Assembly (NCBI RefSeq): GCF_003034845.1
Contig: NZ_PZKC01000001.1
Span: 62,001-126,000, forward strand
Reading direction: 5' to 3'
Length of the DNA stretch: 64,000 bases
DNA from: Pseudothauera lacus
Lineage (GTDB): Bacteria; Pseudomonadota; Gammaproteobacteria; Burkholderiales; Rhodocyclaceae
Within the stretch, counting starts at the first letter, position 1. Every line of letters starts with the position of its first letter. The notes below the pieces were generated by a model. The model worked only from the letters and a program-made list of their open reading frames with translations, searched no databases and was not told where the DNA came from. Both the position numbers and the translations under genes were made by a program. Below are positions 1 to 64,000 of this stretch, in pieces.

Positions 1-799
1 CGGGCAGGCACAGGATGCCGCCTTCACCGCGCACTGCTTCGGAGATCAGGAAGGACTTGGCCTGCGGGTGGTAGAGGCAGGTGGGGTGGAACTGGATGAA
101 CTCCATGTTCGCCACCCTGCAGCCGGCACGCCAGGCCATGGCGATGCCGTCGCCGGTGGCGACGTCGGGATTGGTCGTGTACAGATAGACCTTGCCCGCG
201 CCACCGGTGGCGATCACCGTGCTGCGGGCGCCGAAGGTGGCCACCTGGCCGCTGTCGATGTCGAGTACGTAGGCGCCCAGGCAGCCGGCGCCGGAGCGAC
301 CGATCTTGTCGCCGAGGAGCAGGTCGACGGCAATGTGGTTCTCGAAGATGCGGATGCCCGGATGGGAGGTCACCTGCTCGCTGAGGGTGGCCTGCACCGC
401 AGCGCCGGTGGCGTCGGCGGCGTGGATGATGCGCCGGTGGGAATGGCCGCCTTCGCGGGTGAGGTGGTAGCCGATGGCCGACTGGTCCTCACGCGTGAAG
501 GGTACGCCGCGGTCGATCAGCCAGTCGATGGCCGCCTTGCCGTGCTCGACGACATAGCGCGTTGCCCGTGCATCGCAGAGGCCGGCGCCGGCGGTATAGG
601 TGTCCTGGATGTGCGCCTCGATGGAGTCGGTGCTGTCGAGTACCGCGGCAATGCCGCCTTGCGCCCAGGCGCTGGCACTGTCGGCGAGGGCGCGCTTGGT
701 GACCAGGGCGACCTGCTGACCGCGTTCGGCAAGGCGCAGGGCCATCGACTGGCCAGCGGTGCCGCTGCCGAGGATGAGGACGTCGAACTGTTTGATCAA
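1..799 (-). CDS. nadB: L-aspartate oxidase, N-terminal part (cut by window edge)
   Basis: FAD enzyme that oxidises L-aspartate to iminoaspartate, the first step of de novo NAD synthesis in the cytoplasm. The reverse-strand frame is open from a TTG at 799 to the edge. It begins with the dinucleotide-binding segment ILGSGTAGQSMALRL and later shows REGGHSHRRIIHAADATG, a hallmark of NadB. The last readable part (FIQFHPTCLYHP, then SEAVRGEGG) also fits this family, so about 266 residues, roughly half the protein, are here. No ATG lies in this frame close to the motif start; TTG-Ile-Lys-Gln-Phe-Asp matches the usual NadB beginning, so TTG is chosen. It is divergent from rpoE, as in many gamma- and betaproteobacteria. 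Confidence 0.93.
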   Translation of the reverse strand, partial: MIKQFDVLILGSGTAGQSMALRLAERGQQVALVTKRALADSASAWAQGGIAAVLDSTDSIEAHIQDTYTAGAGLCDARATRYVVEHGKAAIDWLIDRGVPFTREDQSAIGYHLTREGGHSHRRIIHAADATGAAVQATLSEQVTSHPGIRIFENHIAVDLLLGDKIGRSGAGCLGAYVLDIDSGQVATFGARSTVIATGGAGKVYLYTTNPDVATGDGIAMAWRAGCRVANMEFIQFHPTCLYHPQAKSFLISEAVRGEGGILCLP

Positions 800-933
800 G
801 ATGGGAGCTCGGGTGGGGGTTCCGGAGCGCCGGGGCGGATCTCCGGCAAGGGCGCAATATAGCACGAGGGGCGTTTCCCGGCTGGCTGCGCTGGTTATGC
901 GGAGGACGGGCGGTGAAGTCCATGCGCGCTTCT

Positions 934-960
934 GAACTATTTGATTGCAGCCCGGTCTGT
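934..960 (+). promoter_or_regulatory. AlgU/RpoE-type promoter candidate upstream of rpoE
   Basis: GAACTA at 934-939 and TCTGT at 956-960 are separated by 16 bases. This is close to the GAACTT-N16/17-TCTGA pattern known for AlgU/RpoE promoters. Its position about 90 bases upstream of rpoE suggests autoregulation, which is usual for this sigma factor. Read by eye only. Confidence 0.55.
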
Positions 961-977
961 CGTTCAAGCCGGTGCTT

Positions 978-1008
978 TTGCGGTGCTCGAGGGCAGTTCG
1001 CTTATACT
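978..1008 (+). promoter_or_regulatory. sigma-70-like promoter candidate for rpoE
   Basis: TTGCGG at 978-983 and TATACT at 1003-1008, with a 19-base spacer. The -10 is good, but the -35 and the spacing are only fair. It would give a basal transcript starting near 1014, inside the inverted repeat at 1012-1026. Confidence 0.4.
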
Positions 1009-1011
1009 CCC

Positions 1012-1026
1012 GGAGTTAATAACTCC
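1012..1026. repeat. perfect inverted repeat at the rpoE transcription start region
   Basis: GGAGTT-AAT-AACTCC is a perfect 6-bp inverted repeat with a 3-base centre. It lies 3 bases downstream of the TATACT -10 candidate and 20 bases before the rpoE start codon. It could be an operator overlapping the start site or a short 5' RNA hairpin. Confidence 0.6.
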
Positions 1027-1046
1027 TACGTAGAAACGATCTGTCC

Positions 1047-1646
1047 ATGAGCGATCGGGAAATCGACCAGGTGCTTGTCGAACGCGTGCAGCGTGGCGAC
1101 AAGCAGGCCTTCGGCTTGCTGGTGTCCAAGTACCAGCGCAAGCTGCACAGGCTGTTGTCACGCCTGATCCGTGATCCGGCCGAAGTAGAGGATGTCGCGC
1201 AGGAGACCTTCATCAAGGCCTATCGGGCCCTGGGGTCCTTTCGCGGTGACAGTGCGTTTTACACCTGGTTGTACAGGATAGGAATCAATACGGCGAAGAA
1301 CTTCCTGGTGTCGCAGGGCCGGCGGGCGCCGACCTCCACCGAGTTCGATTCCGAGGAAGCGGAGAATTTCGACGACGGCGATCAGTTGCGCGACATCAAT
1401 ACGCCGGAGCGTTTGCTGATGACGCGCCAGATTGGCGAGACGGTGGAGGCCGCGATGGCGGCCCTGCCAGAGGAACTGCGTACGGCGATCATGTTGCGCG
1501 AGATCGAAGGTCTCAGCTACGAGGAAATCGCCGGCATCATGGACTGTCCGATCGGGACGGTGCGTTCGCGGATCTTCCGTGCGCGCGAGGCGATTTCTGA
1601 AAGGCTGAAGCCGTTGCTGGACACGGCTCCTGACAAACGTTGGTAG
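1047..1646 (+). CDS. rpoE: RNA polymerase sigma factor RpoE/AlgU (ECF)
   Basis: Extracytoplasmic-function sigma factor for envelope stress. It is 199 residues, the usual length. Region 2 contains the DVAQETFIKAYRAL helix and FYTWLYRIGINTAKN, both typical of RpoE/AlgU. Region 4 has LPEELRTAIMLREIEGLSYE followed by IAGIMDCPIGTVRSRIFRAR, the -35-reading helix-turn-helix. The start ATG has only a weak ribosome site. rseA, rseB and rseC follow at once, giving the complete anti-sigma regulatory unit. A GAACT-N-TCTGT type promoter lies upstream, which points to self-activation. Little doubt about identity. Confidence 0.97.
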   Translation: MSDREIDQVLVERVQRGDKQAFGLLVSKYQRKLHRLLSRLIRDPAEVEDVAQETFIKAYRALGSFRGDSAFYTWLYRIGINTAKNFLVSQGRRAPTSTEFDSEEAENFDDGDQLRDINTPERLLMTRQIGETVEAAMAALPEELRTAIMLREIEGLSYEEIAGIMDCPIGTVRSRIFRAREAISERLKPLLDTAPDKRW

Positions 1647-1659
1647 GTGGGTGGTGCTC

Positions 1660-2235
1660 ATGAAGGACAAATTGTCGACCCTGCTCGATGGCGAACTGGA
1701 CGAAGGCCTTGATGCGCCGCTCTTCGAGAACCTCAAACGCACCCCCGGCACACGCGCGGAGTGGGATGCCTGGTGCCTGATCGGCGACGTGCTGCGCGGG
1801 GATCAGTGCGGCGCGGTGGATTTCACCGCGCGGGTAATGGCCCGCCTTGACGACGAGCCCACGGTGCTGGCGCCGGTGCTGCGTCCCCCGGCGCGTGAGC
1901 GCAATGCGCTGCGCGAATCGCTGATGCCGCTGGCGGCTTCGGTGATGGGGGTGGCGGCGGTGGGCTGGGTGGCCCACACGCTGTGGTCTGCGGAGCAGAC
2001 GGCGGGGCTGGAGGTGGCGGCAGTGCCGCTTGTCCAGGTTGCCGAACGCCCGCTGGCGGTGGTTGCGCCGGCAGCCGCGGTGGTCGAGTTCCGCCAGGCC
2101 GCCCAGGCCTCGCAGGGTGACCCGCATCGCGAGTACGTCTTCGTCCATCAGGCGATGACCGGCGGCGGACCGCTCCCCGGCGCGGTGCAGTACGTGCGCA
2201 CGGTTTCCGACCTGCGTCGGGAAGGCGGCCGATGA
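1660..2235 (+). CDS. rseA: anti-sigma-E factor RseA/MucA
   Basis: Inner-membrane protein that holds RpoE inactive through its cytoplasmic N-terminus. The start MKDKLSTLLDGELDE is the typical RseA N-terminal sigma-binding sequence. One membrane segment follows at about residues 88-109 (PLAASVMGVAAVGWVAHTLW), then a periplasmic tail of about 80 residues. An in-frame GTG lies 9 bases earlier, but the GGTGG-type ribosome site and family alignment favour ATG 1660. It starts 13 bases after rpoE ends and overlaps rseB by 4 bases (ATGA). Regulated release by site-1/site-2 proteolysis is known for the family and is not visible here. Confidence 0.92.
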   Translation: MKDKLSTLLDGELDEGLDAPLFENLKRTPGTRAEWDAWCLIGDVLRGDQCGAVDFTARVMARLDDEPTVLAPVLRPPARERNALRESLMPLAASVMGVAAVGWVAHTLWSAEQTAGLEVAAVPLVQVAERPLAVVAPAAAVVEFRQAAQASQGDPHREYVFVHQAMTGGGPLPGAVQYVRTVSDLRREGGR

Positions 2236-3185
2236 GAGTTCTGGCAGTCAGTCTGGGGTTGTGCGCGGTACTTCTGTCCGCTCCCCCGCCGGTTAGGGCG
2301 CAGGATGATCCGCTGTCCTGGCTTGGCCGCATCGCCGCCGCCTCGCGTCAGCTCAGTTATGCCGGAACCTTCATCTATCAGTCCGGCCAGCACATGGAAA
2401 CTTCGCGCATCGCCCATCTGGTCGATGCCGACGGCGAACACGAGCGCCTCGAGGTGCTCGATGGCAGTCCGCGTGAGGTGATCCGCTCCAACAACGAAGT
2501 GCTCTGTGTGCTCCCCGACCAGAAGGTGGTGATCATCGACGAAGCCGGCGGGCGCAGGGCTTTCCCGGCGCGGCTGCCGGCGTCCTTTGCCGGACTGGCG
2601 GAGAACTACCGTATCCGCAAGGGCGAGACGACGCGCGTGGCGGGTTACGAAACCCAGCAGATCGTCCTCGAGCCGCGTGATGACCTGCGTTTCGGCCACC
2701 AGCTGTGGGCTGAACAGGGATCCGCTCTGCTCCTCAAGGCGCGCATGGTCGATGGTCAGGGCCAGGTCATCGAGCAGTTCACCTTCAGCGAGGTGCGGAT
2801 CGGCAATGTCGAGCGCGCCGCGCTCGCTCCGCGCTACCGCAAGGATGAGGAGTGGCGGGTGGTCAATACGCGCGGCAGCGAGGTCAGTCAGCAGGACGCC
2901 GGCTGGAAGGTCGGCGCGCTGCCCGGATTCGAGCTCGCCTCGGTCGTACGCCGGCCGCTCGGTGGCGAGCGGGGCGAGGTCGTGCACATGGTGTTCAGTG
3001 ACGGCCTCGCCGCACTGTCGCTGTTCATCGAACCGCTTCCCGCCGGCGAGATGGGCGAGCAGGGCGTGCAGCGCTCCGGGCCGATCAATATCTACAAGCG
3101 TGTGGTCGACGGGCATCAGCTCACCGTGCTCGGTGAAGTGCCGGTGCGCGCGGTGCAGCGCCTGGGCGACGCGGTGACGCAATGA
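2232..3185 (+). CDS. rseB: sigma-E regulatory protein RseB/MucB
   Basis: Periplasmic protein that binds RseA and protects it from proteolysis until lipid or lipopolysaccharide signals arrive. A signal peptide occupies residues 1-24 (MRVLAVSLGLCAVLLSA..VRAQ). The mature part shows the MucB/RseB pattern: WLGRIAAASRQLSYAGTFIY near the start, ETSRIAHLVDADGEHERLE, then a C-terminal domain rich in beta strands. Its 317 residues match the family. It overlaps rseA and rseC by 4 bases each, so the three are translationally coupled. Confidence 0.94.
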   Translation: MRVLAVSLGLCAVLLSAPPPVRAQDDPLSWLGRIAAASRQLSYAGTFIYQSGQHMETSRIAHLVDADGEHERLEVLDGSPREVIRSNNEVLCVLPDQKVVIIDEAGGRRAFPARLPASFAGLAENYRIRKGETTRVAGYETQQIVLEPRDDLRFGHQLWAEQGSALLLKARMVDGQGQVIEQFTFSEVRIGNVERAALAPRYRKDEEWRVVNTRGSEVSQQDAGWKVGALPGFELASVVRRPLGGERGEVVHMVFSDGLAALSLFIEPLPAGEMGEQGVQRSGPINIYKRVVDGHQLTVLGEVPVRAVQRLGDAVTQ

Positions 3186-3646
3186 TCGAGGCACGGGCAC
3201 GGGTCGTTGCCGTCGAAGGCGCGCATGCGTGGGTGGAGGTCAGCGAGCAGCCCGGCGGCTGCGGACGCTGCGACGAACCCGGGGGCTGCCGTTCGCTGAA
3301 ATTGAGCGGGCTGTTCCGTGATCCGCAGCAGCGCTTCCGCCTGCCCAATCACATCGGTGCGCGTCCGGGAGACAGCGTGCGCGTGTGCATGAGCGACGGC
3401 GCGCCGCTGCGCGCGGCGCTGGCCAGCTACGGTCTGGGTGCCTTGCTGACGGTGTGCGGCGGTGGCCTCGCGGCGCTGCTGGGCGGTGGCGGCGATGCCT
3501 GGGTGCTGGGTGGTGCGTTGGGCGGGCTGGCGCTGGCGGCGCTGGTCAACCGGACGCTGATGCGCAGCCGGCGCTGGCGTGGCGGGCTGCAGATGACGGT
3601 GGCCGGCGATGCGCCTTCGTGTACCGCGGGCGGTGCTCATGGCTGA
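3182..3646 (+). CDS. rseC: RseC/MucC-type membrane protein
   Basis: Small inner-membrane protein of the SoxR-reducing/RseC family, an accessory to sigma-E control in some bacteria. Residues 27-36 carry a cysteine cluster, GGCGRCDEPGGC (Cys27, Cys30, Cys36), as in RseC. Two membrane segments lie at about 79-100 and 105-123. The ATG overlaps the rseB stop. The C-terminal 8 bases overlap the next gene. The exact function in betaproteobacteria is not established; assignment rests on the cysteine pattern, the two-helix topology and the position after rseB. Confidence 0.88.
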   Translation: MIEARARVVAVEGAHAWVEVSEQPGGCGRCDEPGGCRSLKLSGLFRDPQQRFRLPNHIGARPGDSVRVCMSDGAPLRAALASYGLGALLTVCGGGLAALLGGGGDAWVLGGALGGLALAALVNRTLMRSRRWRGGLQMTVAGDAPSCTAGGAHG

Positions 3647-3911
3647 GGTGGTGAGCCGCCAGCTCACTGTGTTGAGCCGTGAGTGGTGCCATCTCTGCCA
3701 CGAACTGGTGGACCAGTTGCGGCCGCTCGCCACCGAGCTGGGGTGGTCGGTGGAAGTGATCGACGTCGATCAGCACCCCGAACTCGAGGCGCGCTGGGAC
3801 GAACTGGTGCCGGTGGTGCTCGCCGGCGACGTCGAGCTTTGCCACTATCATCTCGACGAGGCGGCGGTGCGTGCCCATTGCGCGGCTTTTCCGCTAGAAT
3901 CCGCCTCTTAG
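3639..3911 (+). CDS. glutaredoxin-family (thioredoxin-fold) protein
   Basis: About 90 residues from ATG 3639. The fold starts with a beta strand ([10 protein letters not shown]) followed by CHLC, the CxxC redox pair at about residues 17-20, then [15 protein letters not shown] and VPVVLAG, the cis-proline strand typical of glutaredoxin-like DUF836 proteins. An upstream in-frame ATG at 3609 lies inside rseC and is less likely. It overlaps rseC by 8 bases and precedes lepA, a position where a small glutaredoxin-like gene is common in betaproteobacteria. The substrate is unknown. Confidence 0.85.
3895..3905 (+). promoter_or_regulatory. -10 candidate upstream of lepA
   Basis: TAGAAT followed by the GC-rich CCGCC, 84 bases before the lepA ATG and at the 3' end of the preceding gene. 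No well-spaced -35 was found. The same TAGAATCCGCC string recurs upstream of ratA. Confidence 0.3.
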
Positions 3912-3978
3912 CGCATTCGGCCGTCCTTGGCCTTCCACTTCATCAGGGTGCCTTGCGGCGCCCTTTCTGTTGTCATCC

Positions 3979-5778
<1,800 letters not shown>

Positions 5779-5825
5779 GTCTCCGCTGCGGCTTCTGTGG
5801 CCGGCCCCGAGAAGGGATTTAAGAC

Positions 5826-6614
5826 GTGAATTTCGCCCTCATACTGTTCCTGCTGCTCGCCATCACCGCGCTGCTGTGGGCTGTCGACCGCTTCTACGCA
5901 CGCAAGCGCCGTGCTCCCGGGGCGCCGGCGCCATGGTGGGTGGAGTACGGCGCGAGCTTCTTCCCGGTCATCCTGATCGTCTTCGTGCTGCGTTCCTTCC
6001 TCGTCGAGCCGTTCAAGATTCCCTCCGGTTCGATGATCCCGACGCTGCTGGTGGGCGACTACATCCTCGTCAACAAGTGGACCTACGGCATCCGCCTGCC
6101 GGTAATCAACAAGAAGATCATCTCCATCAACGACCCGCAGCGCGGCGACGTGATGGTCTTCCGCTATCCGGCCGACCCCTCGCTTGATTTCATCAAGCGC
6201 GTCGTCGGCGTGCCTGGCGACCGCGTCGAGTACCTCGACAAGCGCCTGCGCATCAATGGTGAAGAGGTGCCCCTGCGTGCCGACGGTGAATACCTGCACA
6301 CCGACCGTCTGTACTATTCGCCGCGTTACGTCGAACAGCTCGGCGAGCGCAGTCATCAACTGCTCATCGAACAGGATGCGCCGGCCTTCGTTTCCCAGGT
6401 GATGGATTTTCCGTTCCGCCAGAACTGCACCTATACTAGTGCCGGCTTTCGTTGTACGGTACCCGAAGGGCATTACTTCGTTCTTGGTGACAACCGCGAC
6501 GCGAGCAGCGACAGCCGGGTGTGGGGCTTCGTGCCGGACCGCAACATCGTCGGTCGCGCCTTCTTCATCTGGTTCAATTTCAGCGACATGAAGCGCATTG
6601 GCCGCTTCCACTGA
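5826..6614 (+). CDS. lepB: signal peptidase I
   Basis: Inner-membrane serine protease that removes signal peptides from exported proteins. Two N-terminal membrane segments (about 2-21 and 42-58) are followed by PSGSMIPTL with catalytic Ser69. The catalytic lysine lies in DFIKRVVGVPGDRVEY. The terminal box GDNRDASSDSRVWGFVP is intact. 262 residues. A GGGATTT sequence lies just before the ATG. It stands between lepA and the DUF4845 gene, the standard order. Confidence 0.97.
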   Translation: MNFALILFLLLAITALLWAVDRFYARKRRAPGAPAPWWVEYGASFFPVILIVFVLRSFLVEPFKIPSGSMIPTLLVGDYILVNKWTYGIRLPVINKKIISINDPQRGDVMVFRYPADPSLDFIKRVVGVPGDRVEYLDKRLRINGEEVPLRADGEYLHTDRLYYSPRYVEQLGERSHQLLIEQDAPAFVSQVMDFPFRQNCTYTSAGFRCTVPEGHYFVLGDNRDASSDSRVWGFVPDRNIVGRAFFIWFNFSDMKRIGRFH

Positions 6615-6631
6615 ACTAGGGGGTTCTTCGC

Positions 6632-6988
6632 ATGCACAACAAGCAATCCGGCCTCAGCCTGGTCAGCGTGCTGATCCTTGGAGCCTTCTTCGCCTTCGTC
6701 CTGCTGATCGGTTTCCGCACCGTGCCGGCAGTGACCGAATACCTTGCGGTCAAGAAGGCCGTCCAGGCCATCGCTGAGGAAGGCGACAATGGTGCCTCGG
6801 TGACCGAGATGCGGCGCAGCTTCGACCGCCGCGCCAGCGTCGACAACGTCGAGTCGGTGCGCAGCCTCGATCTGGCCATTTCCAAGGTCGGCGGGCAGAC
6901 GGTGGTCGAGGTGCAGTATGGGCGCGCGGTGCCGGTGGCGGGCAACGTCAGCCTGCTGATCGACTTCGACGTCTCGAATGTGCGCTGA
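6632..6988 (+). CDS. DUF4845 single-pass membrane protein
   Basis: 118 residues with one N-terminal hydrophobic segment (GLSLVSVLILGAFFAFVLLI), preceded by a pilin-like short basic leader (MHNKQS). The rest is a small soluble domain. Proteins of this family stand between lepB and rnc in many beta- and gammaproteobacteria; no function is established. It has 17 bases to lepB and 6 to rnc, so it is probably co-transcribed. Confidence 0.85.
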   Translation: MHNKQSGLSLVSVLILGAFFAFVLLIGFRTVPAVTEYLAVKKAVQAIAEEGDNGASVTEMRRSFDRRASVDNVESVRSLDLAISKVGGQTVVEVQYGRAVPVAGNVSLLIDFDVSNVR

Positions 6989-6994
6989 GCGCGG

Positions 6995-7666
6995 ATGACC
7001 CTGCAACACCTGCAGCGCGCCCTCGGGCACGAGTTTGCCGACCAGGCGCTGCTGCGGCAGGCACTGACCCACCGCAGCCACGGCCTGCCCAACAACGAGC
7101 GCCTGGAATTTCTCGGCGACAGCATCCTCAACTGCGTGGTGTCGATGGCGCTCTTTGAGCGCTTTGGTCAGTTGCGCGAAGGTGAGCTGTCGCGCCTGCG
7201 CGCTTCGCTGGTGCGCCAGGATGCATTGCACCGCATCGCCGTCGAACTCCAGCTTGGCGATCATCTCAACCTCGGCGAGGGCGAGATGAAGTCGGGCGGC
7301 TTCCGTCGCCCCTCCATCCTTGCCGATGCGCTTGAGGCGGTCTTTGCGGCGGTCTTCCTGGATGCCGGCTTTGCCACCGCGAAGGCGCTCATCGACCGCC
7401 TCTATGGCCCGCACATCGACGCCGTCAATCCCGGTGCGCCGACCAAGGATCCCAAGACCGCCCTGCAGGAATGGCTGCAGGGGCGGCGCATGAAGCTGCC
7501 GCGTTACGAGATGGTGCAGGTGCTCGGCGAAGCCCATGCGCAGGAATTCGAGGTTGCCTGCACCATCGATGCGCTGCCGGCCCCCACCATCGGTCGCGGC
7601 CCCAGTCGCCGCGCGGCAGAACAGCAGTCGGCGGAACTTGCGCTGGCACAACTGAGAAAGAAATGA
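6995..7666 (+). CDS. rnc: ribonuclease III
   Basis: Double-strand-specific endoribonuclease that processes rRNA precursors and structured mRNAs. The signature [17 protein letters not shown] carries the metal-binding acidic residues. A second acidic set lies in [16 protein letters not shown]. The C-terminal double-stranded RNA-binding domain starts near [13 protein letters not shown] and ends in [14 protein letters not shown]. 223 residues. The stop overlaps the era start (ATGA), a classical rnc-era coupling. Confidence 0.97.
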
Positions 7667-8577
7667 ACGATTCCACCGCGGGTGCGCCCGCTGCAACGCC
7701 TTTTCGCACCGGCTTCGTCGCCATCGTCGGGCGGCCCAACGTCGGCAAGTCCACCTTGTTGAACCGCCTGATCGGGCAGAAGATCAGCATCGTCTCCAGC
7801 AAGGCGCAGACCACCCGCCACCGCGTCACCGGCATCCGTAGCGACGCGGCCGCGCAGTTTGTCTTTGTCGACACGCCGGGCTTCCAGACCCAGCACCGCA
7901 ACGCCCTCAACCGCTCGATGAACCGCACCGTCACCCAGGTGCTGAAGGACGTCGATCTGGTCTTCCTGGTGGTCGAGGCCGGGCGCTTCGGCGAGGACGA
8001 CCGCAAGGTGGTCGAGGTGCTGCCCGCCGATGCCCGCGTGGTGCTGGTGATCAACAAGGTCGACCGCCTGGAGGACAAGCGCCGCCTGCTGCCCTTCATC
8101 CAGGAGATGAGCGCGGTGTATCCGTTTGCCGAGATCGTGCCGCTGTCGGCTGAACGCGGCACCAATGTCGATGAGCTGGTACGCGCCGCCACGCCGCTGC
8201 TGCCCGAAGGCAGTCCGATGTTCGGCGAGGACGAGATCACCGATCGCAGCGAGCGCTTTCTCGCTTCCGAATTCCTGCGCGAGAAGCTCTTCCGCCTCCT
8301 CGGCGACGAGCTGCCTTACGGCATGGCGGTGGAGATCGAGAAGTTCGAGGTCGAAGGCCGCCTGCGCCGCATTCATGCCGCGGTGATCGTCGACAAGCCC
8401 GGGCACAAGGGCATCGTCATCGGCAAGGGCGGCGAGCGCCTGAAGCGCATCGCCTCGGAAGCGCGCGTGGAGCTGGAGAAACTGTTCGACGGCAAGGTCT
8501 TCCTCGAGGTCTGGGTGAAGGTCAAGAGCGGCTGGGCGGACGACGAGCGTGCGCTGAAGAGCCTCGGCTACGAATAA
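7663..8577 (+). CDS. era: GTPase Era
   Basis: Essential GTPase for 16S rRNA processing and 30S assembly. 304 residues. Walker [21 protein letters not shown], switch [12 protein letters not shown]3 DTPGF and G4 NKVD are present. The C-terminal KH domain has the conserved [18 protein letters not shown] pattern. The start at 7663 overlaps the rnc stop by 4 bases. The frame stays open far upstream within rnc, but that extension is the rnc shadow. Confidence 0.97.
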
Positions 8578-8595
8578 CCGGCCCGGCGGTGCGGC

Positions 8596-9327
8596 GTGAG
8601 CCCCAAGCAGCGCATCGAACAGCAGCCGTCCTTCGTGCTGCACACCTATCCATGGCGTGAAACCAGCCTGATCGCGGAGATCTTTTCGCGTGACCATGGC
8701 CGCGTCGCACTGGTGGCGAAGGGTGCGCGGCGCCCGCAGTCGCCGCTGCGCGGCGTGCTGATGGCCTTCCAGCCCTTGCTGGTGGACTGGTCCGGCGGCG
8801 GCGAGGTGAAGACCCTGGTGCGCGCCGAATGGCAGGGCGGCCAGCCCTTGCTCGGCGGCCGCGCGCTGCTCTGCGGCTACTACCTCAACGAACTGCTGGT
8901 GCGCCTGAGCGCACGCGAAGACGCGCATCCGGTGCTCTTCGCCGCGTATGCCGATGCGTTGCGTGAGTTCGCCCGCGGCGATGCCCTCGCACCCGTGCTG
9001 CGCCGCTTCGAGCTCGCCCTGCTCAACGAGCTGGGCTACGGCGCCGGCCTCGACGTCGAGGCCGACAGCGGCGAGGCGGTGCGGCCGGCGCAGGACTACC
9101 TCTATATAATCGAACGCGGACCGCTGCCGCTGGCCACCCACGCAGCGGCGGATGCGGAGCAGCCGGTGATCAGCGGACGCAGCCTGCTGGCGATGGCGGC
9201 AGGCGATTTTTCCGCCGCCGAGACCCTGGCGCAGAGCAAGACCCTGCTGCGCGCCATCATCAACCACTACCTGGGCGGCCAGCCGCTGCAGTCGCGCCGG
9301 GTGTTGAAGGAGTTGCAGGAACTGTGA
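8596..9327 (+). CDS. recO: DNA repair protein RecO
   Basis: Works with RecR and RecF to load RecA on single-stranded DNA. 243 residues from a GTG start. The OB-fold opening shows [20 protein letters not shown] and [15 protein letters not shown], both typical. A helical region follows with [17 protein letters not shown] and the [12 protein letters not shown] box. The family zinc cysteines are not preserved, as in many proteobacterial RecO. The stop overlaps the pdxJ start. Confidence 0.95.
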
Positions 9328-10079
9328 TCGAACTCGGCGTCAATATCGACCACGTCGCCACGCTGCGCCAGGCGCGCCGCACCTGGGAGCCCGACCCCGT
9401 GTGGGCGGCGGTGGAGGCGCATCTCGGCGGTGCGGACGGCATCACCATCCATCTGCGCGAGGACCGTCGTCACATCAATGACGAGGACGTGCGCCGCCTG
9501 CGCGAGCTCACCCAGGTCAAGCTCAACCTGGAAATGGCAGCGACCGACGAGATGGTCGCCATTGCCTGCCGGGTGAAGCCGGAGATGGCCATGCTGGTGC
9601 CCGAGGGGCGGCTTGAGGTGACCACCGAAGGCGGGCTGGACATCCTCGCCAACGAGGCGATGCTGAAAGACGTGGTCTCCCGGCTGGCCGATGCCGGCAT
9701 CCTCACCAGCGTCTTCATCGATGCCGACCTGGCGCAGATCGATGCCGCCGCGCGCATCGGTGCACGGGTCTGCGAGGTGCACACCGGCCCGTATGCCCAC
9801 GCCTTCCACAGTGCCGGACGCGATGCCGAAGCGCCCGCGGTGCTCGCCGAGATCCGCCGCATTGCGGTGGCCGGCGAGGCCATCCGCGCGCTGGGCATGC
9901 GCTTCAACGCCGGTCACGCGCTCAACTACTACAACGTTCAGCCCATCTCCCGCCTGCCCGGGGTGCGCGAACTGCACATCGGTCACGCCATCGTCAGTCG
10001 CGCGGTGTTCGTCGGCTTGCGCGAAGCGGTCGGCGAGATGAAGCGCCTGATGCGCGAGGCGGCCGGCCCGCACGCATGA
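9324..10079 (+). CDS. pdxJ: pyridoxine 5'-phosphate synthase
   Basis: Last step of the DXP-dependent vitamin B6 pathway, joining 3-amino-2-oxopropyl phosphate and deoxyxylulose phosphate. 251 residues. The opening [18 protein letters not shown] is the PdxJ signature. [11 protein letters not shown] and the end box [17 protein letters not shown] are also present. The GTG start overlaps the recO stop (GTGA), and the stop overlaps acpS, so it lies in a tightly coupled chain. Confidence 0.97.
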
Positions 10080-10453
10080 TCCACGGCATCGGCACTGACA
10101 TCGTCCACGTCGCGCGCATGCGCACGGCGCTGGAACGCCATGGCGAGCGTTTCGCCGTCCGCATCCTCGCCGCCGGCGAGCGCGCCGCCTGGGCTGCCAG
10201 TCGCGACCCGGCGCGCTTCCTGGCGAAGCGTTTCGCCGCCAAGGAGGCCTTCGGCAAGGCGCTCGGCACCGGCGTCGCGGTGCCCGCCACCCTTCATGCG
10301 GTTGCCGTGGGGCACGATGCGCTGGGCAAGCCGCTGTACGAGTTCGACCAGCGCCTCGCCGCTCACATGGCCGGACACGGCCTCTCCGCCCATCTCAGTC
10401 TGGCCGACGAGGTGGACCACGTCGTCGCCTTTGCCCTGATCGAACGCGCATGA
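10076..10453 (+). CDS. acpS: holo-[acyl-carrier-protein] synthase
   Basis: Transfers 4'-phosphopantetheine from CoA to acyl carrier protein. 125 residues. The magnesium-binding motif [12 protein letters not shown] is at the start, and [19 protein letters not shown] carries the second conserved box. Both ends overlap neighbours (pdxJ, nagZ) by 4 bases. The pdxJ-acpS pair is widely conserved. Confidence 0.97.
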
Positions 10454-11556
10454 ACCTTCCCGCCATACACCTGCCGCTCGGCCCGGTGATGCTCGACGTC
10501 GCCGGCACCACGCTCAGCGACGAGGAGCGCGAGCGCCTGCAGGACCCGCTGGTCGGCGGGGTGATCCTGTTTGCACGCAACTTCAGTGACTCCGAGCAGC
10601 TCTCCGCGCTCACCGCGGAGATCCGCGCGCTGCGCAATCCGCCCCTGCTGATCGCGGTGGATCACGAAGGCGGGCGGGTGCAGCGCTTCCGCAACGCCGG
10701 CTTCACCCGGCTGCCCTCGATGCGTGCGCTCGGCGCACTGTGGGAGAAGGACCATCTGGCCGCACTGGATGCAGCGCGCGACACCGGCTACGTGCTGGCC
10801 GCCGAGCTGCTTGCGCATGGGGTGGACCTGAGCTTCACCCCGGTGCTCGACCTGGACTACGGCTGCAGCCGGGCGATCGGCAACCGCGCCTTCCATCGTG
10901 ACCCTGCAACCACCGCCGCGCTCGCCCAGGCCCTGGTCGCCGGCATGGCGGAAGCGGGCATGAAGAGCGTGGGCAAGCATTTCCCCGGGCATGGTTACGT
11001 GGAGGCCGACTCCCATGTCGACGTGCCGGTCGATGCGCGCAGCTTCGACGACATCTGGGCGCAGGACATCGCCCCCTACCGCCACCGCCTGGGCCGCCAG
11101 CTTGGTGGGGTGATGCCGGCGCACGTCATCTATCCGGCGGCCGATCCGAATCCCGCGGGCTTCTCGCGTTTCTGGCTGCAGGATGTGCTGCGCGGCCGGG
11201 TCGGCTTCTGCGGGGCGATCTTCAGCGACGACCTCAACATGGAAGGCGCGCTGGTCGCCGGCGACATCGTCGGCCGTGCCCGCGCCGCGCATGAGGCGGG
11301 CTGCGACATGGTGCTGGTGTGCAACCGTCCTGATCTGGCCGCTGAACTGCTCGACCGCTGGGTGCCGGCACCTGACCCCGAAGGCCTGCGCCGCATCGCC
11401 GCGCTGCGCGGTCAGGCGCGCCACGCCGACCCTTTCGCGCTGGAACTCGCGCCGCGCTATGCGCAGGCGCGCGAGGTTGTGCGCACGCTGGCCGAGCACG
11501 ACGCCACCGCGCCGATGATGGCCGCCGGCACCAGCGGCGACGCCACGCCGGCCTGA
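10450..11556 (+). CDS. nagZ: beta-N-acetylhexosaminidase NagZ
   Basis: Family 3 glycoside hydrolase that removes N-acetylglucosamine from muropeptides in cytoplasmic peptidoglycan recycling. 368 residues. The loop KHFPGHGYVEADSHVDVP contains the catalytic Asp/His pair. DHEGGRVQRFR and FSDDLNMEGA (nucleophile region) are also present. No signal peptide, in line with cytoplasmic action. Coupled to acpS; 4 bases separate it from uvrC. Confidence 0.96.
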   Translation: MNLPAIHLPLGPVMLDVAGTTLSDEERERLQDPLVGGVILFARNFSDSEQLSALTAEIRALRNPPLLIAVDHEGGRVQRFRNAGFTRLPSMRALGALWEKDHLAALDAARDTGYVLAAELLAHGVDLSFTPVLDLDYGCSRAIGNRAFHRDPATTAALAQALVAGMAEAGMKSVGKHFPGHGYVEADSHVDVPVDARSFDDIWAQDIAPYRHRLGRQLGGVMPAHVIYPAADPNPAGFSRFWLQDVLRGRVGFCGAIFSDDLNMEGALVAGDIVGRARAAHEAGCDMVLVCNRPDLAAELLDRWVPAPDPEGLRRIAALRGQARHADPFALELAPRYAQAREVVRTLAEHDATAPMMAAGTSGDATPA

Positions 11557-11560
11557 GACC

Positions 11561-13378
11561 ATGGGCGGCACCGCAGCACCGGCCTTCGACGCGCGCACTT
11601 TTCTCAGGACGGTGCCGGAGGAGCCCGGCGTCTATCGCATGATCGGCGCCGAGGAGCGCGTGCTTTACGTCGGCAAGGCCAAGAACCTCAAACGCCGAGT
11701 TTCCAGCTACTTCCAGAAGACCCTCTCCAGCCCGCGCATCGCCATGATGGTGGCGCAGATCGAGCGCGTCGACGTCACCCCGACGCGCTCCGAGGCCGAG
11801 GCCCTGCTGCTCGAGAACAACCTCATCAAGAGCCTGGCGCCGCGCTACAACATCCTCTTCCGCGACGACAAGTCCTACCCCTACATCGAGCTCTCCGCCG
11901 ACGACTTTCCGCGCCTGGCCTACCACCGCGGCGCCTTCGCCAGGGGCGCGCGCTACTTCGGCCCCTTTCCCAACGCCTGGGCGGTGCGCGAGAGCATCCA
12001 CCTGCTGCAGAAGACCTTTCAGCTGCGCACCTGCGAGAACTCGGTGTTCCAGAACCGCTCGCGGCCCTGCCTGCTGCACCAGATCAAGCGCTGCACCGCG
12101 CCCTGCGTCGGTGCCATCGGACACGACGCCTACGCCGCCGATGTGAAGCTCGCCGCGCGTTTCCTCGACGGACGCGCCAGCGAGGTCATCGACGACCTCA
12201 GCGCGCGCATGCACGACGCAGCCGAACGCCTCGCCTTCGAGGAGGCCGCCGCCTGCCGCGATCAGGTGCGCGTGCTGCAGGCCGTGCTGCACCGCCAGTT
12301 CGTGGACAGCCGCAAGGACGAGGACGTGGATATCCTCGCCGCGGCGGAAGAGGGCGGGGTGGCCTGCGTGAACATCGCCATGGTGCGCGGCGGCCGCCAC
12401 CTTGGCGACCGCCCGCAGTTCCCCAGCAATGCCGCCGGCTGCGCGGCCGACGATGCGCTGCTGGCTTTCGTCGAACAGCACTACGCGGTGCATCCGATGC
12501 CCGCCCGCCTGCTGGTGGCGAACCCTTCCGCCGCGCTGCGCGAGCTCCTCGGCGAACTGTCCGACACCCCCTGCGCGCTCGCCGCACCGCGCTTTGCCGC
12601 GGAGAAGGCCTGGCTGGAAATGGCGCACAAGAACGCACAGCTCGCCATCCAGACGCGCGCGCGCGACACCGGACGCAGCGAGCAGCGCCTGGAAGCGTTG
12701 CGCGAGGCGCTCGAGCTGCCTGAGCCGCCACGCCGCATCGAATGCTTCGACATCAGCCACACCATGGGTGAGGCCACCGTGGCGTCCTGCGTGGTGTGCG
12801 TGGATGGGGCGATGAAGAATGCCGAGTACCGCCGCTACAACATCGCCGGCATCACCGGCGGCGACGACTTCGCCGCCATGCGCCAGGTGCTGGAGCGGCG
12901 CTACGGCAAGGTGGCGGCGGGGGAGGGCCTGTGCCCCGACCTGATCCTGATCGACGGCGGCAAGGGTCAGGTGAGTGCGGCGCGCGCCATCCTTGCCGAA
13001 GTCGGCCTGGAGTCGGTGGCCATGGTCGGCGTGGCCAAGGGCGAAGGGCGCAAGCCCGGGCTGGAGTCGCTGATCTTTCCCGACGGGCGCGAGGCCCTGC
13101 ACCTGGAGCCGTCGGCCGCGGCCCTGCACCTGATCCAGGAAATCCGCGACGAGGCCCACCGCTTCGCCATCACCGGCCACCGCGCACGCCGTGCCAAGGC
13201 GCGCATCGGTTCGCGGCTGGAAGATATTCCCGGGGTCGGGCCGAGCCGGCGGCGCAACCTGCTCGCCACCTTTGGTGGCATCGATGGGGTGCGTAACGCC
13301 ACCGTCGAGGACCTGTGCCGGGTCGAAGGCATCAGCGCCGCACTGGCGCAGCGCATCCACGACCAGTTGCGCGGCTGA
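11561..13378 (+). CDS. uvrC: excinuclease ABC subunit C
   Basis: Makes both incisions in nucleotide excision repair together with UvrAB. 605 residues. The N-terminal GIY-YIG domain shows GVYRMI and LYVGKAKNLKRRVSSYF. A UVR helix pair follows near FEEAAACRDQVRVLQAVL. The C-terminal RNase H-like nuclease shows ECFDISHTMGEATVASCVV, LILIDGGKGQ and FAITGHRARRAKAR, and the end carries tandem helix-hairpin-helix DNA-binding motifs (DIPGVGPSRRRNLLATFGG). It closes the co-directional run; the next gene is convergent. Confidence 0.97.
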   Translation: MGGTAAPAFDARTFLRTVPEEPGVYRMIGAEERVLYVGKAKNLKRRVSSYFQKTLSSPRIAMMVAQIERVDVTPTRSEAEALLLENNLIKSLAPRYNILFRDDKSYPYIELSADDFPRLAYHRGAFARGARYFGPFPNAWAVRESIHLLQKTFQLRTCENSVFQNRSRPCLLHQIKRCTAPCVGAIGHDAYAADVKLAARFLDGRASEVIDDLSARMHDAAERLAFEEAAACRDQVRVLQAVLHRQFVDSRKDEDVDILAAAEEGGVACVNIAMVRGGRHLGDRPQFPSNAAGCAADDALLAFVEQHYAVHPMPARLLVANPSAALRELLGELSDTPCALAAPRFAAEKAWLEMAHKNAQLAIQTRARDTGRSEQRLEALREALELPEPPRRIECFDISHTMGEATVASCVVCVDGAMKNAEYRRYNIAGITGGDDFAAMRQVLERRYGKVAAGEGLCPDLILIDGGKGQVSAARAILAEVGLESVAMVGVAKGEGRKPGLESLIFPDGREALHLEPSAAALHLIQEIRDEAHRFAITGHRARRAKARIGSRLEDIPGVGPSRRRNLLATFGGIDGVRNATVEDLCRVEGISAALAQRIHDQLRG

Positions 13379-13396
13379 AGCGCGCGGCGGGCGGCC

Positions 13397-15058
13397 TTAC
13401 TGCGGCAGGCGGCCGAGGTTGCCGATGGTGGCCTTGAGACGGTCGATCTCGGCTGCGCTCCAGCCTGTGGGGGCGCTCACCGCCAGCCAGGCGTCGATGT
13501 AATGCTCGGTGGCGTAAACGTGGCCGTAGCCTGCCGGCGCCTTGTCGCCGGCGGCGATGTCAACCGCCAGCTGCAGCATGGTCACCACCGGAAACCAGCG
13601 CAGCGCAGGGGAGACGTCCGGGCCACGGGGGCCGGACAGCCATTCCGGTTCGCGCAGGAAGGCCAGCGGGTCGAAAAAGCTCACCGGATCGCTGGCGTAC
13701 TGCAGGTAGACGATGCGCAGCGGCCCCCAGGGGGCATCGAAGTCTTCCAGCGTGCCGTCCTGGTTGGCGAAACGCACCAGTGCGCCGTCGCGGAAACGCG
13801 GCAGCCAGGCCGGCGATCCCGGATTGCGGTTGGCGGTGAGCCACTGCCAGTTGGTGCTGCGGAAGGGCGGGCCGCTCCACAGTGCGCCGTGCAGGGGGTT
13901 GCCGACGATCTCCCAGGCTTCGGCGGAACGCTGCGAGTTCAGCGCGCCGAGGCTCAGTCCGTGCAGGTAGAGGCGTGGTCGCTGCGCTGCCGGCAGGCCC
14001 TGCCAGTGCCCGTAGACGCGCTGGAAGAGGGCACGCGCCGTGTCGGCGCCGTAGTCCGGCTGGGCGAGCAGCGACAGCCAGCTGGGCAGATAGGAGTACT
14101 GCACGGCAACGCTGGCGACGTCGCCGCGGTGCAGGTATTCGAGGCTGGTGATTGCCCCGGGGTCGATCCAGCCAGTGCCGGTGGGCGTAACGATGACCAG
14201 CACCGCGCGCTCGAAGCCGCCGCTGCGCAACAGCTCCTGGAATGCCAGCTCGACACGTCCGGCGATGCTGTCGGCCGAATTGAGCCCGGCATAGACCCGC
14301 AGCGGCTGTTGCACCGGGGCGTCGCCAAAACGTGCGAGCTCGTCGGCCGACGGTGCCCGCGCGACGAAGCGGCGCCCCTGGCGGCCGAGATCCTTCCAGG
14401 CGATCAGTGAGGCCGGGCTGCCGGTGACGAGGGCGTCCTGCGGCGGCTCGACTTCGTCCTCGATCAGTGCATCGAGCTGTGCGAAGGAGGTGTCGAAGGC
14501 GTTCATCACGAAGCGTGCGAAGACGCCGTCGATCACCGACCAGAACAGCAGGAGGGCGGTCAGCAGGCCAGCCATCGCGGAGATCCGTCGCGGTACCAGG
14601 CGGTTCATCCAGCGCGACACCAGGCGTGCGCACAGCCCGAACAGGCGCGCCAGGGCCAGCAGTACGGCGAATACCGCGCTGGCGATGAGGCCGACCGACA
14701 GAGGGCGGCTGCTTTCAACCGGCGGCATCTGCATCAGCGTACGCACCGAATCCTGCCAGGCCGAGGCCTGCAGCAGGAAAGCCACCGCCACGCCAAGGCA
14801 GAACAGGCCGAGCAAGCCTTTCAGGACCCAGCGCGAACGCCCGTGTACCACCGGCAGTTCGAGGTAATGCCACAGCCAGCGTCCGAACACGCCGATGCCG
14901 TAACCGGCTGCCAGCGCCACGCCGGAGAGCAGGCCCTGCATCACGAATGGACGCGGCACCAGGCTGGGCGTGAGCGAGACGGCGAAGAACAGTGTGCCGA
15001 GGATCAGGCCGATCGGCGACAGGGAGCGCAGCAGGCGCTCGGCGCAGGCTTGCAGCAT
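13397..15058 (-). CDS. membrane alpha/beta-hydrolase of the PF10081 type
   Basis: About 553 residues from ATG 15058 (an earlier in-frame ATG at 15130 would add 24 residues). The N-terminal third has several hydrophobic segments (SPIGLILGTLFFAVSLTPSL, then VALAAGYGIGVFG, LLGLFCLGVAVAFLLQA, SAVFAVLLALARLFGL, MAGLLTALLLFWSVI). The C-terminal half is a globular catalytic domain with LYLHGLSLGALNSQRS, a GxSxG nucleophile elbow, and later NQDGTLEDFDAPWGPLRIVY. This two-part design fits the Abhydrolase_9 family, best known from actinobacteria. The substrate is unknown. Convergent with uvrC and divergent from pgsA. Confidence 0.78.
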   Translation of the reverse strand: MLQACAERLLRSLSPIGLILGTLFFAVSLTPSLVPRPFVMQGLLSGVALAAGYGIGVFGRWLWHYLELPVVHGRSRWVLKGLLGLFCLGVAVAFLLQASAWQDSVRTLMQMPPVESSRPLSVGLIASAVFAVLLALARLFGLCARLVSRWMNRLVPRRISAMAGLLTALLLFWSVIDGVFARFVMNAFDTSFAQLDALIEDEVEPPQDALVTGSPASLIAWKDLGRQGRRFVARAPSADELARFGDAPVQQPLRVYAGLNSADSIAGRVELAFQELLRSGGFERAVLVIVTPTGTGWIDPGAITSLEYLHRGDVASVAVQYSYLPSWLSLLAQPDYGADTARALFQRVYGHWQGLPAAQRPRLYLHGLSLGALNSQRSAEAWEIVGNPLHGALWSGPPFRSTNWQWLTANRNPGSPAWLPRFRDGALVRFANQDGTLEDFDAPWGPLRIVYLQYASDPVSFFDPLAFLREPEWLSGPRGPDVSPALRWFPVVTMLQLAVDIAAGDKAPAGYGHVYATEHYIDAWLAVSAPTGWSAAEIDRLKATIGNLGRLPQ

Positions 15059-15161
15059 CGCGGCGGTTGCGGCGGCAGTGGGGCCGCCAAGGGTGGCAAA
15101 GCCTGCAGTATACGGTGGCCCCGGGTGCATGCGCGCGCGCTGAAAGCGGGCGGGGAGCAGC

Positions 15162-15167
15162 TATACT
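15162..15167 (+). promoter_or_regulatory. -10 candidate for pgsA
   Basis: TATACT stands 41 bases before the pgsA ATG. The -35 at the proper distance is poor (GCTGAA). Confidence 0.35.
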
Positions 15168-15207
15168 ACGCCTTGCCAGAACACTTCCGGCCGACGAGGG
15201 CCGCGCG

Positions 15208-15777
15208 ATGCCGCTGAACATTCCCAATACGCTGACCTGGGCGCGGATCGCCCTCATCCCGATCTTCGTCGGCGTGTTCTATCTCCCCGATGGTGTGCTT
15301 TCCGGCACGCACAAGAACCTGGTGTCCACCGCGATCTTCATCGTTGCCGCGGTCACCGACTGGTTCGATGGCTATCTTGCGCGCAGCCTTGGCCAGACCT
15401 CGGCTTTCGGGGCCTTCCTCGATCCGGTCGCCGACAAGCTGATGGTGGCCGCGGCGCTGATCCTGCTGGTCCAGCTCGGGCGTACCGATGCCATCTTCGC
15501 GGTGATCATCATCGGGCGCGAGATCACCATCTCCGCACTGCGTGAATGGATGGCGCAGGTCGGCAAATCGGCCAGTGTGGCGGTGGCCTATGTCGGCAAG
15601 CTGAAGACCGCGGCGCAGATGGTTGCCATCCCGATGCTGCTCTTCAACGCCCCCTTCCTCGGTATGGACATGCGGGTGCTCGGCGAATGGCTGATCTACG
15701 TTGCCGCCGGTCTCACGCTGTGGTCGATGGGCTACTATCTGCACCGCGCGATGCCCTTGCTGCGCGAGCATCGTTGA
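15208..15777 (+). CDS. pgsA: CDP-diacylglycerol-glycerol-3-phosphate 3-phosphatidyltransferase
   Basis: Integral membrane enzyme that makes phosphatidylglycerol phosphate, the committed step to phosphatidylglycerol and cardiolipin. 189 residues from ATG 15208. The CDP-alcohol phosphatase/transferase motif DG-x2-AR-x8-G-x3-D-x3-D is complete: it begins DGYLARSLGQ and ends GAFLDPVAD. The start MPLNIPNTLTWARI is family-typical. Hydrophobic segments cover most of the length. In many proteobacteria uvrC-pgsA-tRNA is a conserved order; here a hydrolase gene on the other strand is interposed. Confidence 0.96.
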   Translation: MPLNIPNTLTWARIALIPIFVGVFYLPDGVLSGTHKNLVSTAIFIVAAVTDWFDGYLARSLGQTSAFGAFLDPVADKLMVAAALILLVQLGRTDAIFAVIIIGREITISALREWMAQVGKSASVAVAYVGKLKTAAQMVAIPMLLFNAPFLGMDMRVLGEWLIYVAAGLTLWSMGYYLHRAMPLLREHR

Positions 15778-15802
15778 AGGATGGCAGCAATGCAGCTCGT
15801 GG

Positions 15803-15830
15803 TTGACAAGATCGAAGTGGCGTCTATAAT
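15803..15830 (+). promoter_or_regulatory. strong sigma-70 promoter of the tRNA-Gly/tRNA-Cys unit
   Basis: Consensus TTGACA at 15803-15808 and consensus TATAAT at 15825-15830, with a 16-base spacer. The tRNA-Gly gene begins 14 bases downstream, so the start site is only a few bases before the mature tRNA. Confidence 0.85.
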
Positions 15831-15843
15831 GGCGATCTTTCCA

Positions 15844-15919
15844 GCGGGAATAGCTCAGTTGGTAGAGCGCAACCTTGCCAAGGTTGAGGTCGCGAGTTCG
15901 AGACTCGTTTCCCGCTCCA
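15844..15919 (+). tRNA. tRNA-Gly (anticodon GCC)
   Basis: Acceptor stem GCGGGAA pairs with TTCCCGC, followed by discriminator T and an encoded CCA. The D arm is GCTC/GAGC. The anticodon arm is CAACC-TTGCCAA-GGTTG with anticodon GCC. The T arm is GCGAG-TTCGAGA-CTCGT. All arms pair (one G-T in the T arm). Confidence 0.97.
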
Positions 15920-15992
15920 GTTTTCAGGATGTGGCGGCTGCCGCATCCGGCAAGACCCGATGGAGGCAGTCGGGCCAGCCGTAAAGCACAAC

Positions 15993-16066
15993 GGCGCGAT
16001 GGCAGAGTGGTTATGCAGCGGCCTGCAAAGCCGTGTACCCCGGTTCGATTCCGAGTCGCGCCTCCA
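15993..16066 (+). tRNA. tRNA-Cys (anticodon GCA)
   Basis: Acceptor stem GGCGCGA pairs with TCGCGCC, then T and an encoded CCA. The anticodon arm is GCGGC-CTGCAAA-GCCGT with anticodon GCA. The T arm CCCGG-TTCGATT-CCGAG has one apparent C-A mismatch. Same promoter as tRNA-Gly; a terminator follows 17 bases downstream. Confidence 0.95.
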
Positions 16067-16083
16067 GTAAAAACAAAGACTTG

Positions 16084-16106
16084 AACCCGCTTCGGCGGGT
16101 TTTTTG
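16084..16106 (+). terminator. rho-independent terminator after tRNA-Cys
   Basis: Stem AACCCGC / GCGGGTT with a TTCG tetraloop, followed by a run of T. It ends the tRNA unit before the convergent GGDEF-EAL gene. Confidence 0.92.
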
Positions 16107-16159
16107 TTTTCTGCGGCAGGGGTTTCGTGGCCCCGTTCCCGCCTTGCCGGCGAAGCGCC

Positions 16160-19100
16160 TCAGTCCGTTGTGCCGGCTGGCTGCGCGCCGCATGCCTGCA
16201 GCCAGGCGAGGAAGTCCGCCGCCGGCAGCGCCGGGGCAAACAGGAAGCCCTGCACGATCTGGCAGTCGCGCGCCTTCAGCCACTCAAGCTGGGCGGCGTT
16301 CTCGACGCCTTCGGCGACGACCTCAAGGCCAAGATCGCGGGCCAGCGAGAGGGTGGCGGAGGCCACGGCGACGTCTTCGGCGTCGCCCGGCAGGTCGCGC
16401 ACGAAGGAGCGGTCGATCTTGAGGCGGCTGATCGGCAGGCGTTTGAGGTAGGCGAGGCTTGAGTAGCCGGTGCCGAAGTCGTCGAGGGCAAGGCCAAGGC
16501 CGAGTCCCCCCAGGCGCTGCAGACGCTCGTGCAGGGCGTCGGAGGGCTGCATCAGCGCGCTTTCGGTGATTTCCAGTTCGATCAGGCGCGGGTTGGCTCC
16601 GGTGCGCGCGAGAATGTCGGCGACGCGGTCGACGAAATCGGCACGGCGGAACTGCAGCGCGGAGATGTTGACCGCGATGGTCAGCAGCCGGCCGGCGCGT
16701 GCGCACAGGGCCTGCTGCCGGCAGGCCTGTTCGAGCACCCAGTCGCCAAGGGCGACGATGAGGCCGGAGTCTTCGGCGACGGGGATGAACTGTGCCGGCA
16801 TGATCATCCCCATCTCCGGGTGCTGCCAGCGCACCAGCGCCTCGCAACCGCACACCTGGCCGTCGGCAACGCGGATCTGCGGCTGGTAATGCAGGCTCAG
16901 TTCGTCCTGCTCGATGGCCCGGCGCAGGGCGTTCTCCAGCATCAGGCGTTCGAAGGCGCGTACGTTCATGTCGGCGACGAAGAACTGGAAGCCGTTGCGT
17001 CCGGCCTCCTTGGCGCCATACATGGCGGTGTCGGCGTGCTTGAGCAGGGTGTCGACGTCGCGTCCGTCGGCCGGACAGAGGGCGATGCCGATGCTTACCG
17101 TGGGGCTCAGTTCATGGCCCTCGACACTCACCGGTGCGGACAGCGCGGCGATCATCTTGCGTGCCACCACGGCGGCGTCCTCGGGGTGCTCGAGGCGCGG
17201 CAGCAGGGCGACGAACTCGTCGCCGCCGAGACGGGCGAGGATGTCGTCGTCGCGCAGGCAGGCGGCCAGACGGCCGGCGACGATGGCGAGCAGGCGGTCG
17301 CCAACTGGATGGCCGAGCGAATCGTTGATGGTCTTGAACTTGTCGAGATCGAGGAACAGCACTGCCGCGCTGTGCCCGTGGCGCTCGGCTCCCTGCACTG
17401 CGGCGCGGGCGTGGCTGAGCCACAGGCTGCGGTTGGGCAGGCCGGTGAGGGCGTCATAGTGGGCGAGGTACTGGATGTGGGCTTCGGCCTTGCGCGAGGC
17501 GGTGACGTCCTGCACCGTGCCGCGCAGGCGGTGGGGGCGGCCGTCGAGCCATTCGCTCTCGATCTGGAAGCGTGTGATCAGCCCCGGGTTGGCGGCACTG
17601 CGGCAGTCGAGCGCGCGCTCCTGGGGGCGGAAGAGGACTGCGTTGATGGCCTCGCGCAGCGCCTCGCGGTCATCCTCGTGGATGAAGGGATAGAGGTCGC
17701 GCAGTGCGCGGGTCGCTGCCCGGGGCAGGCCGAGCAGCTTCTGCAGTTCGTCCGAACAGTGCAGCGCGCTGCCGTCGGCGTTGCATTCCCAGCTTCCCAG
17801 GCGGGCGATGCGCTGGGCGCGGTTGAGTGCCTGGCCCTGTGCATCCAGGCGTTTGGTAAGGGTCGCAAGCTCGGCTGTGCGGCGCGCGACCAGTAGCGAG
17901 ATGCGCCGGGTGTGGCCGCTGGCGATGAGCAGGAAGCCGCCCAGCATGCCTACGGTGGCCAGTCCGAAGACGATCGTTGCCCATGCCGCCCAGCTGCGTT
18001 GGGCATGGGTGTAGGCACTGGTGGCACGCAGGCGGATTTCCCAGTTGCGTTCGGCAAATCGCAGGGCGGCGGTATGCGCGCCGTGGGGTGGCAGCCAGTC
18101 GCGACGCTCGCAGCCCTCCGGGCCGTAGAGGCGGCGGTTGGCCAGTGCCGCTTCGGTGTCGATCAGGCAGAGCTCGATTCCTTCGCTGTGAGTCGGACCG
18201 ATGATCGCGTCGAGGGTGTCGTCCATCCGGAAGACTGCCGAGACCACGCCCTTCAGAGGGCCTTGGCGGTCCGCCGCGCCGCCTTCGAAAACGGCCTGAT
18301 AGACCACTACGCCGCGCTGGCTGCCATCTTCCTGGACCAGGCGGAAGCCCTCGGTGACCACTGCCATGCCGGTGGCGCGGCTGCGCTCGATGGCGCTCGC
18401 CGTGGCCGGCAAGGACAGCGGGTTGAGGCCATACGCCGCGCGGTTGCGCGAGAAAGGTTCGACGAGGGTGATCGGCAGGTACTCCGCGGCCAGCGCAGCG
18501 GGAAAGGTGCGTCCGCTGGTGTCGCGGTCGAGGATGCGGTAATCGTCGCCGTGCTGCCCCCGCACGGCGCGCTCGAAACCCTGCCGCATCTCCTCCCGGA
18601 CGAGCGGACTCCAGCCGAAGTTCTGCGTGCCCGGGTAGCGTTGCAGCCATGGACTGACGAAGGCGCGGAACTTCTGCCGGTCGATGTCGGTGGCGACCGC
18701 CATGAAGTGCTGCACGGCGAGGGTCATGTCGATCTGGGCGTCGAGGCGTTTGCGGATCAGGCTGGAAAGATGTTCGCTGTCGCGGTCGAACTGGGCCTCG
18801 ATACGTTGCGCCTCCCAGTTGCGCACCTGCAACAGGGCGCTGGCTACCAGCAGGATGGCCAGCGCCATCGGCAGCCCGACGCCGAACTTGCGCTCACGCC
18901 AGTCCTCGCGCGGCTGACCAAGCAGGACGAACATCAGAGGCAGCGCGATGACGGCGCCAAGGGTGTCGCCCACCCACCAGTTCCACCAGTTGAACAGCCC
19001 ATCGCCCGGCGGCACGAAGCCCGCTTGCAACAGCACGGGAATGGCCATGCTGGCCGCGGGCAGGCAGCCGAGGGGGGCGACGATGGCGATCAGGCGCAGC

Positions 19101-19447
19101 ACCGACGCCGGGGTGTCGAGCGCATTGGGAAAGCCCACCAGACGCTGTGCCAGCCAGGCGCCCCAGAGTGCTTGCACTCCGGCAAAGAGTGCGATCGCCA
19201 GTGGCGCCCAGTGGCTGAAGGGCTGGTGGCCGGTTTGCCAGGCAGCGAAAGCCTGTACGGCTACCGAGCCGAGGACGACGGCCGGAAACACGCGGGGGCC
19301 GTAGATGATGGCGGCGCCGAGCGCGATGCCGGCCGGCGGAAAGATGGGTGCCGCGTAACCGGGCGGGACGGCGAAGTGCAGTGCCAGCCAGCCGGTCAGG
19401 GCGTAGGCCACGGCAATCAGTGCAAGGAGACGCAGGGTCGAGCTCAT
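16160..19447 (-). CDS. MASE1-CHASE-PAS-GGDEF-EAL protein (c-di-GMP turnover)
   Basis: About 1095 residues from ATG 19447. Domains in order: MASE1 membrane sensor (about 5-215, with LHFAVPPGYAAPIFPPAGIA), periplasmic CHASE domain (about 225-440), a further membrane segment (about 490-510), a PAS domain (about 545-655), GGDEF (about 655-815) and EAL (about 835-1085). The diguanylate cyclase signature LARLGGDEFVALLP (741-745) is exact. On the phosphodiesterase side CEALVRWQHP, NISALQF, ELEITES, DDFGTGYSSL and VVAEGVEN are intact. Both activities are therefore possible; which one dominates cannot be read. The signal sensed is unknown. It is divergent from ppiD, with 128 bases between starts. Confidence 0.93.
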   Translation of the reverse strand: MSSTLRLLALIAVAYALTGWLALHFAVPPGYAAPIFPPAGIALGAAIIYGPRVFPAVVLGSVAVQAFAAWQTGHQPFSHWAPLAIALFAGVQALWGAWLAQRLVGFPNALDTPASVLRLIAIVAPLGCLPAASMAIPVLLQAGFVPPGDGLFNWWNWWVGDTLGAVIALPLMFVLLGQPREDWRERKFGVGLPMALAILLVASALLQVRNWEAQRIEAQFDRDSEHLSSLIRKRLDAQIDMTLAVQHFMAVATDIDRQKFRAFVSPWLQRYPGTQNFGWSPLVREEMRQGFERAVRGQHGDDYRILDRDTSGRTFPAALAAEYLPITLVEPFSRNRAAYGLNPLSLPATASAIERSRATGMAVVTEGFRLVQEDGSQRGVVVYQAVFEGGAADRQGPLKGVVSAVFRMDDTLDAIIGPTHSEGIELCLIDTEAALANRRLYGPEGCERRDWLPPHGAHTAALRFAERNWEIRLRATSAYTHAQRSWAAWATIVFGLATVGMLGGFLLIASGHTRRISLLVARRTAELATLTKRLDAQGQALNRAQRIARLGSWECNADGSALHCSDELQKLLGLPRAATRALRDLYPFIHEDDREALREAINAVLFRPQERALDCRSAANPGLITRFQIESEWLDGRPHRLRGTVQDVTASRKAEAHIQYLAHYDALTGLPNRSLWLSHARAAVQGAERHGHSAAVLFLDLDKFKTINDSLGHPVGDRLLAIVAGRLAACLRDDDILARLGGDEFVALLPRLEHPEDAAVVARKMIAALSAPVSVEGHELSPTVSIGIALCPADGRDVDTLLKHADTAMYGAKEAGRNGFQFFVADMNVRAFERLMLENALRRAIEQDELSLHYQPQIRVADGQVCGCEALVRWQHPEMGMIMPAQFIPVAEDSGLIVALGDWVLEQACRQQALCARAGRLLTIAVNISALQFRRADFVDRVADILARTGANPRLIELEITESALMQPSDALHERLQRLGGLGLGLALDDFGTGYSSLAYLKRLPISRLKIDRSFVRDLPGDAEDVAVASATLSLARDLGLEVVAEGVENAAQLEWLKARDCQIVQGFLFAPALPAADFLAWLQACGAQPAGTTD

Positions 19448-19503
19448 CCAGTGTTCCGAAAGCGTTGCAGGCCGTGCTGCTGGCCTCGCATGCGCGGGGA
19501 TGC

Positions 19504-19514
19504 GATAATCCGCC
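19504..19514 (+). promoter_or_regulatory. -10 candidate upstream of ppiD
   Basis: GATAAT followed by CCGCC, 72 bases before the ppiD ATG and within the divergent space to the MASE1 gene. No convincing -35. Resembles the TAGAATCCGCC elements near lepA and ratA. Confidence 0.3.
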
Positions 19515-19575
19515 ACTTTATGCCGTGCGGCGTTTCCGGTCGCGGGCAACTTTCACGGTTTATACGGGAATCGAG

Positions 19576-21465
19576 ATGTTCGAGGCAGTCCGCAGCAACA
19601 AACGCTTTGCCCAGGTCGTTCTGGCCATCCTGATCGTACCCTTTGCCTTCTTCGGCATGGACGCCTATTTCACCGACGGTCCCGCGGGCAACGAAGTGGC
19701 CACCGTGGGCGATTCGAAGATCTACGCGGTGGAGTTCGAGGACGCTCTGCGCGAGCAGCAGACCCGTCTGCGCGAAGCCATGGGTGCTCAGGTCGATCGC
19801 GCGATGCTCGATTCGCTCGAACTGCGCCGCGCGGTGATCGAAAACCTTGTCAATCAGCGTCTGCTGGCCCTGTATGCGGCGGAAAACCGTCTCGTTGTCA
19901 CCCAGCAGCAACTGGCGGAGACCATCGCCGAAGTGCCTGCCTTCCAGGACAACGGGCGTTTTTCCATGGAGCGCTACGAGGCCCTGCTGCGCGCCCAGGG
20001 CATGAGCCCGGCCGGTTTCGAAGCCCGTCTCAGCCAGGATATCCGTATCCAGCAACTGGCGCTGGCCGTGGGTGAAGGGGCTTTTGCCGCCGAAGAGTCG
20101 GCGCGCCGCTTCCTCCTTGCCCAGCTTGAAGAGCGCGAGGTGCGCGAGCTGGCCTTCTCCGCCGCCGACCATGTTGCCGGAGTGAGTCTCGACGAAGGTG
20201 CCGCGCAGGCGTTCTACGACGCCAATACCCAGCGCTTCGAGCTGCCCGCGCGGGTGCGCGCCGAATACGTGGTCTTCGATCAGGCCGCCGTGCTTGCCGG
20301 CGTCAACGTTTCCGAAGCCGAAGTGCGCGCCTTCTACGAGGCCAGCGCGGAGCGCTTTGGCGTGCCCGAAGAGCGTCGTGCGCGTCACATCCTGCTCGAA
20401 GTGAGCGATGCCGCCGACACCGAAGCGGTGCGTGCCGAGGCGGTGGCGCTGATCGAGCGCCTGCGTGCCGAGCCGACCGCCTTTGCGGCACTGGCGCGCG
20501 AGCGCTCTGCCGATCCGGGCTCCGCAGCGCGTGGCGGCGATCTCGGCTTCTTCGCCCGTGGTGTGATGGTGCAGCCCTTCGAGGAAGCCGTGTTCGGCGC
20601 TCAGCCCGGTCTGGTGGCGGAGCCGGTGCAGTCCGACTACGGCTTCCACGTCATCGAGGTCACCGAAATCCGCGCCGCGGCGCTGCGCCCCTTCGAGGAG
20701 GTGCGTGACGAACTTGCGGCGGAGCTGAAGAGCCGCACCGGCGGGCAGCGTTTTGCCGAGCTTGCCGAGCAGTTTGCCAACACCGTTTACGAACAGGCCG
20801 ACAGCCTGGCGCCGGCCGCCGAGCAGTTCGGCCTGCAGATCCAGGTCAGTGACTGGATTCCGCGTGGCAGCGCGGCCATTGGCCCGCACCGCAACGAAGG
20901 ACTGGTCGATGCGCTGTTCGGCCACGATGCACTGACCGAAGGGCGCAACGTCGATGCCGAGGATGTGGGTAACAACACCCTGGTGGCGGCCCGCGTGCTT
21001 GAACACCAGGCTGCACAGCGGCGCCCCTTTGAGGAGGTTAAGGCCGGCATCGAGAACGAGCTGCGTCTGCGCGAAGCGGCCACCAGGGCCGTTGCCGCAG
21101 GCGAGGCGGCTCTTGCCGCGCTGCAGCGTGGCGAGAGCGTCGATGGGCGCTGGAGCGACGCTGCCACCGTGCAGCGCGGTGCGCCCCTGCTGGCTCCGGA
21201 GGCCATGCAGGCGGTGTTCTCGGCTTCGACCGCCACGCTGCCGGCCTATGCCGGTGTCAGCATGGGCGGCGAAGGCTATGCGGTGTACCGCATCGAGGCG
21301 GTGCGGCGCCCCGAGCTGGCCGGCGACGATCCCCGTCTGGCGGCGATGACCGGGCAGTACGGTCAACTGCTCGGCGAGCGCGACTTCAGCGCCTTCATCA
21401 GCGCCTTGCGCGAACGCTACAAGGTCAGCGTGCGCGAAGCGGCGATCCGCCCGCAGCAGCAGTAA
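19576..21465 (+). CDS. ppiD: periplasmic folding chaperone / peptidyl-prolyl isomerase PpiD
   Basis: Membrane-anchored chaperone near the Sec translocon. 629 residues from ATG 19576. The opening MFEAVRSNKRFAQVVLAILI holds the short cytoplasmic part and single membrane segment (about 12-30, ending in PFAFFGMDAYF). A SurA-like N-terminal domain follows. The PPIC domain lies at about 265-365, with ARHILLEVSD, GGDLGFFARGVMVQPFEEAVF and SDYGFHVIEV. The C-terminal part is helical. The frame is open upstream of 19576, but there is no family-typical sequence there. Confidence 0.95.
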   Translation: MFEAVRSNKRFAQVVLAILIVPFAFFGMDAYFTDGPAGNEVATVGDSKIYAVEFEDALREQQTRLREAMGAQVDRAMLDSLELRRAVIENLVNQRLLALYAAENRLVVTQQQLAETIAEVPAFQDNGRFSMERYEALLRAQGMSPAGFEARLSQDIRIQQLALAVGEGAFAAEESARRFLLAQLEEREVRELAFSAADHVAGVSLDEGAAQAFYDANTQRFELPARVRAEYVVFDQAAVLAGVNVSEAEVRAFYEASAERFGVPEERRARHILLEVSDAADTEAVRAEAVALIERLRAEPTAFAALARERSADPGSAARGGDLGFFARGVMVQPFEEAVFGAQPGLVAEPVQSDYGFHVIEVTEIRAAALRPFEEVRDELAAELKSRTGGQRFAELAEQFANTVYEQADSLAPAAEQFGLQIQVSDWIPRGSAAIGPHRNEGLVDALFGHDALTEGRNVDAEDVGNNTLVAARVLEHQAAQRRPFEEVKAGIENELRLREAATRAVAAGEAALAALQRGESVDGRWSDAATVQRGAPLLAPEAMQAVFSASTATLPAYAGVSMGGEGYAVYRIEAVRRPELAGDDPRLAAMTGQYGQLLGERDFSAFISALRERYKVSVREAAIRPQQQ

Positions 21466-21482
21466 GGCAGCGCGGCGCGCGG

Positions 21483-21519
21483 ACAACAAAAAACCCGGCA
21501 GCGCCGGGTTTTTTGTTGT
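21483..21519. terminator. bidirectional terminator between ppiD and fabI
   Basis: A perfect 17-bp inverted repeat with an AGC loop. The core is ACCCGGC / GCCGGGT, with A-run and T-run flanks that act as U tracts on either strand. It serves the two convergent genes. Confidence 0.93.
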
Positions 21520-21538
21520 GCCATCACCGCCCGGGCGT

Positions 21539-22330
21539 TCAGCCCTGGTCGGGATTGCCCAGGGCGGTGGTGTTGAAGCCGCCGTCGACGTACATGATCT
21601 CGCCGGTGATGCCGCTGGCCAGATCGGAGCACATGAAGGCGGCAGCGTTGCCGACTTCCTCGATGGTGACGTTGCGACGCAGCGGGGCATTGCGTTCGTT
21701 GAAGGACAGCAGCTTGCCGAAGCTGCCGATGCCGGAGGCCGCCAGAGTCTTGATCGGGCCGGCCGAGATGGCGTTCACGCGCGTGCCTTCGGGACCCATG
21801 CAGGCCGCCAGATAGCGCACCGAGGCCTCCAGGCTGGCCTTTGCCAGACCCATGATGTTGTAGTTCGGCATGGTGCGCACCGCACCCAGGTAGGAGAGGG
21901 TCAGCAGCGCGCCGTTGCGACCCTTCATCAGCGGGCGGGCGGCCTTGGCCAGTGCCGGAAAGCTGTACGCCGACACTTCCTGCGAGACGCGGAAGGCCTC
22001 GCGCGAGAAGCCGTCGAGGAAATCGCCTTCGAGGGCGTCGGTGGGTGCGTAGGCGATGGAGTGTACGAGGCCGTCGAGACCGTCCCAGTGTTCGCCGAGA
22101 CGGGCGAAGAGGGCGGCGATCTCCTCGTCGTTCTGGACGTCGCAGGGCATGATCAGGGTAGAGCCGAAATCGGCCGCCATCTTGGCGACACGCTCTTCAA
22201 AGCGCTCGTTCTGGTAGGTGAAGGCCAGCTCCGCGCCTTCACGGTGCATGGCCTTGGCAATGCCGTAGGCAATCGAACGATTGCTCAGCAGCCCGGTGAT
22301 CAGAATGCGCTTGCCAGCAAGAAAGCCCAT
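21539..22330 (-). CDS. fabI: enoyl-[acyl-carrier-protein] reductase (NADH)
   Basis: Last reduction of each fatty-acid elongation cycle. 263 residues, short-chain dehydrogenase fold. The start [20 protein letters not shown] is the FabI nucleotide-binding opening. The catalytic Tyr-x6-Lys is in [28 protein letters not shown] (substrate-binding loop) and the end GGFNTTALG are typical. A clear TATAAT lies 33-38 bases upstream on its strand. Confidence 0.97.
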
Positions 22331-22362
22331 TGTTCGATGTTCTCCGTTGGTTCAAGCGCGCG

Positions 22363-22368
22363 ATTATA
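22363..22368 (-). promoter_or_regulatory. -10 element for fabI
   Basis: TATAAT on the reverse strand, 33 bases before the fabI ATG. The -35 at 16-18 bases is weak (CATTTC-like). Confidence 0.5.
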
Positions 22369-22436
22369 GCCGATGCGCGAGCAGGGAAATGCCTCCGTGT
22401 GGCGCACGCAGGCGCATCGCCGCCGGCAAGGCGGGA

Positions 22437-22442
22437 TAGAAT
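22437..22442 (+). promoter_or_regulatory. -10 candidate directly before the ABC substrate-binding gene
   Basis: TAGAAT ends only 8 bases before the ATG at 22451. If used, the transcript would start at or next to the start codon (leaderless or nearly so). No strong -35 seen. Confidence 0.3.
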
Positions 22443-22450
22443 CCTGCCTC

Positions 22451-24616
22451 ATGATCCGCAGCCTGGCCGCGCTTCTTCCCGCCGTCCTTCTCCTGTCCGC
22501 CTGCAGCGGGGCGTGGAACGACCCCTATCCGGCCGTCGAGAGCGGGCAGAACATCCTGTATACCGCCTTCACCGAGCGCCCCAAACACCTCGACCCGGTG
22601 CAGTCCTACAGCGAGGACGAGGCCACCTTTCTGTACCAGATCGTCGAGCCGCCGCTCGAATACCACTACCTCAAGCGCCCCTACGTGCTGCGCCCGGGCT
22701 CGGCGGCGATGCCGGTCATCCGCCTCTACGACGCCGAAGGGCGCCTGCTGCCACCGGATGCCGATGCAGCACAGGTGGCTACAAGCGTCTATGAACTGAG
22801 CGTGCTGCCGGGTATCCGCTACCAGCCGCATCCGGCTTTCGCCCGCAGTGCCGATGGCACGCCGCGCTATATGGACCTGCAGGCCGACGCGCTGCGCGGA
22901 GTGCGCGGCCTTGGCGACTTCGCCGAAACCGGCAGTCGCGAGCTTCAGGCCGCCGATTTCGTCCACCAGATCAAGCGTCTGGCGCATCCCCGCCTGCATT
23001 CGCCGATCTTCGAGCTCATCGCCCAGTATCTCCCGGGTCTCAAGACCCTGCAGGGCGAGCTCGCCGAAGCGGCCCGTGACAACCCCGGCTGGCTCGATCT
23101 CACCCGCTTCGAGCTGCCCGGCGTGGAGGTGGTCGATGAGCGCACCTGGCGCATCACCCTGCAGGGCAGCTACCCGCAGTTCATCTACTGGCTGACCATG
23201 CCCTTCTTCTCGCCGGTGCCACCCGAGGTGGACCGCTTCTTCGGTCAGCCCGGGATGGCCGAGCGCAACCTCACCCTGGACTGGTGGCCGGTGGGCACCG
23301 GGCCTTACATGCTGGTGGAGAACAATCCCAACGCCCGCATGGTGCTGGCGCGGAATCCCAACTACCGCGGCGACACCTACCCCTGCGAGGGCGAAGCGGA
23401 CGATCATGCCGCCGGCCTGCTGGCCGACTGCGGCAGGCCGCTGCCTTTCATCGACCGCGTGGTGTTTACCCGCGAGCGGGAGGGCATCCCGTACTGGAAC
23501 AAGTTCCTGCAGGGCTACTACGATGCCTCCGGGGTATCCTCGGACAACTTCGACCAGGCGGTGAGCCTGACCAGCCAGGGCGAGGTGACCCTCTCCGACG
23601 ACATGGCTGCGCGCGGCATCCGCCTGATCACCGCGGTGTCGCCATCGATCTTCTACATGGGCTTCAACATGCTCGACCCGCTGGTCGGCGGCGACGGCAC
23701 CCCGGAGGGCGCGGAGCGCGCGCGCAAGTTGCGCCAGGCGATCTCGATTGCGCTCGACATGGAGGAGTTCGTGTCGATCTTCCTCAACGGGCGCGGCGTG
23801 CCGGCGATGCATCCGATTCCGCCGGGCATCTTTGGCGCCCGCGAGGGCGAGGCGGGCATCAATCCGGTCGTCTTCGAATGGCGCAACGGCGAAGCAGTGC
23901 GGCGCGGCAAGGACGTCGCACGCCGTCTGCTGGCCGAGGCCGGGTGGCCCAACGGGCGCAATGCGCAGACCGGCGAAGCGCTGATCATCAACCTCGACAC
24001 CACCCCTGGCGGGCTGGGTGACAAGGCGCGCTCGGACTGGCTGGCCAAGCAGTTCCGCGAGCTCGGCGTGCAGTTCGTGGTGCGTGCCACCGACTGGAAC
24101 CGTTTTCAGGAGAAGCTGCGCAACGGCAATGCGCAACTCTTCTTCCTGGGCTGGAACGCCGACTACCCCGATCCCGAGAACCTGCTCTTCCTGCTTCACG
24201 GCTCACAGGGCAAGGTGAAGTTCTCCGGGCAGAACGCTGCCAACTACCAGAACGACGAATACGACCGCCTGTTCGGCAAGATGAAGGCCATGCCTGACGG
24301 CCCCGAGCGTCAGGCCATCATCGACCGCATGGTGGCCATTGCCCAGCACGATGCCCCCTGGCTGTTCGGTTTCCACCCCAAGTCCTACTCCCTGCAGCAC
24401 GGCTGGGTGTACAACCGCAAGCCCGGCAACATCGTGCGTGGCACGCTGAAGTACCAGCGTGTCGATACCGCTGCGCGCGAAGCCGCGCGCGCGGAATGGA
24501 ATCGCCCGGTGCTGTGGCCGCTGGTGCTGGTCGCGGTGCTGTTCTTTGCCATGGTGGCGCCTGCCGTGGCGCACTGGCGTCGTCATGAGCGCGCCACCGC
24601 GGCAGGAGGGCGCTGA
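22451..24616 (+). CDS. peptide/oligopeptide-type ABC substrate-binding lipoprotein with C-terminal membrane helix
   Basis: 721 residues from ATG 22451. A signal peptide with lipobox LLLSACSG puts the lipid-bearing Cys at about residue 18. The body is a family 5 (peptide/nickel) solute-binding protein: GTGPYMLVENNPNARMVLAR, NPNYRGDTYP, LRQAISIALDMEEFV and FLGWNADYPDPENLLFLLHG are typical. Unlike most of the family, the C-terminus has a hydrophobic segment (VLWPLVLVAVLFFAMVAPAV at about 685-705) followed by a basic tail. Two permease genes follow with a 1-base overlap and a 4-base gap. The substrate cannot be read; peptides are the default guess. Confidence 0.88.
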   Translation: MIRSLAALLPAVLLLSACSGAWNDPYPAVESGQNILYTAFTERPKHLDPVQSYSEDEATFLYQIVEPPLEYHYLKRPYVLRPGSAAMPVIRLYDAEGRLLPPDADAAQVATSVYELSVLPGIRYQPHPAFARSADGTPRYMDLQADALRGVRGLGDFAETGSRELQAADFVHQIKRLAHPRLHSPIFELIAQYLPGLKTLQGELAEAARDNPGWLDLTRFELPGVEVVDERTWRITLQGSYPQFIYWLTMPFFSPVPPEVDRFFGQPGMAERNLTLDWWPVGTGPYMLVENNPNARMVLARNPNYRGDTYPCEGEADDHAAGLLADCGRPLPFIDRVVFTREREGIPYWNKFLQGYYDASGVSSDNFDQAVSLTSQGEVTLSDDMAARGIRLITAVSPSIFYMGFNMLDPLVGGDGTPEGAERARKLRQAISIALDMEEFVSIFLNGRGVPAMHPIPPGIFGAREGEAGINPVVFEWRNGEAVRRGKDVARRLLAEAGWPNGRNAQTGEALIINLDTTPGGLGDKARSDWLAKQFRELGVQFVVRATDWNRFQEKLRNGNAQLFFLGWNADYPDPENLLFLLHGSQGKVKFSGQNAANYQNDEYDRLFGKMKAMPDGPERQAIIDRMVAIAQHDAPWLFGFHPKSYSLQHGWVYNRKPGNIVRGTLKYQRVDTAAREAARAEWNRPVLWPLVLVAVLFFAMVAPAVAHWRRHERATAAGGR

Positions 24617-25593
24617 TGTTCGCCTACGTCCTCCGCCGCCTGATCTATGCCGTACCCATCCTGATCGGCGTGAACCTGCTCACCTTCGTGCTGTTCTTCG
24701 TGGTCAATTCGCCCGACGACATGGCGCGCATGCACCTGGGCGCGCGCCACGCCAGTGCGGAGGGCATCGAGCGTTGGAAGGCCGAACGCGGCTACGACAA
24801 GCCGACCTTCTGGAACGCCCAGGCCGACGGGGCAGGGCGGCTCACCGAGACCGTCTTCTTCGACAAGTCGCTGCGCATGTTCGCCTTCGACTTCGGCCGC
24901 GCCGACGACGGCCGCGACATCGGCCGCGAGATCCGCGACCGCATGGGGCCGTCGCTGGCGATTGCGCTGCCGACCTTTCTGCTCGGGCTCCTCGTGTCGG
25001 TCTCCTTCGCCCTGCTGCTGGTGTTCTTCCGCGCCACCTACCTGGACTTCTGGGGGGTGGTGATCTGCGTGGCGATGATGTCCATCTCCAGCCTGTTCTA
25101 CATCATCGGCGGGCAGTGGCTGGTATCCAAGGTGTGGGCGCTGGTGCCGATCTCCGGCTACGCGCCGGGGCTCGACGCGGCGCGCTTCCTGGTGCTGCCG
25201 GTGCTGATCAGCGTGCTCGCCGGGGTGGGTTCCAGCGTGCGCTGGTACCGCACCATCTTCCTCGAGGAAATCTCGCGCGACTACGTGCGCACCGCGCGCG
25301 CCAAGGGCCTGTCGGAGCTCGCCGTGCTGTTCCGCCATGTGCTCAAGAACGCCATGATCCCCATCCTCACCGGGGTGGTGGTGGTGATCCCGCTGCTGTT
25401 CATGGGCAGCCTGCTGGTGGAGTCCTTCTTCGGCATTCCCGGCCTGGGCAGCTACACCATCGACGCCATCAACGCGCAGGACTTCGCCGTGGTGCGCGCC
25501 ATGGTGTTCATCGGTTCGGTGCTCTACATCGTCGGCCTGATCCTCACCGACATCTCCTACACCCTGGTCGATCCCAGGGTACGGCTGGAGTAG
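24616..25593 (+). CDS. ABC transporter permease (DppB/OppB type)
   Basis: 325 residues, inner membrane. It opens MFAYVLRRLIYAVPILIGVN, the DppB/OppB start, and has about six membrane segments. The cytoplasmic coupling loop DYVRTARAKGLSELAVLFRH is the EAA motif that contacts the ATPase. The start overlaps the upstream substrate-binding gene by one base. It contains a longer than usual periplasmic stretch after helix 1 (about 40-110), as in YejB-like permeases. Confidence 0.93.
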   Translation: MFAYVLRRLIYAVPILIGVNLLTFVLFFVVNSPDDMARMHLGARHASAEGIERWKAERGYDKPTFWNAQADGAGRLTETVFFDKSLRMFAFDFGRADDGRDIGREIRDRMGPSLAIALPTFLLGLLVSVSFALLLVFFRATYLDFWGVVICVAMMSISSLFYIIGGQWLVSKVWALVPISGYAPGLDAARFLVLPVLISVLAGVGSSVRWYRTIFLEEISRDYVRTARAKGLSELAVLFRHVLKNAMIPILTGVVVVIPLLFMGSLLVESFFGIPGLGSYTIDAINAQDFAVVRAMVFIGSVLYIVGLILTDISYTLVDPRVRLE

Positions 25594-25597
25594 GGCG

Positions 25598-27010
25598 ATG
25601 AACTTCCAGCCGGTGTTGCTGTGGACCGACCTGCTGTTCTTCGCCCTGCTGCTGGTGGCGCTGGCCACCGTGCTGCACGTGCGGCGCAACGAGCCGCTGC
25701 GTGCCGCCTGGCGCAAGGTCGGCCGGCGTCCCACCGGCATGGCCGCGGCCACCGTGTTGCTCACCTTCCTGCTGGTCGGGGTGGTGGACAGCCTGCATTT
25801 CCGTCCGCAGCTGCCGGCGGTCGAGGGCGCCCCCGCCGATGCCGCGCCGGTATATTCCTCCGAAGTGCTCTCCGCGCTCGACGTGCTGCTCGCCAAGCTG
25901 CGCACGCGCAACGAGAAGACCTATTCAGCGCCCTTTGCCGACCGCCTCTACGTGCGCGAGACGGTGGAACTGCCCGAAGGCGGTCAGGCCCGCATCCATC
26001 CTCGCCTGCTGCATGGCGCGGCCCACCTGGCCGATCCGGCCGCCGAGCGCGCCGCGGACATTGCCCGCAAGGCGGCGGGCGGTGCCATGCTGGCGGTGCT
26101 GCTGTGGCTGCTGCCGGTGGCGCTGGTGGCCGCCGGGGTGGCGCGCCGCGCCGGGGTCGGCTTTGCGCAGGGCCTGCGCCGGCTGGCGCGCGGCGAGACG
26201 GCGATCGCCTGGCGCGCGGTGCTGCTCACCCTGGGCGCGATCCTGCTGCTGGCCTCGGTCGCCGCGGCGCTGGCGCCCTGGTACCACATCTTCGGCACCG
26301 ACAAGGTCGGGCAGGACGTCTTCTACCTGGCGCTGAAGAGCGTGCGCACCGCGCTGGTGATCGGCACCCTGACCACCCTGGTGATGCTGCCCTTCGCGGT
26401 CACCCTGGGGGTGATGGCGGGTTACCTGGGCGGCTGGGTGGATGACGTGATCCAGTACCTCTACACCGTGCTCAACGCCATCCCCGGCGTGCTGCTGATC
26501 GCCGCCGCGGTGCTGATGATGCAGGTCATCATCGACACCCATCCGCAGTGGTTCGCCACCGCCGCCGAGCGCGCCGACGCGCGCCTGCTGGCGCTCTGCC
26601 TGATCCTCGGGATCACCAGCTGGACCGGCCTGTGCCGCCTGCTGCGCGGCGAAACGCTGAAGCTGCGCGAACTCGAATACGTGCAGGCCGCGCGCGCCTT
26701 CGGTGTGCGCACCCCGGCCATCCTGCGCCGCCACGTGCTGCCCAACGTCATGCACATCGTGCTGATCGCGCTGGTGATGGATTTCTCTGGCCTGGTGCTG
26801 GCCGAGGCGGTGCTGTCCTACATCGGCATCGGGGTGGATCCGACCATGATCAGCTTCGGCACCATGATCAACATGGCGCGCGCCGAACTGGCCCGCGAGC
26901 CGATGGTGTGGTGGTCGCTGGTCGCGGCGTTCTGCTTCATGTTCGTGCTGGTGCTGGCCGCCAACCTGTTCGCCGACGCCGTGCGTGACGCCTTCGACCC
27001 GCGCCGTTGA
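25598..27010 (+). CDS. ABC transporter permease (DppC/OppC type), long form
   Basis: 470 residues, longer than the usual 280-340. The N-terminal 200 residues hold two extra membrane segments (about 8-26, 48-65), a periplasmic stretch and a third (about 160-180). The permease core starts near residue 210. The EAA coupling loop is YVQAARAFGVRTPAILRRH. LYTVLNAIPGVLLIAAAVL and the end LFADAVRDAFDPR are typical of the DppC type. No ATP-binding subunit follows; the next gene is selO. Confidence 0.9.
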   Translation: MNFQPVLLWTDLLFFALLLVALATVLHVRRNEPLRAAWRKVGRRPTGMAAATVLLTFLLVGVVDSLHFRPQLPAVEGAPADAAPVYSSEVLSALDVLLAKLRTRNEKTYSAPFADRLYVRETVELPEGGQARIHPRLLHGAAHLADPAAERAADIARKAAGGAMLAVLLWLLPVALVAAGVARRAGVGFAQGLRRLARGETAIAWRAVLLTLGAILLLASVAAALAPWYHIFGTDKVGQDVFYLALKSVRTALVIGTLTTLVMLPFAVTLGVMAGYLGGWVDDVIQYLYTVLNAIPGVLLIAAAVLMMQVIIDTHPQWFATAAERADARLLALCLILGITSWTGLCRLLRGETLKLRELEYVQAARAFGVRTPAILRRHVLPNVMHIVLIALVMDFSGLVLAEAVLSYIGIGVDPTMISFGTMINMARAELAREPMVWWSLVAAFCFMFVLVLAANLFADAVRDAFDPRR

Positions 27011-27073
27011 AACTTGCGGCGGCTGTTGCGGCTCTCAGTACCACAACAATGATCAGGACGTTCCCCCCGACCG

Positions 27074-28633
27074 ATGGACCACCTGCGCTTCGACAACCGT
27101 TTCGTCCGTGAACTGCCGGCTGACCCGCTCGACGCTGCGGGTGTGCGCCAGGTGCATGGAGCCTGTTACTCACGGGTCCGGCCTACGCCGGTTGCCGCTC
27201 CCGCGCTGCTGGCGTGGTCGCGCGAGGTGGCACAGATGCTCGATCTGGGCGAAGCCGACATCGCCGATCCGCGCTTTGCCGAGGTCTTCGGCGGCAACCG
27301 CATGCTGGACGGAATGTCGCCCCACGCAGCCTGTTATGGCGGTCATCAGTTCGGCAACTGGGCTGGCCAGCTCGGCGACGGGCGGGCCATCAATCTTGGC
27401 GAGATCGTCAATGCACGCGGCGAGCGCTTCGAGGTCCAGCTCAAGGGGGCCGGGCCGACGCCGTACTCGCGCCGTGCCGACGGTCGCGCGGTGTTGCGCT
27501 CCTCGGTGCGCGAGTTCCTCTGCAGCGAGGCCATGCATCACCTCGGCGTGCCCACCACGCGGGCGTTGTCGCTGGTGGCCACCGGCGAGGGGGTGCTGCG
27601 CGACATGTTCTACGACGGCAACCCCCGTCTCGAACCGGGTGCGGTGGTGTGCCGGGTGGCGCCGTCCTTCATCCGCTTCGGCAATTTCGAGATCTTCGCC
27701 GCGCGCGGCGAGCTCAGCGTCCTCGAAAAGCTGGTTGACTTCACCATCGCGCGGGACTTCCCGTGGCTCGAGGGTAGCCCCGGCGAGCGTCGCAGCGCCT
27801 GGTTCGCCGAGGTCTGCGAGCGTACCGCGACGCTGATGGCGCACTGGATGCGGGTGGGTTTCGTGCATGGCGTGATGAACACCGACAACATGTCCATCCT
27901 CGGGCTCACCATCGATTACGGCCCCTATGGCTGGGTGGACAACTTCGACCCCGGGTGGACGCCCAATACCACCGATGCCGAAGGGCGGCGCTACCGTTTC
28001 GGCCACCAGCCGCGGATTGCGCACTGGAACCTGCTGCAGTTGGCCAATGCGCTGTACCCGCTGTTCCGCGATCAAGGCCCGTTGCAGGACGGCCTGGAAC
28101 GCTACGTCGCGGCCTATGACCGCGACAGCCGGCGCATGCAGGCCGACAAGCTCGGGCTGGTGGCGCTGGGAGACGCCGAGCTTGAAGAGCTCGACGTCCT
28201 GCACCGTCTGCTGGCGCGCGCCGAGATCGACATGACCCTGTTCTTCCGTGCGCTCGCCGACATCGACGTCGAGGCTCCCACGCTGGCACCCTTCGAGGGG
28301 GCCTTCTACAGCGCTACGGGCCGTGCCGCGCATGGCGAGGCGCTGCAGGCCTGGCTCGACACCTACGCCGCCCGCCTGCGTCAGGAGGGGCGCCCGGCCG
28401 GGCAGCGGCGGGCGCAGATGAATGCCGCCAATCCATGCTACGTGCTGCGCAACTATCTCGCCCAGCAGGCCATTGACGCTGCCGAGCAGGGCGACACCAG
28501 TGTCATCGAACAAACCCTGGAAGTGCTGCGCCGACCCTATGAGGTGCAGCCCGGTCGCGAGGCCTTTGCCGCCCGGCGTCCGGACTGGGCGCGGCGCAAG
28601 GCCGGCTGTTCGATGCTGTCGTGCAGCTCTTGA
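27074..28633 (+). CDS. selO: protein adenylyltransferase SelO (YdiU family)
   Basis: Pseudokinase-fold enzyme that transfers AMP to protein Ser/Thr/Tyr. 519 residues. Family boxes are [60 protein letters not shown] and [15 protein letters not shown]. The C-terminus [11 protein letters not shown] keeps the cysteine pair/tail typical of YdiU. It follows the permease by 63 bases and is possibly independent. In E. coli SelO is linked to redox stress; that role is not visible here. Confidence 0.95.
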
Positions 28634-28702
28634 GCGCCGCACTCAGGGCTGGCGCGGCAAGCGGTCGTGCGCCCGTTCGCGACGCCTCCCTGACAAGCGC
28701 CT

Positions 28703-29149
28703 TCAGGCCTTGACGCGCATCAGGCGCTGCTTCTCGCGTTCCCAGTCGCGCTTCTTGTCGTCCTCACGCTTGTCGTACTGCTTCTTGCCCTTCGCCAGGC
28801 CGATGGTGGCCTTCACCCGGCCCTTGCTGTAGTGCAGGTCGAGCGGCACCAGGGTGAAGCCGGCGCGCTCGACCTTGCCGATCAGCTTGTCGATCTCGTG
28901 GGCGTGAAGGAGCAGCTTGCGGGTGCGCGTGGGATCGGTGCGCACATGGGTGGAGGCGCTGGTGAGCGGGGTGATGTGCATGCCGAAGATGAAGATCTCA
29001 CCATCGCGGATGACCACATAGGACTCCTTGATGTTGGCCCTTCCGGCGCGGATGGCCTTCACCTCCCAGCCTTCGAGGACGATGCCGGCTTCGTGCTTTT
29101 CCTCGATGAAGTAATCGTGGAAGGCCTTGCGATTGTCGATGATGCTCAT
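28703..29149 (-). CDS. smpB: SsrA-binding protein SmpB
   Basis: Partner of tmRNA in ribosome rescue. 148 residues. [39 protein letters not shown] and [16 protein letters not shown] are family-typical, as is the basic tail [18 protein letters not shown]. It is divergent from ratA and convergent with selO. No tmRNA gene was recognised in this window. Confidence 0.97.
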
Positions 29150-29204
29150 GTGCGCTGCTGTCGCCGTGTCGCCGCGCCCGCCATCGGTGGCGCCGGCTTT
29201 GCGT

Positions 29205-29215
29205 TAGAATCCGCC
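29205..29215 (+). promoter_or_regulatory. -10 candidate upstream of ratA
   Basis: TAGAAT followed by CCGCC, 49 bases before the ratA ATG. Identical over 11 bases to the element upstream of lepA. Confidence 0.35.
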
Positions 29216-29253
29216 ATTCTAGCAGTACGCTCAGGTCCCCGACCCGCTACCCC

Positions 29254-29691
29254 ATGGCCGAAGTCAACAAGCTCGTGCTGATCGAGTTCACCCCCGCGCA
29301 GATGTTCGAACTGGTCGACCGCTGCGAGGACTATCCGCTGTTCCTGCCGTGGTGCGGCGGCACCGAGCTGCACGCGCGCACCGAAACCCTCACTGCGGCG
29401 ACCATCCACATCAACTACCACGGCATCCGCGCGCACTTCAGCACCGAAAACGACAAGCGCGCGCCGAACGAGATGTTCATCCGCCTGAAAGACGGACCTT
29501 TCACCCATCTGGACGGCAGCTGGCGCTTCACCGCACTCGGCGAGACCGCTTGCAAGGTCGAGTTCCGCCTGCACTACCAGTTTTCCAGCCGCCTGCTGGA
29601 GAAGGTGCTCGGGCCGGTGTTCAACCACATCGCCAACACCTTCGTCGATTCCTTCGTAAAGCGCGCTGCGCAGGTTTATTCAAAGGGCTGA
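29254..29691 (+). CDS. ratA: RatA/COQ10-type START-domain protein
   Basis: 145 residues. The fold is a polyketide-cyclase/START-like lipid-binding domain: MFELVDRCEDYPLFLPWCGG, MFIRLKDGPFTHLDGSWRFT and FRLHYQFSSRLLEKVLGPVF are the usual boxes. In E. coli the homologue was named as a ribosome-association toxin; in mitochondria and many bacteria relatives are tied to ubiquinone. Which applies is open. rnfH follows 2 bases downstream, and smpB is divergent, an arrangement found in many proteobacteria. Confidence 0.93.
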   Translation: MAEVNKLVLIEFTPAQMFELVDRCEDYPLFLPWCGGTELHARTETLTAATIHINYHGIRAHFSTENDKRAPNEMFIRLKDGPFTHLDGSWRFTALGETACKVEFRLHYQFSSRLLEKVLGPVFNHIANTFVDSFVKRAAQVYSKG

Positions 29692-29693
29692 AC

Positions 29694-30017
29694 GTGAGTG
29701 AACGCATCAACGTCGAAGTGAGCTACGCCCTGCCGCACCGTCAGGAGCTGATCCGCGTCAGTCTGGCGGCGGGCGCCACGGTGAGCGAGGCCATCGCGGC
29801 CTCCGGACTGCTCGCCAAGTATCCGGAGATCGATCCGGGCGGAGCCAACAAGCTCGGCATCTACGCCAAGCTGACCAAGCCCGACGCGGTGCTGCGTGAT
29901 CGTGACCGGGTGGAGATCTACCGTCCGCTGATCGCCGATCCCAAGGCAGTGCGCAAGAAGCGCGCCGACGAGGGCAAGGTGATGAAGAAGGGCGGAGGCG
30001 GCGCCGACGAAGGCTGA
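29694..30017 (+). CDS. rnfH: RnfH/RatB family ubiquitin-like protein
   Basis: 107 residues from GTG 29694, two bases after the ratA stop. A beta-grasp domain covers about 5-85: NVEVSYALPHRQELIRVSLA, SEAIAASGLLAKYPEID, NKLGIYAKLTKPDAVLRDRD and RVEIYRPLIADPKAVRKKRA. The tail is basic and glycine-rich. Family role unclear (named for a link to the Rnf complex, also called RatB). No Rnf genes are nearby. Confidence 0.9.
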   Translation: MSERINVEVSYALPHRQELIRVSLAAGATVSEAIAASGLLAKYPEIDPGGANKLGIYAKLTKPDAVLRDRDRVEIYRPLIADPKAVRKKRADEGKVMKKGGGGADEG

Positions 30018-30077
30018 GCGCCGCTCCGGCAAGCCCGCCAGGCGGGATCGGCCGGACGATGGCCGTTCAGCCGCCGC

Positions 30078-30590
30078 TCAGTTGCACTCGCGGCTGAGGA
30101 ACTGCTGGAGGCGCTCGATTTCGGCGCTGCGGGCGGCGTCGTCGAGGAACTCCCGCTCTCCCGCTTCGTTGAAGCGCGCCATGCGTTGGCCGCCCTGCAG
30201 GGCGGCGAGCTGGCCGCGCGATTCGCTGCAGACGCGCTGGCGATGCTCGGCGCGTTCGCGCTCTTCGGCCGCCTTGGCGGCCGCTTCGGCGGCTGCCGCG
30301 CGGCGCTGGCGGAATTCCAGTTCGCGCTCGGCGAGGGTCTGCTGCGGTGTCGCCTCCGGCGCTGCGGGTGCGGCACCGTCTTCGCCTTCGGCGGCGGGGG
30401 GCGGTGCGCGGCGCGCCGGGCCGATGAGCTTGACGTCGCCGCTTGCCGGCGGGGTGTCGGAGTAATGCACGCGGCCGTCCTTGTCCTTCCAGCTGTAGAT
30501 CTGTGCCACCGCAGGATGGGCGAGGGCGATGGCGGCAAGGGCGGCGAACAGCGTCGCGCTGCGCAGGAAGAGGGGGCGGTGCTGGGCCAT
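30078..30590 (-). CDS. DUF4124 exported protein
   Basis: 170 residues from ATG 30590. A signal peptide occupies about 1-29 (ending AHPAVAQ), then IYSWKDKDGRVHYSDTPPA, the short DUF4124 domain common in Rhodocyclales and relatives. The remainder is low-complexity Pro/Ala followed by a Glu/Arg/Ala-rich coiled-coil-like stretch and RECN at the end. It is divergent from guaB. No function known. Confidence 0.85.
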   Translation of the reverse strand: MAQHRPLFLRSATLFAALAAIALAHPAVAQIYSWKDKDGRVHYSDTPPASGDVKLIGPARRAPPPAAEGEDGAAPAAPEATPQQTLAERELEFRQRRAAAAEAAAKAAEERERAEHRQRVCSESRGQLAALQGGQRMARFNEAGEREFLDDAARSAEIERLQQFLSRECN

Positions 30591-30599
30591 GGTGCGTGA

Positions 30600-32141
<1,542 letters not shown>

Positions 32142-32162
32142 TCAGGCAATCCGGTCATTTCC

Positions 32163-32192
32163 AGGCGGCTGAGAAGCCGCCTTTCCTTTTTT
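32163..32192 (+). terminator. intrinsic terminator/attenuator between guaB and guaA
   Basis: AGGCGGCT - GAGA - AGCCGCCT is a perfect 8-bp stem with a four-base loop, followed by TTCCTTTTTT. It starts 22 bases after guaB and ends 22 bases before guaA, so it could separate or dose the two genes. Confidence 0.85.
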
Positions 32193-32213
32193 GACGCTCG
32201 AGACCCTCGCGCC

Positions 32214-33779
<1,566 letters not shown>

Positions 33780-33794
33780 GTCGGACGCTGATCT

Positions 33795-36005
33795 TCACTT
33801 GCTGTCGAAGGTAAACACGCCGTCCCAGTCTGCAGCTGGCGGGTTTTCCCTGAAGTGCGCGATGCGCGCGCGATACAGGGTGACCAGGGCGCTGCGCTCG
33901 CCGGCGGCCTCGAGCCTGTCCAGCAGGTCGAGGGCGGTATCCCAGTGGGTGTGGCGGTAGGCATCCAGCATCGCCGCGAAGAGGTCGTGGGCCTCTTCCG
34001 GGTTGCCGGTGGAGGTCGCGTCGGCCACTGCCTCGTGGATGGTCACGGCCACATCCTTGCCCTTGACCCGGATGCGGTCGAGTTCCTGCCAGCAGATGCC
34101 GGCGCCGGCGCTTTCCCTGGTGCGTTCGCTGGCAAGGACGAGGGCGCCGTACTGCTTGGTCAGGGATTCCAGCCGCGAACCCAGATTCACCGCGTCACCC
34201 ATTACCGTATAGGCCCGCCTGAACACCGACCCCATGTTGCCGACTGTCATCATGCCGGTGCTCAGACCGATGCCGATATGCAGCTGCGGCCAGCCGTGGA
34301 GAGCAAATTCGTGGCGCAGGCGTTCGGCCCGGCGCTGCATGTCGAGCGCGGCGAGCACGGCATTGCGCGCATGGTCGGGGCTGGGAATCGGTGCTCCCCA
34401 GAAGGCCATGATGGCATCACCGATGTACTTGTCCACGGTGCCGCCATGCATCTGTATGGATTCCGTCATCTCCGAAAGGTAGCGGTTGATGAGGCGGGTG
34501 AGTTCCTGGGGCGGCATGCCTTCCGAGATCGAGGTGAAGCCTCTGATGTCGGAGAACAGCACGCTCATTTCGCGACTGTCGCCCTCCATGCTGGCGAGCG
34601 CGGGGTTGGCGGCCAGTTCCTCGACGACGGCAGGTGGTACGTACTGGCCGAACAGGCCGGCGATCTGCTTTTTCGCGCGCGCCTCGACGAACAGGCTGAT
34701 GACCGTATGCACGGCATAGAGTGCGAGACTCATGCACAGCAGCGTGGCGACCGGCAGTACGAGGTGCCAGGTGAGCCAGGCCTGCAGTGTTCCCCACCAG
34801 GTCAGTACGGTGACCAGGGCGATGGCGGCGAGTGAGGGCGCGGGGCCCGCACGGAACAGGAAGCTGCTCAGCAGTGCCCACAGCGCGGCGACGCAGACGG
34901 CCTCGTAGCCCAGCGTCCATGCGGGGCGGTGGCGGATGCTGCCATCGATGATGCCGGCGATCATGTTGGCGTGGATCTCCACCCCGGGGAAGGCATTGCC
35001 CACCGGGGTGGAACGCAGGTCCATCAGCCCCGGGGCGGAGGTGCCGACCAGCGCGATGCGTCCGTCGAGCTCGCCTTCAGGCAGGCGGCCCTCGAGCACG
35101 TCGGTGGCGGAAAGGTAGATGAAGCTGCCTTGCCGCCCTCGATACGGAATCAACGCGGCAGCCTGCAGATCAACGGGAATGACGCGTTCACCGAGTTGCA
35201 GCCACTCGAGGGCGCCGTAGGCTTGCGAGGCCTGCGGAAAACCGAGCTGGGGCAGCGGGGCGTTGAGGAAGTGCCTGGCCACGGCGAGCGCAAGGGCTTC
35301 ATAGTACTCGCCGTCGTATTCGATCAGCAGCGGCACCCTGCGGGTCTGGCCGTCGGCGTCGAAGATGGGGGTGAAATGGCCTGCGCCACGCGAGGCAACC
35401 TGCAGTGATTCGATGTTCGCACCGAAGCCTGTGGCGCGCATGAGGCGGTCGTCGTGGCCGGCGAAGTCGCTGGCGAAGAACAGCGGGGCGGGGAGGAGGC
35501 CACTGCTGGTTGGCGTTGCCGACGTGGTGAAGTAGTAGCCGAGGATGACCGGACTGCGGGCGAGCGCGGCGGCGAAGCGCTGATCGAAGTCGAGCGTCGG
35601 GGAGAGGAGGTCGAGCTGCCGGGAGAATGCGTCGATATCGGCCAGGGGACCGGCGGCGAGCTCGCGCAGGACCTGCAGACCCGAGCTGGTGTCAGGCTCG
35701 GAGAAAACGACGTCGAAGCCGATCACGGCGACACCCTGGCGCAGGCTCAGTTCGTCGACCAGGCGCGCCAGGCGGTCACGCGGCCACGGCCAGCGGCCCT
35801 GCTCGGCGAGGCTGCGTTCGTCGATGTCGATGATGACGATGCGTGGGTCCTGTCCTGTGGCAGCACCGAGCTTGAGCCGCAGGTCGTAGCTGAGGGTTTC
35901 GATGCGCTCGACGAAACCCAGCCTCAGCACACCGAGTACGTGAGCCATGCTCAGAGCGCCGACGAGGAGGAAGGCGCACAGTCGGATCAGCCGCGAGGAG
36001 GTCAT
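33795..36005 (-). CDS. CHASE2-domain class III adenylate/guanylate cyclase
   Basis: About 736 residues from ATG 36005 (a GTG at 36026 is an alternative). One membrane segment (about 8-28) leads to a periplasmic CHASE2 sensor (about 35-355). Three membrane segments follow (about 365-435), then the cytoplasmic cyclase domain (about 475-660). The metal-binding Asp486 is in FSDIRGFTSIS and Asp530 in VDKYIGDAIMAFWGAP; the transition-state Asn/Arg pair is in MGDAVNLGSRLES. All catalytic positions are present, so an active cyclase is expected. A short helical tail follows. Nucleotide preference is inferred as ATP but unproven. Divergent from the FecR-domain gene. Confidence 0.93.
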   Translation of the reverse strand: MTSSRLIRLCAFLLVGALSMAHVLGVLRLGFVERIETLSYDLRLKLGAATGQDPRIVIIDIDERSLAEQGRWPWPRDRLARLVDELSLRQGVAVIGFDVVFSEPDTSSGLQVLRELAAGPLADIDAFSRQLDLLSPTLDFDQRFAAALARSPVILGYYFTTSATPTSSGLLPAPLFFASDFAGHDDRLMRATGFGANIESLQVASRGAGHFTPIFDADGQTRRVPLLIEYDGEYYEALALAVARHFLNAPLPQLGFPQASQAYGALEWLQLGERVIPVDLQAAALIPYRGRQGSFIYLSATDVLEGRLPEGELDGRIALVGTSAPGLMDLRSTPVGNAFPGVEIHANMIAGIIDGSIRHRPAWTLGYEAVCVAALWALLSSFLFRAGPAPSLAAIALVTVLTWWGTLQAWLTWHLVLPVATLLCMSLALYAVHTVISLFVEARAKKQIAGLFGQYVPPAVVEELAANPALASMEGDSREMSVLFSDIRGFTSISEGMPPQELTRLINRYLSEMTESIQMHGGTVDKYIGDAIMAFWGAPIPSPDHARNAVLAALDMQRRAERLRHEFALHGWPQLHIGIGLSTGMMTVGNMGSVFRRAYTVMGDAVNLGSRLESLTKQYGALVLASERTRESAGAGICWQELDRIRVKGKDVAVTIHEAVADATSTGNPEEAHDLFAAMLDAYRHTHWDTALDLLDRLEAAGERSALVTLYRARIAHFRENPPAADWDGVFTFDSK

Positions 36006-36110
36006 TGAGTGAAGGAGGCGCCGCACTGGCGAAGCGCCGCACCTCTAAGGAGCCCCGCCACCGCGCTTTTTGGCATACTGTCGCAATCACCGGATTCTAA
36101 CCCTTGCGCA

Positions 36111-37223
36111 ATGACTGCCAAACATAACGCTGCGACGCTGATCGTCGCCCTTGCGCTGCTGCTCTGTGCGCTTGCCCTGCTCCCGGGGCGTGCGCAGGCG
36201 CAGGCGCAGGCGCAGAACGCCATCACCGTGGTGGCCAGTGATGGCGTGCTCAACGTGCGCAAGGCCAGTGGCGCGCGGCTGCGGGTGGAGGCAGGGGGGC
36301 GGCTGGAACAGGGCGATATCGTCGAGGTGGAGGCGGCGGGGTCGGCTACACTGCAGTTCGCCGACGGGGCACAGGTGAGCCTGCGCGGCGGAACGCGGCT
36401 GCGCATCGACCTGCATCGCTACGATCCCGACAAACCGGCTCAGGACCGGCTGCATGCATCCCTGCTCGCCGGGGGGCTCAGGGTGGTTACCGGCGCAATC
36501 GGCAAGCGCGGTGACAGCGATGCCTTCCGGCTGGAGGCGCCGGCCGGCACCATCGGCATTCGCGGTACGCGTTTTACCGCCATCCTGTGCGGTATCGACG
36601 ACTGCCTGCGGCGCGGCGCGGAGGGCTTGCCGGGAAGCATCGTGCTGCGTGAGAACGCTGTCTTCGTCGAGGTCGACGAGGGGGCGGTGAGCTTCGCCAA
36701 CGAAGGCGGCGTCATCGAGTTGAGCGCCGGGCAGTGGGGGTATGCGAGCGATCGTGGCGCCCTGATGCAGCGCTTCGTGGTGGGCGACGGCACGCGCTTC
36801 CCTTCCTGGCTATGGCCGCGTGAAGGATCCACGCAAGGCGCCTCGGATGTGACCCTGGAGCAGGTCCATGCCTTCTATCAGGAGTTCATCGATGCCTACG
36901 GACGTGGCGATCAGCGCGCCTTGCTGCAGTTTCTTGCGCCTGGCTGGCGAGGCAGCGACGGATCATCGGTGCGCGACGTGGAGAACTACCTGAGCAACTC
37001 CTTCAGGGTGTTCGATCGCATCCAGTACCGCATCACCGGCTTTTCGGTCGAGGCTGCGGATGGCGGACGCTTGCGGGTGAGCTACAGCGTGCGCATCGTC
37101 GGGGAGAACCAGCGCCAGCGCCTGCGACACGAGGAGAGCTCGGAAGTCGTCGAGGAGCTCGGGCTGGTTGACGGCAGCTTGCGTATCCTGCGCAGCCTGA
37201 GCGGCAGCCAGTGGCTGCGCTGA
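36111..37223 (+). CDS. FecR-domain exported protein with NTF2-like C-terminal domain
   Basis: 370 residues from ATG 36111. A signal peptide (about 1-32, LIVALALLLCALALLPGRAQ) is followed by a LysM/SH3-like stretch (VVASDGVLNVRKASGARLRV), then a FecR domain (about 70-200: SATLQFADGAQVSLRGGTRL, EAPAGTIGIRGTRFTAIL). The last 110 residues (VHAFYQEFIDAYGRGDQRAL, later YRITGFSVEAADG) look like an NTF2/SnoaL-type domain. No TonB receptor or ECF sigma partner is near, so it is not a classical FecR. FecR-domain proteins are often encoded beside CHASE2 cyclases, as here. Role inferred: periplasmic partner or ligand of the sensor. Confidence 0.82.
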   Translation: MTAKHNAATLIVALALLLCALALLPGRAQAQAQAQNAITVVASDGVLNVRKASGARLRVEAGGRLEQGDIVEVEAAGSATLQFADGAQVSLRGGTRLRIDLHRYDPDKPAQDRLHASLLAGGLRVVTGAIGKRGDSDAFRLEAPAGTIGIRGTRFTAILCGIDDCLRRGAEGLPGSIVLRENAVFVEVDEGAVSFANEGGVIELSAGQWGYASDRGALMQRFVVGDGTRFPSWLWPREGSTQGASDVTLEQVHAFYQEFIDAYGRGDQRALLQFLAPGWRGSDGSSVRDVENYLSNSFRVFDRIQYRITGFSVEAADGGRLRVSYSVRIVGENQRQRLRHEESSEVVEELGLVDGSLRILRSLSGSQWLR

Positions 37224-37224
37224 T

Positions 37225-38859
37225 TCAGGCCTGAGCGACGCACTCGGGCCGGCTGGCGGCGAGGATCGCTGCCTCATCCACGACGTCGATCTGGCCGGCG
37301 GCAAGGAAGCGTTCTGCGTAGCGATGGTAGGCCTTGCTGCGCAGGAAGACCTCGAAGATGTCGGGATCAACGTGGCCGCTGCCCGCCATGCGGGCAAGGA
37401 TGCCGAGGGCAGTCGACAGGGTCATTGGCTTCTTGTAGGGGCGGTCGCTGGCGGTCAGGGCTTCGAAGATGTCGGCGATGCACATGATGCGCGCCTGTAC
37501 GCTCATGTCCACGCGGGTCAGGCCGCGTGGATAGCCCCTGCCGTCCATGCGCTCATGGTGATTGCCGGCGTATTCCGGCACTCGCGCAAGGTGGCGTGGC
37601 CAGGGCAGCGCTTCGAGCATGCGCTGGGTGGATACCACGTGGTGGTTGATGATCTCGCGCTCCGCGGCCGTCAAGGTGCCGGCACGTATGCACAGATTGG
37701 CGACCTCGTCGCTGTCGAGGAGCGGGTGCGTGCTGCCATCGACGGCATGCCAGCGGTAACGCGTGGCAATCTCCCGCACGCGCTGCTGATCGGCTTCTTC
37801 CATCGCTTCCGAGCCGACATTGGCGCGGTGCAGGAAGGTGCGGTCTGCTGCCACGCGGGCGCGGAAGTCCGCCAGGGCCTGTTCTGCGGCCAGCGCATCT
37901 TCTCCGCCACGGCAGGCGCGCAGCATCTCCAGCTCGGCGTCCCGCAGGATGATCTCGAAGCGGCAGTCGACCAGGCGGATGCGATCGAAGATGGTTTCGA
38001 GCTTGGTGGCCTTGTCCACCACATGCACCGGCGTCGTGATCTTGCCGCAGTCATGCAGCAGGCCGGCGATCTCCAGTTCCTCGCGATCCTGCTCGCTCAT
38101 CGAGAACCCGGCCAGCGGCCCTGCATCGTTGTCGTGCAGGGCTTCGGCGATCAGCATGGTGAGCACCGGGACGCGCTGGCAGTGGCCACCGGTATGGGGG
38201 GACTTTTCGTCGATGGCCTGGTTGATGAGGCGGGTAAAGGCGACGAACAGCGTCCTCATCTGTTCGATCAGCATGCGGTTGGTGAGCGCCACGGCGGCCT
38301 GTGAGGCGAGTGAGGCAACCAGTCCTTCGTGTGCACCGCTGAAGCGGCAGATCTGCCCGCTGTCGGGATCGAGTGCGTTGATCATCTGCAGTACGCCGAT
38401 GATTTCGCCCTGATGGTCCTGCATCGGCACCGACAGGAAGGAGCGCGAGCTGTAGCCGTTGGCGGCATCGAAGCGCCGTGTGCCAGAGAAGTCGAAGCCT
38501 TCGGCGTGGCGGACGTCCTCGATGTTGATGGTATTGCCGGTGAGGGCGGTGTGGGCAACCACCAGACTGTGGTTTTCGCTGCCGTCCTCGTTGCGCAGCG
38601 GTATCTCCGGCCAGCTGGCCGGTTTGCCCGTCGTGCCGCCGTAGGCAATGCCGAGCGAGGCCGTGCGCAGGATGGCGAAGCGCAGACCGTCGCGGGCTTC
38701 GTTCATCAGGTAGAGGGTGCCGCCGTCGGCGTTGGTGATGGTCTGCGCGGCCTGCAGGATGTGTTCGAGCAGACGGTCGATCTTCTGTTCGCGCGACAGT
38801 TCGATGCCGATCTGGTTGAGATAGGCGAGTTGCTGGCTGAGGTCGCTGTGCTTGTCCAT
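37225..38859 (-). CDS. GAF-HD-GYP protein (putative c-di-GMP phosphodiesterase)
   Basis: 544 residues. A GAF domain spans about 10-195, with NGYSSRSFLSVPMQDHQGE and IIGVLQMINALD. The HD-GYP domain spans about 205-525: SPHTGGHCQRV, GLLHDCGKI (His269-Asp270) and NHHERMDGRGYPRGL (434-447, GYP present). Canonical HD-GYP proteins have about 60 residues between these last two motifs; here about 160 separate them, so an extra block of about 100 residues (roughly 290-390) is inserted. The stop lies 1 base from the convergent FecR-domain gene. It starts 9 bases after the GAF-ATPase gene ends, so it is almost certainly co-transcribed with it. Confidence 0.9.
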   Translation of the reverse strand: MDKHSDLSQQLAYLNQIGIELSREQKIDRLLEHILQAAQTITNADGGTLYLMNEARDGLRFAILRTASLGIAYGGTTGKPASWPEIPLRNEDGSENHSLVVAHTALTGNTINIEDVRHAEGFDFSGTRRFDAANGYSSRSFLSVPMQDHQGEIIGVLQMINALDPDSGQICRFSGAHEGLVASLASQAAVALTNRMLIEQMRTLFVAFTRLINQAIDEKSPHTGGHCQRVPVLTMLIAEALHDNDAGPLAGFSMSEQDREELEIAGLLHDCGKITTPVHVVDKATKLETIFDRIRLVDCRFEIILRDAELEMLRACRGGEDALAAEQALADFRARVAADRTFLHRANVGSEAMEEADQQRVREIATRYRWHAVDGSTHPLLDSDEVANLCIRAGTLTAAEREIINHHVVSTQRMLEALPWPRHLARVPEYAGNHHERMDGRGYPRGLTRVDMSVQARIMCIADIFEALTASDRPYKKPMTLSTALGILARMAGSGHVDPDIFEVFLRSKAYHRYAERFLAAGQIDVVDEAAILAASRPECVAQA

Positions 38860-38868
38860 GATCCCTTC

Positions 38869-41223
38869 CTACTTGATGCAGACCTGACGCACCTGGCGCA
38901 TGTCGGTCAGCCCCGCCAGCACCTTCTCGATGCCGTCCATCTTCAGCGTGCGCATGCCGTCGTCGAGCGCACTTGCGAGCAGTTCGTCCACCGGGGCGCG
39001 ACGCAGGATGCGCTGCTTGCAGGCGTCGCTGCCGATCATCAGCTCGTGCAGGCCGATGCGCCCGGCGTAGCCGCAACCGCCGCAGGCAGGGCAGCCGCGC
39101 GCGCGGTACAGGGTGATGCGCTCCGCCGCGCCGCCCTGGCCGTCCAGCAGTCGTGCCCGCAGGGCCGCCATCGCGGCCTGCGGATCATTCCGCCAGGCCA
39201 CAGTGTTATGCAGTTCACTGGCGTACTCGGCACACAGTTCGTCGATCTCGGTCTCGTCGGCGAGGTAGGGTTCGCGACAGGATGGGCACAGGCGGCGTGC
39301 CAGGCGCTGGGCAAGCACGCCGAGCAGGGCGTCGGAGAAGTTGAACGGGTCCATCCCCATGTCGAGCAGGCGGATGACCGATTCCGGGGCACTGTTGGTG
39401 TGCAGGGTTGACAGCACCAGATGGCCGGTCAAGGAAGCCTCGATGCCGATGCTGACCGTCTCATGGTCGCGCATCTCGCCGACCATGATGACATCCGGGT
39501 CGGCGCGCAGGAAGGCCCGCATCACGGTGGCGAAGTCCATCCCGGCCTTGCGGTTGATCTGTACCTGACGCAGCCCGCGCTGGGTGATTTCGACGGGGTC
39601 TTCCGCGGTCCAGATCTTGCGTTCGGGGGTGTTGAGGTGGCCGAGGATGGAGTGCAGCGTGGTGGTCTTGCCCGAGCCGGTCGGGCCGCAGACGAAGAAG
39701 ATGCCATAGGGCTTGTCTATGACTGCGCGCAGACGGCTGGCGTTGTGGGTGCTGAGGCCCAGCCTGTCGAGGGCAATCGGTTCGCCGGATGCCAGCACGC
39801 GCATGACGACGTCTTCGAGGCCGTTCGCCGAAGGCAGGGTGGCGACTCGCAGCTCGATGTCCAGCGGACCGAACTTGCGAAAGCGGATCTTGCCATCCTG
39901 CGGTTTGCGACGCTCGGAGATGTCGAGGTCGCACATGATCTTGATGCGGGTGACAAGCGCGTTGCGATAGCTGGCGGGCACTTCAATGTAGTTGCGCAAT
40001 TCGCCATCCTTGCGAAAGCGCACCACCGTCTTCTGCCTGCCGGGGTAGGGCTCGATGTGGATGTCTGATGCCTTCTGCTCGAAGGCATCGATGATGATCT
40101 TGTTGACCAGTCGCACGAGTTCATTGTCGGCGGCAGCGCTGACCGCGTCTCCAGCCTCGCTGTCCTGCTCCTCGTCATCCATCGAGGAGAGCAATTCACT
40201 GACCTTGTCGGCGTCATCCACGCAGTAGAACTGGTCGACCGTGCGGCGGAATTCCTCACCCGTGGTGACCCGGAAAGCGACGCGATCGGCAGCGAGAACG
40301 TTCTGCACGCTGCGGCTGGTGCGCACGCGCTCGGCGTCGGTGCTGATCACCACGACGCCGTCCTCGCTCTCTTCCACGGGCAGCCACTGGTTGGCTTCGA
40401 CGAACTCCCGTTTCAGGCTGCGCAGCAGATGCACCGGCCGGATGCGGTCGCCACGGAAGGGCTCGTAAGGCAGGTCGAAGAAGGCTGCCAGGGCACGGCC
40501 CAATGCCGCCAGTGGAACCTGGAACTCGCCGTGCAGGACGTCCTCGATATCCTTGCCCTTGCGCCGCGCGCTGCGGCGCGCCAGGTCGAGCTCGCCAGCC
40601 GAGAGCACGCCCTCGGCAACAAGCCCGTCATACTTGCTGCGAAAGAGGCCAGCCCCCGGCGGACGCAGTGCCAGGGCCACGCCCAGGCTGCGGGCGAGTA
40701 TTTCCGCCCCCTCGGTGACGATGTCGCTGAACGGACCACCGTCGAGCGTGTTGATCAACTGCAGCACACCCTGCAGATCGTTGTGCGAGTCGGTACACGC
40801 GACGGCGAGGACCTCCCTGCTGCGGTAGCCGGTGCGTTCGTCGACCTGGCTGAGAAAGCGCAACTCCGGATAGATGCGGCGCAACTCGTCGTCGTCGTGG
40901 GCGTCATGGATGTTTACCGTGCGCCGGGTCATTGCACAGTAGCCGGCTATGCTGCGCGGACCGACCGGAAGCCGCAGGTCCTTGAACCCACCCAGTCCGG
41001 TCTTGACGCGGGAGATGATGTTGCTGCGGTCTTCGGTGAGCGCGTAAAGCGTGAGGCGGTCGGCGCGGAACAGCGCGCAGATCTCGCCGGAAAGCTCGAG
41101 CATCAGCTCGTAGGCATCGCGGGTGCCGTGAATCCTGTTGCTCACCGCCTGCAGGCGATGCATGAAGGCGAGCCGGGGATCATCACTGTTTCCCTGGGCT
41201 GGCGGTGGCGGCGTGGCGGTCAT
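38869..41223 (-). CDS. GAF-fused GspE/PilB-type secretion ATPase
   Basis: 784 residues from ATG 41223, with AGGAG eight bases before it. Order: GAF domain (about 20-185, with TGYRSREVLAVACTDSHNDL and GVLQLIN), a degenerate MshEN/T2SSE-N domain (about 196-330, with LVAEGVLSAGELDLA and FFDLPYEPF), then the hexameric ATPase. Walker A is GPTGSGKT (513-520), the Asp box is SERRKPQDGKI, Walker B is DPDVIMVGEMRD (from 575), and the His box is LSTLHTNSAP. The zinc cysteines are CPSC (646-649) and CPAC (711-714). All catalytic motifs are intact, so it should be an active motor. No pilin, platform protein or secretin gene is in the window. Confidence 0.92.
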   Translation of the reverse strand: MTATPPPPAQGNSDDPRLAFMHRLQAVSNRIHGTRDAYELMLELSGEICALFRADRLTLYALTEDRSNIISRVKTGLGGFKDLRLPVGPRSIAGYCAMTRRTVNIHDAHDDDELRRIYPELRFLSQVDERTGYRSREVLAVACTDSHNDLQGVLQLINTLDGGPFSDIVTEGAEILARSLGVALALRPPGAGLFRSKYDGLVAEGVLSAGELDLARRSARRKGKDIEDVLHGEFQVPLAALGRALAAFFDLPYEPFRGDRIRPVHLLRSLKREFVEANQWLPVEESEDGVVVISTDAERVRTSRSVQNVLAADRVAFRVTTGEEFRRTVDQFYCVDDADKVSELLSSMDDEEQDSEAGDAVSAAADNELVRLVNKIIIDAFEQKASDIHIEPYPGRQKTVVRFRKDGELRNYIEVPASYRNALVTRIKIMCDLDISERRKPQDGKIRFRKFGPLDIELRVATLPSANGLEDVVMRVLASGEPIALDRLGLSTHNASRLRAVIDKPYGIFFVCGPTGSGKTTTLHSILGHLNTPERKIWTAEDPVEITQRGLRQVQINRKAGMDFATVMRAFLRADPDVIMVGEMRDHETVSIGIEASLTGHLVLSTLHTNSAPESVIRLLDMGMDPFNFSDALLGVLAQRLARRLCPSCREPYLADETEIDELCAEYASELHNTVAWRNDPQAAMAALRARLLDGQGGAAERITLYRARGCPACGGCGYAGRIGLHELMIGSDACKQRILRRAPVDELLASALDDGMRTLKMDGIEKVLAGLTDMRQVRQVCIK

Positions 41224-41271
41224 GCGGCGCTCCTGCGCCACATGTCGAGGGCGTGGCGCGGAGCTATTCTA

Positions 41272-43690
<2,419 letters not shown>

Positions 43691-43691
43691 G

Positions 43692-44171
43692 ATGCGCATC
43701 GAGATCAGCCTTGCCGGGCAGTACCTCGATCTCTTTGCCGCGGACGGTGCCCGCATCCGCCGCTATGCGGTATCGACTGCCGCCAACGGCGCCGGCGAGC
43801 AGGTCGACAGCGGCCGCACGCCGCGCGGCCGGCATTACGTGCGCGCGCGCATCGGCGCCGGCGCGCCGCTGGGAGCGGTGTTCCGCGGCCGGCGGGCAAC
43901 CGGTGAGCTATGTACGCCGGCGTTTGCCGCGGCACATCCGGGACGCGACTGGATACTGACCCGCATCCTCTGGTTGTGCGGCTGCGAACCCGGCCGCAAC
44001 AGGCTCGGCAAGGTCGACAGCATGCGCCGTTACATCTACATCCACGGCACGCCCGACGACCAGCCGATGGGCGAGGCGCGCTCGCACGGCTGCATCCGCA
44101 TGCGCAACGCCGAGGTTGCCGAACTGTTCGAACTGGTGCCGGCGGGCACCATCGTCGAGATCCGCGAATGA
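43692..44171 (+). CDS. L,D-transpeptidase (YkuD-domain) without export signal
   Basis: 159 residues. The YkuD active-site region is MRRYIYIHGTPDDQPMGEA followed by SHGCIRMRNAEVAELFELV, with the catalytic His and Cys present. The opening MRIEISLAGQYLDLFAADGA is part of the domain itself, and no signal peptide or membrane segment precedes it. Exported YkuD enzymes crosslink peptidoglycan or attach lipoprotein; a cytoplasmic form would need another role (for example recycling) or an unusual export route. Starts 1 base after tadA and overlaps the GNAT gene by 4 bases. Confidence 0.86.
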   Translation: MRIEISLAGQYLDLFAADGARIRRYAVSTAANGAGEQVDSGRTPRGRHYVRARIGAGAPLGAVFRGRRATGELCTPAFAAAHPGRDWILTRILWLCGCEPGRNRLGKVDSMRRYIYIHGTPDDQPMGEARSHGCIRMRNAEVAELFELVPAGTIVEIRE

Positions 44172-44620
44172 GTGCCGAGGCTGCTTCCGCCATCGTCGTC
44201 CGCGTTGTCGACTGGGCACAGGCCGCGGCGCTGGCGATGCCCCTGCGCGAGCGCGTCTTCGTCGTCGAGCAGGGGGTGCCGGCGGAACTTGAGGCCGACG
44301 AGTGGGATGCCTGCAGCCGCCACGCGCTGGCCTGCACTGCCGGTGCCGAGGTGGTCGGCACCGGACGCCTGCTGCCTGACGGCCACATCGGCCGCATGGC
44401 GGTAGCGGCGGCCTGGCGCGGGCGCGGCATCGGTGCGCGGGTGCTGAACACTCTGGTCGACGCCGCCCGTGCGGCGGGGATGAGCGAGGTGGTGCTCAAC
44501 GCCCAGTTACAGGCGGTGGACTTCTACCGCCGGCAGGGTTTCACGGCCTATGGCGAGATCTTCATGGATGCGGGCATCGAACACGTGGCGATGCGCCGGG
44601 TGCTCAGCGCACGAGGCTGA
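44168..44620 (+). CDS. GNAT-family N-acetyltransferase (ElaA-like)
   Basis: 150 residues from ATG 44168 (ATGA overlap with the L,D-transpeptidase gene). ALAMPLRERVFVVEQGVPAE and ADEWDACSRHALA are typical of the GNAT subgroup acting on small molecules or protein termini. The acetyl-CoA loop is IGRMAVAAAWRGRGIGARVL, and the end box is NAQLQAVDFYRRQGFTAYGE. The acceptor is unknown. Its last 17 bases overlap the convergent NRDE gene. Confidence 0.88.
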   Translation: MSAEAASAIVVRVVDWAQAAALAMPLRERVFVVEQGVPAELEADEWDACSRHALACTAGAEVVGTGRLLPDGHIGRMAVAAAWRGRGIGARVLNTLVDAARAAGMSEVVLNAQLQAVDFYRRQGFTAYGEIFMDAGIEHVAMRRVLSARG

Positions 44621-45368
44621 AGGCATGGCGGCATTCGCCGCTCAGGGCGCCTTCCGCGTCCCAGCTCCATTCGGTGAATGACACCTCGCCGTCGCGGCGC
44701 ACGCTGAGCAGGGTAGAGCAGCGCGTGCCGTAGCCCGGTGCCTGCACGAATGCCGCCGACAGCCAGTGCTCCCATTGCGCGTCGATGCCGGTGTCGGGCA
44801 GCAGCTCGGCAGCGTAGCAGCCGCGATCTGTGAGTTCGCCGAGGATGGCAGCCTCATCGGGACCGTTGCGGGTGTGCTCGGCAAAGCGTTCGCGCAGGCG
44901 CGCGAGCTTGGGCCAGGGGGTATCGAGGAGGTGATTGGAGAGGCCGTACACGCCAGGCGGCAGGATGCGCACGCGGCCTGTGCTGTGTTCGAACACGCCG
45001 AGGCTGTCGCCGTCCCACAGCAGCAGGTTGAAGGGCACGTAATGCCCGCTGTGCGCGGCGAGATGGTGGAGTGTGGTGGGTACCGCAGTGCCGGCGAGCA
45101 GGCTGTCGCGCACCAGCAGGCCGCGCGACGGCGCCCCCGGGCGATGGCGCGAGGGGTCGCGATAGTTGGTCAGCGCGGCCAGCCGCCCATGCCGGCTCAT
45201 CCCCAGCCAGGTGCCGCCGCCTTCGAGGTCGCGGCCGGCGAGGATGTCGGGGTAGTCCGCCCACCACGCCGCGGCCAGCGCCGGGCGGGCGTGGTACTCG
45301 TCGCGGTTGGCGGCCAGCATCAGCGGATAGTCCGCATGCTGGCGCCACGACAGCACGATCAGGCACAT
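44604..45368 (-). CDS. NRDE/TANGO2-family protein
   Basis: 254 residues. The opening MCLIVLSWRQHADYPLMLAA followed by NRDEYHARP shows the Asn-Arg-Asp-Glu motif that names the family, with Cys2 as the possible N-terminal nucleophile. WWADYPDILAGRDLEGGGTW and ALTNYRDPSR fit. Eukaryotic TANGO2 relatives are linked to haem handling and lipid metabolism; the bacterial role is unclear. It overlaps the DUF4936 gene upstream by 10 bases and is likely co-transcribed with it and ygfZ. Confidence 0.9.
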   Translation of the reverse strand: MCLIVLSWRQHADYPLMLAANRDEYHARPALAAAWWADYPDILAGRDLEGGGTWLGMSRHGRLAALTNYRDPSRHRPGAPSRGLLVRDSLLAGTAVPTTLHHLAAHSGHYVPFNLLLWDGDSLGVFEHSTGRVRILPPGVYGLSNHLLDTPWPKLARLRERFAEHTRNGPDEAAILGELTDRGCYAAELLPDTGIDAQWEHWLSAAFVQAPGYGTRCSTLLSVRRDGEVSFTEWSWDAEGALSGECRHAFSLVR

Positions 45369-45670
45369 CGCACGAAGCGTTCGAGATGGCGCTCGGCGCT
45401 GCCGGTAAGCGCGGCGATGCGGTGGCTGACAACGGCGTCGGCAAGCGCGGCCTCGAAGGCGGCGCCGTCGGCGATCCCGCTATAGACCTCCATCCACGTC
45501 AGCGCGTCGTCACGGCGCTGCTGGAGTTCGCCGCACACGCCGCTGCGGTGCGCCAGCACGGCCTGCATGGCGCGTACCGCGGTCATTGCCGCCGCGCGGT
45601 CGCAGTCTGCGGCGAGGCGGTAGTAGACATACAGGGACAGGCTGCCGGCGTCGCCCGCCACGGCGCTCAC
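45359..45670 (-). CDS. DUF4936 family protein
   Basis: 103 residues from GTG 45670, whose GTGA overlaps the ygfZ stop. The sequence (SLYVYYRLAADCDRAAAMTA, GVCGELQQRRDDALTWMEVY) looks like a small alpha+beta ferredoxin-like domain. This type of gene is found next to ygfZ in betaproteobacteria. No function is known. The GTG start is chosen from the overlap; no ATG is available near the motif start. Confidence 0.78.
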   Translation of the reverse strand: MSAVAGDAGSLSLYVYYRLAADCDRAAAMTAVRAMQAVLAHRSGVCGELQQRRDDALTWMEVYSGIADGAAFEAALADAVVSHRIAALTGSAERHLERFVRCA

Positions 45671-46686
45671 GGCAGGGCGTAGGGCAGGTCGAGAAAGCGC
45701 AGCACAGGGCCGTCGGGCGCGCCGAGGCGGACTTCGCCGCTGTCGTGGCTGCTGGTCTGCAGCACCGCAAGGGCCTCGAAACCGCCCTGCGGGGCGGGGG
45801 CGACGTTGACCAACTGGCCGGCTGACTGCTCGCCAAAGTCGGCGGCGTAGAGGTCGGTACCCGCAACCGGAGGCGTTGTGGTGTCGATGTGGGCGCGATA
45901 CATGCGCTTCTTGAGCTTGCCGAGATACTGCGTACGGGCGACGATCTCCTGGCCCGGATAGCAGCCTTTCTGGAAGCTCACTCCGCCGATGATCTCGAAG
46001 TTGAGCATCTGTGCGACGAAGGCTTCCTGGGTGGCGGCGGTGATCAGCGGCACACCGGCGCGGATCATCGCCAGCGTCCACCGCGCACTGCCCGCCGGCT
46101 GCGCGCCGGCGCCGCGCAGCGTGTCGAAGAGGGCAGGGGCCTCGGCGGCCGGTACGGCGACGACGAGGCTGTCGGCGCTGACGCGGATCACCCGCAGGGC
46201 GCCGGCGGCGACCTGCTGCATGATCTCTGCGGGGCAGGGCAGGCCGGCGCTGGCAAGCACGGCGGCGCTGTCTGCGCCACTGATGCCGAACAGCGCCAGT
46301 TCGGCACTGGCATCGCTGAGCCTGGCCTTGCTGCGCAGGATGTACATCGACAGCTTCTTCAGCATGGCGGCGTGGATGTCGGCGGACAGAGCCAGCACCA
46401 CGTCGCCGCCGTCGCGCCAGATCAGCAGGCTGGCCAGCATGCGTCCCTTGGGGGAGTTGAAGCTGGAAAGCTGGGCACGCTCGCCGGGGAGCTTGTTGAG
46501 GTCGTTGGAGAGCAGGTTGTGCAGGAAGCTGGCAGCGTCCTCGCCGCTGCTGCGGATCAGGCCCAGATGCACGAGGGGCACCAGCACGGTGGCGTCGGGC
46601 GAAGGCTGGTCGGCAAAATCGATCTGTCCGTCATCAAGACGGGCGCCCTGGGGGGCGAGGAATTCGGTCCAGTGGGGAGTGGTCAT
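45667..46686 (-). CDS. ygfZ: folate-binding protein YgfZ
   Basis: 339 residues from ATG 46686. Tetrahydrofolate-dependent protein of the aminomethyltransferase fold that supports iron-sulfur cluster assembly or repair. The hallmark [20 protein letters not shown] holds the conserved Cys (normally KGCYTGQE). [11 protein letters not shown] and [15 protein letters not shown] are also typical. First gene of a three-gene reverse-strand unit, divergent from mltG. Confidence 0.95.
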
Positions 46687-46719
46687 CACAAGGCTTCTTG
46701 GCGGTCGCGTTGAGGGAGT

Positions 46720-46748
46720 GTGACAGGCTGGCGATGCAGTATTATAGG
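46720..46748 (+). promoter_or_regulatory. promoter candidate for mltG
   Basis: GTGACA at 46720-46725 (5 of 6) and TATAGG at 46743-46748 with a 17-base spacer. On the reverse strand the overlapping ATTATA reads TATAAT toward ygfZ. The divergent space between the two starts is 177 bases. Confidence 0.3.
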
Positions 46749-46863
46749 GCCCCCGGTCGGCCAGCCCGCATTTCTCACCCCGAAGCGCTGTCCGTGTGGC
46801 AGCGCTCAGGCAAACGTCGGCCGCCGAGGCGTGCCGCGCCGCGTTCCTCTGACCTTCGTGCCC

Positions 46864-47868
46864 ATGAAAGCCTTCCTGTTGCGCTTCCTGCTCTTCGTCC
46901 TCTTCCTTGCCGGTGTCGGTGGGGCAGCGGCATGGTGGGTGCTCGAACGCCCCTTGCCGCTGGATGCGGCGCAAATCGATTTCACCGTACAGCGCGGCGC
47001 CAACATGCGTCAGGCCGCGCAACTCATCCACCGTGCCGGCGTCGGCGTCGACCCCGCGGTGCTGTACTGGGTGGCGCGCGCCAGCGGCAAGGCCGAGCGC
47101 ATCATTGCCGGCAGCTACGAGGTGCATCAGGGGCTGACCCTCTGGCAGTTGCTCCTCAAGCTCTCCAATGGCGACGTCTCGCAGAGCGCACTGACCGTAG
47201 TCGAAGGCTGGAACTTCCGCCAGATGCGCGCCCTCATCGATGCCCACCCCCATCTCCTGCAGGACACCGCGGCGCTGAGCGACAGCGAACTGCTGCAGCG
47301 CATCGGCGCCAGCGAAAGCCACCCCGAAGGCCTGTTCTTTCCCGATACCTATCTTTTCGACAAGCACTCCAGCGCGCTGGCGGTCTATCGGCGCGCTTAC
47401 CTGGCGATGCAGGAACGCCTGCTGGCGGCCTGGGAGGAGCGCCATCCGCAACTGCCGCTGCGCAACCCTTACGAGGCGCTGATCCTGGCCTCCATCATCG
47501 AGAAGGAAACCGGACGCGCGGACGAGCGCGGTCTGGTCGCCTCGGTGTTCATCAACCGCCTGCGCATCGGCATGCGCCTGCAGACCGACCCGACGGTGAT
47601 CTACGGCTACGGCGAGGAGTTCGAGGGCCGCCTGCGCCGTCGCCACCTCGATACCGACCACCCCTGGAATACCTATACCCGGGCCGGCCTGCCGCCGACG
47701 CCGATCGCCCTGCCGGGACCGGACGCCCTGGCTGCGGCGCTGCGGCCGCCACCCAGCGAGTATTTCTACTTTGTCGCCCGCGGCGATGGCAGCAGCCAGT
47801 TCTCGCGCAACCTTGCCGATCACAACCGGGCGGTCAATCGTTATCAGCGCGGGGGAGGCGGCAGTTGA
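46864..47868 (+). CDS. mltG: endolytic murein transglycosylase MltG
   Basis: 334 residues from ATG 46864. One N-terminal membrane segment (about 4-27) anchors the protein; the rest is periplasmic. It cuts nascent glycan strands and sets their length. A LysM-like domain (about 40-110, [20 protein letters not shown]) precedes the catalytic domain with [20 protein letters not shown], where the Glu after II is catalytic, and [12 protein letters not shown]. The stop overlaps the TTG of tmk. The mltG-tmk-holB order is conserved in proteobacteria. Confidence 0.96.
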
Positions 47869-48497
47869 ACCAGAGTCTTGCGCGCGGGCGCTTCATCACC
47901 TTCGAGGGCATCGACGGCGCCGGCAAGAGCAGTCAGATCGCCGCTGCCGTAGCCTTGCTGCAGCAACGCGGCATCGTCGTCGAGCAGAGCCGCGAACCCG
48001 GCGGCACCGCCCTCGGCGAACGTCTGCGCGAGTTGCTGCTGCATGAGGCAATGGATCTGGAGACCGAGGCGATGCTGATGTTCGCGGCGCGCCGCGAGCA
48101 TCTCGCCGCACGCATCGAGCCGGCGCTGGCAGCCGGTCGCTGGGTGGTCTGCGACCGCTTCTCGGATGCCACCTATGCCTATCAGGTCGGCGGGCGCGGT
48201 CTCAGCGCGGCCAAGTTCGCTGCGCTGGAGCAGTGGGTGCATCCCGGCCTGCAACCCGACCTGACCATCCTCTTCGACCTCCCTCCCGCCATCGCCGCTG
48301 CGCGCGTGGCCTCCACCGGCCATGCGCCCGACCGTTTCGAACGCGAGCAGGGCGCCTTCTTCGAGCGTGTGCGGGCGGCCTACCTGCAGCGCGCGCAAGC
48401 GGCGCCGGCACGCATCCGCGTCATCGATGCCGGACAGACGCCGGAGCGCATCCGTGCCGAAGTCGAGGCGCTGGTCGGGGCGCTGTGTCCGCGATGA
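47865..48497 (+). CDS. tmk: thymidylate kinase
   Basis: Phosphorylates dTMP to dTDP. 210 residues from TTG 47865, whose bases overlap the mltG stop (TTGA). The P-loop is [12 protein letters not shown], the DR box is [20 protein letters not shown], and the lid region is [19 protein letters not shown]. The TTG start is chosen because [20 protein letters not shown] aligns with the family and no nearer ATG/GTG exists. Confidence 0.96.
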
Positions 48498-49534
48498 TCC
48501 ATCCCTGGCAGGCCGCCACCTGGACCCGTCTGTGCACACTGGGCGAGCGTCTGCCCCACGCCTTGCTGTTTGCCGGCCCCCCGGGGCTCGGCAAGCGCGA
48601 CCTTGCCGAAGCGCTTGCGGCGCGCCTGCTGTGCGACGCCCCGGCTGCCGACGGCCACGCCTGCGGGCAATGTACCCCCTGCCAGTGGCGGCTGTCGGGC
48701 AATCATCCCGACCTCCAGCGGCTGATTCCCGCCGCCGACGAGGCCACCGCAGGCAGCGACGACGGTGGCGCCGACGGCGGCAAGGCGAAGTCGGCACAGA
48801 TCGTCATCGAGCAGGTGCGTGCCCTGCAGGAGGGGCTGGAGGTCAGTGCCCACCATCACCGCCGCGCGGTGATCGTCGACCCGGCCGAGGCGATGAACGT
48901 ATTCACCGCCAATGCCCTCCTCAAACTGCTCGAAGAGCCCCCGGCAGACTGCTTCTTCGTGCTGGTTTCATCGGCGCCGCGGCGCCTGCTGCCGACTCTG
49001 CGCAGCCGCTGCCAGCAGTGGAGCTTCAGCGCCCCCGACAGTGCGGCACTGGCGCGCTGGTCGGCGGCCCGCGACGCCGGCGCGGCAGAACTGCTGGCCC
49101 TCTGCGGCGGCCTGCCGCTGGCCGCCGAGCGCCTCGCGGCGCAGGGCGGCAAGGCCTTTCACGAACGTTTCGTGCGCGATCTCGGGCAATTGCCCGATGG
49201 TGACGTGCTGCGCCTGGCCGGGCAGTGGGAGAGCTGGCTGAAGTCGAAGGAAGCGATCGCCGCCGGTTTCGGCATGGTGATGCTGGTGGATTGGCTGCAG
49301 CGTTGGGTGGCGGACCTGGTCAGCGTGCGCCTCGGCGGACGGGTGCGTTTCTTCCCTGCGCGCAGCACCCAGTTGCAGGCGCTGGCCAAGCGCTGCAGCA
49401 TTGCGGCGGCAAGCAACTGTTACAATGAGTTCGTCCGTATCCGCCGGGTCGCCCAGCACCCGCTGAATGCCCGCCTGATGCTCGAAGACATGCTGATGCG
49501 CTATGCCCGCACGTTTACCGGATCGCAACGATGA
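48494..49534 (+). CDS. holB: DNA polymerase III subunit delta prime
   Basis: Clamp-loader subunit. 346 residues from ATG 48494 (ATGA with the tmk stop). [20 protein letters not shown] is the modified P-loop region. The zinc cysteines are in [39 protein letters not shown] and [14 protein letters not shown] are the SRC-type boxes. There is a short Asp/Gly/Ala-rich insertion after LIPAADE. The stop overlaps the pilZ gene by 4 bases. Confidence 0.94.
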
Positions 49535-49896
49535 GTGAACCCGTCAGGCCCGCCGTGGCACGCCCCAGCGTGCTGTCGCTGAACATCAACTCCAAGTCGG
49601 CGCTGTACGCCGCGTACATGCCCTTCCTGCTCAATGGCGGCATCTTCGTGCCGACGCCCAAGAGCCACACCCTCGGCGACGAGGTGTTCATGCTGCTGCA
49701 GTTGATGGACGACCCCACCAAGCATCCGGTGGCCGGCAGCGTGGTGTGGGTGACGCCGCATGGCGCCCAGGGCGGCAAGACGCAGGGCGTGGGCGTGCAT
49801 TTCAGCGATGACGAGGCCGGCAAGACGGTCCGGCACCGCATCGAGCAGATCCTCGCCGGCCACCTCGGCTCCTCGCGCCCCACGCACACCATCTGA
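49531..49896 (+). CDS. pilZ: PilZ-domain protein (type IV pilus / c-di-GMP effector)
   Basis: 121 residues. LSLNINSKSALYAAYMPFLL and GGIFVPTPKSHTLGDEVFML match PilZ of the type IV pilus class, which in Pseudomonas lies after holB as here. The c-di-GMP-binding RxxxR motif before the barrel is not evident, which is also usual for this PilZ class. Needed for pilus biogenesis in known species; no other pilus gene is adjacent, but a GspE/PilB-type ATPase lies about 8 kb away. Confidence 0.92.
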   Translation: MSEPVRPAVARPSVLSLNINSKSALYAAYMPFLLNGGIFVPTPKSHTLGDEVFMLLQLMDDPTKHPVAGSVVWVTPHGAQGGKTQGVGVHFSDDEAGKTVRHRIEQILAGHLGSSRPTHTI

Positions 49897-49971
49897 ACCC
49901 CTCGCGGCGGCTGCGGTCTGTCGCATGACGGCCGCGGCCGCCGTTGCGTTGACCGCCTCCCGGAACCCCGC

Positions 49972-50742
49972 ATGTACGTTGACTCCCACTGCCACCTCGA
50001 TTTTCCAGACCTGCGCGCGCGTGAGGACGAGATCCTTGCCGCGATGCACGCCAACGGGGTGAGCCACGCGCTCTGCGTGGGCGTCAAGCTCGAGGACTTT
50101 CCTGCCGTGCTGGGGCTCGCCGAGCGTCATCCGGGTCTCTACGCCTCGGTGGGCGTGCATCCCGACAACGCCGGCTGCGAGGAGCCCGATGTCGCCCGCC
50201 TGGTGGCGCTCGCCGCACACCCGCGGGTGGTGGCGATCGGCGAGACCGGTCTCGACTACCACTGGCACAAGGATGCCCCGGAGTGGCAGCGCGAGCGTTT
50301 CCGCACCCACATCCGAGCCGCCCGTGCCGCCGGCAAGCCGCTGATCATCCACACCCGCGAGGCCGCCGCAGATACCCTGCGCATCATGCGCGAGGAGGGC
50401 GCCGATGCCGTCGGTGGCGTCATGCACTGCTTCACCGAATCGCAGGCCGTCGCCGACGCCGCACTGGAGCTTGGCTTCCATATCTCGTTTTCCGGCATCG
50501 TCACCTTCAAGAGTGCGCGCGAACTCAAGGAAGTCGCCCGTCGCGTGCCGCTTGACCGCCTCCTGATCGAGACCGATGCGCCGTATCTGGCCCCCGTTCC
50601 GCACCGCGGCAAGACCAACGAACCGGCCTACGTCGTCCACGTCGCCGAGGAGATCGCCCGCCTGCGCGAACTCCCGCTGGCGCAGATCGCCGCAGCCACC
50701 ACCGCCAACTTCTTCGGACTCTTCCGCCATGCCCTGCGCTGA
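49972..50742 (+). CDS. tatD: TatD-family deoxyribonuclease
   Basis: 256 residues, metal-dependent hydrolase. YVDSHCHLDFPDL carries the first metal ligands; VAIGETGLDYHW, IIHTREAAADTLRIM, MHCFTESQAVADAAL and LIETDAPYLAPVPHRGK complete the site. It follows pilZ with 75 bases between, as in many proteobacteria. Role: 3'-5' nuclease in DNA quality control, from family knowledge. Confidence 0.96.
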   Translation: MYVDSHCHLDFPDLRAREDEILAAMHANGVSHALCVGVKLEDFPAVLGLAERHPGLYASVGVHPDNAGCEEPDVARLVALAAHPRVVAIGETGLDYHWHKDAPEWQRERFRTHIRAARAAGKPLIIHTREAAADTLRIMREEGADAVGGVMHCFTESQAVADAALELGFHISFSGIVTFKSARELKEVARRVPLDRLLIETDAPYLAPVPHRGKTNEPAYVVHVAEEIARLRELPLAQIAAATTANFFGLFRHALR

Positions 50743-51415
50743 CCGCCTGTCCCGTGCCGCCGCCATCCTCGCCCTGTGCGCCGCCGCCTTCGTTGCGGTG
50801 CCGGCGCAGGCGCAAGGCACCTACGAAGCCGCGCTCAGCTCGGCGCGTCTGGGCGATACCCGCCAGCTCGTCGGCCTGCTCAATCGCGGCCTCGACGCCG
50901 ATACCGTCGATCTGCAGGGCAATACCCTGCTCATCCTCGCCGCCCGCGAGGGCATGCTGAGCACCGTGCAGGCCATCCTGCAATACCGCCCGCGCGTCTC
51001 GCAGCGCAACCTGGCCGGTGACTCGGCACTGATGCTGGCCACCCTCGGTGGCCATGAAGCGGTTGCCGACGCCCTCCTCGAAGCCGGCGCCGAACTCAAC
51101 CATGAGGGTTGGAACCCCTTGCTCTACGCCGCCTTCGAAGGGCGCCTGGGGCTGCTGCAGAAATTTCTCCAGCGTGGCGCCGATATCGATGCGCTGGCAC
51201 CCAACCGCTCCACCGCACTGATGCTCGCCGCCCGCAACGGCCACATCGAGGTCGTCCGCACCCTGCTCGCCGCAGGCGCGGATACCGCCCTGGTCAATGA
51301 TCGCGGCATCGACGCGGCAACCTGGGCGCGCCAGGTCGGCAATACCGTGATCGCCGATCTGATCGACGCCGAGCAGGCCCGGCGAGCCGGAACAGTGCGT
51401 CTGGAAATTCGCTGA
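50729..51415 (+). CDS. exported ankyrin-repeat protein
   Basis: 228 residues from ATG 50729, overlapping tatD by 14 bases. A signal peptide spans about 1-29 (ALCAAAFVAVPAQAQ). Five ankyrin-like repeats follow (LLNRGLDADTVDLQGNTLL, GDSALMLATLGGHEAVADAL, GWNPLLYAAFEGRLGLLQKF, STALMLAARNGHIEVVRTLL and a last partial one). Ankyrin proteins in the periplasm often bind partners such as catalases or proteases; the partner here is unknown. Confidence 0.9.
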   Translation: MPCADRLSRAAAILALCAAAFVAVPAQAQGTYEAALSSARLGDTRQLVGLLNRGLDADTVDLQGNTLLILAAREGMLSTVQAILQYRPRVSQRNLAGDSALMLATLGGHEAVADALLEAGAELNHEGWNPLLYAAFEGRLGLLQKFLQRGADIDALAPNRSTALMLAARNGHIEVVRTLLAAGADTALVNDRGIDAATWARQVGNTVIADLIDAEQARRAGTVRLEIR

Positions 51416-51511
51416 ACGGCGCACCGGACGGCGCTCTGCCGGCTGCGGGTTCCCTCGGCGGCCTCATCGGGGTAGCATTCGCCCTATGACGAACGTCGTG
51501 GAGACCACGCC

Positions 51512-51820
51512 ATGCTCAGGAGCGCGTTGTTGACCCTGGCCGCAGTTGCGGCCTGGATGCCGGGCAGCGCCGCGCTGGCCAGCGAAGATCATCAGGCGGT
51601 GCAATGGGCTGCGGCCTGCTTTGCCTGCCATGGCCCCGAGGGGCGTTCGGACGGCGGCATGCCCTCGCTGGCAGGGCAGACCGCCGACGGCATGTACGCC
51701 ATGCTGATCGACTTCCGCAATGGCAAGCGCAATCCCACGGTGATGCATCACCACGCCAAAGGGTATACCGAAGAACAGTTGCGCCGCATCGCCGACATCC
51801 TCGGCCGGCGTCCGAACTGA
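51512..51820 (+). CDS. monoheme class I cytochrome c, flavocytochrome c partner
   Basis: 102 residues with a signal peptide (about 1-23, ending AALAS). One haem site, CFACHG (about 36-41). MPSLAGQTADGMYAMLIDFR and GKRNPTVMHHHAKGYTEEQL supply the usual distal region with methionine ligand candidates. It stands 14 bases before the flavoprotein gene, so it is the cytochrome subunit of a flavocytochrome c sulfide dehydrogenase. The classical FccA is diheme and twice as long; monoheme forms are also known. Confidence 0.88.
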   Translation: MLRSALLTLAAVAAWMPGSAALASEDHQAVQWAAACFACHGPEGRSDGGMPSLAGQTADGMYAMLIDFRNGKRNPTVMHHHAKGYTEEQLRRIADILGRRPN

Positions 51821-51834
51821 AGCGGAGGCCAGCC

Positions 51835-53109
51835 ATGCAACGTCGACAGTTTCTCCGTCACTCCGCCGCCCTTGCCGCGCTTGCTGCAGTGCCCGCTGCG
51901 GCGCGCGCCCAGGTCGGCCGCGGTGCCCGCGTGGTGGTGGTCGGTGGCGGCTTTGCCGGCGCCGCGTGCGCACGCTATCTGCGCCTGTGGGCGCCGGGGG
52001 CGAGCGTCACCCTGGTGGAGGCGGCGCGCGAGTTCGTCTCCTGCCCGATGAGCAATCGCGTCATCGGCGGCACGATGAGCATCCGTGACCTTACCCGGCG
52101 CTACGACGGCCTCGCCAGCCGTCACGGGGTGCGCGTGATCAACGACACCGTCACCGCCATCGACCCGGCTACCCGCCAGATCACCCTGGCCGGCGGCAGT
52201 GCGCTGCCGTACGATCGCCTGGTCATCGCGCCCGGCATCGCCTTCGACTATGCGGCCCTGCCCGGGTTGAACAGCGCCGCAGCGCAGGAGCGCGTTCCCC
52301 ATGCCTGGAAGGCCGGCCCGCAGACCCACGAACTGCGTCGGCGCATCGGCGCCATGCCGCAGGGCGGCGTGTTCGCCATGCACATCCCCAAGGCGCCCTT
52401 GCGCTGCCCGCCGGGGCCTTACGAGCGCGCCTGCCTGGTCGCCAGTGCGCTGCGGCGCAGCAACCCCACCGCCAAGGTGCTGGTGTTCGATGCCAATCCG
52501 GGTATCCTCGCCAAGCGCGAACTGTTCGCCGACGCCTTTGCCAACCGCTACAAGGGCATGATCGAGTACGTCCCCAATGCCGGCTTCGAAGCCATCGACG
52601 CTGCCAGCGGAGAGCTGAGCTTCGACGTGCACGGCAAGGTACGCGCCGACGTCTGGAACGTCATCCCCCCGCAGCGTGCCGGCGAACTCGCCCTGCAGGC
52701 CGGTCTCGGCGGTGGTCAGGGATGGTGCGAGGTCGATTTCCTCTCCTACGAGTCGCGCCTCGTGCCCGCCGTGCATGTGATCGGCGATGCCATTGCCTCC
52801 GCCCCCGGCACGCCCAAGTCGGCGCACATGGCCAACCAGCAGGCCAAGGTCTGCGCGGCGGCCATTGCGGCGCATTTTGCCGGGCGGGCGGTGAACCCTG
52901 AACCGATCATCGCCAATACCTGCTACAGCTTCGTCAGCGACAAGGAAGCCATCCACATCGCCGGCGTCTATCGCTATGACGACGGCCAGCGCACCATTGT
53001 CGCGGTGCCCGGCGCCGGCGGGCTCTCAGCGCGCGCCAGCGGCGAGGAGGCCTTCATGGCGGTGGCGTGGAGCTTCAACATCCTCAACGACACGCTGGGG
53101 ATGATCTGA
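51835..53109 (+). CDS. fccB: flavocytochrome c sulfide dehydrogenase, flavoprotein subunit
   Basis: 424 residues from ATG 51835, with GCGGAGG upstream. A Tat signal peptide opens the protein: MQRRQFLRHSA then a hydrophobic stretch to AARAQ. The FAD-binding opening is VVVVGGGFAGAACARYL. EFVSCPMSNRVIGG carries the Cys expected to bind FAD covalently; LRCPPGPYERAC and IIANTCYSFVS carry the redox cysteine pair expected at the sulfide-oxidising site. The C-terminal flavocytochrome domain is complete (KEAIHIAGVY to MAVAWSFNILNDTLGMI). Oxidises sulfide to sulfur or polysulfide in the periplasm. Confidence 0.93.
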   Translation: MQRRQFLRHSAALAALAAVPAAARAQVGRGARVVVVGGGFAGAACARYLRLWAPGASVTLVEAAREFVSCPMSNRVIGGTMSIRDLTRRYDGLASRHGVRVINDTVTAIDPATRQITLAGGSALPYDRLVIAPGIAFDYAALPGLNSAAAQERVPHAWKAGPQTHELRRRIGAMPQGGVFAMHIPKAPLRCPPGPYERACLVASALRRSNPTAKVLVFDANPGILAKRELFADAFANRYKGMIEYVPNAGFEAIDAASGELSFDVHGKVRADVWNVIPPQRAGELALQAGLGGGQGWCEVDFLSYESRLVPAVHVIGDAIASAPGTPKSAHMANQQAKVCAAAIAAHFAGRAVNPEPIIANTCYSFVSDKEAIHIAGVYRYDDGQRTIVAVPGAGGLSARASGEEAFMAVAWSFNILNDTLGMI

Positions 53110-53170
53110 ATTCGCGCTGCCAGTGCAGTGTCGCACTTCATTGACCCGGCAGCGAAGTAACTGGCCGGCT

Positions 53171-54046
53171 TCAACGCAACAGCAGTGTGGGAATCTTCGA
53201 CGAGCGCAGCAGGTCGGTGGTCTTGCTGCCGAACAGCAGGCTGCGCAGCGCTGAGTGGGCGTAGGCGCCCATCACCAGGATGTCGATTTCCTGGTCCTTG
53301 ACCGTACGCGCGATGACGCTCTCCGGGTCGCCCGGGATGATCTGCGCGGTAGCCTCGAAGCCGGCGTCCTGTAGCGTCTTCTGTGCCCATCCGATCTGCT
53401 TGGGGCCGTCCTGGGGGACCTTGCCGGACATCAGCAGGTGCACCGGCAGGCCGCGGAACAACGGGCTGGCGGCGACCATCTCGACACCGCGCCGGGTGAC
53501 GGCGCTGCCATCGTAGGCGATCAGCACGCGTCTGGGTTCCCGGAAGCCTTCGGTAACCGTGAGGATGGGCTTGTGCAGCGCGCGCACGACGTGTTCCACG
53601 TTGCGCCCGAGGTCGCGCTGGGTGGTTTCGGCCGCTTCGCCGCGCCTGCCGAGGACGAAGAGGCGCACGCCGGCCTCGTGCTCGGCCAGGGTTTCGCCCA
53701 GTTCGCCGTGGCGCTGGCGCATGTCCGGGGCGGGTACGCCGGCGTCGATGGCGCGCTGGCGCAGGCGGTTGAGGAAGACGCGACCGGCCTCGCGCGCATC
53801 GCGGGCGCGTTCGGCGTCGCGTTCGGAGAGCTGGGTGAGCAACAACTCCTGAGCGTCGAAGCCGATCGCGCCGCTGTGATCCTCGCCGGAGCCGATTTCA
53901 GGATGGCGGTCGATGACGTGCAGCAGTTCAAGCGGTGCGCTCATGCGCTGGGCGGCCCAGGCAGCGTAGTCGGTGACGTAGTCGGCAAAGTGGGAGCGGT
54001 CCACGCAGGCCAGCACCTTGTTGTCGGCGTTGATCTTGCTGTTCAT
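53171..54046 (-). CDS. universal stress protein, tandem Usp domains
   Basis: 291 residues with two Usp (UspA) domains, about 8-150 and 155-291. The second ends in DILVMGAYAHSALRSLLFGS then KTTDLLRSSKIPTLLLR, close to the nucleotide-binding loop G-x2-G-x9-G(S/T) but with Ala in place of the second Gly. The first lacks a clear loop (FVLGRRGEAAETTQRDLG). It lies 13 bases after the SulP stop on the same strand, so the two are probably co-transcribed; SulP-Usp pairs occur in other bacteria. Confidence 0.92.
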   Translation of the reverse strand: MNSKINADNKVLACVDRSHFADYVTDYAAWAAQRMSAPLELLHVIDRHPEIGSGEDHSGAIGFDAQELLLTQLSERDAERARDAREAGRVFLNRLRQRAIDAGVPAPDMRQRHGELGETLAEHEAGVRLFVLGRRGEAAETTQRDLGRNVEHVVRALHKPILTVTEGFREPRRVLIAYDGSAVTRRGVEMVAASPLFRGLPVHLLMSGKVPQDGPKQIGWAQKTLQDAGFEATAQIIPGDPESVIARTVKDQEIDILVMGAYAHSALRSLLFGSKTTDLLRSSKIPTLLLR

Positions 54047-54059
54047 TTCGCTTCTCCGC

Positions 54060-55535
54060 TCAGTGGCCCATCAGCCGTTCGACGGCGTCGGGTTTGTCGT
54101 GCACCGCGAAGCGGTCGATCATGGTTGCGCTGGCTTCGTTGAGGCCGATGATCTCCACCTCGGTGCCTTCGCGGCGGAATTTCACCACCACCTTGTCGAG
54201 TGCGCTGATCGCGGTGATGTCCCAGAAGTGCGCGCGCGAGACGTCGATGACCACCTTCTCGATCACTTCCTTGAAGTCGAAGGCGGCGACGAAGCGGTCC
54301 GCCGAGGCGAAGAACACCTGGCCGAAGACGCGGTAGCGACGGGTGCGGCCTTCGTTCTCCGCCTTGGAGCCGATGTGCAGCACCATGCCCACCTTGTGGG
54401 CGAAGAAGAAACCGGAGAGCAGCACGCCGACCAGCACGCCCTTGGCCAGGTCGTGGGTGAGCACGGTGACCGCCACGGTGGCCAGCATCACCACGCTGGA
54501 GCTCTTCGGGTGCTCGCGCAGGTTGCGGATCGAGCCCCAGTTGAAGGTACCGATGGAGACCATGATCATCACCGCCACCAGCGCGGCCATCGGGATGCGG
54601 CTCACCCAGTCGCCGAGGAAGACCACCAGGATCAGCAGCACCACGCCTGCGGTCAGGGTGGACAGCCGCCCACGGCCGCCGGACTTCACGTTGATCACCG
54701 ACTGGCCGATCATCGCGCAGCCGGCCATGCCGCCGATGAAGCCGGTAGCCACGTTGGCGACGCCCTGGCCGACGCATTCGCGGTTCTTGTCGCTCCTGGT
54801 GTCGGTGAGGTCGTCCACGATGGTGGCGGTCATCAGCGACTCCAGCAGGCCGACCACCATCAGCGTGAGCGAGTAGGGCAGGATGATCGCCAGCGTTTCC
54901 AGGTTGAGCGGCACGTCCGGGATCAGGAACACCGGCAGGCTGTTGGGCAGCTCACCCATGTCGCCGACGGTACGGATGTCCAGATCGAGCGCGATCGCCA
55001 CCGCGGTGAGTACCACGATGGTGACCAGCGGCGAGGGCACCGCCTTGGTGAGCCGGGGCAGGAGATAGATGATGCCGAGGCCGGCCGCGGTCATCGCGTA
55101 CACATGCCAGCTGACGTTGGTCAGCTCGGGCAGCTGCGCCATGAAGATCAGGATCGCCAGCGCATTGACGAAGCCGGTGACCACCGAGCGCGAGACGAAG
55201 CGCATCAGCACCCCCAGGCGCACCCAGCCGGCGATGATCTGCAGGACGCCGGTGAGCACGGTGGCGGCGAGCAGGTACTCCAGTCCGTGTTCCTTGACCA
55301 GCGTGACCATGACCAGCGCCATGGCGCCGGTGGCGGCCGAGATCATGCCGGGTCGCCCGCCGGTGAAGGCGATGATGGTGGCGATGGAGAACGAGGCGTA
55401 GAGGCCGACCTTGGGATCGACGCCGGCAATGATGGAGAAGGCGATCGCCTCGGGGATCAGCGCCAGCGCGACCACGAGGCCGGCCAGCAGGTCGTTGCGG
55501 ACGTTGGAAAGCCAGTCCTGACGGATGTTCTTCAT
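54060..55535 (-). CDS. SulP-family anion transporter with STAS domain
   Basis: 491 residues. About 10-12 membrane segments fill residues 12-390 ([20 protein letters not shown] opens the core; [20 protein letters not shown] is the second conserved box). The cytoplasmic STAS domain follows (about 395-485: [20 protein letters not shown]). Members carry sulfate, bicarbonate or organic anions; which one cannot be read. Position opposite a sulfide dehydrogenase suggests sulfate as one option, bicarbonate as another. The 243 bases upstream contain an imperfect hairpin (55607-55638). Confidence 0.93.
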
Positions 55536-55606
55536 TTCTTGTGCTACAGCTCTCTGAGGCCGTTCCGCGTCTTGAGGATGCGCGCTGGCTGGGGGGGCGG
55601 ATGGAG

Positions 55607-55638
55607 CAACGACGTCCCCCGCGCTGGGGGTGACGTTG
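55607..55638 (-). promoter_or_regulatory. imperfect inverted repeat in the SulP upstream region
   Basis: CAACG...TCCCCC - GCGCT - GGGGGTGACGTTG, an imperfect hairpin with a five-base loop, 72 bases before the SulP start on its strand. It lies in the 243-base gap between SulP and the GGDEF-EAL gene, which otherwise holds a short TGCTGC/GCAGCA repeat near 55750 and nothing else I can name. May be an operator or leader structure. Confidence 0.3.
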
Positions 55639-55778
55639 TCGCGCTACGGCATGAAAAGAGTGCCTGCAGTCGGCACGATAGAGAGCGCTGGCTTACAAGG
55701 GACTGGCTGCGGTTGTTTGGCAGAGGGTGTCGATTGTAACAACGCTGCTGCATTGCAGCAAATTCGCCGGACTCCGGA

Positions 55779-58295
55779 TCAGTCGCGGTGCTGCGCCAGC
55801 GAGGCGATGAATACTTCTGCCGGTGCCGGGCGCCCGTACAGATAGCCCTGGTAGAGCATCTCCGCACGCGCGGCGAGGAAGTCGGCATGGGCCTGCGTTT
55901 CCACCCCTTCGGCAACGACGCTGAGGCGCAGGTGCGCGGCCATTGCCAGAATGGTGTCCACCAGCGCAGCGTCGCTGGGATCCTCGGGAGCGTCCTGAAT
56001 GAAGCTGCGGTCGATCTTCAGCTCGTTGATGGGCAGGCGCTTCAGATAGGCCAGCGACGAGTAGCCGGTGCCGAAATCGTCGATGGAGAAGTGAATGCCC
56101 AGCGCACTCAGTTCGGACATCGTCGCGGCGGTCTGGTGCACCTTGTCGATCACCAGCCCTTCGGTAACCTCCAGGGTCAGGCGGCTGGGATCGGCACCGG
56201 TTTCGGTGAGGATGTCGCGCACTCTGCCGACGAAGCCGGCATGGTGGAACTGGCGCGGGCTGACGTTGATGGAGATGCGCAGTGAGTTTGCGGCGATCTC
56301 CGGATGGGTGAGCAGGGCACAGCCGCGGCGCAGCACCCAGTCGCCGAGTTCGACGATCAGGCCGGTTTCCTCGGCGATGGGAATGAAGCTTGCCGGTGGT
56401 ACCAGGCCGCGTCGCGGGTGGTGCCAGCGCAACAGCACCTCGGCCCCGCGGATGGCGCCGCGTGCATCGACCTGGGCCTGCAGGAAGAGGCGCAGTTCTT
56501 CCTGCTCGACGGCGCGCCGCAGCTCGCTTTCGAGCATGAAGCGCATTTCCGCGCGGGCCTGCATCTCCGGTTCGAAGAAGCGCACCACGTTGCGGCCTGC
56601 GGCCTTGGCCTGGTACATCGCCGTATCGGCCTGCTTGAGCAACTCGGAAACACTGCCGCCACCGCTGGGCGGGAAGATCGCCACGCCGATGCTGGCGCCG
56701 ATGGAGAGTGACTCGCCGGCGAGCACGAAGGGCTGGGCGAGCCCTTCACGCAGTTTCTCGGCAACGCTGCGCGCCATGTCGGCCGCGAGCTGTTCGAGTG
56801 GGGAGATTTCCGGCAGCAGGAGGACAAACTCGTCGCCACCGAAGCGCGACAGGGTGTCGCTCTCGCGCAGGTCGCGCTGCAGGCGTTCGGCGATGGCCTT
56901 CAGCAGGCGGTCGCCCATCTCGTGCCCGCGGGCGTCGTTGAGGGTCTTGAAGTAATCCAGATCGATCAGCAACAAGGCGCCGAAGTGGCCTGAGCGGCGC
57001 GCCACTGCCAGAGCGTGTTCGAGGCGGTCGAGGAGCAGGCGGCGGTTGGGCAGCCCGGTCAGCGAGTCGAAGTAGGCCAGGCGGGCGATCTCGGATTCTG
57101 CGTGGCGGCGGTCGGTGACGTCGCGGCCGATGCTTACCAGACCCTTGCGGCTGCCGTCGGGATTGAACAGGGGTACCTTGATGGTATCGACCACCATGGT
57201 CTGGCCGTTGACGGTAGGGATGTGCTCCTCGGTGCGCAGCGCGCCGCGCTGCGCCCACGCCGGTTCGTCGGGCTGCTCGTGGCCGAGCAGGGCACGTCGC
57301 GAGGCGCCCTGGCTGAAGGCCAGTTCGGCATCGCTGCAGCCGCGGAAATCCACCCCCTGCAGACCGAACAGCTCGACGGTGTAGCGGTTGGCCTGCTGCC
57401 AGCGTCCCTGGCCATCCTTGAAGCGGACAATGTCGGGGAGGGCGTCGAGCAGGGTGGCGAGCTCCTCTTCGCGATGGGCGAGGCGGTTGTTGGTACGCCG
57501 GCGGCTGAGAACGTTGGCGACCAGCAGCACGATGAGCAGCAATTGCACGAGGAGGGCAGCGATCATCAGAGTGCGCACGCGCTCTTCGGCTGCTCCGACC
57601 TCGCGGGTGCGCTGGTCCACGAGCTCCTCCAGCCTGTCCTTGTAGGCCAGCAACTCGGCTTCGCCGATGCTCTTGTCGGTGACGTCATGGATGATGGAGA
57701 ACAGCACCTGGCGGCCATCCTCCAGCCGCACCGGTGAGGAGTACACCTCTACGGTGCGGATCCCGCCCCCCGCGACACGGTGCGGGAAGATGAAGTAGTT
57801 GCGTTCCTCGCGCTGTGCGCGGGCGCGCTCGGCAGCGACCTCGTCGGCGCCCAGGGTATTGAACTCATCGATGCTGCGCCCGATCAGCTCACCACCGGGG
57901 AGGCCGTAGAAGCGCCCGGCAGCGGCGTTGGCGTCGATGATGCGGCCGCTGGCCGGATCGATGAACAGCATCACCGCGGTGTGCTGAAGGAACAGGCTGG
58001 AGAGCAGGTCCTTGCGCGCCAGCGCAGCGGAGGCGGTCAACACTGCGGTAAAGGTCAGCACGCCGGCGAGGACGAGCAGGCGGGCGCGGGCGGCGGGGGT
58101 GGGCAGACGCAGGGCGGACAGGAAGGCTGAGGCGCGCAGTTTGGGACTCGCTGAAGCATGCCGCAGACGGAACTGCCGCGGCGTTGTGTGGCTATTTCGA
58201 TAGTAATAGTACTGGAAGCTTTGCCGGCGTGCATGGGAACGTCTGCCCGGCCCGAGCACTGGTTCACGATAGCCTAACAAAGAGGCCTGGCGCAC
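55779..58295 (-). CDS. PAS-PAS-GGDEF-EAL protein (c-di-GMP turnover), EVL variant
   Basis: Up to 838 residues from a GTG at 58295; the true start is uncertain because residues 1-65 look non-family and no ATG lies closer to the first membrane segment (about 72-92). A PAS (about 98-208), coiled coil, second membrane segment (about 243-263) and second PAS (about 280-395) follow. GGDEF is intact (RFGGDEFVLLLP, 486-490). The phosphodiesterase signature reads GAEVLLRWHHP, so EVL replaces EAL (619-621). The other catalytic boxes (INVSPRQF, LEVTEG, DDFGTGYSSLAYLKRLPI, VVAEGVET) are intact, so activity is still likely. It starts 48 bases downstream of the deacetylase-like gene. Confidence 0.9.
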   Translation of the reverse strand: MRQASLLGYREPVLGPGRRSHARRQSFQYYYYRNSHTTPRQFRLRHASASPKLRASAFLSALRLPTPAARARLLVLAGVLTFTAVLTASAALARKDLLSSLFLQHTAVMLFIDPASGRIIDANAAAGRFYGLPGGELIGRSIDEFNTLGADEVAAERARAQREERNYFIFPHRVAGGGIRTVEVYSSPVRLEDGRQVLFSIIHDVTDKSIGEAELLAYKDRLEELVDQRTREVGAAEERVRTLMIAALLVQLLLIVLLVANVLSRRRTNNRLAHREEELATLLDALPDIVRFKDGQGRWQQANRYTVELFGLQGVDFRGCSDAELAFSQGASRRALLGHEQPDEPAWAQRGALRTEEHIPTVNGQTMVVDTIKVPLFNPDGSRKGLVSIGRDVTDRRHAESEIARLAYFDSLTGLPNRRLLLDRLEHALAVARRSGHFGALLLIDLDYFKTLNDARGHEMGDRLLKAIAERLQRDLRESDTLSRFGGDEFVLLLPEISPLEQLAADMARSVAEKLREGLAQPFVLAGESLSIGASIGVAIFPPSGGGSVSELLKQADTAMYQAKAAGRNVVRFFEPEMQARAEMRFMLESELRRAVEQEELRLFLQAQVDARGAIRGAEVLLRWHHPRRGLVPPASFIPIAEETGLIVELGDWVLRRGCALLTHPEIAANSLRISINVSPRQFHHAGFVGRVRDILTETGADPSRLTLEVTEGLVIDKVHQTAATMSELSALGIHFSIDDFGTGYSSLAYLKRLPINELKIDRSFIQDAPEDPSDAALVDTILAMAAHLRLSVVAEGVETQAHADFLAARAEMLYQGYLYGRPAPAEVFIASLAQHRD

Positions 58296-58343
58296 TGGAC
58301 CGTGGTCGTATTGACGGAGCAGCCGCGCCCGTGGTTCCGGAGC

Positions 58344-59240
58344 TCAGCGCTGGTGCGCCGCCAGTTCGAGGGTGGCGGCGTGGATGGCGACGGTGTCGTC
58401 GATGTTGCGGGCGTAGCCGCCGGCCATCGCGATGGCCAGGGCGCTGCCGCGCCTGCGGCAGGCGTCGAGCACGCGGCGGTCGCGTTCGGCAAGTCCCGCC
58501 ATGCTGAGCGCCAGCCGCCCGAGACGGTCGTCGGCATAGGGGTCGGCGCCGGCGAGATAGATCACCAGATCGGGGGCGAAGCCGTCGAAGACCGCCTCCA
58601 GGCCGCGGTCGAGGGCGGCGAGGTAGGGTGCGTCGGTGGTGCCGTCGGGCAGCTCGATGTCGAGGTCGCTGTGCGCCTTGCGGAAAGGGAAGTTCTTCGC
58701 GCCGTGGATGCTGAAGGTGAAGGTCGCCGGATGGCCGGCGAGGATGGTGGCGGTACCGTCACCCTGGTGAACATCGCAATCGACCACCGCGACGCGTTGC
58801 GCGCGCCCTTCGGCGAGCATCGCCAGTGCTGCGACTGCGGCGTCGTTGAAGACGCAGAAGCCGGAGCCGAAATCGCGATGGGCGTGATGGGTGCCACCGG
58901 CCAGGCTGGCTGCACAGCCATCCTCCAGCGCGGCCCGGCAGGCTGCCAGGGTGGCGCCGGCGGAGCGCCGCGAACGCTCGACCATCGCCGCCGACCACGG
59001 GAAACCGATGCGCCGCAGTGCCGCAGCGTCGAGGCTGCCCTCGCACACCTGCCTCACATAGCTGGCGTCGTGGGCACGCAGCAGGGCGATATCGTCGGCC
59101 GCCGCCGGTTCGCGCAGGGCCTCAGGGGCAAACATCGGACTGCTGGCGATGCGCATGCGCAGGCGGGCGTACTTCTCCATCGGGAAGCGATGCCCGGGCG
59201 GCAGCGGGAGGGCGAAATGGTCGGTGTGGAAGAGCTTCAT
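58344..59240 (-). CDS. histone-deacetylase-family amidohydrolase
   Basis: 298 residues from ATG 59240 (a GTG two codons earlier is possible). The HDAC/acetylpolyamine amidohydrolase fold is clear: GGTHHAHRDFGSGFCVFNDA, VVDCDVHQGDGTATIL and LAGADPYADDRLGRLALSM bring the zinc ligands and His-Asp relays. In bacteria such enzymes act on acetylpolyamines, acetoin-type or other acyl-amide substrates, or acylated proteins. The gene stands 29 bases after the transglutaminase stop on the same strand, so it may belong to that operon. Confidence 0.92.
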   Translation of the reverse strand: MKLFHTDHFALPLPPGHRFPMEKYARLRMRIASSPMFAPEALREPAAADDIALLRAHDASYVRQVCEGSLDAAALRRIGFPWSAAMVERSRRSAGATLAACRAALEDGCAASLAGGTHHAHRDFGSGFCVFNDAAVAALAMLAEGRAQRVAVVDCDVHQGDGTATILAGHPATFTFSIHGAKNFPFRKAHSDLDIELPDGTTDAPYLAALDRGLEAVFDGFAPDLVIYLAGADPYADDRLGRLALSMAGLAERDRRVLDACRRRGSALAIAMAGGYARNIDDTVAIHAATLELAAHQR

Positions 59241-59269
59241 CGCCACGCGGGCGTTGCCGTCAGGGGTCT

Positions 59270-60232
59270 TCAGGCCGGCTGCAGGCCGGGCAGTTCGGCA
59301 CTGCCGTAGAGGGTGTGGAACTCGTCCTCGGGAACCACCGTGACGGCGATCTCCGGCTCATGCTCGCCGCCACCGAGAATGACGCCGCGCAGCGGCGAGA
59401 CGTCGGCGAAATCGTGCCCCCAGCCGATGGTGATGTGTTCGAGGTCGGGCATCAGCGCATTGGTGGGATCGAAATCCACCCAGCCATGGCCGGGGCAATA
59501 CACCGCCACCCAGGCGTGGGTGGCATCGGCGCCGATCAGGCGGGCCTTGCCCGGCGGCGGCCGGGTGAGCAGATAGCCGCTGACGTAGCGCGCCGGCAGC
59601 CCCAGCGAGCGCAGGCAGGAGAGCATGAAGTGGGCAAAGTCCTGGCACACCCCGCGGCGGTGCTCGAAGACTTCGGTGACCGGCGTGGACACGTCGGTGG
59701 CTTCGGGGTCGAAGGTGAATTCGTCGAAGATGCGCCGCATCAGGCGGTTCACCCCCACCAGCAGCGGCGCGCCGGCGGCAAAGTCGGCGGCGGCGTAGTC
59801 GGCGAACTCGCGCTTGACGCGGACGTGGCGGGATTCGAAGAGATAGCCGCAGGCCTCCAGCCGGGCTTCGTCGAAACCGCGTCCGGCACGGTACTCGAGC
59901 ATCTCGCGGACTGTCTCCCAGGGTGGCGAATCGGCCAGTGCGGGGAGGTCGCGCTGCCTGAGCTCGACCCAGCTCTCGGCGCGGATGAAGAGGGCGTCGT
60001 GGTCGCGTTCGAAGTGCAGGGTCTCGACGAGGTTGCCGAGGCCGTCGACGAAGGCCTGCCGGCGTGCCGGTTCGGGGGCGATGTCGAGGCGATGCGCGCA
60101 GGTGTGCTGCCAGGGCAGCTCGCGCGGGGTGAGGCGCAGCAGCTGGCGCGATTCGCCGACCGGCTGGTCGTAGCGGTAACGGGTGTCGTGACGGATGTGA
60201 TAGCGCACGATGGCAGGTACGGCCTGGTTCAC
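59270..60232 (-). CDS. transglutaminase-like protease-fold protein
   Basis: 320 residues from GTG 60232, which overlaps the stop of the upstream gene (GTGA); GTG 60208 would give 312. An N-terminal bacterial transglutaminase domain (YHIRHDTRYRYDQPVGESRQ then LLRLTPRE) precedes the core: FEHRRGVCQDFAHFMLSCLR with the catalytic Cys, GADATHAWVAVYCPGHGWVD with the His, and DFDPTNALMPD with the Asp. No signal peptide. Such proteins are typical partners of alpha-E and circularly permuted ATP-grasp genes, as here. The substrate peptide is unknown. Confidence 0.92.
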   Translation of the reverse strand: MNQAVPAIVRYHIRHDTRYRYDQPVGESRQLLRLTPRELPWQHTCAHRLDIAPEPARRQAFVDGLGNLVETLHFERDHDALFIRAESWVELRQRDLPALADSPPWETVREMLEYRAGRGFDEARLEACGYLFESRHVRVKREFADYAAADFAAGAPLLVGVNRLMRRIFDEFTFDPEATDVSTPVTEVFEHRRGVCQDFAHFMLSCLRSLGLPARYVSGYLLTRPPPGKARLIGADATHAWVAVYCPGHGWVDFDPTNALMPDLEHITIGWGHDFADVSPLRGVILGGGEHEPEIAVTVVPEDEFHTLYGSAELPGLQPA

Positions 60233-62712
60233 GCCACCCTCCGCAGATGCATGGGACGCACGGTATGGATGAAGAAGCGCCGGTGCACCTCTTCGGAGAG
60301 GTTGCCGGCGGCATCCTCGGCTTCGGCCAGCAGGGTGCGCAGGGTGCGCACGGCCAGTTCGCAGTCCTCGGCTTCGAAACGGGTGAGGTCGAAGTCGGCG
60401 AGGCGGCGGGCGAGCGGGTCTATCATCAGTGAAGGGTAGGGGTGGCCGAGATCGCGCGCGGTGCGGGCCAGTTCGTTCTGCAGGGCTTCGACCTGGAAAG
60501 CCACCGAATGCGGGTTGCTGCCGTCGAACACGAGCAGGTGGGCGAGGGGCAGCAGTTCCGGTACGCGGCGGTAGCGCGCACGGTAGGTGACGATGGAGTT
60601 GGCCGCTTCGAGCAGCCATTCGAACATCCGCTCGCGCTCGCGCACGCCCTCCGCCAGCGGGCGCATGATCAGCGTGGACAGGCCGTACAGGCGTTCGATG
60701 CGGCGGCCGAGGATGAGGAAGCGCCAGCCCTCGTCACGGGTCATGTCGTCGAAGGCGAAGCCGGCCAGCGAGATGCACGACAGCATCACCTGATCGAGCG
60801 CCGAAAGGGCCTGGTCCACCGTTGCCACCGGGCGTGAGAGCAGTTGCTCGAGGTGGTTGAGGGCGTGCCAGTTGTCCGAGGACAGGCGCTCCTTGACGTG
60901 CCCGGCAGCATAGGCCAATGCACGCAGGTTGGCGGCCACAGAACCGGGCTGATCGGCGTCGACGAGGGCGGCGGTAAGGGCCTCTTCGAGCGGACGCGGG
61001 TCTTCCTTGCCGTCCTCGTCGGGCGGCAGCACGCCGCTGCGGCGGGCAGCGTCGAGGAGCCCGGAGAGACGCAGCTCCGTTTCCGGGTCGGAACTCGACA
61101 CACGCACCAGCGCGGCGCGCAGCAGGCGTGCACTGGCTTCGCAGCGCTCGGCGTAACGCCCCATCCAGAACAGGTTCTCGCCGACGCGGGAGGGGATGTC
61201 GGCGCCGCCGCAGACCAGGTCGATCACCCCCAGGCGGCGCTTCAGCAGGCTGGTGCGCACCACCGGTGCTTCGGCACGCACCCAGGTGTCCTTGGAGAGG
61301 CCGCCGCGCTGCATGGAGATTACCTCCATGCCGGCGCGCGGCGCCACACGGCCGAGGGCGCCGGGCATCACCGTGTAGCCGTCGGGAGTGGCCGCGGCAA
61401 ACACCCGCATGCCGACCGAGCGCGGCATCAGCTTGCGGTTCCACACCGGCGCCTGCGACAGGCGCACCCATTCCTGGCCAACGTAGGCATGGGGCTGGGC
61501 GACGATGCGCTCGATCATGCGACGGCGCGAGTCACCCTTCAGCTCGTGGCCGAATACCGCCTCCATGCGCATCGACGAGAAAGCCGGCTTGATCACCAGG
61601 TCGTCGAGGTGTTCGAGGACGTATTCGAGCGCCGGCTCCTCGCCGCACCACCACGTTGCCACCGACGGCATCAGCAGCGTTTCGCCGAGCAGGCGCTCGC
61701 AGATTGCCGGCAGGAAACCGAGCAGGGCGGCCGATTCGAGCACGCCGCTGCCGAGCTGGTTGGCCATCAGCACGCGCCCGGCACGGATCGCCCCCATCAG
61801 CCCGGGAATGCCCAGGGCCGAATCGGCACGCAGCTCCAGCGGATCGCAGAAGTCGTCGTCGAGGCGGCGCAGGATCGCGTGAACGCGGCGCAGACCGCGC
61901 AGGGTCTTGAGATAGACGGTGTCGTCGCGGACGGTGAGATCCTGCCCCTCGACGAGCGGGAAACCGAGGTAGCGGGCAAGAAAGGCGTGCTCGAAGTAGG
62001 TCTCGTTGTATGGTCCGGGGGTGAGCAGTACCGCCAGAGGGGCTTCGCCGTCGTGCGGTGCCAGGCGCGCGAGGCTGTCCTGGATGGCACGGAAGAAGCT
62101 CGCCAGCGGCTGCACGTGCAGCTCGCGGAAGGCATCGGGAAAGGTACGCGAGACGATGATGCGGTTCTGCAGCGCGTAGCCGGCCCCCGACGGGCCCTGG
62201 GTGCGGTCGGCGATCGCCCACCACTTGCCGTCCGGGGCGCGGGCGAGATCCACCGCGTAGCTGTGCAGCCAGATTCCCGCCGGCGGCAGCACGCCCTGGC
62301 ATGGCCACTTGTAGCCGTGCTGGCCGAATACCAGCGCCGGCGGCAGCAGGCCCTCGGTGAGCAGGCTGCGGGCGCCGTAGAGGTCGGCGAGAATGGCGTT
62401 GAGCAGGCGCGCGCGCTGCGCGACAGCGCTGCCCAGCTCCTCCCATTCCTCGCTGCCGACGATGAGCGGCAGCATGTCGAGTTCCCATGGGCGCTTGGTG
62501 CCCTTGGGGTCGGTGTACACGTTGTAGGTGACGCCGTCGGCTTCGATGGCGCCGCGCACGAAATCCGCGCGGTGGCCGAGGATGGATTCCGGGAAGCGCG
62601 CCAGACGCTCGGCGAAGGGCTGCCAGTGCGGCCGCGGCTGGCCGGGCGCGGCGAGCATTTCGTCGTAGCGGTCGGCGGCGTGCGGATAGCTTGCGATGAG
62701 GCCGGGAGGCAT
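60229..62712 (-). CDS. circularly permuted ATP-grasp / alpha-E fusion protein
   Basis: 827 residues. The N-terminal half (about 1-480) is the circularly permuted ATP-grasp type 2 domain: TYNVYTDPKGTKRPWELDML, ALVFGQHGYKWPCQGVLPPA, LLTPGPYNETYFEHAFLARY, NQLGSGVLESAALLGFLP and LVIKPAFSSMRMEAVFG. The C-terminal part (about 505-820) is an alpha-E domain, starting at SRVGENLFWMGRYAERCEAS. In many bacteria these are two adjacent genes; here they are one polypeptide. The ATP-grasp unit is predicted to form amide or peptide bonds. The stop overlaps the transglutaminase start. Confidence 0.93.
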   Translation of the reverse strand: MPPGLIASYPHAADRYDEMLAAPGQPRPHWQPFAERLARFPESILGHRADFVRGAIEADGVTYNVYTDPKGTKRPWELDMLPLIVGSEEWEELGSAVAQRARLLNAILADLYGARSLLTEGLLPPALVFGQHGYKWPCQGVLPPAGIWLHSYAVDLARAPDGKWWAIADRTQGPSGAGYALQNRIIVSRTFPDAFRELHVQPLASFFRAIQDSLARLAPHDGEAPLAVLLTPGPYNETYFEHAFLARYLGFPLVEGQDLTVRDDTVYLKTLRGLRRVHAILRRLDDDFCDPLELRADSALGIPGLMGAIRAGRVLMANQLGSGVLESAALLGFLPAICERLLGETLLMPSVATWWCGEEPALEYVLEHLDDLVIKPAFSSMRMEAVFGHELKGDSRRRMIERIVAQPHAYVGQEWVRLSQAPVWNRKLMPRSVGMRVFAAATPDGYTVMPGALGRVAPRAGMEVISMQRGGLSKDTWVRAEAPVVRTSLLKRRLGVIDLVCGGADIPSRVGENLFWMGRYAERCEASARLLRAALVRVSSSDPETELRLSGLLDAARRSGVLPPDEDGKEDPRPLEEALTAALVDADQPGSVAANLRALAYAAGHVKERLSSDNWHALNHLEQLLSRPVATVDQALSALDQVMLSCISLAGFAFDDMTRDEGWRFLILGRRIERLYGLSTLIMRPLAEGVRERERMFEWLLEAANSIVTYRARYRRVPELLPLAHLLVFDGSNPHSVAFQVEALQNELARTARDLGHPYPSLMIDPLARRLADFDLTRFEAEDCELAVRTLRTLLAEAEDAAGNLSEEVHRRFFIHTVRPMHLRRVA

Positions 62713-62739
62713 GAGCGGGCGGGATCCACCAAAAGTAAT

Positions 62740-62757
62740 GCCGCTCCGCGGAGCGGC
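62740..62757 (-). terminator. perfect 18-base palindrome, possible weak terminator/attenuator
   Basis: GCCGCTCCGCGGAGCGGC is self-complementary. On the reverse strand it is followed by ATTACTTTTGG, a modest U-rich tract. It lies in the 54 bases between the DUF2126 gene and the ATP-grasp/alpha-E gene, and could lower or separate downstream expression, or be a protein-binding site. Confidence 0.5.
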
Positions 62758-62766
62758 GGAACGGCG

Positions 62767-64000
62767 TCAGGACTGCCGCAAGTCTAGCGTGAACGGAAAC
62801 TCGGGGTTTATCCGGGCTTCCCCTGCGTGCAGCCCGCCGGGGGTGTGCCCCATGCGGAAGAAGCGCGCCAGGCGGCGGCTTTCGGCCTCGAAGGCGTTCA
62901 CCGGGAAGGTGTCGAAGTTGCGCCCTCCGGGGTGCGCCACATGGTACTGGCAGCCACCCAGGCTGCGGTCGTTCCAGGTGTCGACGAGGTCGAACACCAG
63001 CGGGCTGTCCACGCCGATGGTCGGATGCAGGCAGGACGGCGGCTGCCAGGCGCGGTAGCGTACCCCGGCGACGAACTCGCCGACTGTGCCGGTGGATACC
63101 AGCGGTACGGTCTCGCCGTTGCAGGTGACGCGGTAGCGCGCCGGCGGCGCCCCGCTGAGCTTGACCTGCAGGCGCTCGACGGAGGAATCGACATAGCGCA
63201 CGGTGCCGCCGATGGCGCCTTCCTCGCCCATCACATGCCAGGGTTCAAGCGCGGCGCGCAGCTCCAGGGTCATGCCCTTGACGGCGAAGTCGCCGTACTT
63301 GGGGAAGCGGAATTCCTGGTGCGGGGCGAACCATTCGGCGCGCAGCGGGTAGCCGGCGCGCTGCAGGTCGTCGATGACGTCGCAGAAGTCCTGCCAGACG
63401 AAGTGCGGCAGCAGGAAGCGGTCGTGCAGTTCGGTGCCCCAGCGCACCAGTTGTGGCGGCTCGTAGGGTGTCTTCCAGAAGCGTGCCACCAGCGCGCGCA
63501 GCAGCAGCTGCTGGGTGAGGCTCATGCGTGCGTGCGGGGGCATCTCGAAGGCGCGCAGTTCGAGCAGGCCAAGACGCCCGGTGGGTCCGTCGGGCGAATA
63601 CAGCTTGTCGACGCAGAATTCGGCACGATGGGTATTGCCGGTGACGTCGATGAGCAGGTTGCGCAGCAGACGGTCCACCATCCACGGCGGGCAGCCGTTC
63701 GTCCCCTGGGCGCAGATGCGCTCCATCTCGCGGAAGGCCAGCTCGATCTCGTACACCGAATCGTTGCGTGCCTCATCGATGCGCGGGGCCTGCGAGGTAG
63801 GGCCGATGAACATCCCCGAGAACAGGTAGGACAAGGAGGGGTGGTTGTGCCAGTAGGCGATCAGGCTCTTCAGCAGGTCGGGGCGGCGCAGGAAAGGCGA
63901 ATCGGCCGGCGTGGCGCCGCCGAGCACGAAGTGGTTGCCGCCGCCGGTGCCGGTGTGGCGGCCGTCGAGCATGAACTTCTCGGTGCTCAGGCGCGAATAA
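62767..64000 (-). CDS. DUF2126 protein, C-terminal part (cut by window edge)
   Basis: About 411 codons are visible, open to the right edge; the first in-window ATG (63972) is internal. [60 protein letters not shown], RTGxAEFC-like [20 protein letters not shown] and [20 protein letters not shown] are typical of the C-terminal DUF2126 region that follows a transglutaminase domain in proteins of about 1100 residues. The missing N-terminus is expected to carry that domain. It is upstream of the ATP-grasp/alpha-E gene on the same strand. Confidence 0.9.

Follow-up and report, generated by a model that had tools for sequence, protein, structure and literature searches.

How is a pilus-type motor ATPase controlled when a sensor domain is built into it, and which signal would such a sensor read? 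The question is raised by a gene of Pseudothauera lacus situated in a 64-kb stretch of DNA (64,000 nt, analysed as a whole and referred to here as the window). In a 2024 review on the regulation of PilB (PMC11656802, in the part available to us), cAMP is described as affecting pili through transcription (via Vfr) and c-di-GMP through the N-domain of the motor, and the word GAF is absent from that part. We found no report in the open-licence literature of a PilB, MshEN or PulE protein fused to a GAF domain, nor of the gene cluster described below; an earlier description is possible. A motor with a built-in cyclic-nucleotide-type sensor would, if true, join cAMP and c-di-GMP signalling post-translationally and account for the many Rhodocyclaceae that manage without a canonical PilB. 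It also opens to testing the question of why two or three extension-type ATPases are present in pilus systems.

A motor-family ATPase with an N-terminal GAF domain

The gene occupies positions 38869..41241 on the minus strand and its reading frame is real, with 790 codons running from a GTG start at 41241 to 38869 (790 aa; the ATG at 41223 would give 784 aa). Its product combines a GAF domain (40645..41181, minus strand; residues 21-199), an MshEN (GSPII/N1) domain (40216..40653, minus strand; residues 197-342) and a T2SSE ATPase domain (38890..40131, minus strand; residues 371-784), which score 31.9, 37.4 and 387.8 bits against curated Pfam cut-offs of 22.4, 23.1 and 24.9 respectively. Two CxxC pairs forming a zinc ribbon (39082..39288, minus strand; 61 residues between the pairs) supply four zinc cysteines (646, 649, 711 and 714 in the numbering of the 784-aa form). 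The initial annotation had described Walker A, Walker B, the Asp/His boxes and these cysteines as intact, and this is borne out: Walker A (GPTGSGKT), Walker B including the Glu, the His-box residues and the four Cys show no variation across the aligned sequences (50 of 50). The naming of the individual ATPase motifs (Walker A, Walker B, His box) is our own presumed assignment. With this T2SSE score and these Walker, His-box and zinc residues the protein is, by sequence, a member of the T2SSE/PilB-GspE motor superfamily.

The N-terminus (residues 7-370) was modelled with AlphaFold together with 79 orthologues (mean pLDDT 86.9, pTM 0.56). A GAF fold is predicted, whose nearest structures are 4mcw (Z 20.7), PDE5 3lfv (Z 19.4) and CyaB2 1ykd (Z 16.2), so that both the Pfam score and the prediction agree with the earlier description of a complete GAF domain at the N-terminus. 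It is followed by a predicted MshEN fold resembling PilF GSPIIB 9gl5 (Z 13.8, rmsd 3.6, 137 residues aligned) and MshE 5htl (Z 13.7).

According to the part of PMC12943098 available to us, c-di-GMP-binding MshEN domains carry two 24-residue motifs of the RLGxxL type, 5 residues apart. Only 10 of the 22 motif positions are kept in the window protein, compared with 18-21 of 22 in seven MshE/GspE-type controls, and in each of the 109 homologues scored both RLG motifs are degenerate (at most 11/22) and the signature of a c-di-GMP-binding MshEN is absent. The description of this stretch as degenerate thus holds for the motifs; it does not hold for the fold, which is predicted to be intact. Nor is it peculiar to the GAF protein, since eight canonical PilB proteins of the same bacterial family keep just 7-8 of 22 positions. 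Motif loss as a special trait of the GAF ATPase was therefore ruled out, PilB and TfpB scoring equally low here.

The gene belongs to a conserved signalling cluster

Directly downstream, at a distance of 9 bp, lies a gene for a predicted GAF-HD-GYP c-di-GMP phosphodiesterase (37225..38859, minus strand), which likewise carries a cyclic-nucleotide-type GAF. It is followed by a FecR-domain gene on the plus strand (36009..37223) and by a CHASE2 class III cyclase gene (33795..36026, minus strand) with adenylate-type K/T residues; many relatives have a counterpart of this cyclase next to the ATPase. Upstream, a PAS-PAS histidine kinase gene (41272..43104, minus strand) ends 30 bp from the GTG. It has no counterpart beside orthologues and is therefore a local addition. 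The FecR gene, with a single weak counterpart in 100 loci, is probably also outside the unit. Within the 64-kb window, probes for PilC, PilD, MshG, MshL, MshM and PilM/N/O gave no match, those for PilB/PilT/PilU matched the GAF ATPase gene alone, and a scan for pilin motifs picked out no ORF. The gene names sucC, sucD, rpe, gph, trpE, MshL, MshM and MglA are presumed from inspection of the sequence and from gene order.

The relatives show how far this neighbourhood is conserved. Eighty loci, the best 80 of 564 by tblastn score, were used for most counts; since this score can gain from the GAF of the HD-GYP protein, they favour loci with HD-GYP. Among them HD-GYP lies directly downstream of the ATPase in 66, and in Rhodocyclaceae it adjoins the ATPase in 58 of the 61 genomes with both genes. 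In another bacterial class it is found within about 5 kb of the ATPase in 6 of 10 loci. Loci of the class-B type have no HD-GYP. The initial annotation had called the ATPase an orphan without partner genes within 20 kb. As regards pilus or secretion machinery the empty probes agree with this, but the linkage to HD-GYP and to the CHASE2 cyclase does not, and the conserved HD-GYP neighbour rules out the orphan reading.

The HD-GYP neighbours keep seven of the eight PmGH metal ligands, the K225 equivalent and the GYP motif in 35 of 35 sequences, and by these residues the downstream gene is an HD-GYP phosphodiesterase. The equivalent of E185, the eighth ligand, is Y in 31 and H in 4 of the 35, the window protein having H. 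Both the domain order and the metal ligands resemble those of the GAF-HD-GYP phosphodiesterase PmGH (4mcw), from which the downstream protein differs in this replacement of E185 by Y or H, as in the Y/F subfamily of PMC4159591 (in the part of that source available to us).

A cyclase is clustered with the ATPase in 65 of the best 80 of 564 loci, and the adenylate-type K/T pair is present in all 62 cyclases caught by the pattern. Class III adenylate cyclases are recognised by metal-binding Asp residues together with an adenine-type K/T pair. The motifs of the window CHASE2 protein (FSDIRGFT, DKYIGD and YTVMGD) conform to this residue rule, and on that basis it is classed as a class III adenylate cyclase. 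In the other bacterial class, both full-length CHASE2 neighbours that were aligned (2/2) are without cyclase catalytic residues, and no cAMP is therefore expected from them.

In many relatives the locus also includes genes for FHA and PP2C proteins and for a class-II cyclic-nucleotide phosphodiesterase-like hydrolase, and frequently a pilin gene. The hydrolase exceeds the Pfam PDEase_II cut-off (23.7) in 3 of 3 cases tested, and its nearest solved relative is yeast PDE1. Two relatives' hydrolases reached 44.2 and 35.5 bits with NCBIfam NF041851 (cyclic nucleotide-degrading phosphodiesterase, cut-off 400), and these two also fell short of the RNase Z models. The hydrolase (MBL gene) of the window's own genome lies elsewhere (PDEase_II 46.4 bits, cut-off 23.7). 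The two arrangements appear to have been swapped: two congeners have the GAF ATPase at a PP2C-FHA-hydrolase locus, which the window's genome keeps with 96 bp in place of the ATPase, holding instead the HD-GYP-linked version in the window.

A same-strand pilin-like ORF lies within 3.5 kb downstream of the ATPase in 34 of 80 loci with room for one, at 18.6 times the density of other flanks. This would fit an ATPase driving a separate minor pilus built from the adjoining pilin and borrowing the type IVa platform. We consider this quite improbable, as 46 of the 80 loci and the window itself have no nearby pilin, and none of the loci read showed a dedicated PilC next to the gene. These pilins were also compared with the Azoarcus pilAB operon, an identity that was rejected because pilAB adjoins pilSR (PMC3262810, in the part available to us).

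Which ligand would the GAF domain bind?

By sequence and predicted fold, the GAF domain of the ATPase is of the cyclic-nucleotide (CyaB2/PDE) subfamily. In a search with a profile of 80 N-termini, matches to cNMP-type GAFs were far ahead of those to other GAFs (the cAMP-binding CyaB2 1ykd, E 2e-34; PmGH, 3e-17; and, among mammalian PDEs, PDE10A, 2.5e-16, and PDE5/6/2, about 1e-15), and Foldseek and VIA-align both rank 4mcw, 1ykd, PDEs and the cAMP-bound Lcd1 GAF (5w10) high. The D-x-x-T-G-Y block is invariant at D, T and G in 80/80. The NKFDE motif, kept in most characterised cNMP-binding GAFs (PMC4411481, in the part available to us), is retained in part: in the same 80 the N and F are present in all, the K position is N in 60, the D is lost and the E is present in 69, the window protein reading N-T-F-V-T.

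A cyclic nucleotide, probably cAMP, is proposed as the ligand. That the GAF responds to a different input (another nucleotide, heme or a metabolite) or only dimerises, with the cyclase and hydrolase neighbours being general signalling genes, seems to us unlikely but worth serious attention. It would suit the partial NKFDE motif, the catalytically dead cyclase neighbours of the other class, the Z of 18-19 that PtsP-type GAFs also reach against the predicted GAF fold, and the GDP-binding bacterial GAF cited in the part of PMC6416229 available to us. The lead of cNMP-type GAFs and the invariant D-x-x-T-G-Y block argue against it, as does the linkage of the class-II phosphodiesterase-like hydrolase gene, present in 66 of the best 80 of 564 loci and in 20 of 20 class-B loci. 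The earlier suggestion of a small-molecule or redox input wired to a motor is upheld for a small-molecule-type sensor fused to an intact extension-type ATPase; its redox part is neither backed nor opposed.

Phylogenetic position and distribution

Strong matches to the GAF ATPase occur in 107 of 150 Rhodocyclaceae genomes, with distant members in another class. It forms its own clade, with support of 0.90 in the first tree (where three PilT/PilU-type outgroup tips, A_L006, A_L008 and A_L014, stand under a misleading A_ prefix) and 0.999 in the tree that includes the second class. Scores remain below the equivalog cut-offs for PilB (TIGR02538, 450.9 bits against 675.65), TfpB (NF053534, 413.1 against 850) and GspE (TIGR02533, 465.9 against 630.25), and the protein does not group with PilB in trees. 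The TfpB clade is its sister (support 0.93); identity with TfpB was rejected, as true TfpB loci form this other, separate clade. The GAF ATPase thus represents a separate branch within the PilB/TfpB/GspE motor family, most likely serving type IV pili.

The search for further PilB/GspE copies proposed in the initial annotation revealed, in the window's genome, other ATPases with their own machinery, such as a PilB-PilC-PilD set whose PilB scores 827.7 bits with TIGR02538. PilB and the GAF ATPase occur together in the window's genome and in 67 other family genomes, while 38 have PilB without the GAF ATPase, which is therefore dispensable for PilB-type pili. The distribution is complementary to that of PilB, presence of PilB and TfpB being called at a strict E-value of 1e-190, at which partial or divergent copies could be missed. 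The GAF ATPase is present in 39 of the 44 family genomes without canonical PilB, including all 36 of the PilB-less genomes with TfpB. PilB loss amounts to only three changes on a 50-tip gene tree, so that the 39/44 represents few independent events, and the Fisher p of 0.0026 makes the association look stronger than it is. In 13 PilB-less genomes, none of the 30 ATPase matches placed on the tree grouped with PilB.

One genome, G027, which is 99% complete in 4 contigs, carries pilC-pilD as well as PilT/PilU, and neither PilB nor TfpB was found in it; each of its four other long ATPases has a T2SSF gene of its own alongside, and two of these ATPases are on the tree. A system with this ATPase as its sole motor, which the initial annotation held would speak against its reading, is approached in this genome only, by comparative data. 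The case would not make the finding ordinary and points to what the GAF ATPase does.

The protein might instead be a signalling subunit rather than a motor, a messenger-controlled regulator that co-assembles or competes with PilB/TfpB (through mixed hexamers or PilC occupancy) and tunes the pili of the ordinary motor. PilB or TfpB co-occurs in 104 of the 107 family genomes, the window's own genome has a complete PilB-PilC-PilD, the gene lies in signalling clusters and not in machinery operons, and two-hybrid interactions between such ATPases are mentioned in PMC11656802 (in the part available to us). Catalytic and zinc residues invariant in 50/50 sequences would be unusual for a pure regulator, and G027 offers no PilB or TfpB to regulate; we regard this alternative as rather improbable.

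Proposed mechanism and related systems

Gene linkage and sensor type suggest that a small signal molecule acts as a direct switch on a pilus motor. We propose that the GAF ATPase drives the extension of type IV pili as an auxiliary motor, sometimes as a replacement, and that it is gated by a cyclic nucleotide (probably cAMP) rather than by c-di-GMP, a proposal that we see as evenly balanced between right and wrong. The cyclic-nucleotide-type GAF would stand in place of a working c-di-GMP-binding MshEN; the neighbouring CHASE2 adenylate cyclase would make the signal and, in many relatives, the class-II cyclic-nucleotide phosphodiesterase-like enzyme would remove it. Ligand binding at the GAF rings may be relayed by the MshEN helices to the ATPase hexamer, whose response would switch pilin polymerisation on or off, and the co-encoded GAF-HD-GYP enzyme could read the same signal and simultaneously lower c-di-GMP. 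The wider proposal is more tentative, and we think it somewhat more apt to fail than to hold: that these proteins form a widespread and so far undescribed class of type IV pilus extension motors, with cAMP rather than c-di-GMP gating the ATPase directly through the GAF, a co-encoded cAMP-reading HD-GYP removing c-di-GMP in one and the same step, and PilB being replaced in some lineages.

Like PilB, the type IVa assembly ATPase, the protein combines an MshEN-type N-domain with a T2SSE motor, and the family's canonical PilB is also without c-di-GMP motifs; unlike PilB, it has an extra GAF, forms a separate clade and has no adjoining pilC/pilD. With TfpB, the second extension motor of Acinetobacter baylyi (PMC8213720, in the part available to us), it has in common that it is a further extension-type ATPase encoded apart from the pilC operon, mostly in genomes that also have PilB, whereas TfpB proteins are of about 580-600 aa and have no GAF. 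In the MshE/GspE-type ATPases that bind c-di-GMP, as described in the part of PMC12943098 available to us, a second messenger is likewise read at the N-terminus of the motor through an MshEN fold; in the GAF ATPase this sensing is predicted, the RLG motifs are degenerate and the sensor is the GAF in front.

The closest GAF sequences and folds, those of the CyaB2 tandem GAF, PDE2/5/10 and Lcd1, belong to proteins whose effector is a cyclase, phosphodiesterase or GGDEF and not a pilus-type ATPase. A cAMP input to c-di-GMP breakdown, as proposed here for the HD-GYP partner, resembles that of the cAMP-sensing EAL phosphodiesterase Bd1971, which differs in having a CRP-type sensor, an EAL enzyme and no motor (PMC6717892, in the part available to us). 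No pilC adjoins the GAF ATPase gene in the loci read.

Domain organization of the GAF ATPase

The gene at 41241-38869 (minus strand) encodes a protein of 790 aa, the GAF ATPase; the initial annotation placed the same reading frame at 38869-41223, counting from the ATG at 41223. It includes GAF (31.9 bits against a Pfam cut-off of 22.4), MshEN (37.4 against 23.1) and T2SSE (387.8 against 24.9) domains and falls below the NCBIfam equivalog cut-offs for GspE (465.9 vs 630.25 bits), PilB (450.9 vs 675.65) and TfpB (413.1 vs 850). The ATPase motifs and the four zinc cysteines, already described as intact, are invariant across 50 aligned family members. Among extension-type ATPases it forms a third lineage next to PilB and TfpB and is unusual in its input. 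The case for its distribution and gene linkage is strong, while its ligand and motor role are putative.

A profile of 80 N-terminal regions (the window protein and 79 orthologues) was searched against solved structures. The top match is Anabaena CyaB2 (1ykd, E 2e-34), followed by the GAF-HD-GYP enzyme PmGH (4mcw, 3e-17), PDE10A (2zmf, 2.5e-16) and PDE5, 6 and 2 (~1e-15); PilB appears at 1e-6, matched by its MshEN part. An AlphaFold model of the N-terminus (mean pLDDT 86.9) has a pTM of 0.56, so that the relative placement of GAF and MshEN is uncertain. Structure prediction, which the initial annotation had proposed as a check, returned a GAF fold closest to 4mcw (Z 20.7), with PDE5 and PDE2 both at 19.4, CyaB2 at 16.2 and cAMP-bound Lcd1 at 16.0. 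The predicted fold agrees with the profile on the type of GAF, but PtsP-type GAFs score as high as Z 18-19, so the ligand cannot be read from the fold alone. Every one of the 80 sequences has D134, T137 and G138 of the D-x-x-T-G-Y block. Of the NKFDE residues, N and F are present in all 80 and E in 69/80; K is mostly replaced by N (in 60), D has been lost, and the window protein reads N-T-F-V-T.

Model residues 191-336 are predicted to adopt the MshEN fold (Z 13.7-13.8 with MshE/PilF N-domains). Using the c-di-GMP motif as defined in PMC12943098, the window protein scores 10/22, in keeping with the degenerate MshEN noted initially. All 109 family members scored (80 class A, including the window protein, 19 of the N-terminally diverged class B and 10 class C from another bacterial class) reach at most 11, against 18-21 for seven MshE/GspE-type controls and 21 for the MshE of the window genome; c-di-GMP input has therefore very likely been lost. 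Judged by the same motif, it is equally gone from PilB in these genomes (eight PilB, 7-8; 30 TfpB, 6-11) and so is not peculiar to the GAF ATPase.

Genes associated with the GAF ATPase

The initial annotation recorded no partner genes. This holds for platform genes, but a conserved HD-GYP gene (37225-38859, minus strand) begins 9 bp past the end of the ATPase. HD-GYP is present in 65 of 150 genomes of the family, 61 of which also have the GAF ATPase; the two lie within 2.5 kb in 58 of these 61 and on different contigs in the other three. In the best 80 of 564 betaproteobacterial loci, a sample favouring HD-GYP linkage, it follows the ATPase directly in 66, lies upstream in divergent orientation in 5 and is absent from 9. 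Its own GAF is of the cyclic-nucleotide type (PDE5 4e-26, CyaB2 8e-17) and its metal site is complete but for one position.

The same best 80 of 564 loci carry an MBL hydrolase (66), a CHASE2 cyclase (65), FHA (58), PP2C (55), a pilin (33) and a CHASE2 Ser/Thr kinase (27). In one relative (L049) ATPase, HD-GYP and cyclase follow each other on the same strand; the window repeats this order with a FecR gene (36009-37223, plus strand) on the opposite strand between HD-GYP and cyclase (33795-36026, minus strand). All 62 proteins found by the cyclase pattern have the adenylate-type K/T pair. The MBL hydrolase exceeds the Pfam PDEase_II cut-off in 3/3 cases examined, has yeast PDE1 as best solved relative (E 4.7e-8) and lies far below the NCBIfam cut-offs for cyclic-nucleotide phosphodiesterase and for RNase Z. 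Among 80 loci with enough downstream sequence, 34 (class A 30/61, class B 4/19) have a pilin-like ORF on the same strand within 3.5 kb after the ATPase; the density there is 0.153 per kb, compared with 0.008 in the rest of the flanks.

Elsewhere in the window, a further c-di-GMP enzyme (PAS-GGDEF-EAL, 55779-58295) lies ~15 kb from the ATPase, and an ankyrin-repeat gene (50576-51415) adjoins a gene (51604-53109) that resembles the flavoprotein of flavocytochrome c sulfide dehydrogenase and matches a TAT signal.

Possible mode of action

The protein combines a fused sensor, an intact motor and a lost c-di-GMP motif; its linkage to a c-di-GMP hydrolase is conserved and, in betaproteobacteria, extends to adenylate-cyclase-type and cNMP-phosphodiesterase-like genes. 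We suggest that cAMP may bind the GAF domain and gate ATP hydrolysis. The same signal could activate HD-GYP, lowering c-di-GMP while the motor is switched, and FHA, PP2C and kinase might add phosphothreonine control. There are precedents: cAMP binding to the GAF of Lcd1 raises cyclase activity (PMC6416229), and Bd1971 is a c-di-GMP phosphodiesterase that senses cAMP (PMC6717892).

The N-terminal profile at 1e-50 matches 31 of 299 genomes across the phylum, 28 of them sharing only the phylum. In ten loci from the latter (domains checked with Pfam on a subset) the ATPase shares 39-42% identity with the window protein along the length of the latter and groups with the family clade (support 0.999). 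Six of the ten have an HD-GYP relative (49-52%) within ~5 kb, and three of the ten a CHASE2 cyclase relative. Both full-length cyclase relatives aligned have lost catalytic residues, which weakens the cAMP reading. Such degenerate relatives adjoin the ATPase at L289 (10989-13220) and L290 (5188-7416) and are possibly pseudo-cyclases retained for another role.

Possible replacement between class A and class B

Class B comprises 20 loci whose ATPase domain is 70-73% identical. FHA and hydrolase are present in 20/20 and PP2C in 11/20; HD-GYP is absent from all 20. In 19 aligned class-B GAFs the D-x-x-T-G-Y block is loosely kept, often with S-G-F replacing T-G-Y. Two congeners of the window genome carry this type. 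The window genome retains the PP2C-FHA-hydrolase block on contig C37 with no trace of an ATPase there, merely 96 bp separating the hydrolase from the next gene, and its GAF ATPase is of the HD-GYP-linked kind, located in the window instead. The simplest reading would be that one version replaced the other; if so, both do the same job.

Distribution relative to other extension motors

With PilB and TfpB called at a strict E-value of 1e-190, the GAF ATPase accompanies both in 47 of the 150 family genomes, PilB in 21 and TfpB in 36, and stands alone in 3; genomes without it have both (23), PilB only (15), TfpB only (0) or none (5). It is thus present in 39 of 44 PilB-less genomes, including all those with TfpB. 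The losses of PilB cluster: a 50-tip gene tree needs 3 changes, where shuffling would give 12.9, which leaves few independent events. Neither PilB nor TfpB was found at strict thresholds in G027 (99% complete, 4 contigs), where PilC and PilD are adjacent with no pilB beside them, two ATPases are PilT/PilU and four other long ATPases each adjoin their own T2SSF gene. The initial annotation had set its orphan ATPase against a complete pilus or secretion operon with this ATPase as its only motor; G027 comes near that case, the GAF ATPase being its best candidate for the type IVa extension motor. Another genome, G069, has pilC-pilD without pilB, but TfpB is present. TfpB, described from Acinetobacter, occurs in 106/150 family genomes; the window genome and three sampled congeners lack it. 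A second or third extension motor has a precedent, since A. baylyi uses both PilB and TfpB (PMC8213720).

The search for further PilB/GspE copies advised initially yielded eight T2SSE matches above cut-off in the window genome, the window gene included. Contig C37 carries pilB-pilC-pilD (PilB 827.7 bits, above cut-off; T2SSF and prepilin peptidase present) as well as an MSHA-like cluster. A third cluster is on C12, and three shorter proteins resemble PilT/PilU. Two of the ATPases have no platform gene nearby: the GAF ATPase and a second signalling-fused protein, REC-MshEN-T2SSE (748 aa; C1:26000-45000, L012 9804-12050), which lies on the same contig at a distance of 64 kb. The latter's cluster includes response regulators, histidine kinases, a hemerythrin-like kinase and an Arf-type small GTPase, presumably MglA-like. 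In two other genomes (G019 and G080; L276 5426-7813 and L275 13767-16172) ~255 extra N-terminal residues, matching no Pfam family, precede MshEN-T2SSE, and the L276 ATPase lies ~4 kb from genes resembling pilMNOP.
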